This document shows positions 1 to 23,601 of a DNA stretch of 23,601 bases, one piece after another; positions within the stretch are counted from its first letter, which is position 1, and every line of letters starts with the position of its first letter. Origin of the DNA: a virus; the IMG/VR virus record IMGVR_UViG_3300037504_001248, positions 1 through 23,601 of that record; one strand, given 5' to 3'. The notes under the pieces are model-generated. The model was not told the origin of the DNA. It worked only from the letters and a program-made list of their open reading frames with translations, and did no database searches. A program made the position numbers and the translations under genes.

Positions 1-388
1 CGTGGGGATCGATGCCCCATCGCGCCACACTAATCGGCACCGTCACCCCGTTGTCCCGAAAGACCCGTGCGCACCAGCTACACGGCACCAGCACGTGGTC
101 GGCCCGCTCGTTCAGCAGCTCCGACCACCCTGGGGGCAGCCGCGAGGTCTCGAACATCGTGTAGCTGACCACCTGGGGCGCCGCGATGAACGGCAGATTG
201 CACGGCGTGCACAGCGCCACCACCGGCAGCTCCGAGCGGAACTCTCGCCCCTCGTAGGCAGCGAGGTCCACCACCTGCACCTGGTCACCGTACCGCTGCG
301 TCAGCGCCTCGGCGATCTTGATGCTGGCGTACCCGTAGCCGTCGCGCGGCAGCATATAGGCCGCGAACACGAACTTAGCCTGCGTCAT
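1..388 (-). CDS. Glycosyltransferase family 1-like, N-terminal part (cut by window edge)
   Basis: The start codon (386-388) has an AGGAGGT ribosome site six bases upstream, and the frame stays open to the left edge, giving 129 codons of an incomplete gene. The N-terminus MTQAKFVFAAYMLPRDGYG is followed by 'ASIKIAEAL', then 'QVVSYTMFETSRLPPGW', then 'ADHVLVPCSWCARVFRDNG', and it ends near 'VARWGIDPH'. This order (Gly-rich start, 'FETsrlP.gW' segment, 'vlvPS.w.r..F...Gv', 'v...GvDp') is typical of the acceptor half of GT-B glycosyltransferases in family GT4. The nucleotide-sugar-binding half would lie outside the window. The gene overlaps the upstream methyltransferase gene by 14 bp, so the two are probably translated together and may modify a surface glycan or virion component. 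The GT-B call rests on motif style; the substrate cannot be told. Confidence 0.72.
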   Translation of the reverse strand, partial: MTQAKFVFAAYMLPRDGYGYASIKIAEALTQRYGDQVQVVDLAAYEGREFRSELPVVALCTPCNLPFIAAPQVVSYTMFETSRLPPGWSELLNERADHVLVPCSWCARVFRDNGVTVPISVARWGIDPH

Positions 389-830
389 CTGCACCTCCTG
401 GTTTTCTGGGCGACAACACCGTCACGATGTTATCGCCATCCTCAACACTCAACACCCGCCACGGACGCTCTGTGTACAGGTGTCCGTAGCGCCACCACGG
501 GCTGTCAGGGTCAAAGTAGCGCAGCGTGTCGGCGTGAAAGCCCCGCCGGTGGGTCGGGTCGCGCCACAGGTTCTCGCTGCGCCAACTCACTGCCTGTACC
601 GTCAGCCTGCCCTCGGGCCGCAACAAGCGCCAGCAGTCGTCCATAAAGGCCACCACGTCGGCCAGGTGCTCCAGCACGTCAATCGCAGCGATTTGCTCTG
701 CGCACGCAGCCACCCATGGCCAGGGGTGGACGTCCAGGTCCCATACTATGTCCACGCCCACCCCGGCCCGCCGGTCCACGTGGACCCATCCCGCCCGCCG
801 CGCGTCGCCGCAGCCCAACAGTAGCTTCAT
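375..830 (-). CDS. SAM-dependent methyltransferase, small class I type
   Basis: The product has 151 residues. Motif I is complete at the N-terminus: MKLLLGCGDARRAGWVHVD, the 'LnLGCG....GWvnvD' pattern of small phage and cell-surface-associated class I methyltransferases. It is followed by an acidic residue region 'VDIVWDLD', then 'AIDVLEHLADV' (post-motif II) and 'CWRLLRPEGRLTV' (motif III). The C-terminal 'RGFHADTLRYFDPDSPWW' segment is common in this group. I chose the ATG at 830 because the SAM-binding motif starts immediately after it and it overlaps the preceding gene's TGA as ATGA; a longer frame upstream adds only unconserved Gly/Ala-rich residues. The methyl acceptor is unknown. Its partner downstream is a glycosyltransferase, so methylation of a sugar is one reasonable reading, and a DNA or protein target cannot be excluded. 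Confidence 0.78.
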   Translation of the reverse strand: MKLLLGCGDARRAGWVHVDRRAGVGVDIVWDLDVHPWPWVAACAEQIAAIDVLEHLADVVAFMDDCWRLLRPEGRLTVQAVSWRSENLWRDPTHRRGFHADTLRYFDPDSPWWRYGHLYTERPWRVLSVEDGDNIVTVLSPRKPGGADDAG

Positions 831-1240
831 CGCACCCGCGTCACCTGGTAGCGGCTCAGCGCCAGCGCGCAGTCCAACGCCTGGTCCCACACGTCGACCA
901 CGTCGCCCGTGTGGCGGATCTCCCAGACCCTCTCCCCACTCACCCGCTGTCGGTGCAACAGCTCGTAGACGCGCGCCAGCGCCGCGTCCAGCGTGTCGTA
1001 GCCCCGCCGCTGGTAGACGCGCACCACGACGAAGGTCCGCGCGCTGGTGGGGAACGGCCCCGCCGGGGCGTCGCTCTCCAGGCGCAATTGTCCGCAGGGC
1101 TGCACCTCGCCGTTGGCATCGAAGGCCCCCGGCGTCGCCTGCCGCGTGATCTCCGGCACCGCATGCACCCCGCCGGGCAACAGGCTCCCCAGCGTCGCGT
1201 CATTCGTCAACACCGTATGCAGGGCGTCTCGCAAGCTCAT
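827..1240 (-). CDS. Putative tail terminator / tail completion protein (DUF3168-like)
   Basis: A 137-residue protein starting MSLRDALHTVLTNDATL, with a GGAGG ribosome site and an ATGA overlap with the upstream MuF-like gene. The N-terminal amphipathic helix with 'L..LL..GVHAVPEI', a central 'VVVRVYQRRGYDTLDAALARVYELLH' segment and a C-terminal beta stretch 'QALDCALALSRYQVTRV' follow the small alpha/beta pattern of tail-terminator and head-tail joining proteins. Proteins of this type cap the tail tube or join it to the head. It is the last morphogenesis gene in view before the modification genes. The family assignment is by size, position and secondary-structure pattern only; it could be another neck protein. 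Confidence 0.45.
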   Translation of the reverse strand: MSLRDALHTVLTNDATLGSLLPGGVHAVPEITRQATPGAFDANGEVQPCGQLRLESDAPAGPFPTSARTFVVVRVYQRRGYDTLDAALARVYELLHRQRVSGERVWEIRHTGDVVDVWDQALDCALALSRYQVTRVR

Positions 1241-2400
1241 GGTTCCTCCCCGTCGATGGCGGCGTCCAGGGCATCCTCGTCGCCCCACAGCCACAGTGCC
1301 AGGCTGTTGGCGATTCCCGCCGCCAGACTCACCGTGAACACCTCCGCCGGGGGCAGCCCCAGCGTCGCCGCGTAGGCGTCCATCGCCCCCCACGACGTCG
1401 TCCCCCGCACCCAGCCCGCCAGCCGCCCAACGAAGGCATCGGGCTCCATCAGCTCCGCCAGCTTGTTGCACAAGCACTGCACGTGGATTGGGATCGTGAT
1501 CTCCCCCTTGGGGTATACCCCGTCTCCGTCCTCTCCGCCCACCACCACGTCCTCGCACGCGCACCCGATGTCCGGGTGGTTGGGGCTCAGCATGATCTGC
1601 TCGCGCTCAATCCACGGGATCTGGGCGAAGACCGCGTCTGTCGCCGCGTGGTGCGCCCACTGGATCTCGTTGCGCGCCAGCCGCAGCGCGTTGTAGGCCA
1701 CCCCCTGCCCCGCGCAGGCTGCCTTGGAGTACAGGCCCGTGCGGTCGCCGTCGGCGATCTGCTGCTTGGACAACCCGTAGAGCCGCGTCGAGGTCCAGCG
1801 CGGACACTCCGCCCCCGCCCCCAGGTACTGCTCCAGCTTCTGGGCCAGGTTCCACGCGCTGTTGCTGACACTCACCCCCTCAGCCAGCACCTGGCGGATG
1901 CCCCGCTGGCTGGCCTCGTCCAGCTGCCAGATCCGCGCGCTCAGGTCCAGTCCGTCCCCGTACAGCCGCGCGTCCGCCGCGTCGAGCACCGCGTTCAGTT
2001 GCGGCTCAAACAGCGGGTTGAACGTCGGCGCGTCCTGCTCCTGCAACGCGCGGCTCTCGGTCAAGACGTCCTGGGCCAGGTGCGCGGCCCAGGCGTGGTA
2101 CAGGGCCCAGCCTCCGAAGGCGAGCTTGGCCGCCTCCCGCCGGGCTCCGTAGAATAGCGCCACCCACCGAGGGAACATCGCCCGCCACGCCCCCAGCACC
2201 GCCGCCTGGACCCGCAGGTAGCCCACGGCGTCCAACGGTCCGTCGTCCCCCGCTGCTGCCAGCAGTGCCGTCCGTCCTACCTGCGTCACCTCACCCACCA
2301 GCGCGTGGGTCCGCCCTACCACGTAGAGCTGGAGCCGCATCAGGCCCGCCTGCCGCGCGTCGTCGGCCAACCCGGGAGCGATGTCCAGCAGCTCAGGCAT
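1237..2400 (-). CDS. Phage minor head protein, MuF/SPP1 gp7-like
   Basis: The product has 387 residues. The C-terminal half carries the MuF signature: 'YNALRLARNEIQWAHHAATDAVF', then 'SPNHPDIGCACEDVVVGG', then 'YPKGEITIPIHVQCLCNKL'. The Cys/His pattern (HPDIGCAC ... HVQCLC) is the usual 'S...HP..D.C....G.YP.g..p..HP.C.C' motif of phage head morphogenesis proteins. The N-terminal ~200 residues are helical and less conserved. MuF proteins sit inside the capsid near the portal and are co-packaged in a few copies. The start at 2400 overlaps the end of the portal gene by 8 bp, and the stop overlaps the next start as ATGA. No toxin domain is visible at the C-terminus, which is instead short and helical. 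Confidence 0.85.
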   Translation of the reverse strand: MPELLDIAPGLADDARQAGLMRLQLYVVGRTHALVGEVTQVGRTALLAAAGDDGPLDAVGYLRVQAAVLGAWRAMFPRWVALFYGARREAAKLAFGGWALYHAWAAHLAQDVLTESRALQEQDAPTFNPLFEPQLNAVLDAADARLYGDGLDLSARIWQLDEASQRGIRQVLAEGVSVSNSAWNLAQKLEQYLGAGAECPRWTSTRLYGLSKQQIADGDRTGLYSKAACAGQGVAYNALRLARNEIQWAHHAATDAVFAQIPWIEREQIMLSPNHPDIGCACEDVVVGGEDGDGVYPKGEITIPIHVQCLCNKLAELMEPDAFVGRLAGWVRGTTSWGAMDAYAATLGLPPAEVFTVSLAAGIANSLALWLWGDEDALDAAIDGEEP

Positions 2401-3718
2401 CGGGCAGCCGCCCCATCAACTGCGCCAGGTTGCTGGCCATCACGTCCACCGTCCCCTCCGCCGCGTCGCCCTGCGGCTCCATCAGCGCCGCCAGGTCCAG
2501 CCCCGGCATGAAGGTCTGCAACAGCGCCACGATCGCCGCGTCGCTGAAGCCCAGCGCCCGCAGCTTCACCCCCGCGTCCGCCAGGTCCCGCAGGTCCGCC
2601 GGGGTCAGCACCGTCTTGCTGTGCCACTGGTAGGTCACGTCCAGCGTCTCTGGCAGGATGCCCGCCAGCAGCCACGCCAGCTCGAAGAGCGGTGTGAGGA
2701 TCTCCTTCTCCACCCACGGGCGCAGCTCCTCGACGGCCTCATCGTACTGCGCCTTCTGCTCTTTCAGCACGTCGCGGTTCAGGTCCTGGCCGTAGCCCAG
2801 CAGGCTCATCGGCACCGGCGACGCCAGCCACCAGGTGCGGATGTGGTGTACGATGTCGTTGAGCTCCCCCAGCCGCGCGTCCCCCTCCACCGTCTTGATC
2901 TCCGCCGTGCCGAAGAAGTCCTGGATCGCCGCCAGCGGCTCATCCAGGATCTCGGCGTTCACCTCGCGGTACTCGTCGATCTGGGGGCGGGTCGTGCCCG
3001 GCGGGAACTGGTGGTTGTACTTCATCCCCGCCCGTGTCTTGCGCCGCACCGCCACGTCCGTCTCCCCCTCGGTGATCCGCTTCCACGGCCCGGTGGCGCT
3101 CTTGAACAGCGGGCGCCCGTAGCGCGATCCCTCGTCGTGGCTCCAGCGCGCGTGGATGATTTGCCACTGGGCAAACCACAGCACCCCCTCGGCATCGTGC
3201 GTGGGCGGCTCCAGGTAGAGGTAGGGGCGGTCGCTCCACCAGAAGGCCCGCGCCGGGTCATCGAAGCGGTCCTGGCGGTTGGAGTTGCGGTACATCTGCA
3301 GCGTTGGCTTGCGCGTCACGTCCACGATCTCCCGCTGCGCGGTGACCGCCACCTCCAGGAAGCTGTCGCCGTCCCGCGCTGCCAGCCGAATCCAGTCGTC
3401 GAGCCGACTCACCAGGTCCAGGCGCGCCAGCAGATCGGCGGCCACCTGGTCGGCCCGGTCGTCGCCGGTGGTCACGCTGAAGCCACTGCCGGTCATATCC
3501 CGTGCCAACGTGTGCAGCACCCCATCGGCGCGCGGATCCTCGTCGTACATCCTCCGGCATGTGCGGATGACGGCGCGCCGCTCCCGGTCGGCCTCAAGGT
3601 GCGCCAACCGCGCAGCAGGCCCCGGCCGTGGCCGGGGCAGAGCGTCGGACGTGGTGGTCTCGCGCGCGCCACCAATGAAGCTACGCCACAGTTGGGTGAT
3701 TTGGTCGATCAGGCTCAT
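2393..3718 (-). CDS. Phage portal protein
   Basis: 441 residues from MSLIDQITQLWRSFIGG. After an N-terminal variable part the protein shows 'YDEDPRADGVLHTLARDMTGSGF', a helical 'LVSRLDDWIRLAARDGDSFLEVAV' region and beta strands. Later come the 'WQIIHARW', 'YGRPLFKSA' and 'WKRITEGETDVAVRRKTRAGMKY' segments. The stem/crown part has 'PMSLLGYGQDLNRDVLKEQKAQYDEAVEELRPWVEKEILTPL' split over two helices. This order matches dodecameric portals that form the DNA entry ring and bind the terminase. The ATG at 3718 overlaps the TAA of the upstream gene by one base (TAATG), which decides the start over a longer in-frame extension. Unusually, it follows the capsid and connector genes instead of following the large terminase directly. 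Confidence 0.9.
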   Translation of the reverse strand: MSLIDQITQLWRSFIGGARETTTSDALPRPRPGPAARLAHLEADRERRAVIRTCRRMYDEDPRADGVLHTLARDMTGSGFSVTTGDDRADQVAADLLARLDLVSRLDDWIRLAARDGDSFLEVAVTAQREIVDVTRKPTLQMYRNSNRQDRFDDPARAFWWSDRPYLYLEPPTHDAEGVLWFAQWQIIHARWSHDEGSRYGRPLFKSATGPWKRITEGETDVAVRRKTRAGMKYNHQFPPGTTRPQIDEYREVNAEILDEPLAAIQDFFGTAEIKTVEGDARLGELNDIVHHIRTWWLASPVPMSLLGYGQDLNRDVLKEQKAQYDEAVEELRPWVEKEILTPLFELAWLLAGILPETLDVTYQWHSKTVLTPADLRDLADAGVKLRALGFSDAAIVALLQTFMPGLDLAALMEPQGDAAEGTVDVMASNLAQLMGRLPDA

Positions 3719-4164
3719 TAAACTCGCTCCAGTAGGCCCCGCAGCATCTGCTCCAGCACCCCCAGATGGCTCTCCAGCGTGCTCATCACGATGGCGTACT
3801 TGCCCCCGTTGCACAGCTCCAGGAACTTGCCGTAGTACACGGTGTGGCCCAGCACGATGACCAGGCGCTCCGGCCCGCCAGACACGGTGGCTGTGTCGGT
3901 CTTCAGCGCCAGCGCCTTGGCGTCGACCTCTCCCACGACGGGCGCCTGGCCGAAGCCGTCCACGGCGAAGAACAGACCCGAGTACGCGTTGCCCGAGCGG
4001 TTCGTCCAGGGCTTCCCGGCCCTCGCGGCGTTCTGCATCTGCACCCCCACGTGGACGGCCACCGCGTGGATGGCCACCAGCAGCCGCTCGCCGTGCTCCT
4101 CGATCTTACCTGCCAGTGACCGGGGCGACGTGACCCACCGAAATGAAAACGCCTGCTTGGCCAT
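3718..4164 (-). CDS. HK97 gp10-like neck/tail-component protein
   Basis: A 148-residue protein. It has a helical N-terminal half ('IEEHGERLLVAIHAVAVHVGVQMQNAA'), then 'GKPWTNRSGNAYSGLFF', which is the 'P..TG.l..si' turn of the HK97 gp10 family. It ends with 'VIVLGHTVYYGKFLEL' and 'GKYAIVMSTLES', the usual 'Y..flE.G....p.l..al'. These proteins join head and tail. No Shine-Dalgarno sequence precedes the ATG at 4164. Instead the first 26 bp upstream, together with the start codon, form the 28-bp dyad of the module at 4163-4259, so translation or transcription here may be controlled by that element. The stop overlaps the portal start. Confidence 0.62.
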   Translation of the reverse strand: MAKQAFSFRWVTSPRSLAGKIEEHGERLLVAIHAVAVHVGVQMQNAARAGKPWTNRSGNAYSGLFFAVDGFGQAPVVGEVDAKALALKTDTATVSGGPERLVIVLGHTVYYGKFLELCNGGKYAIVMSTLESHLGVLEQMLRGLLERV

Positions 4165-4259
4165 GTCTGCTAACGCGCCTTAGCGGTCATTTCCGGGCGC
4201 CGGACTTCAGGTTTGAGGCCCTGAATACGCGCGTAATCGCCACTCAAAACGTCCGTTAA
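4163..4259. repeat. 97-bp dyad-plus-half-site module, copy 1
   Basis: A 28-bp dyad (4163-4190) has arms ATGTCTGCTAA and TTAGCGGTCAT around the spacer CGCGCC. A third half-site, TTAACGGACGT on the minus strand, ends at 4259. The distance from the first base of the inner dyad arm (4180) to the outer base of the solo site is exactly 80 bp, as in the other three copies. Between them is a short hairpin (TTCAGG ... CCTGAA). The module fills the gap between two head-connector genes and covers the start codon of one of them. The 11-6-11 layout is that of Xer/dif-type recombination core sites, but an operator is equally possible. Confidence 0.7.
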
Positions 4260-4261
4260 CC

Positions 4262-4576
4262 TCATTCGATGCTCTCCGCGTCGGCCACCACCGCCGCCCG
4301 GCGATTGGGCCGCACGAAGGTCACTTCGTAGAGCACGCCCTGGGCGTCGGTGAAACGGTCGCCGGGCTGCACGTCGAAGTCGGTGCTCCCCAGTACCACC
4401 ACGCCCCCCACGCTGGCCCGCGTGCCCGTCCCCTGAATCTCGCGCCCCGCCCGCTTCCCCGCGATGCGCACCGTCTGCGCGGGCAGCGTCGCCGCCCCCC
4501 GCCGGATGACGATGCTCTGCGCGTTGTCGTCGCGCACCGCCGCCAGGTCCACCGCCGCCTGCGCCCAGTCCATCAT
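4262..4576 (-). CDS. Putative head-closure / head-tail joining protein
   Basis: A 104-residue protein. It starts MMDW with an ATGA overlap with the preceding gene, and the second ATG is also possible. The C-terminal half 'FDVQPGDRFTDAQGVLYEVTFVRP' is a small beta-barrel pattern ('pGD.f...g..yeV..v.p.....') seen in stopper and head-closure proteins such as SPP1 gp16-like neck proteins. The middle has 'TRASVGGVVVLGSTDFDV'. Its position between an adaptor-like gene and the gp10-like gene agrees with a neck role: closing the portal channel after DNA packaging. Assignment is by pattern and neighbours, not by a catalytic motif. Confidence 0.5.
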   Translation of the reverse strand: MMDWAQAAVDLAAVRDDNAQSIVIRRGAATLPAQTVRIAGKRAGREIQGTGTRASVGGVVVLGSTDFDVQPGDRFTDAQGVLYEVTFVRPNRRAAVVADAESIE

Positions 4577-5244
4577 CGCAGCCGCCCCGCCACGTTGTAG
4601 CGCGCGCGTCGCCCTACAGGGCCCACGGCCTGCAGGATGGCCGCCTGGTACGCCTGCTCCAGGGCGTCCGCCTGCGCCCGCAGCACCGCCGAGGGACTGG
4701 ACTTCTTCACCCGCTCATCCCCGACCTGGTATTCGGTGATCTCGCCCGAGCCCGAGGTGATCAGGCTGAGGGCTTGGGTGCGCAGCGCCAACGCCTGTGC
4801 CTTGAGGATCAGGATCGCCACGTCGGCCTCCGTCAGGTAGGGGTAGCTGTCGCTGGCGTCCAGCACGTGGCCCGCCGCGTAGCGATACGAGCGGTCTATC
4901 GTGTAGTTCGGTGTGGGGGTAACTGTGATCGTTCGCCCGTTGACTGTATGACGCTCATTCCAATCCGACGAAAGCGGTACAATACCATTGGACGTGTGCA
5001 AGATTCCTTCGTGGCCCTCGAATACGTCCAGCTTGATCTCGAATAGAAAGTCGTCGGGTAGGGCATAGGTTGCTGTTCCACTCACAATTGAGATCGTCGT
5101 AACACGCGTCATAGGTCTGCGCCGCGAATAGTCGCGTACCGCGTCCTTGACTGCGTTCTCGTACTGCGTCGTCGAGGGTGCCCCATCCCGCGCGGGCACG
5201 TCCGCCTGCAGGCGCGTCACCAGGTCTGTCAGCGCAATGCTCAC
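4573..5244 (-). CDS. Putative head-tail adaptor protein
   Basis: 223 residues using a GTG start (5242-5244), VSIALTDLVTRLQADVP as read without Met substitution. The GTG overlaps the upstream TGA as GTGA, and the ATG further upstream would add 21 residues lying inside the previous gene, so GTG is preferred. 'YENAVKDAVRDYSRRRP' near residue 35 is the helix typical of phage adaptor proteins that bind the portal. It is followed by a beta section with 'YALPDDFLFEIKLDVFEG' and a C-terminal helical pair, 'EADVAILILKAQALALRTQAL' and 'VLRAQADALEQAYQAAI', resembling gp6-like connectors. The role would be the first ring below the portal. Exact family not confirmed. Confidence 0.52.
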   Translation of the reverse strand: MSIALTDLVTRLQADVPARDGAPSTTQYENAVKDAVRDYSRRRPMTRVTTISIVSGTATYALPDDFLFEIKLDVFEGHEGILHTSNGIVPLSSDWNERHTVNGRTITVTPTPNYTIDRSYRYAAGHVLDASDSYPYLTEADVAILILKAQALALRTQALSLITSGSGEITEYQVGDERVKKSSPSAVLRAQADALEQAYQAAILQAVGPVGRRARYNVAGRLR

Positions 5245-5708
5245 CGGAAGAACCCCTGCACTTTGATGGAGATTGTATCCGTACCAGCAATATTGGCGCC
5301 AACACACTTCACGCGAACACGGTCACACCAATGAACACTACGTACCTGATTTGCTGCCAGGGACCCGTCGGTGGCGGCCCGATCCGCGACGCTCGCGCCA
5401 CGCGCATTGACGAACACCACATAACTGCCGTTGGCCATCGCCCCACTGGTCACTTGTGTGAAGTGCACTAGATCGTCCCAGGTCGTCCCCTCGTCTGGAG
5501 AGTATTGCACGTAGATATCCAATGTCGTCGATGCGTCGAACGTCTTCCCACTAATCGTCAATATGAGTGTGAGGAGCGTGAACACCTCTACGCCAGTCAG
5601 GTGCGCTCCGATCACCGGCGTGTCGTCGTCTATCGTCATCTCCGCCAGCAACGTGGCCAGATACCCCGGCGCCACGACCGACTTCCGATCAGGTACCCAG
5701 CTCGTCAT
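5241..5708 (-). CDS. Beta-rich putative virion protein, unknown function
   Basis: The product has 155 residues from MTSWVPDRKSVVAPGYL, preceded by GGAGGTGCAGG. The chosen start lies 20 bp inside the end of the upstream gene. The predicted strands 'EVFTLLTLILTISGKTF', 'TLDIYVQYSPDEGTTWDDLVHF', 'GSYVVFVNARG', 'DRVRVKCVGANI' and 'DTISIKVQGFF' suggest a beta-sandwich. 'YVQYSPDEGTTWDDL' resembles 'FSNDQSSWTDA' in the signal-peptide protein two genes upstream, so the two may share a fold, perhaps a capsid decoration or Ig-like domain. I do not recognise the family. The start and stop both overlap neighbours, so it belongs to the head operon. Confidence 0.55.
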   Translation of the reverse strand: MTSWVPDRKSVVAPGYLATLLAEMTIDDDTPVIGAHLTGVEVFTLLTLILTISGKTFDASTTLDIYVQYSPDEGTTWDDLVHFTQVTSGAMANGSYVVFVNARGASVADRAATDGSLAANQVRSVHWCDRVRVKCVGANIAGTDTISIKVQGFFR

Positions 5709-6087
5709 CCTGCACCTCCAGGGCCTGCACGATTTCTGCCGCCGACGCGTCCCCGATCCCCTTGATAGTGGTGAGCAAATCAACCGTCGCGCGGTCGGGG
5801 GTGAGCACCTGTCCCTCGGCGATCAACGCCCGGAGTTGCTCCACCGTGTGGACGTCGGCCTCGCGCAAGGCATTCTCCGTCCGTGCCCCCAACCCCAGGT
5901 CCGCGATATTCGTCTGCTCAATCTCCAGGTGTTCATCCAGCAACGCCATCCCAACCTCTGCCAGGCAATCGGGATACTGCGCCAGCAGCGCCCGTCCCTG
6001 AGGTGCGCCCACCACGAAGCGCTCCCCCGGCAACCGGCGCCGGTGCGCTATCGTGCGAGGTTCGTCACTCGTCAGTTCTAAGATCAT
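5689..6087 (-). CDS. Small protein with RNA polymerase alpha-CTD-like helix-hairpin-helix domain
   Basis: 132 residues from MILELTSDEPRT, with AGGAG and an 8-base gap before the ATG. Residues 1-55 are of unknown type. Residues 61-123 read 'IADLGLGARTENALREADV', then 'HTVEQLRALI', and 'LLTTIKGIGDASAAEIVQAL'. This closely follows the C-terminal domain of the RNA polymerase alpha subunit ('i.dLeLs.Rs.N.Lk.a.I.tv.eL ... LL...n.G.kSl.EI...L'). The residues matching the DNA-contacting Arg265, Asn268, Gly296 and Ser299 of E. coli alpha are present (R69, N72, G112, S115), while the Lys298 position is Ala. A ~10-residue insertion lies between the helices. Such a domain could bind AT-rich promoter DNA or sigma/activators. 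A general HhH role in a structural protein is the alternative. Confidence 0.7.
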   Translation of the reverse strand: MILELTSDEPRTIAHRRRLPGERFVVGAPQGRALLAQYPDCLAEVGMALLDEHLEIEQTNIADLGLGARTENALREADVHTVEQLRALIAEGQVLTPDRATVDLLTTIKGIGDASAAEIVQALEVQDDELGT

Positions 6088-6148
6088 CAGCCTCTCCTTA
6101 TTCCAGGCGGCGGGGGGCAGCCCCACGCCTGCCCCCCGCATGGCTCGC

Positions 6149-6739
6149 TCAGTCGTTGCGGAACAGCACCTTGATGGTCGGCGTCACCGTCGCGTCGTGC
6201 TCGATCTTGAAGCGCAGGTACTTGCCCGCCAGCGGCACCCGCAGGTAGTCCGTGGCGTCCGCGCTGAGTACCACACGGTAAGTTGCCTCCGTTACCGCCG
6301 TACTCATCGACGTCGTAGTCGTCGCCGTAGTCGTGCCCGACGTCGTGACGACCGACGTCGTCGAGGCCAGCGTGTCCGCAGCGTAGCTGTACGTGGCGTC
6401 GGTCCAGCTGGACTGGTCGTTGCTGAACTGCGGCGTCACCGTGATGGTGGCCGAGGGTGTGATATCCGCTGTCACAAACACGTCGGCACTATGATAGAGC
6501 CACACCAGGCTAATGTCTGTGCCGTAGACCGTGTTAGGCGCGTCGGTGTACGTTACCGTCGTTCCCGCCACGACCTCGGCGTTCCAGAATGTATCCGGGC
6601 CCCTCAGGCCCACCACTGTGCCGGGCATAGGCTCGCCCGGATCGCTCGCCGCCACACCACCCGTCACCAACAGCACCAGTGCCGCCACCATCAACATCAG
6701 CAGGTTCTCTTTGTGGTTCAACCGTCGCTTGCTCTTCAT
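6149..6739 (-). CDS. Secreted or membrane-tethered beta protein with Sec signal peptide, in the head operon
   Basis: 196 residues, with AAGGAG before the ATG. The N-terminus is a clear signal peptide or anchor: basic MKSKRRLNHKE, a hydrophobic core 'LLMLMVAALVLLVTGGV', and a possible cleavage site after 'VAA'. The mature part is rich in Thr, Ser and Val. It includes 'ITVTPQFSNDQSSWTDATYSY' and a low-complexity run of Thr/Ser around residues 125-145, and ends 'LRFKIEHDATVTPTIKVLF'. It looks like a beta-sandwich or galactose-binding-like fold. Virion proteins rarely carry Sec signals, so export in the lysogen or the infected cell (superinfection exclusion, surface change) is possible. An alternative is a virion protein with an inner-membrane-like tail that is not cleaved. 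Function unknown. Confidence 0.6.
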   Translation of the reverse strand: MKSKRRLNHKENLLMLMVAALVLLVTGGVAASDPGEPMPGTVVGLRGPDTFWNAEVVAGTTVTYTDAPNTVYGTDISLVWLYHSADVFVTADITPSATITVTPQFSNDQSSWTDATYSYAADTLASTTSVVTTSGTTTATTTTSMSTAVTEATYRVVLSADATDYLRVPLAGKYLRFKIEHDATVTPTIKVLFRND

Positions 6740-6754
6740 CTCGCTCCTTTCTTA

Positions 6755-6825
6755 GCGTTTGCGCGTCTGCACGTTTACACGTTTGAGCGTCGGAACGTTA
6801 GCACGGGAGTTCGTGCCAACGTTCC
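6755..6825. repeat. Six tandem octamers followed by a long hairpin
   Basis: Six adjacent 8-bp units of the form RCGTYTRM (GCGTTTGC, GCGTCTGC, ACGTTTAC, ACGTTTGA, then two degenerate units) occupy 6755-6802. They run into an inverted repeat: GGAACGTT and GCACG (6792-6805) pair with CGTGC and AACGTTCC (6812-6825), with one mismatch. The block lies between the capsid gene stop (6837) and the signal-peptide gene start. There is no T-run on the minus strand, so it is not a standard terminator. It may be an mRNA-stabilising or processing structure that lets capsid mRNA outnumber downstream mRNA. Confidence 0.6.
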
Positions 6826-6836
6826 AACGCCTGACC

Positions 6837-9497
6837 TCAACTGATCTTCACCAGTGCACCCTTCTCCGCCACCGGCGCGTCGGTCACATTGTACTCCTCG
6901 GCGTAGTATTGATCCGCCGCCTTCAACTTGGTCGTTCCACCCGAAACGTCGTAGGTGGGGTACGGCCCCTTGATGACGAGCGGTCGGTACACCCAATGCA
7001 TCGCCAGCTCGCGGTTGGCGACCAGCAGGTAGGAATCGGAGAACTCGGAGCTCGCGTATACCGGATAGCCCTTCACCCGCCCCACGAAGCCATTGCTCCG
7101 TAGGATCGCGTCCGGGAACCCATCCCGTTTGAAGCCGTCCCAGTTGCTGATCAAGTCTGCGTTGGTCCGGCTGGTTACGACAGCCGTGGGTTCGTAGTAG
7201 CGATTCCACACCTTTACCCCGGCCTGCCCGATGTACTTCACCAGCAGGTCCAAGCTATCGGTCGCCGACGTCCATGTCCCGGCGATGTTGTTGGCGACGC
7301 TCAGCGCCGCACTGAGCGCCATATAGAGCACACCTTGGTCGATAAGTCGCCGGATGCGTTCTACCAGGCTCGCCAGCGTGCGCTGGGTTGCATCCCAGTT
7401 CAACTGGCTGCGGCTGAATTGCACCGCCTCGTCGCTGATCTGCTGCGCCAGTCGGTCGGCGGCGGCGGTCATCGTCTTGTATGTCAGATTGATCTCACCG
7501 CGCTCAATCGCCGCCATCTCGCCCTTGCGGATTGCGGTGTAGGAGTAGTCCACGTCCAGGCTCGCACCGTCGCTGATGTCGCCGGCGCTTAACGCCTTCA
7601 ACTGCCCGCCAGCGTAATCCACCACGTAGTCCGTGCCTTCCACGTAGGTTGTCCCACCCCCATCGGATGTGACGACGACGGTACCCGGCGTGACTCGCTT
7701 GTAGTCCAGCGATACCCACGCATCCAGATCCGCTGTGACGTCCTCATCGCTGACGGAGCCGGAGTAACCGGTGTCACCGCTGAACGCCTCGTAGTACATA
7801 CGGAACGGCGAGCGATCCGTCACGCCGAACGTAAACACGTCAGCGGCGATCAGCATCGGGATTGCTTCCGCCACGACGGCCCGGCTGACGCTGTAGGGGA
7901 GGTTCAGGTCGGTCGTGATCTCTGCCTCCTCAAACAACGCGGATTCACGCGCCAACTGCGCACTGTACATCACGTCGTAGTGCTCCAGGTAGCGTGCCGC
8001 GAAGATTTGCGCCCGCGTCACTGGCTGCTGATGATCCCAACGTTTGCCGGTGTGCCGATCCATCGACTCTTGAATTGCCCAACCCGCCCGGGCGTGTGCC
8101 GGGATACCTAGCTCGCTCTCAATGACGGGCCCCTGGACGTGCACACCGAAGCCTCGCTGCTTCAGCGTGAGTTCCGCCTGTAGCGCGTCATACTCGCGCC
8201 GTTTCGCGCTGATAACCCGCTTTGCCTCATCGATGGTCTGAGGCTCGGCGCCCTGAATGGCTTCCACGAACTGCGATTTCATAAAGTCGGCATATGGAAG
8301 GTCCTCGACCTGGCTCTCGATGTACGCCTGCACCTTGCGCTGACGCGCCTCATCGCGCAGCCGTTTCAGCTCCTCGGCCTGCGTGCGCATCGCCTCGGTG
8401 ATGTCGGCGGTTTCGTTGAGCCCCAGAAGCTCGCGGAGCTCCTGGTCGTGCTCGACCAGCAACCGCTCACGCTCGGCGTCCTCCGCCGCGCGCTGCGCCA
8501 GCGCCTGTTCCAATTCCTCGCGCTTGCGCGCGTCGTGCTCCTCCTCAATCTGGCGCACCAAATGAGGGTATTTCTCGCGTAGCTCTTCCAGCTTCATCTC
8601 CTCTGCTCCTTCCCCGCCTGCGGCGGGCTCTTGTCTCGACTCGAAAAACGTGACCCCCGCCTCGGGGTCACTCTGCTGATTGGGCGCGGTGAGATCGTAC
8701 CCGGTGATCGTCACCCACAGTACCTCTTCCACCTTGTGCCCATCCTCTTCCACGATCCGCGACTCGCCATAAGCGCGTTGACTGATCCCCGGCATGACGC
8801 CGCCCTTCATCTGGGCGCGGATGTCCCGCCCGGCACCGGTCCCCAGCAACAACCCTTCCAGCAGCACATGCGTCCCATCGAACTGCACGCCGGTCCAGTT
8901 GATGACGGTTTCCAGCGTCCTGGGCCCCCGATGTCCCTTGTCAGACGGATGATCCGGCTCTCCGGTCAACGTCAACGATTCCTTGAGTCGCCCCTGTCCG
9001 GCGCTCTCGTGCAGATGGGTCTGAACCTCCTCGACCGCTGCACGCAGTATGCCGGGTGCATAACGCCGCCCGTTGGCGTTCACCACCCCGGCGGTGATCC
9101 CGATGCCCCGAATGGGCCAGGGCCCCTCCGGGTCCGCCTCGGCCTCGTCGAGCTCAACGTATCCGGCAGTCTCCACGAACCGCTGGCGGCCCGCGCTTTC
9201 TGAGACGTCCGGCGCCGAACTGGGCACGTAGGCCAGCTCCACCACCTCCCAGTCCTCCTGGGCCGCGAAGATGTAGCGTTCCCCCTCGCTGGCGTAGGGG
9301 ACGTAGTAGAACTCATCCGGCGCCAGGTCCTCGGCGGTCACAATCACGTAGTCCGCGAAGATCTCGTGGATCCACGGGTACCACTCCTCTTGCGCGGGAA
9401 ATTGTGCTCTGAAGTCCCGCCGGATCTGGGCCATCTGGTAGTCCAGTGACCCCTTGACCTCGTTCAGCGGCTGCCCGCGCGCTAGCTTTCTCTTCAT
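6837..9497 (-). CDS. Fused prohead protease - scaffold - major capsid protein
   Basis: 886 residues, with AGGAGG before the ATG at 9497. Residues ~128-275 are a T4 gp21-like (S80/U9-type) capsid maturation protease. It has 'GIGITAGVVNANGRRYAPG', the catalytic His in 'GEPDHP' (H183), the Ser in 'GISQRA' (S239) and a later Asp in 'GYDLT'. Residues ~300-445 are charged coiled coil, the expected scaffold/delta domain. Residues ~450-886 are an HK97-fold major capsid protein, with 'YSVSRAVVAEAIPMLIAADVF', an inserted beta domain around residues 600-655 containing 'YVEGTDYVVDYAGGQL', and the C-terminal 'YLLVANRELAMHWVYRPL' region. The protease, scaffold and capsid functions are normally separate genes. 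An in-frame ATG at codon 301 has its own strong ribosome site, so two products are likely. The C-terminus ends 'GALVKIS'. Confidence 0.85.
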   Translation of the reverse strand: MKRKLARGQPLNEVKGSLDYQMAQIRRDFRAQFPAQEEWYPWIHEIFADYVIVTAEDLAPDEFYYVPYASEGERYIFAAQEDWEVVELAYVPSSAPDVSESAGRQRFVETAGYVELDEAEADPEGPWPIRGIGITAGVVNANGRRYAPGILRAAVEEVQTHLHESAGQGRLKESLTLTGEPDHPSDKGHRGPRTLETVINWTGVQFDGTHVLLEGLLLGTGAGRDIRAQMKGGVMPGISQRAYGESRIVEEDGHKVEEVLWVTITGYDLTAPNQQSDPEAGVTFFESRQEPAAGGEGAEEMKLEELREKYPHLVRQIEEEHDARKREELEQALAQRAAEDAERERLLVEHDQELRELLGLNETADITEAMRTQAEELKRLRDEARQRKVQAYIESQVEDLPYADFMKSQFVEAIQGAEPQTIDEAKRVISAKRREYDALQAELTLKQRGFGVHVQGPVIESELGIPAHARAGWAIQESMDRHTGKRWDHQQPVTRAQIFAARYLEHYDVMYSAQLARESALFEEAEITTDLNLPYSVSRAVVAEAIPMLIAADVFTFGVTDRSPFRMYYEAFSGDTGYSGSVSDEDVTADLDAWVSLDYKRVTPGTVVVTSDGGGTTYVEGTDYVVDYAGGQLKALSAGDISDGASLDVDYSYTAIRKGEMAAIERGEINLTYKTMTAAADRLAQQISDEAVQFSRSQLNWDATQRTLASLVERIRRLIDQGVLYMALSAALSVANNIAGTWTSATDSLDLLVKYIGQAGVKVWNRYYEPTAVVTSRTNADLISNWDGFKRDGFPDAILRSNGFVGRVKGYPVYASSEFSDSYLLVANRELAMHWVYRPLVIKGPYPTYDVSGGTTKLKAADQYYAEEYNVTDAPVAEKGALVKIS
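8595..8611 (-). promoter_or_regulatory. Internal ribosome binding site and start for scaffold-capsid product
   Basis: Inside the protease-capsid fusion, AAGGAG (8606-8611) stands 8 bases before an in-frame ATG (8595-8597, codon 301), which begins MKLEELREKY at the very junction of protease and coiled coil. A product from here would have 586 residues: scaffold plus capsid protein without protease. This would supply capsid subunits in excess of protease, like other nested head genes (for example lambda C/Nu3). Inference from spacing and position; no expression data. Confidence 0.6.
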
Positions 9498-9512
9498 CCC
9501 GGTCCTCCTGTA

Positions 9513-9609
9513 TTAACGGACATTTCTGAGGGGCATTAGCTGCCCTCGATCTGACGTTTCACGGCCTCAAAACTTCGATTTACGTCTGTTAAGACAAATT
9601 AACAGACGT
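9513..9609. repeat. 97-bp dyad-plus-half-site module, copy 2
   Basis: The most symmetric copy. The dyad at 9582-9609 has arms ACGTCTGTTAA and TTAACAGACGT, perfect complements, around GACAAA. The solo half-site TTAACGGACAT starts at 9513, exactly 80 bp from the end of the inner arm (9592). A bulged hairpin (GAGGG ... CCCTC) lies inside. The orientation is opposite to copies 1 and 3 and the same as copy 4. The module fills the gap between the large terminase stop and the capsid-fusion ribosome site. As RNA, the dyad could also form a hairpin after the terminase gene, but it lacks a T-run. Confidence 0.78.
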
Positions 9610-9618
9610 GCAACAGAG

Positions 9619-11115
9619 CTACATCACCGATTTCACCACACGCCCTGGGCCGCTCGCCACCTGCGTCCCGCCCAGGGCCAGCTTGTTGAAGGCTCCGGAG
9701 CTGGCGTCCACCTGGTCGTCGTGGGTGCCGTTGGGAAAGGCACACAGCTCGTTGACGTAGGCTCCGTTCCAGTGGGCGCGCTTCAGGTAGACGTTCCCCG
9801 CCTCACCCTGGGCCGCATACGGCCCCGCCCGCACCTCCTTGCTGCCGCTGGCCACCTCCGCGTGCACCGTGAAACCTGCCAAGTTGCGGATCGTGGCCCG
9901 GGCGCTGTCCTTGCCCCCGCTGCCGCCCTCCTGCTCCACCCATATCTCCACCTCCGGCCCGTCCATCTCCGCCGTCAGACGCTTCACCCGCTCGCGCTCC
10001 AGGTCCGACCACTGCCCCCGCACGACGTCCTCGACGTAGTAGCGCCCGTGATCCACCGCCATCAACACGCCGACCGTGTAATCACCGGCGCCCTCGGTGC
10101 CCGCCTTGTCCCAGTAGCGTACCCGTTGCGCCGTCGCCGGAACCTCGTCCACAATCTGGAACCAGTGCCGCTTGAACTTGTTGCCCTCCGGCTGGCGTGG
10201 GGTCCCCTGGTATTCCGCGTACCACACCACGCCTCCCACGTCCGCCTGGATCGCGCCCAGCGCGTCCCGGCTGAAGCGCTGCGGACACAGCGCGTCTCCC
10301 GGTTCCCGACCCAGCGGATCGGGCTGGCCTGCGGGCAACCCCACCAGCGCATTACTCTCGTCACGCTCTACCTGCGTCTCGGCCGTGGCGGGCAGCCGCA
10401 GGACCACCCACGTGTCGCCTTGCTCGGAGAGCAGCCGCCCGGCCAGGTCGTCCTCGTGCCAGCGCGTCATCACCAGGATGATGGCCCCATTCTCCCAGAT
10501 CCGCGTGCGGAAGGTGCCCCGCCACCAGTCCCACACCGCGTTGCGCACCGTGAGGCTCTGAGCCTGTTTCCAGTTCTCGAAGGGGTCATCGATGATGCCC
10601 AAGAAAGCCCCGTGCCCCGTGACCGGCCCGCCCACGCCCACCGCCAGCATCCCGCCCTGGTGCCCCGCGATGCGCCATTGCTGACGCGCCCGGCTGTCCT
10701 GCCGCGTCCGGACCTCGGGGAACAGGGCGGCGTAGGCGTCGCTCTCCACGCAGGCCCGGGCCTCCGCGCTGTGGCTCTCGGCCAGGCTCGCGCCGTAGCT
10801 GGTGAGGATCACCGGGTCGTCCGGCCGATGGCCCAGCCAAAACGCCGGGAACCGGCGGCTCACCAGCTCGCTCTTCCCGTGCTGCGGCGGGGCGAAGACC
10901 ATCAACCGGGCGATCTCACCCCGCATCACGTTTTCAAGGTGCTCGGCGATCAGCCAGTGCGCCGGATCGGCCTTGTACTGCGGGAACGTCCAGCGCGTGA
11001 AGCTGATCAGCTCGCGGCGGGCCAATTCCCGCCGTGCGGCCGCGCGTAGTGCGCGCTTAGTCTTCTTCGTCGGCGAGAGCCCGGATGACGTCAACAGGGA
11101 GTCCGCTAAGGTCAA
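9619..11115 (-). CDS. terL: Terminase large subunit
   Basis: 498 residues. The ATPase domain has Walker A 'APPQHGKS' (75-82), Walker B 'LGIIDDP' (172-178) and the coupling motif 'MTRWHEDDL' (216-224). The nuclease domain has acidic residues in 'RYWDKAG' (D336), 'WVEQEGG' (E394/E396) and 'HDDQVDA' (466-471). It cuts and pumps phage DNA into the prohead together with the small subunit and portal. The start is a TTG (11113-11115) preceded by GAGGTG four bases away; no ATG fits the conserved N-terminus better. It overlaps the small terminase gene by 59 bp, more than its neighbours do, which suggests translational coupling. The motif set resembles terminases with a 'PPQHGKS' P-loop found in many siphoviruses. 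Confidence 0.93.
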   Translation of the reverse strand: MTLADSLLTSSGLSPTKKTKRALRAAARRELARRELISFTRWTFPQYKADPAHWLIAEHLENVMRGEIARLMVFAPPQHGKSELVSRRFPAFWLGHRPDDPVILTSYGASLAESHSAEARACVESDAYAALFPEVRTRQDSRARQQWRIAGHQGGMLAVGVGGPVTGHGAFLGIIDDPFENWKQAQSLTVRNAVWDWWRGTFRTRIWENGAIILVMTRWHEDDLAGRLLSEQGDTWVVLRLPATAETQVERDESNALVGLPAGQPDPLGREPGDALCPQRFSRDALGAIQADVGGVVWYAEYQGTPRQPEGNKFKRHWFQIVDEVPATAQRVRYWDKAGTEGAGDYTVGVLMAVDHGRYYVEDVVRGQWSDLERERVKRLTAEMDGPEVEIWVEQEGGSGGKDSARATIRNLAGFTVHAEVASGSKEVRAGPYAAQGEAGNVYLKRAHWNGAYVNELCAFPNGTHDDQVDASSGAFNKLALGGTQVASGPGRVVKSVM

Positions 11116-11608
11116 ATGCCACCTCGATCGGCTCGTCCTTCTCGCCGCGCACCGTCATGGTCTGTTTGGGATCGAAATCCCCCGTCATCCGAAAGTACAG
11201 CTTGCGGTCTGAGCTGGCGCGCGGGTCCACCATGCGCGCCACCTGCCCCAGGGCGTGGAAGGCGTCGGCCCGATACTCCATCAAGGGCCGGGCCTGCTGC
11301 TCGACGATCGCGTCCTCGATCTCCGGAAACTTGCGCTTCCACTTGCTGATGGTGTGCGACGACTTGAGACCCAGCACCTGCGTGGCCAGCTCTTGCTGTG
11401 TTTCCGGCACCCGCCACTGGGTCGGCATCGAGGCCCAGGCGATGTAGACCGCCTTGCGCCAGTCCCACCCATCGGCCCGCAGCTCCAGGTACGTGTCTGC
11501 CCAGCGATACTCCCGCAGCCGGTCGCGCAGAATCTGGTACGCCGTGCGGCTCTCCTTCTGCCCCGGTGTGTCCTTGCTGGCCGGAAACGCGGTCTTCGGA
11601 TCATCCAC
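11057..11608 (-). CDS. terS: Terminase small subunit
   Basis: 183 residues. It uses GTG at 11606-11608 (VDDPKTAFPA as encoded), with only a loose G-rich ribosome site. Residues ~45-105 hold a helix-turn-helix: 'WRKAVYIAWASMPTQWRVP', 'TQQELATQVLGL' and 'SHTISKWKRKFPEIEDAI'. This is the 'TqkelAe.LGvs..Ti.kWkr' pattern of phage small terminases (phBC6A51-like HTH). The remaining C-terminal part would form the oligomer and contact the large subunit; it is rich in charged residues and ends in Glu/Asp. The product recognises the packaging site, often within or near its own gene. The 137-bp gap upstream (11609-11745) has no gene I can support and could hold such a site. Confidence 0.8.
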   Translation of the reverse strand: MDDPKTAFPASKDTPGQKESRTAYQILRDRLREYRWADTYLELRADGWDWRKAVYIAWASMPTQWRVPETQQELATQVLGLKSSHTISKWKRKFPEIEDAIVEQQARPLMEYRADAFHALGQVARMVDPRASSDRKLYFRMTGDFDPKQTMTVRGEKDEPIEVAFDLSGLPVDVIRALADEED

Positions 11609-11745
11609 AACGCCCCCAATCCCTCCCCAATGTAACTTTTTGACCTTCCATCTTCTGAGTATGTCGTGTAAACGCCATCAATCCGGTGGCTGACGCGCGC
11701 GGGTTGCGCCTGGCGCTGCGATCGGAACACCATGAATATGCGAAG

Positions 11746-12087
11746 TCAGAAATCCAGCAGCGCCGCCAGCCGAAACAGCTCGCTCTCCTGCTTCAGCCCC
11801 TTGAACACCTGTTCTACGTCCCCGCTGGCCCACGCCGCCCGCCGTGCCTCCCGCAGCTCCGCCAGCACCCGCGCCTTGTGCTCGGTCGGCTGGATTCGCA
11901 CCTCGGTCGTCCAAACCTGGCGCAGGAACGCCAGGTCTTCGCAGATGGTCTCCAGGTCGTAGGCCCGCCCATCCTCCCCCACGACCCCGCTCTGGCGCAG
12001 CGCCGTCTGGATCTCCAACGGCGTCAGGCCTCGCAGGTGCAGCGATGCCACCCGCAGCCGCCGCACGTCCGCCCGCGCGTCGCTCAT
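11746..12087 (-). CDS. Small helix-turn-helix protein of the packaging region
   Basis: 113 residues from MSDARADVRRLRVASLHLRG. The ATG overlaps the upstream dehydrogenase TGA as ATGA, which decides the start. Residues ~8-40 ('RLRVASLHLRGLTPLEIQTAL') look like a homeodomain-type helix-turn-helix ('r..vA.l.l.GlTp.eIa..L') and 'DLETICEDLAFLRQVW' resembles the recognition part. The C-terminal half is helical: 'EHKARVLAELREARRAAWASGDVEQVFKGLKQESELFRLAALL'. It could be a second packaging DNA-binding protein or a late regulator. It is not closely like cI/Cro repressors. Name and target not recognised. Confidence 0.6.
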   Translation of the reverse strand: MSDARADVRRLRVASLHLRGLTPLEIQTALRQSGVVGEDGRAYDLETICEDLAFLRQVWTTEVRIQPTEHKARVLAELREARRAAWASGDVEQVFKGLKQESELFRLAALLDF

Positions 12088-13292
12088 CCCACCCCCCACG
12101 TCAGCACCAGCTCCGGGCGGGGGTCGTCCTCACCCAGGAGTTCCGGCTTGGCGAGGAACATACACTCGCACCAGTAGCCCGCCGCCATCAGGCTCTGCAC
12201 CATCCGCACCCCATAGCGGCCCGCCGCCCCCGGCGGCACGTCCGGATCGTAGATCTGCACCTCGCGCCCGGCCTCCAACAGCCGCTCCACCACTAGCACC
12301 GCCGGGCTGCTGCGCAGGTCGGCGGTGCCCCGCTTGAAGCTCAGTCCCACCATCACCACGCGCTGCGCGCCGGTCCTCAGCACCGCGTCGACGGCCCGCC
12401 GCACGCGGTCCGCGTTGCTGCGCGGGGCCGCCGCCAACACCGGCGTCCGCACCGTCGTCATCCGCAGCAGCGCGGCCAGGTCCTTGGGCAAACAGGATCC
12501 ACCGTAAGGCTCCCCGGGACGCAGGTAGGCGGCAGAAAGGTTCAGCGCGGTGTCCTGGGTGAAGATCTCCATCACGCCGCCCCCCGAGATACCCAGCGCC
12601 GCCGCGATGTCGCCCACCTCGTTGGCAAACGCCACCTTCAGCGCGTGCCAGGCGTTGGACACGTACTTCACCAGCAGCGCCGTCTTGCAATCGGTCGTCA
12701 CGGTGGGGGCATCGAGCTGCTGATACAGCCCCATCAGGTAGCCCCCGGCCCGCGCGTCGTGGGCCCCAATCAGTGTGAAGGACGGCTGCTGCACGTCGGC
12801 CACCGCCGTCCCCTCGCGCAGGAACTCCGGGTTCACGCAGAAGCCCAACTCCTCCCCCACCGGCCGCCCCGCCACCGCTTCCAGCACGGCGATCAAGTCC
12901 GGGAGCGCCACCGGGGGCACCGTGCTGCGCAGGGCCACCACGTGATACGTCCCAGACCCCCGCAGGCCTGCCCCGATCTGCTCCAGCACCCGTGTCACCG
13001 CGCCCAGGTTCACGTCGCCCGTCGCTGTGGCCGGGGTGCCCACGCACACCAGCGATATCCTGGCGGCACGCAATGCGCGCGCCGGGTCGCCGGTGGCCAC
13101 CAGCCGCTCCGCCGCGCGGCCGGCCGCGATCAAGTCGTCCAGCTCCGGCTCGGGGAATGCCGCGTGCCCGGCGTTGAACCGGGCCACCTTCTCGGCGTTC
13201 ACGTCCACGCCGCACACCGTGTGCCCCAGCTCCGCCAGCACGGCCGCTGTCACCGCCCCCACGTATCCCAGCCCAAACACGGCCACCTTCAT
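12084..13292 (-). CDS. Nucleotide-sugar 6-dehydrogenase (GDP-mannose/UDP-glucose type)
   Basis: 402 residues from MKVAVFGLGYVGAVTA, with GGGAGG nine bases before the ATG. The Rossmann motif is GLGYVG (7-12). Further conserved segments are 'VCVGTP', 'CVNPEFLREGTAV', the Lys-bearing 'VKYVSNAWHALKVAFANE', the catalytic Cys in 'YGGSCLPKDLAAL' (C267) and 'GLSFKRGTADLRSSP'. The enzyme oxidises the C6 hydroxyl of a sugar nucleotide to an acid in two NAD-dependent steps. 'YLRPGEPYGGSCLPKD' with Leu before Pro-Lys-Asp is closer to GDP-mannose dehydrogenase (AlgD-like) than to UDP-glucose dehydrogenase. The full length and intact active site suggest it works. It sits between lysis and packaging genes, an unusual place, and may feed the glycosyltransferases of the phage. 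Confidence 0.88.
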   Translation of the reverse strand: MKVAVFGLGYVGAVTAAVLAELGHTVCGVDVNAEKVARFNAGHAAFPEPELDDLIAAGRAAERLVATGDPARALRAARISLVCVGTPATATGDVNLGAVTRVLEQIGAGLRGSGTYHVVALRSTVPPVALPDLIAVLEAVAGRPVGEELGFCVNPEFLREGTAVADVQQPSFTLIGAHDARAGGYLMGLYQQLDAPTVTTDCKTALLVKYVSNAWHALKVAFANEVGDIAAALGISGGGVMEIFTQDTALNLSAAYLRPGEPYGGSCLPKDLAALLRMTTVRTPVLAAAPRSNADRVRRAVDAVLRTGAQRVVMVGLSFKRGTADLRSSPAVLVVERLLEAGREVQIYDPDVPPGAAGRYGVRMVQSLMAAGYWCECMFLAKPELLGEDDPRPELVLTWGVG

Positions 13293-13320
13293 GTCACAGC
13301 CTCCCAAGACATTGAGGGGA

Positions 13321-13968
13321 TCAGACCTCTACCCAAGGGGCCGGGCACAGCACCTCCTGCGTCGGAGGCGGTGCTTCGCCGGCCCCAACCCGGTAGGGCC
13401 GCGCCGCAGCGTCGTTCGCGGCCGCCGGTGCCCGCTCGCCGTAGATCACGGCCCGCATAACAGCCCGCGCCGGCGTGTCCCAGTCTGGTCTGGCGTAGCG
13501 CGGCATCAGCCGCGTGATCTCCCAGCCGGCGGCCAGCCACGGGTCCATGATCCAGGCGTCGTCCTCCATCAGGCGCAGCAGGCGCACCCAGTGCGGGTTG
13601 ACCGCCCGCGTCGCCGGCCGGAAGTCCACCTCGATCAGCACCCCGCGCTGGTCCAACAGCGCGTCCTGCAATCGCGCTATCGGCGCGGGCTGCGCGCGGC
13701 AGTCGATGTACTCGATCATCTCTACACCCAACGGGCGCACACTGTCGAAGATCAGCAGGTTGCCCCGCCAGAAGCCACCGTGTCGCGCCAGCCAGCGGTT
13801 TAGGAGTCCGGGGTCCGGCGGCGCGGTCCCGATCTCCACCCCCACGTCGGTCAGGTACGACGCCAGGGCCGTGATCGTGCAGCCGTACCCGCCGATCGTG
13901 ACGGCGCTGGTCCCCAGGAGCACGTTGCGCCAGGGGGGATCTTGTTGTCCATAGGTCGTCGCTTTCAT
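13321..13968 (-). CDS. C39-like cysteine peptidase, candidate endolysin
   Basis: 215 residues from MKATTYGQQDPPW, with GGAG eight bases upstream. The 'Y.QqDp.W....LG.s..ti...GC..ta.a' pattern is that of peptidase C39-like (BtrH/papain-like) proteins. The putative catalytic residues are Cys30 in 'GYGCTITALA', His126 in 'NPHWVRLL' and Asp142 in 'IMDPW'. 'PDPGLLNRWLARHGGFWRGNLLIF' is the usual middle section. Proteins of this kind are found as phage lysins. It follows a holin-like gene and a membrane-anchored coiled coil, so a peptidoglycan peptide cleaver is the best reading. The ~35-residue C-terminal tail (Ala/Pro-rich) shows no clear cell-wall-binding domain. Confidence 0.7.
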   Translation of the reverse strand: MKATTYGQQDPPWRNVLLGTSAVTIGGYGCTITALASYLTDVGVEIGTAPPDPGLLNRWLARHGGFWRGNLLIFDSVRPLGVEMIEYIDCRAQPAPIARLQDALLDQRGVLIEVDFRPATRAVNPHWVRLLRLMEDDAWIMDPWLAAGWEITRLMPRYARPDWDTPARAVMRAVIYGERAPAAANDAAARPYRVGAGEAPPPTQEVLCPAPWVEV

Positions 13969-13997
13969 CCACCTCGCTCCTATACGGTTGCTGTGGA

Positions 13998-14516
13998 TCA
14001 CGTCAGCTCCTCCTGCGGGCGAAGCGCGGCGCGCGCGTCGTCGTCGGGCCAGATGGGGCACTGGCCCATCTGCGTGATCTGCTGGGTCAGCTTCAGCACC
14101 CCATCGTAAAGCGCCTCGCGCTCCCCCTCCCAGCGGGCCCGGTCGGCCTGCAACTGGCACCGCTCACGTTCCCACTGCTCGCGGTCCGCCTCCCACTGGG
14201 CCCGGTCGCGCTCCCATTGCTGCCGGTCGCGTTTCCATTGGGCCCGGTCGGCCCTCCACTGCGCCCGGTCCGCTTCCCACTGCTGACGTTCGATCTCCAG
14301 GTCGTCCAGCCGCGAACGCAGGTTCTGCACCAATGCGGCCCACGTCCCGGCCTGGACCTCGTCGGCCTGTGCCGCTACGTGCTCGGCGTCGGCCAGCACT
14401 TTGCGCGCCTTCGCCGCCCGGCGGTCCCGCTCCTGGCGCCAGAACAGCAGATAGCCGACCCCGCCGCCGGTGAGGGCCGCCGCGATGATCCCGGAGATGA
14501 ACGTCAGCCAGTCCAT
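13998..14516 (-). CDS. Membrane-anchored coiled coil with Trp heptads, lysis cassette
   Basis: 172 residues. A single N-terminal membrane span, 'WLTFISGIIAAALTGGGVGYLLFW', is followed by basic residues and then a long helix. Residues ~78-135 are seven-residue repeats with a Trp at the same place, such as QWEADRA, QWRADRA, QWKRDRQ, QWERDRA and QWEADRE, about eight units, i.e. a coiled coil. The gene is three bases downstream of the holin-like gene and just upstream of the C39 peptidase, so an inner-membrane spanin-like or anti-holin role is plausible. No partner outer-membrane lipoprotein gene is embedded in it. No convincing ribosome site is seen, so it may depend on coupling. Family not recognised. 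Confidence 0.65.
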   Translation of the reverse strand: MDWLTFISGIIAAALTGGGVGYLLFWRQERDRRAAKARKVLADAEHVAAQADEVQAGTWAALVQNLRSRLDDLEIERQQWEADRAQWRADRAQWKRDRQQWERDRAQWEADREQWERERCQLQADRARWEGEREALYDGVLKLTQQITQMGQCPIWPDDDARAALRPQEELT

Positions 14517-14519
14517 GGT

Positions 14520-15050
14520 CTAGCTGCCCAGGCTCACGCGGTCGTCTCCGAGCTCGTCGAGCTCGCGGCTGGGCTTGATGGCCAAGTAGAAGTTGAGCTG
14601 ACTGCCCACCCATGTCATGATGCTACCCGCGATGATGAGCCAGAACGGCGCGGACCACGCCCAGAACGCGGAGGGGACCACCATGATCAGGACCCGCGCT
14701 AGGGTCGAGACGGCGATGGTGATGCCAACGACGACGCCCTGCTTGACGGCGTCCGTCTGAGCGTTGAACCACGCCCACTTGACCAGTAGTAATGAGATGA
14801 ACACGCCGATAGCCACCCACCCCCCTGGCCCCGCCAGGAATTCCAGGAAGTCGGGGAGCGCCGGGATGGTGTCGGGATCAATGGTGCCGGGCGGTAGCTC
14901 GGGCGGCGTCGGCTCCACCGTCGGGGATGGCGGCACCGGCGTCGGCACCTGGCTGTCGCCGGGCCCCATCTGCGCGTTAGCCACCGAATACAGCATGACC
15001 AATCCCACAAAAACCAAGAGCAACGCAGAAAACAGCTTGTTCAGTTTCAT
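14520..15050 (-). CDS. Holin-like membrane protein with signal peptide and Pro-rich linker
   Basis: 176 residues, with GAGGAGG nine bases before the ATG. It has a signal peptide 'MKLNKLFSALLLVFVGLVM' with likely cleavage after 'VANA', then a Pro/Thr-rich linker (residues ~30-62). Membrane spans follow at about 73-90 ('GGWVAIGVFISLLLVKWAW'), 102-122 ('GVVVGITIAVSTLARVLIMVV') and 127-147 ('AFWAWSAPFWLIIAGSIMTW'). It ends with a charged tail. Three spans and a place before the peptidase point to a holin, which forms membrane holes to time lysis. The cleavable N-terminus and the extracytoplasmic linker are unusual for holins. Confidence 0.6.
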   Translation of the reverse strand: MKLNKLFSALLLVFVGLVMLYSVANAQMGPGDSQVPTPVPPSPTVEPTPPELPPGTIDPDTIPALPDFLEFLAGPGGWVAIGVFISLLLVKWAWFNAQTDAVKQGVVVGITIAVSTLARVLIMVVPSAFWAWSAPFWLIIAGSIMTWVGSQLNFYLAIKPSRELDELGDDRVSLGS

Positions 15051-15092
15051 CGTTTTTGCCTCCTCAGGCGTACTATGTGAACGGCTGCCAAC

Positions 15093-15142
15093 AAAAAAGG
15101 GGCTACCCAGACGCCGCCCTCGAGCGGCGCCCGGATAGCCCC
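15093..15142 (-). terminator. Rho-independent terminator after the RarA-C gene
   Basis: On the minus strand GGGGCTA (complement of 15136-15142) pairs with TAGCCCC (complement of 15099-15105), with an inner GC-rich stem, followed by six T residues (15093-15098). It ends the RarA-C transcript and separates the early genes from the lysis/late block. The 25 bases before it are repeated before the hairpin at 17363. Confidence 0.88.
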
Positions 15143-15143
15143 G

Positions 15144-15165
15144 GAATCTATGTCTACTGACAGGC
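15144..15165 (-). repeat. Pre-terminator repeat, copy A
   Basis: The minus-strand sequence CCTGTCAGTAGACATAG followed by ATTCCGGGG occurs here between the RarA-C stop and its terminator. With one base change it recurs near 17387-17411, again leading into a GC hairpin. It also contains a near-match (TCAGTAGACAT) to the 11-bp arm of the dyad modules. Confidence 0.55.
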
Positions 15166-15812
15166 TAACTGACGAACATATTCAACTGTGTGGTGTCATC
15201 CTCTTCCTGACGGCCCTTCTTCCCCCGGCGGCGTTTCCCCCACTTGGGGGCGTCGTTCTTCCCCGCCCGCCACAGCGCTTGCGCGCGCGCCGCGTAGGGG
15301 TCGGCCACGTCCCCGGGGTTCTCCAGCTTGCAGCCCACCTCGACCCAGAACTCGAAGTCCCGCCGCCCCAACTCCCGGCCCCGCTGCGTGTGCTTGTCCA
15401 GCGCGTAGTCCGGGATGGGCCGCATCTGGTGGCTGCTATGATCCTCGTACCACGCCTGCGTCACCACCCGCTGGAAGTGATCTGCCGTCCGCGCCTTCTT
15501 CGCCCGGCACATCAACAGGATCGCGTTGGCCAGGATCAGGCGGCACGTCCCGTCCTTCCCCTGCCCCCGGAACTCGAAGTACTGCGCCCGCAACGCCGGC
15601 AGCCGCACCATCATATCCGGGTCGGCGATCCCGATGTCCTCGTTGCAGATCACCAACAGCCGCCGCCACAGGTACTGCTCGTAGCGCGGCAACAGCTCCA
15701 GTGACCAGTAGAGGGCGTTCTCCTCGTTGCCGCGCCGGATGTCCTTCTGCAGCGCGCTGATCACCTCGTCCAGCGGGTACCCATTTTGCGTGTACAACTT
15801 GACGTAGCCCAT
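15165..15812 (-). CDS. Stand-alone RarA/MgsA C-terminal-like domain protein
   Basis: 215 residues, with AGGAGG before the ATG. Residues ~12-75 read 'YPLDEVISALQKDIRRGNE', 'ALYWSLELLP', 'YLWRRLLVICNEDIGIADP'. This is the conserved '..ISA..KsiRgsd..aAlYWl.rml..ge.p..iaRRLv..asEDIG.AdP' region of the RarA (MgsA) replication-associated recombination ATPase. There is no Walker ATPase domain before it. RarA acts at stalled replication forks, and this region makes the tetramer. A free copy could join or block host RarA, or have a separate replication role. The C-terminus is strongly basic then acidic ('KWGKRRRGKKGRQEEDD') and ends 'QLNMFVS', whose 'QLNMF' end resembles a beta-clamp-binding motif (QLxLF). 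Element R1 lies directly upstream. Confidence 0.72.
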   Translation of the reverse strand: MGYVKLYTQNGYPLDEVISALQKDIRRGNEENALYWSLELLPRYEQYLWRRLLVICNEDIGIADPDMMVRLPALRAQYFEFRGQGKDGTCRLILANAILLMCRAKKARTADHFQRVVTQAWYEDHSSHQMRPIPDYALDKHTQRGRELGRRDFEFWVEVGCKLENPGDVADPYAARAQALWRAGKNDAPKWGKRRRGKKGRQEEDDTTQLNMFVS

Positions 15813-15828
15813 CTCGACCTCCTGTGAG

Positions 15829-15911
15829 TTTAGTGGATACTGCTCTCACTCTCTCACAGGTGATCTCAAGTTGTCAAGCACGAGTTTGCTCGTGGGGCAC
15901 ACGAGTTTACC
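15829..15911 (-). promoter_or_regulatory. Early promoter/operator element R1
   Basis: On the minus strand: AAACTCGTG, then 12 bases, AAACTCGTG again (21-bp repeat distance), CTTGACA, 17 bases from TTGACA to AGAGAG, inside GTGAGAGAGTGAGAGCA. The same layout occurs at 18291, 19009 and 20350. It lies just before the ribosome site of the RarA-C gene. Its outer repeat overlaps the TAA of the upstream glycosyltransferase gene. Confidence 0.8.
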
Positions 15912-16644
15912 CAATGGTGGTAAGGTTCTGCCGGCGGGTCACCTGCACCTTGATCATGACCGTCGCTTTGCCCGGCACGATCTTCAGCCACGTGCCCCAC
16001 TTGTGCTTCAGATAGGCCAGTTCCCGCCGGTTGCGCTCTGCACTGCGCATGTGGGCGTTGCCCCCCGTGTTGTCGAAGCGCTGCTCCACGAACGCGAAGC
16101 GCAGATCCGAGCAAATGCAGCGGAAGCGCAGTTGCGCCTGCAAACAAAAGTCGATATCGGCCCGCACTTTCAGCGCGGGGTCGAAGCGCAGCTCCCGCCC
16201 GATGATGCCCATCGCGCCCCCTACCCAGCCGGAGAACGCAAACGGGTCCTGGTTGCGGAACTTGCGCACGTCCCCGCCGTTCTGGTTGAAGCCGAACACT
16301 GGCGTCCCCACCGTCCGCGCCACCTGCTCCGTGTTGGCCAGGATCTGCGCGATGGCGCGCGGATCGCTGATGGGCGCGCTGCGCCGGGGACGGCCCGCCA
16401 GCGCCTTCAGCACGCTGACGTCGTCGTCCACGATGAAGACCGTCTCGTCGGGCACGTGGTCCAGGATCCAGTTCTTGAGCGGCGCGATGCCCCGCACCTC
16501 GGGCGGGTGCGCCAGCAGTTCCGCGTCCAGGCCGGCGTAGTCAGCTACCTCGTCCTGGTGCACCACGACCAGCGCGCCGGGGAACAGCTTCAGCACGTGG
16601 GCGCAGGCCGCCACCCGCTTACGGCTGGGGATCACGACTCGCAT
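15907..16644 (-). CDS. Phage GT-A-like glycosyltransferase (resembles TET-associated glycosyltransferases)
   Basis: 245 residues from MRVVIPSRKRVAAC. I prefer this ATG (16644) because homologous proteins begin with a '..iviPSrgR' strand; an ATG 12 codons upstream is also open. The acidic metal site is 'VFIVDDDVSVL' (D73-D75). Later segments are 'GWVGGAMGIIGRELRFDP', 'VRADIDFCLQAQLRFR', 'DLRFAFVEQRFDNTGGN' and 'AYLKHKWG'. This pattern recalls the glycosyltransferases that accompany TET/JBP oxygenases in phages and glycosylate modified DNA bases. The gene overlaps a ParB-like gene by 26 bp, a pairing typical of phage DNA-modification loci. No TET gene lies in the window, so the substrate (DNA base or other) is open. 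Confidence 0.6.
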   Translation of the reverse strand: MRVVIPSRKRVAACAHVLKLFPGALVVVHQDEVADYAGLDAELLAHPPEVRGIAPLKNWILDHVPDETVFIVDDDVSVLKALAGRPRRSAPISDPRAIAQILANTEQVARTVGTPVFGFNQNGGDVRKFRNQDPFAFSGWVGGAMGIIGRELRFDPALKVRADIDFCLQAQLRFRCICSDLRFAFVEQRFDNTGGNAHMRSAERNRRELAYLKHKWGTWLKIVPGKATVMIKVQVTRRQNLTTIG

Positions 16645-17341
16645 CGTGTTGCCCCCAGCGTTCCAGGAAGCGTTGGCCATCCACCACGCGGCACAGGCCC
16701 ACCTTGCGGTGCCGCGCCCCCTTGCTGGTGGTGAAGGAGAAACCCTCCGGCCGGATCCCCAGCAGGTCCACGGCCTGGGACCAATCCCAGGTGTTGCGGA
16801 AGACCACCATCACGTAGTCGTAGTGCTCGAAGGGCTGCACCGTCATCTCCGGCACGGGGTCGTGGTCGTCGGCCTCCTCCGCCTCGTCCTCCTCCGCCGC
16901 CAGCTCGTTGATGATCGCGTCCAGCTCGTGCTGGTGGAAGAACGCCCCCAAGTCCAGGCCCTGCTCCACCCCGGCGGCCACTTGCTGGGCATCCCAGGCC
17001 AGGTTCAGCTCCTGCGCGCGGTTGTCGGCGAAGGCCAGCTCCCGGGCGGCGGGGTCCTCCGTGTCGTCGAGGTCCAGATCGAGGCGCTGGGTGACCACCA
17101 ACGTGTCGCCGGTGGTGGGGACCACCTGCACGTTGAAGCCGCCCAGCTCGGAGAGCACTTGGTGAGTCTTGTTGCCGCCGATCAGGCGGCCCTTCTTGTC
17201 GACCACCACGCCGCGTCCGACCCCAAAGCGGATCACGCTCTCGCGCAGGGAGAACATGCCGCGGTCGGTCCCCGCGTTGGCGTTCTGCTCATCCTGCCGG
17301 AGATCCTCCAGCCTTTTGATGGACGCTGCGTCGTCGGTCAT
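16619..17341 (-). CDS. ParB-like N-domain protein, DNA-modification type
   Basis: 240 residues, with a G-rich AGGGGGGGT right before the ATG. The N-terminal domain has 'LRQDEQNANAGTDRGMFSLRE', 'RGVVVDKKGRLIGGNKTHQVLSELG' and 'LAFADNRAQELNLAWD'. This is the ParB/sulfiredoxin fold in the form common beside phage DNA methylases, with 'IGGNKT' in place of ParB's 'GERR'. A very acidic linker (residues ~150-175, 'AAEEDEAEEADDHDP') leads to a C-terminal domain 'YDYVMVVFRNTWDWSQAVDLLGI' and 'KVGLCRVVDGQRFLE'. It probably binds or acts on DNA or nucleotides for the partner glycosyltransferase. The promoter at 17436-17464 lies upstream. Confidence 0.75.
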   Translation of the reverse strand: MTDDAASIKRLEDLRQDEQNANAGTDRGMFSLRESVIRFGVGRGVVVDKKGRLIGGNKTHQVLSELGGFNVQVVPTTGDTLVVTQRLDLDLDDTEDPAARELAFADNRAQELNLAWDAQQVAAGVEQGLDLGAFFHQHELDAIINELAAEEDEAEEADDHDPVPEMTVQPFEHYDYVMVVFRNTWDWSQAVDLLGIRPEGFSFTTSKGARHRKVGLCRVVDGQRFLERWGQHDASRDPQP

Positions 17342-17362
17342 ACCCCCCCCTGAAACACAAAC

Positions 17363-17388
17363 GGGGCCAGCCGCGAACGGCCGACCCC
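17363..17388 (-). terminator. Hairpin in the leader of the ParB-like gene (possible attenuator)
   Basis: GGGGCCAGCCG (17363-17373) pairs with CGGCCGACCCC (17378-17388), allowing G-U pairs, with a 4-base loop. On the minus strand it is followed by a T-rich stretch (GTTTGTGTTT) and then the ribosome site. It lies between the promoter at 17436 and the start at 17341, so it may act as an attenuator. It could also be the leftover terminator of a lost gene, because the preceding ~25 bases repeat the pre-terminator sequence at 15144. Confidence 0.55.
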
Positions 17389-17435
17389 GGAATCTATGTC
17401 TGCTGACAGGTCAAGTAGAACGTGTGTTCATCTCC

Positions 17436-17464
17436 ATTGTACTGAAAACAATACGGCTTGTCAA
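17436..17464 (-). promoter_or_regulatory. Sigma-70 promoter for the ParB-glycosyltransferase unit
   Basis: On the minus strand TTGACA (17459-17464) and TACAAT (17436-17441) are 17 bp apart. The predicted start is near 17429. A short inverted repeat (ATTGT ... ACAAT, on the plus strand) covers the -10 and spacer and could bind a regulator. This promoter differs from the R elements, so the ParB-like gene is outside that regulon. Confidence 0.82.
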
Positions 17465-17480
17465 CTAATCCACGCAAAAA

Positions 17481-17577
17481 AGGTCTAATAAGCGTGTTTA
17501 GCAGACATTTCCAACACAAAAACCGCCCCAAACGTTACGTTTGGGGCGGTGGAGTTCAGGTCAGAAATGTCCGTTAA
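17481..17577. repeat. 97-bp dyad-plus-half-site module, copy 3
   Basis: The dyad at 17481-17508 has arms AGGTCTAATAA and TTAGCAGACAT around GCGTGT. The solo half-site (TTAACGGACAT, minus strand) ends at 17577, exactly 80 bp from 17498. The solo site supplies the stop codon of radC (17574-17576), and the RadC terminator hairpin lies in the middle. This copy has the same orientation as copy 1. Its left arm is the most diverged of the set. Confidence 0.68.
17518..17550 (-). terminator. Rho-independent terminator of radC
   Basis: ACCGCCCCAAACG and CGTTTGGGGCGGT form a 13-bp perfect stem with a 3-base centre, followed on the minus strand by five T residues. It begins 24 bp after the radC stop and lies inside the third dyad module. 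Confidence 0.9.
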
Positions 17578-18272
17578 TCAAACCCCAACTGCCGCTCACG
17601 CATGCTCAGGTACCGGTTGCGCCCGATCACCAGGTGGTCCAGCACCTCGATCTCCATCAGCTGCCCGGCCTCCACCAGCCGCCGCGTCAGCGCCACGTCC
17701 TCCGGCGAGGGGCTGGGATCGCCCGAGGGGTGATTGTGCGCCACGATGATCGCCGCGCAGTTGCGCCGCGCCGCCCCCCGGAACACCTCCGCGATCCGCA
17801 CCAGCGAGGTGTTGAGACTCCCCTTGTAGAGCACGTCCTGGTCGATGATCCGGTTGCGCGTGTCCAAGAACACCACCACGAAGTGCTCCTGCTCCGCGTA
17901 ACTCAGCAGCGGCATCAGGGCCTGCGCCGCGTCCGATGGGGCGCGCACTTGCTGCCGCTCCTCCTGCTGGGCCGTCATCACCCGCCGCCCCAGCTCCAGG
18001 GCCGCCAGCACCTGCGCGGCCCGCGCCGCGCCGATCCCCTCCACCTCGACCAGCTCGCAGAGCTCCGCGTTGGCCAGTCCCTCCAGCCCGCCCAACGCCA
18101 CCAACAGGTCGTTGGCCTGGCACAACGCATCCCCCGTCTGGAGGATACAGGCCACCAGCTCCGCGCTGGAGACCCCGCGCGGCCCCACCTCGTGCAGCCG
18201 GTTCACCGGCCGCTCCTCCTCCGGCAACTCCGCGATGCGATACCCCTTGCGCTCCTGCTTGCCCTTGCTCAT
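17574..18272 (-). CDS. radC: RadC-family JAB/MPN protein
   Basis: 232 residues, with AAAGGAG and seven bases before the ATG. The N-terminal region has 'RPVNRLHEVGPRGVSSAELVACIL' and a helix-hairpin-helix 'LCELVEVEGIGAARAAQVLAALELGRR' (residues 72-97). The C-terminal JAB domain has 'EHFVVVFLDTRNRIIDQDVLYKGSLN' and the metal motif 'AHNHPSGDPSPSPED' with H179, H181 and D192. Members are common in phages and mobile elements; despite the name a DNA-repair role is not shown, and anti-restriction or DNA-processing roles have been proposed. It is a single-gene unit with element R2 upstream and its own terminator. Length and motifs are normal for the family. Confidence 0.92.
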   Translation of the reverse strand: MSKGKQERKGYRIAELPEEERPVNRLHEVGPRGVSSAELVACILQTGDALCQANDLLVALGGLEGLANAELCELVEVEGIGAARAAQVLAALELGRRVMTAQQEERQQVRAPSDAAQALMPLLSYAEQEHFVVVFLDTRNRIIDQDVLYKGSLNTSLVRIAEVFRGAARRNCAAIIVAHNHPSGDPSPSPEDVALTRRLVEAGQLMEIEVLDHLVIGRNRYLSMRERQLGFD

Positions 18273-18290
18273 CGTGTGCTCCTTTCAAGT

Positions 18291-18373
18291 GTTAGTGAAT
18301 GTTGCTCTCACTCTCTCACAAGGCCTCTCAAGATGTCAAGCACGAGTTTACCGGATTTGCACACGAGTTTTTC
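18291..18373 (-). promoter_or_regulatory. Early promoter/operator element R2
   Basis: Same layout as R1: two AAACTCGTG boxes 21 bp apart, CTTGACA joined to the inner box, 17 bp, AGAGAG within the GTGAGAG double repeat, and TTCACTAAC near the ribosome site of radC. The sequence TTAGTGAATG at its gene-side end is also found before the integrase (22132). Confidence 0.82.
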
Positions 18374-18384
18374 ACAGGTACAGC

Positions 18385-18410
18385 AAAAGGCCGGGGCTAG
18401 GGCCCCGGCC
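18385..18410 (-). terminator. Rho-independent terminator of the 18431 gene
   Basis: GGCCGGGGC (18389-18397) pairs with GCCCCGGCC (18402-18410) with a 4-base loop, followed on the minus strand by TTTTG. It lies between the stop at 18431 and element R2, separating the two units. Confidence 0.78.
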
Positions 18411-18430
18411 TTGATTACGCGCGGTCTCAC

Positions 18431-18991
18431 TCAATAACGTGCCAGCACCCTGGCGATCTCCACCGCAGCCTCGGTCGAGAGACCGTACATCCGCTGCACG
18501 GTGATGTAGGGGCCCTGCGAGCCGGGGTTCACCACGAACGTGCCGTGGCGCGTCCACACCTGCGAACACCCCTGCGTGTGTTTGGCCGTCTGCCCCACAA
18601 TCGCCGCCAGCTCGTCGGCCAGGTCCTGGACCCGCGCCTGGTCCATCGCCGCCTGGTACGCGCGCGCCACCGCCGCCTGGTAGGCAACCAGGTACGGTGT
18701 CACACATCGCCGCTGGATGTCGCGCGCCACCACCTCCACCGGCCGCTCCATACTCACTGTGATGGCCACGCTCTCCTCCTCACGCGGGGCGTGCCCGTGG
18801 GGGTACGCGCCGAAGACCCTCACCCGCTTTCGACCCCGCGTGCGCCGGATGCGGATCGCCGCGCCGGGGATTTCTGGGTTCACCCACTGCACCAGGTCGC
18901 GCTCGTGGTAGGTCGCGCGATCCAGATCCCAGCCCGGCACGTACTCCGCCACCTCCACCGCGAACAACATCACCTCATCCATCTTGTCCAT
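18431..18991 (-). CDS. Unknown phage early protein
   Basis: 186 residues from MDKMDEVMLFAVEVAEYV. I chose the ATG at 18991 because GAGGAGG stands right before it; an open extension of five codons overlaps the ribosome site. Visible features are 'VEVAEYVPGWDLDRATYHERDLVQWV', a basic beta strand pair 'AIRIRRTRGRKRVRVFGAYPHG', then 'SVAITVSMERPVEVVARDIQRR' and a helical middle. The C-terminal 'TFVVNPGSQGPYITVQRMYGLSTEAAVEIARVLARY' looks like a small alpha/beta unit. The 'l.i.r..grkri.v.G.yP.....' and 'r....ia.dI.RR.l..Y' patterns occur in proteins of mobile elements with no known role. Element R3 lies upstream, so it is expressed with the other early units. Confidence 0.7.
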   Translation of the reverse strand: MDKMDEVMLFAVEVAEYVPGWDLDRATYHERDLVQWVNPEIPGAAIRIRRTRGRKRVRVFGAYPHGHAPREEESVAITVSMERPVEVVARDIQRRCVTPYLVAYQAAVARAYQAAMDQARVQDLADELAAIVGQTAKHTQGCSQVWTRHGTFVVNPGSQGPYITVQRMYGLSTEAAVEIARVLARY

Positions 18992-19008
18992 CGTCGTCCT
19001 CCTCAAAG

Positions 19009-19088
19009 ATAGTGAACACTGCTCTCACTCTCTCACAGGCGCGCTCAGGTTGTCAAGCACGAGTTTTCCCAGATGCAGCACGAGTTGG
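19009..19088 (-). promoter_or_regulatory. Early promoter/operator element R3
   Basis: Same layout as R1, with one change in the outer box (CAACTCGTG). CTTGACA, the 17-bp spacing to AGAGAG and the GTGAGAG double repeat are kept. An AGTG-N2-CACT inverted repeat (AGTGAACACT) is at the gene-side end, as in R4. Confidence 0.8.
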
Positions 19089-19102
19089 GCCACCGTCCCA
19101 AG

Positions 19103-19129
19103 AAAAAAGCCGGGGGATGTCCCCCGGCT
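19103..19129 (-). terminator. Rho-independent terminator of the ParB operon
   Basis: AGCCGGGGG (19108-19116) and CCCCCGGCT (19121-19129) form a 9-bp perfect stem with a 4-base loop. On the minus strand six T residues follow. It ends the zinc-protein/ParB unit just before element R3. Confidence 0.9.
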
Positions 19130-19150
19130 CGGTGTGAGGGGCAGTGCCGG

Positions 19151-20122
19151 CTACAGCGTCTCCCCCGGGATCAGCGGGCTGGGCCCTTGGGGGAACCGCG
19201 TCAGCTTGTGCTGCAACAACCCCCGGTACACGGTCCCCACCACGCCGGCTGCGTCCCCGTGCCCGGCGTCCAGCAAGTCGCGGATGTACCGCTCCAGCGC
19301 TTGGGCGATGGAGCTGGCCTTGCGCACTGGTGGCAGCCCCGCCGCCACCGGGATCACCCGCTCTGGGCGCGCGGCGGCTTCGGCGGCCCGCACGTCCTCC
19401 ACGCTGGTCATAAAGGCGGCCATATCGAACATCGCCTCTTGGGCCTGCTCCGCCAGCAACTTGGCGCAGAGCTGGCGGAACTCCTTCAGCCGGGGCGTGT
19501 CCACCTCCGCCAGGTAACGCAGCGCGATCCGTTGCCGGTTGGTGTCCAGGTCCCGCAGCGCGTAAGCGTACTTGATGCCCATCTGGCCGTCTTTGACCAG
19601 CTTCTGGGCCTCGGGCACCAGGTCCAGCAGCGTCAGCCGCAGCCGCACCCGGCCCACCGGCACGTTGGCCGCCTCCGCCACCCGCTCCTCATCCCACCCG
19701 AACTGCGCCATCCGTTTGTGGTACGCCCGCGCCTCCTCCATCGGGTTGAGCTCCGCGCGGTGGATGTTCTCCAGCAGCATGATGCCGCTGGCGCGCTCAT
19801 CGTCCATCGCCCGCACCAGCGCCGGGATCGTCGCCCGACCCAATAGCTTGTGCGCGCGCCAGCGTCGCTCCCCGGCCACGATCTGGTAGCGTGGCTCCAG
19901 TTCGTCGTGACCACAAGCCGCGCAGGTGATAGGAAAGGGCGCTTCGGTGTACAGGGCGTCGCAGACCGGGCAGCGCTCCACCGGGCGCAGGCTGATCGGC
20001 TGGGCCAGCCCGTACTGCTGGATGCTGTCGGCCAACTCCTGCAACGCCACCGGGTCGAACGCCTCGCGGTCATTGTCGCCGGGGATGATGTGATCCACGC
20101 GAATCCACTGCTCCTCAGCCAT
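19151..20122 (-). CDS. parB: ParB/Spo0J-like protein with zinc-ribbon insertion
   Basis: 323 residues, with GGGGGGTG before the ATG and an 8-bp overlap with the small zinc protein. The ParB N-domain begins 'IRVDHIIPGDNDREAFDPVALQELADSIQQYGLAQPISLRPV'. The CTP-binding motif is 'AGERRWRAHK' (83-92), and 'MLLENIHRAELNPMEEARAY' is the next ParB box. A helix-turn-helix follows at ~145-165 ('DEERVAEAANVPVGRVRLRL'). Between strand and GERR motif is an insertion with CPVC (51-54) and CAAC (67-70), a zinc-ribbon pattern not found in ordinary ParB. There is no ParA gene nearby, so it may be a transcription regulator or plasmid-like partition factor. The C-terminal third is diverged and ends Pro-rich. 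Confidence 0.85.
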   Translation of the reverse strand: MAEEQWIRVDHIIPGDNDREAFDPVALQELADSIQQYGLAQPISLRPVERCPVCDALYTEAPFPITCAACGHDELEPRYQIVAGERRWRAHKLLGRATIPALVRAMDDERASGIMLLENIHRAELNPMEEARAYHKRMAQFGWDEERVAEAANVPVGRVRLRLTLLDLVPEAQKLVKDGQMGIKYAYALRDLDTNRQRIALRYLAEVDTPRLKEFRQLCAKLLAEQAQEAMFDMAAFMTSVEDVRAAEAAARPERVIPVAAGLPPVRKASSIAQALERYIRDLLDAGHGDAAGVVGTVYRGLLQHKLTRFPQGPSPLIPGETL

Positions 20123-20333
20123 GCTGCACCCCCCAGCGGCAGGTGCAGCGCACCCGCCGCGCGTCCACCACGACCTCGCCGGCCCCCTTGCAGATGGGGC
20201 AGCTCAGCGACATCTGCCGCGCGGCCGGCCGGGGCGCGAAGCCCCCAACGTGGCCGGCCGGGGCCGTGCCGGTGAACAGCGGCAAGACCTCCGCCGCCGA
20301 AAACATCTGGGTTTGCTCCCGTCGCGTCGTCAT
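20115..20333 (-). CDS. Small zinc-ribbon protein
   Basis: 72 residues, with AGGAGG five bases before the ATG. The N-terminal half is plain (MTTRREQTQMFSAAEVLPLF). The C-terminal half has 'CPICKGAGEVVVDARRVRCTC', a CxxC...CxC zinc pattern. It is the first gene after element R4 and overlaps the zinc-bearing ParB gene by 8 bp, so the two are made together. Small zinc proteins in phage early units often act on transcription or host proteins; the role here is unknown. Confidence 0.68.
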   Translation of the reverse strand: MTTRREQTQMFSAAEVLPLFTGTAPAGHVGGFAPRPAARQMSLSCPICKGAGEVVVDARRVRCTCRWGVQHG

Positions 20334-20349
20334 CAGAACCTCCTATGAG

Positions 20350-20431
20350 ATAGTGAACACTGCTCTCACTCTCTCACAGGCGCTCACAAGATGTCAAGCA
20401 CGAGTTTGCGCGTTGAGCACACGAGTTTTTC
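20350..20431 (-). promoter_or_regulatory. Early promoter/operator element R4
   Basis: Same layout as R1: two perfect AAACTCGTG boxes 21 bp apart, CTTGACA, 17 bp, AGAGAG, the GTGAGAG double repeat, then the AGTG-N2-CACT inverted repeat and the ribosome site of the small zinc protein. Confidence 0.83.
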
Positions 20432-20807
20432 AAGGGCCCGATGGACGAAGAGGCCACGTTGCTCCGAGCACCCAGGAGCGCCCAGGAGGCGCCGGTACCG
20501 GAGCTCGGGTGATGATAAGGCTCCCCACCGGGAAGGGCGGGAGAGAGGCCCAGGGACGCACGTCAGAAACATGGCCCAGGGAAACGCCGGGGAGCGAGAA
20601 AACAACGAGGACGATACATTTTACAAACATCCGTGCCGAAAAATGCCGATAGGACGCCCCTGAGCACACCGTCCCCCGGCAGGCCCCAGGAGCGCCCAGG
20701 AGCGTTTAGAAGGGGGCTGCTCGATAGTTGATATGGCTTGAGGTAATTTGCCCTAGAAGCGCCCTGGGATGCCCCAGGAAATGACCGTTAATGCTGGGGA
20801 AGCTGCG
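20432..20807. other. Intergenic region with short CCCAGGAGCG repeats
   Basis: I see no supported gene on either strand here. An 18-bp sequence, CCCAGGAGCGCCCAGGAG, occurs twice (20471-20488 and 20685-20702), itself built from two CCCAGGAG units, and related CCCAGG pieces lie at 20765-20780 as a hairpin (CCTGGG-GCAT-CCCAGG). A lone copy of the dyad-module half-site (TTAACGGTCAT, minus strand) ends at 20791 without an 80-bp partner. A short AT-rich patch is at ~20599-20632. Possible roles: origin or ParB-binding region. Confidence 0.5.
20471..20702. repeat. Two copies of an 18-bp direct repeat
   Basis: CCCAGGAGCGCCCAGGAG is found exactly at 20471-20488 and 20685-20702, 214 bp apart. Each copy contains two CCCAGGAG units 10 bp apart, about one helical turn, which fits a protein-binding iteron. 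Confidence 0.7.
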
Positions 20808-21026
20808 CTAGTTTGCAGAGGGGGACAGATCTGGCGCCACATCATCGGGGACGCGGGGGCGGCGCGTAAAGGACGGCCCCACCTCCCAACCGGTGATCGT
20901 CCCCTTCCGTAGCTGGATGCGCACCACCACCTCGCCGTAGCCCTGCGCGTTGCGGATGAACGCCAGGCCCTCGACGATGTCCTCGCGGATCGCGGCGAGA
21001 TCGGTCACGTCGGTCTTTTTGGTCAT
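20808..21026 (-). CDS. Small unknown protein, likely leaderless mRNA
   Basis: 72 residues from MTKKTDVTDLAAIRED. I chose the ATG at 21026 because the promoter -10 (21033-21038) ends only six bases before it, so the RNA should begin at or next to the A of the ATG. A longer open frame would have to cross the promoter. 'IVEGLAFIRNAQGYGEVVVRIQLRKGTITGWEVGPSF' is a helix plus two strands, reminiscent of small DUF2292-type proteins ('L..irfGeV.i.vqdG.i..ie'). It lies between the integrase terminator and the early region, a place where excisionase or control genes are common, but it has no helix-turn-helix I can see. Confidence 0.6.
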   Translation of the reverse strand: MTKKTDVTDLAAIREDIVEGLAFIRNAQGYGEVVVRIQLRKGTITGWEVGPSFTRRPRVPDDVAPDLSPSAN

Positions 21027-21032
21027 AGGGCC

Positions 21033-21060
21033 ATTGTACGCTATCCCCGCCAGCAAGCAA
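21033..21060 (-). promoter_or_regulatory. Promoter for the small 20808 gene
   Basis: Minus strand: TTGCTT (21055-21060), 16 bp, TACAAT (21033-21038), then six bases to the ATG. The -35 abuts the T-run of the integrase terminator. No ribosome site can fit before the ATG, which supports a leaderless start. Confidence 0.6.
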
Positions 21061-21091
21061 AAAAAGAGCCCCCGCTGAACGCGGGGGCTCT
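21059..21091 (-). terminator. Rho-independent terminator of the integrase gene
   Basis: AGAGCCCCCGC (21065-21075) and GCGGGGGCTCT (21081-21091) form an 11-bp perfect stem with a 5-base loop, followed on the minus strand by seven T residues. It begins 27 bp after the integrase stop. Confidence 0.95.
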
Positions 21092-21117
21092 TCTACTATG
21101 CTGGGGCAGGGGACGGT

Positions 21118-22110
21118 TCAGTCGCTCCACGCCACCTTCTCCATCGCCGTCTGCATATCCGCCTCCGAGGGCAGCGTGTACCGCTTCGTCGTGTCCAGGT
21201 TGGCGTGGCCCAACGCCTTCGCCACCCGGTCCAGCGGCGTGCCGCTATCCACCATATTCTTGCCCAGCGAGTGCCGCAGCATATGCGGTGTCAGGTCCAC
21301 CCCGGCCTTCCTGCCGATGTGCTTCACCCGGCGTGCGATCGACCGCGCCGCCATCGCCGACCCCTTCTGCGAGATGAATATCGCGTCCTCTCCCTCGATC
21401 TCCGGCCGCACCTCCAGCCACGCCGACAGCGCCTTCCGCGCGTCCTTGTTCAGCTTCACCGTGCGCGACTTCCGGCCCTTACCGCTACGCACGATCACCT
21501 TGCCCGATCGCGGCTTGATCTCCACGTCGTCCAGGCGCAGCGCCGCCACCTCCGACAGCCGCAAGCCCGTGTTGAGCATCAACACGACAATGGCGCGGTC
21601 GCGCCGGGGGCGAATGTAGGCCGGCGCCGACGTATCCCCACCGGCCTTCACGTCGCCGATCTGCACGCGCTCCTCGGCCGCCCGCAGCAGACGGTACTGC
21701 TCCTGACGGTCCAGCCAGCGCGGCGCCAGGTCCTCGATCTTGACCCCCTTGATCCCACTCGTCGGATCGCCCTGGATCAACTCCTGGTCCATCGCCCACT
21801 GACAGAAGGCTCGCAGGGCCGCCAGGTAGCTGTTCACCGAGTTAGGCTTCAGGCGGCGCTCCTCGACCAGGTACCGGCGATAGGCCCGCACGTCCAGCGG
21901 CGTGATCAACGCCGGGTCGAGCGACTTCCCCAGCTTGCGCTCAAACCACGTGCGGAAGTCATCGAGGCCGGTCAGGTACAGACGGGCCGTGTTCTCGGAC
22001 TTGTCGTGGCGGATGAGCCACTGCTCGAAGGCGTAGTCGTAGGTCACAAAGGCCAAGTCGGTCTCGGTCTTGCTTTCTTTCGCGGTTTCGGTTACAATTG
22101 AAGTGCCCAT
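21118..22110 (-). CDS. int: Tyrosine recombinase / integrase, XerC/D type
   Basis: 330 residues from the second of two adjacent ATGs; AGGAG is six bases before this one and only three before the first. The N-terminal SAM-like DNA-binding domain has 'TYDYAFEQWLIRHDKSENTARLYLTGLDDF' and 'NSVNSYLAALRAFCQWAMDQ'. All catalytic residues of the family are present (numbered from the first ATG): R185 in 'TGLRLSEVAAL', K212 in 'SGKGRKSR', H277 and R280 in 'HMLRHS', H303 in 'LGHANLDTT' and Y312. The short, arm-domain-free form is like XerC/XerD and integrases of Xer type, which use 28-bp core sites with 11-bp arms. A dyad of exactly that form lies ~290 bp upstream. It would integrate and excise the phage. 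Confidence 0.93.
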   Translation of the reverse strand: MGTSIVTETAKESKTETDLAFVTYDYAFEQWLIRHDKSENTARLYLTGLDDFRTWFERKLGKSLDPALITPLDVRAYRRYLVEERRLKPNSVNSYLAALRAFCQWAMDQELIQGDPTSGIKGVKIEDLAPRWLDRQEQYRLLRAAEERVQIGDVKAGGDTSAPAYIRPRRDRAIVVLMLNTGLRLSEVAALRLDDVEIKPRSGKVIVRSGKGRKSRTVKLNKDARKALSAWLEVRPEIEGEDAIFISQKGSAMAARSIARRVKHIGRKAGVDLTPHMLRHSLGKNMVDSGTPLDRVAKALGHANLDTTKRYTLPSEADMQTAMEKVAWSD

Positions 22111-22191
22111 CATTGTCTCCTTTTCGTGAGGTTAGTGAATGCTAATGATTGGGCGCCGCCCCCCGGAGCTGCTCACTCCGGGGGGCATCCT
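22106..22191. repeat. Leader duplication, copy A (next to integrase)
   Basis: CCCATCATTGTCTCCTT (start codons plus ribosome site, seen on the plus strand) is repeated exactly at 22250. A second block, GCGCCGCC plus CGGAG, CTGCTCAC and CATCCTT, is repeated less exactly. About 85 bp are duplicated with ~144-bp offset. Copy A holds an 11-bp perfect hairpin (22158-22186). Confidence 0.72.
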
Positions 22192-22257
22192 TATGGGCGC
22201 CCCTCGAACACCAGATTCGGCCACCGACGTCCCCCGCTTTGCGGTTTCTCCCATCAT
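22132..22257 (-). CDS. 41-residue leader ORF upstream of integrase
   Basis: The frame starts ATGATG behind the same AAGGAGACA ribosome site as the integrase (an exact 17-bp repeat) and ends in TAA 18 bp before the integrase start. The product begins MMGETAKRGTSVAESG, is rich in Gly, Ser, Arg and Pro, and ends RRPIISIH. The integrase begins MMGTSIVTETAKES, so both start MMG and carry ETAK; the leader may be a decayed duplicate of the gene start. A strong hairpin (22158-22186) lies within it, so ribosome movement could control folding before the integrase. It may be a regulatory leader peptide and not a functional protein. Confidence 0.45.
   Translation of the reverse strand: MMGETAKRGTSVAESGVRGAPIRMPPGVSSSGGRRPIISIH
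22158..22186. promoter_or_regulatory. Perfect 11-bp hairpin in the integrase leader
   Basis: GCCCCCCGGAG and CTCCGGGGGGC pair with a 7-base loop. No T-run follows on the minus strand, so it is not a simple terminator. It could block or delay ribosomes in the leader ORF, or stabilise the RNA. The second leader copy has lost this pairing. Confidence 0.6.
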
Positions 22258-22335
22258 TGTCTCCTTCGAAGTTGGGGCAACACTGACGACTGAGCGCCGC
22301 CCTCCCGGAGCCGCTCACGCCCCAGGATACCCTTT
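22250..22335. repeat. Leader duplication, copy B
   Basis: Starts with the exact 17-bp block shared with copy A and continues with the related GCGCCGCC-CGGAG-CCGCTCAC block to ACCCTT, where the dyad module begins. The middle differs from copy A (GAAGTTGGGGCAAC against TCGTGAGGTTAGTG). Confidence 0.7.
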
Positions 22336-22430
22336 AACAGGCATTTTATCCGCCGGTTAGCGCCGGTTTTCACCCCATCGGGACGGGGTTTCGGTGCCGA
22401 AAACGACTACTAAGCTCTGTTAATAGACAA
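22334..22430. repeat. 97-bp dyad-plus-half-site module, copy 4; candidate phage attachment site
   Basis: The dyad at 22403-22430 has arms ACGACTACTAA and TTAATAGACAA around GCTCTG. The solo half-site TTAACAGGCAT starts at 22334, exactly 80 bp from 22413. A GC-rich inverted repeat (ACCCC ... GGGGT) lies between. The module is upstream of the integrase and next to the change from high-GC phage-like to lower-GC sequence, the expected place for attP or attR. It lies inside the predicted integrase leader RNA. The arms match the family less well than in copy 2. Confidence 0.62.
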
Positions 22431-22448
22431 TGTTCATATTGGAACATT
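22429..22448. promoter_or_regulatory. Operator-like inverted repeat at the integrase transcription start
   Basis: AATGTTC, six bases, GAACATT is a perfect 7-bp inverted repeat. The predicted RNA start of the integrase promoter (~22445) lies within it, so a bound dimer would block transcription. The TGTTC-N6-GAACA form resembles dimeric repressor sites such as LexA-type boxes, but no matching repressor gene is in the window. Confidence 0.68.
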
Positions 22449-22451
22449 CTC

Positions 22452-22480
22452 ATTATACGACGTTTTAGGGCGCGTGTCAA
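22452..22480 (-). promoter_or_regulatory. Consensus sigma-70 promoter for the integrase leader
   Basis: Minus strand: TTGACA (22475-22480), exactly 17 bp, TATAAT (22452-22457). Both hexamers are perfect. The RNA would run through the operator-like repeat, the fourth dyad module, the leader ORF and the integrase. Confidence 0.88.
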
Positions 22481-22485
22481 GAGGG

Positions 22486-22526
22486 AAACCGGGCAAAACC
22501 GGGGCAAATCGGGGCCAAAACCCAAA
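22486..22526. other. Phased A-tracts between divergent promoters
   Basis: Five runs of three or four A (centres near 22487, 22497, 22507, 22518 and 22525) are spaced mostly 10-11 bp in a CCGGGG-like background. A-tracts in phase with the helix bend DNA. The block lies just upstream of the integrase promoter and between it and the plus-strand gene promoter. Confidence 0.55.
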
Positions 22527-22551
22527 CTACCCCAGGGCAGTGAATAATCCG

Positions 22552-22581
22552 TTGTTCAAAGCTCACATTATCTGATAGAAT
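22552..22581 (+). promoter_or_regulatory. Promoter for the GHKL ATPase gene
   Basis: TTGTTC (22552-22557), 18 bp, TAGAAT (22576-22581) with an upstream TG (extended -10). It is divergent from the integrase promoter. Another weak -10-like TATAAT overlaps at 22581-22586. Confidence 0.55.
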
Positions 22582-22656
22582 ATAATAGTTGACCCAACCG
22601 ACCGCCAAAAGCCCCGGAGAGATACCAAATCCCGCAGAGACGAACGAGGTGATTTT

Positions 22657-23601
22657 ATGAGCCCTTTGCCATCTGTAGCTGATTCACTAACCACCGCGAG
22701 TCGAGAAAACGGCAGAGCTGTACAGGTTACACTATCGCATCAGCTAGTTCGACTTCTATCAGAACAACTCTATCAATCCCCTCTTAAAGCAATTGAAGAG
22801 CTCGTTGTTAACGCATACGATGCCGGTGCAACAGTATGCCGCATTTCTGTGCCCGTATCAGCTGACGCACAATGGAAGTTCGTAGCTGTTTACGACGATG
22901 GCCATGGCATGGACTACCAAGGACTTACAGATTTATGGCTGGTTGGGCGCAGCAAGAAACGTGAAGAAGAATACGAACGACGCAGTGAACGCAAACAGAT
23001 CGGGAAATTTGGCATTGGCAAACTGGCCACGTCTACTATTGCCAATCAGTTAACTTATCTATCCAAATCCCATGAAGGCATTTTAGGCGTAACATTTGAT
23101 TTCACTATTTTTAGAGGCACCCCAAATGAACAGGCGGACGAAGATGACCAGGCGTCACAAATCCGACCGATAGAATTACCCGTCTACGAAATTGAGGATC
23201 CTGCTGATTTTATTGAGGAGACAAATCTAAGCACTGTTCTCGATGCATTAGGGATGAATACCACAGACCTGGATACCGAGTCTTGGACATTAGCTATTTT
23301 GGAGAACTTGAAAGACAAAGCTGATGATATTAACTCTGGTCCCCTAAATTGGGTTTTGAGAACAGCCATGCCTTTGAGTTCAGATTTCCGCCTTTTTCTC
23401 AACGGGGAAGAAGTACCGAGCTCGAAACTGGAATATGACAGAGTTGTAGAGTTCGATATTACAGATTTACCATCAAAGCGACTGGAAGGATTATCCGAGG
23501 AAACAAATGAAAATTGGCGCGTTGAGGGAGACCGCATTAAATCCGACTCCTTCCCTAATGGGGTAAAAGGCCAAGTATTTGTTACAGAACGAAGCTTATA
23601 C
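22657..23601 (+). CDS. GHKL (HSP90/MORC-like) ATPase, N-terminal 315 residues, cut by window edge
   Basis: Starts ATG behind GAGGTGA, and the frame is open to the right edge. The Bergerat ATP-binding fold is complete: N-box 'AIEELVVNAYDAGA' (E48, N52, D55), G1 box 'VYDDGHGM' (D81-G84) and G2 box 'IGKFGIGKLA' (G119, G121). 'LTDLWLVGRSKKREEEYERR' is the lid-side 'sW..iG.S.K' segment of HSP90-, MORC- and MutL-like ATPases. After residue ~150 come acidic segments and a beta-rich part like the following S5-type domain. Relatives often occur in restriction and defence islands. Its GC content is visibly lower than that of the phage genes (many AAA, GAA and ATT codons), and it is the only supported plus-strand gene, so it is either host sequence or recently acquired cargo. 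Confidence 0.85.
   Translation, partial: MSPLPSVADSLTTASRENGRAVQVTLSHQLVRLLSEQLYQSPLKAIEELVVNAYDAGATVCRISVPVSADAQWKFVAVYDDGHGMDYQGLTDLWLVGRSKKREEEYERRSERKQIGKFGIGKLATSTIANQLTYLSKSHEGILGVTFDFTIFRGTPNEQADEDDQASQIRPIELPVYEIEDPADFIEETNLSTVLDALGMNTTDLDTESWTLAILENLKDKADDINSGPLNWVLRTAMPLSSDFRLFLNGEEVPSSKLEYDRVVEFDITDLPSKRLEGLSEETNENWRVEGDRIKSDSFPNGVKGQVFVTERSLY

Follow-up and report, generated by a model that had tools for sequence, protein, structure and literature searches.

Small proteins encoded between the capsid and connector genes have been described in several phages. In the streptococcal phage vB_Sags-UPM1, gene 12, which lies between the major capsid and gp6-type connector genes, codes for a HeH/LEM protein (PMC10221047). 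The λ protein gpFI binds the prohead lattice and is proposed to act via non-specific DNA binding (PMC4856287). MCP3 of phage TP901-1, encoded between the major head protein and the connector, is non-essential, and its nonsense mutants plate less efficiently (PMC4493119). The window analyzed here, which is an entire virus record of 23.6 kb, carries a gene in the same kind of position (P0001, Table 1), hereafter the slot gene. Its product, the slot protein, resembles the HeH/LEM protein of vB_Sags-UPM1 in gene position, in small size and in having a small helical domain of a nucleic-acid-binding type, but that domain belongs to the HeH/LEM/SAP kind, whereas the one in the window is a helix-hairpin-helix pair, (HhH)2, like the C-terminal domain of the RNA polymerase (RNAP) alpha subunit (αCTD). 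Like gpFI and MCP3, it is encoded between the genes for the major head protein and the head-tail connector; this likeness is one of gene position. gpFI is also about the same size as the slot protein, and HI1506 (FluMu) is a two-domain phage protein from the same capsid-connector slot. An αCTD-like end on this known kind of slot protein appears to be previously undescribed, as none was found in the open-licence literature searched; nor did we find a publication describing an αCTD-like protein in phage virions.

The slot gene belongs to a minus-strand cluster that begins with the large terminase, the protease-capsid fusion and a decoration-like protein, and continues after the slot gene with a small structural-looking gene, an SU10-type adaptor, two small genes, the portal and a minor head protein. 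An initial annotation of this DNA had placed the gene between connector and capsid genes, which is consistent with the capsid and decoration genes on one side and the adaptor on the other. Its limits also hold, but the strand had been left out: the coding strand is minus, and a plus-strand reading of the same interval is not the gene. Among the related contigs compared (L numbers), L005 and L006 conserve the gene at the same position. The probable start codon of the downstream structural-looking gene (ATG 5708) overlaps the 3′ end of the slot gene. The stability of the RNA hairpin on the other side, between the decoration-like and slot genes, was matched by none of 200 shuffles, and the hairpin is possibly a transcript boundary or attenuator. 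Two inverted repeats (~9008-9061) also lie 5′ of the slot gene in L005.

Table 1. Features of the slot gene and its neighborhood in the window.
Feature	Position	Strand	Basis or remark
Slot-protein gene P0001, stop codon included, 132 aa	5689..6087	minus	Open frame, ATG at 6087, stop ending 5689
Ribosome-binding site AAGGAG, 6 bases 5′ of ATG	6094..6099	minus	Read from sequence
N-terminal alpha/beta module, residues 1-50	5938..6087	minus	AF2 pLDDT 93-97
Linker, residues 51-60	5908..5937	minus	pLDDT <50 at residues 52-64
αCTD-like (HhH)2 domain, residues 61-125	5713..5907	minus	Pfam and VIA-align superposition
R69-T-E-N72, equivalents of R265 and N268	5872..5883	minus	Alignment to E. coli and B. 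subtilis αCTD
Extra segment of ~11-12 residues (~91-102), helix 2-3, absent from αCTD	5782..5817	minus	Alignments
Hairpin I111-G112-D113-A114-S115, equivalents of L295-G296-K297-K298-S299	5743..5757	minus	Alignment
Protease-capsid fusion	6837-9497	minus	Neighbor cluster
Decoration-like protein, 196 aa, hydrophobic N-terminus, upstream of slot gene	6149..6739	minus	Same place in L005, L008, L021, L023
Structural-looking gene, downstream of slot gene	5241..5708	minus	ORF and homologue in L008
SU10-type adaptor	4573 to ~5242	minus	
Strong RNA hairpin just 5′ of slot gene	6111..6139	minus	MFE -37.3 kcal/mol (66-nt stretch), z -3.2

Against the Pfam family RNA_pol_A_CTD (PF03118) the C-terminal domain scores 32.5 bits (E 7.1e-8), above the gathering cut-off of 23.8, and the L005/L006 protein also lies above that cut-off (30.2 bits). 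The HHH_5 model gives 27.0 for the window domain, exactly its cut-off of 27, and 18.5 for the L005/L006 protein. Smith-Waterman scores against the E. coli and B. subtilis αCTDs were above those of 1000 out of 1000 shuffles, so the match is not due to chance, and a PDB search with the family profile ranked RNAP alpha chains first (best E 0.004). RpoA family models cover residues 51-129 only: the alpha N-terminal domain is missing, and residues 1-50 form a different small alpha/beta module. A fold search with the whole protein gave nothing at E <= 0.001 and was dominated by this N-terminal module (N-module), and the C-terminal domain was therefore modelled alone. The resulting model is only moderate (pLDDT 76, pTM 0.63) because its alignment held just two sequences. 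It superposes on the Synechococcus αCTD with Z 9.6 (VIA-align; 1.5 Å over 60 residues, 40% identity) and on the Streptomyces αCTD with Z 9.4 (1.1 Å over 57), followed by the RAD51C N-terminal domain and BAF at Z 8.5. The latter two and HHH_5 share the same (HhH)2 arrangement, with a lower sequence score than αCTD. Judged from the predicted structure, the label αCTD-like is correct, but the margin over other (HhH)2 domains is no more than about 1 Z. The initial annotation had assigned residues 61-123 to αCTD and proposed structure prediction and superposition as one check; the Pfam score, the fold comparison and the PDB ranking all bear the assignment out.

Fold and topology are those of the RNAP αCTD, and the alignments keep the equivalents of R265 (R69), N268 (N72), G296 (G112), S299 (S115) and E302 (E118), with K271 conservatively replaced by R75. 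Changed positions are C269 (A73), K297 (D113), K298 (A114) and E261 (G65). In its remaining differences from RNAP αCTD, the slot protein has no alpha N-terminal domain, is more acidic, is fused to the phage slot module and has an insertion of 11-12 residues between helices 2 and 3. The claim that the DNA-contact residues are retained thus stands for R265, N268, G296 and S299, while K298 and C269 are lost. A generic HhH fold without these contacts, named in the initial annotation as the finding that would speak against αCTD, is not what we see, because R69, N72, G112 and S115 are kept, yet the match is incomplete. G296 and S299 are part of the general HhH hairpin, and therefore the distinctive pair is R69/N72; of these, L005 has R at the 265 equivalent but K at 268. 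We dropped the argument that loss of E261 signals a lack of sigma contact, because the Thermus αCTD also has G at that position. The E. coli αCTD bears its activator-contact (287) determinant on the helix 2-3 loop, and it is this loop that the insertion replaces; the insertion is four residues longer in L005 than in the window. The net charge is -6 for residues 60-125 and -13 for everything after residue 50, as compared with -1, -1, -3 and -4 for the true αCTDs of E. coli, B. subtilis, Thermus and Synechococcus, respectively.

The N-module is a separate, confidently modelled fold that occupies the slot between the capsid/decoration genes and the adaptor in L005, L007, L008, L009, L010, L013, L015, L018, L021 and L023. 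Leave-one-out profiles of this module recovered every member (window E 3e-4, L007 3e-5), and L005, L008, L021 and L023 fell below 1e-12 because closer kin remain in the profile. With entire groups left out, L013/L015 and L009/L010/L018 were still recovered, but the window's N-module was no longer found by a profile lacking the whole window/L005/L008/L021 group. The module has no Pfam match. Its top fold match, a weak one, is YqbF (PDB 2hjq; Z 5.2, 3.0 Å over 49 residues; Foldseek E 0.5, 8% identity), which is tied in Z with the unrelated enzyme AS3MT, and neither YqbF nor its Pfam family was matched by sequence (Pfam hits to E 10; PDB sequence search). In B. subtilis, YqbF is encoded in the capsid region of the skin prophage.

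The C-terminal ends of the slot proteins differ in kind. The αCTD-like end is found in the window and L005/L006 only, and since L005 and L006 are identical there, the domain has one independent relative. L021 and L008, whose capsid proteins are 67-71% identical to that of the window virus, have a slot protein without αCTD. Eight relatives lacking αCTD have basic tails, with a best 14-residue net charge of +4 to +8 (maximum +4 among 69 background C-termini). Basic C-termini are therefore not a rule for the slot, as the αCTD-bearing ones are acidic. In L007 the end of the slot protein is weakly E3-binding-like, with 12.6 bits against a cut-off of 23.7. The N-modules of L005 and L008 are 62% identical and those of the window and L005 only 27%, whereas the C-terminal domains of the window and L005 are 54% identical, and therefore the end has been swapped or lost separately from the N-module. 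In L027, which has an unrelated capsid gene, the slot between decoration and connector genes holds an HHH_5-like protein. L029 encodes, further downstream and beyond a tail-tube-like gene, a protein whose N-terminus is module-like and whose end is HHH_5-like. The two HhH ends score slightly under the HHH_5 cut-off, have no R..N pair and, like the window domain, are in acidic proteins (-8 for L027 and -7 for L029). A second HhH protein of L027 (16911-17324; HHH_5 39.2 bits), with a zinc-ribbon-like N-terminus, is encoded near connector genes. The capsid-to-connector slot, little studied so far, is modular, with a common N-module and interchangeable C-terminal ends that include basic tails, (HhH)2-type and αCTD-like domains and perhaps E3-binding-like ones. 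Owing to this modularity, the idea of a gpFI-type packaging helper can be tested through domain swaps.

Scans of viral contigs with the whole protein or the αCTD part alone found L005/L006 only. The phage collection gave weak matches only: Mithril and Zenteno07 matched in the αCTD part, and the matches in Caulobacter phages are antisense to annotated genes and were taken as chance. The L005 protein had no match in phages, and among plasmids the protein matched just Streptomyces sequences, weakly and over part of its length. In Mycobacterium phage Mithril, gp57 (L004:4749-5195) is a hypothetical protein with an αCTD-like end (HARTHNLLRRSGYHTVEQLR...GIRGLG); its gene lies close to genes of DNA replication, and the protein retains the R..N pair and, at net +3, is basic. 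A search of species genomes with the capsid had a contig of a Clostridiales bin (L009 = L048) as its sole match.

Our assessment, with a probability slightly better than even, is that the slot protein is a two-domain head-assembly accessory protein, a helper of packaging or assembly with a swapped-in αCTD-like (HhH)2 end. The N-module would most likely dock on the phage head or vertex, and the αCTD-like end, carried on the flexible linker, would most likely touch double-stranded DNA or DNA-bound terminase, with the contact made via the helix end that carries R69, N72 and R75 and via the hairpin G112-S115. Such contact would aid DNA packaging or head completion, as proposed for λ gpFI from the same gene position, and the slot protein would be present in procapsids or virions. 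The two-domain build with its αCTD-like fold, the conservation of the slot, the domain swap, the basic tails of the relatives, the HhH occupant of the L027 slot and the literature on slot proteins all point this way. Against it stand the acidity of the αCTD-like end, the opposite of the relatives' basic tails; the loss of K298, the D in place of K297 and, in L005, the K in place of N268; the N-module, for which Pfam gave nothing and the fold search a weak match at best; and the single independent αCTD-bearing relative, together with the loss of the window's N-module from a profile without its group. The N-module has no established sequence link to gpFI, MCP3 or YqbF, and therefore a function shared with gpFI and MCP3 is best read as an analogy of position and architecture.

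Because the αCTD-like end is acidic, it may instead be a protein-binding adaptor, an (HhH)2 domain that no longer binds DNA and engages an assembly partner instead, for example terminase, portal or capsid. The HhH-tailed proteins of L027 and L029 share the acidity, and (HhH)2 folds that bind proteins too, among them BAF and the N-terminal domain of RAD51, come close behind αCTD in the fold ranking. We nevertheless consider this unlikely, given that R69, N72, R75, G112 and S115 are kept and that the basic tails of the relatives are more readily interpreted as nucleic-acid binding. A minor structural protein of the decoration or neck type, with no packaging role and a C-terminal domain that merely contacts DNA or neighbors in the head interior, would fit the gene position, the modular variation and the non-essential nature of TP901-1 MCP3. 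Selection on the αCTD part is, however, purifying (dN 0.33, pN 0.27, with synonymous change and pS saturated), compared with dN 0.90 in the N-module, and this tighter constraint suggests a specific task; we consider a purely structural role improbable.

The initial annotation had gone further and suggested that a free αCTD could recruit or divert polymerase; the domain assignment and the virion-gene context stand, but for recruitment or diversion the evidence is the resemblance itself. Such a mimic would redirect host transcription by acting on UP elements, activators or sigma, and might travel in the virion and enter together with the DNA. αCTD is indeed the best match by both sequence and structure, the two DNA contacts that are most distinctive (R265 and N268) are retained, and the unrelated Mithril gp57, encoded outside the structural genes, has an αCTD-like end with the same R..N spacing. 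However, the slot gene lies in a structural cluster away from regulators, and its N-module is a fixture of the capsid-connector slot common to proteins without αCTD, among them those of the close relatives L021 and L008. The insertion in the helix 2-3 loop, the loss of K298 and C269 and the change of N268 in L005 also argue against mimicry, as does, weakly in view of the Thermus αCTD, the loss of E261. Furthermore, slot proteins of other phages carry other small domains of nucleic-acid-binding type and are themselves tied to packaging or infectivity and not to transcription. From the sequence comparisons, polymerase recruitment is thus possible but improbable, with the swap pattern and gene position speaking against it, and the more specific scenario of a virion-associated head protein that enters with the genome and uses its αCTD-type domain to place host polymerase at promoters, or bar it from them, at the start of infection is very improbable. 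αCTD-like domains in phages should not be read as transcription factors by default.

Further features lie elsewhere in the window and its relatives. The protease-capsid fusion combines a prohead protease and the major capsid protein in one frame of 886 aa, which includes a tail-tube-like segment (residues 578-675) and has full-length matches in Virus Rctr41k as well as in numerous related contigs. In L019 (2-2491) a single open frame takes in both the end of the capsid frame and, by profile (18.8 bits), the slot N-module, which could reflect either a genuine fusion or a frameshifted fragment. The window further has a UDP-glucose/GDP-mannose dehydrogenase gene (12084-13307), with similar ones in L023, L024 and L027, and a match to TET-associated glycosyltransferase (TAGT; 15907-16680), hinting at DNA base modification. 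Beyond the integrase gene, at 22139-23601, GC falls from ~0.65 to 0.46 and open frames are few, and this segment is possibly flanking host DNA.
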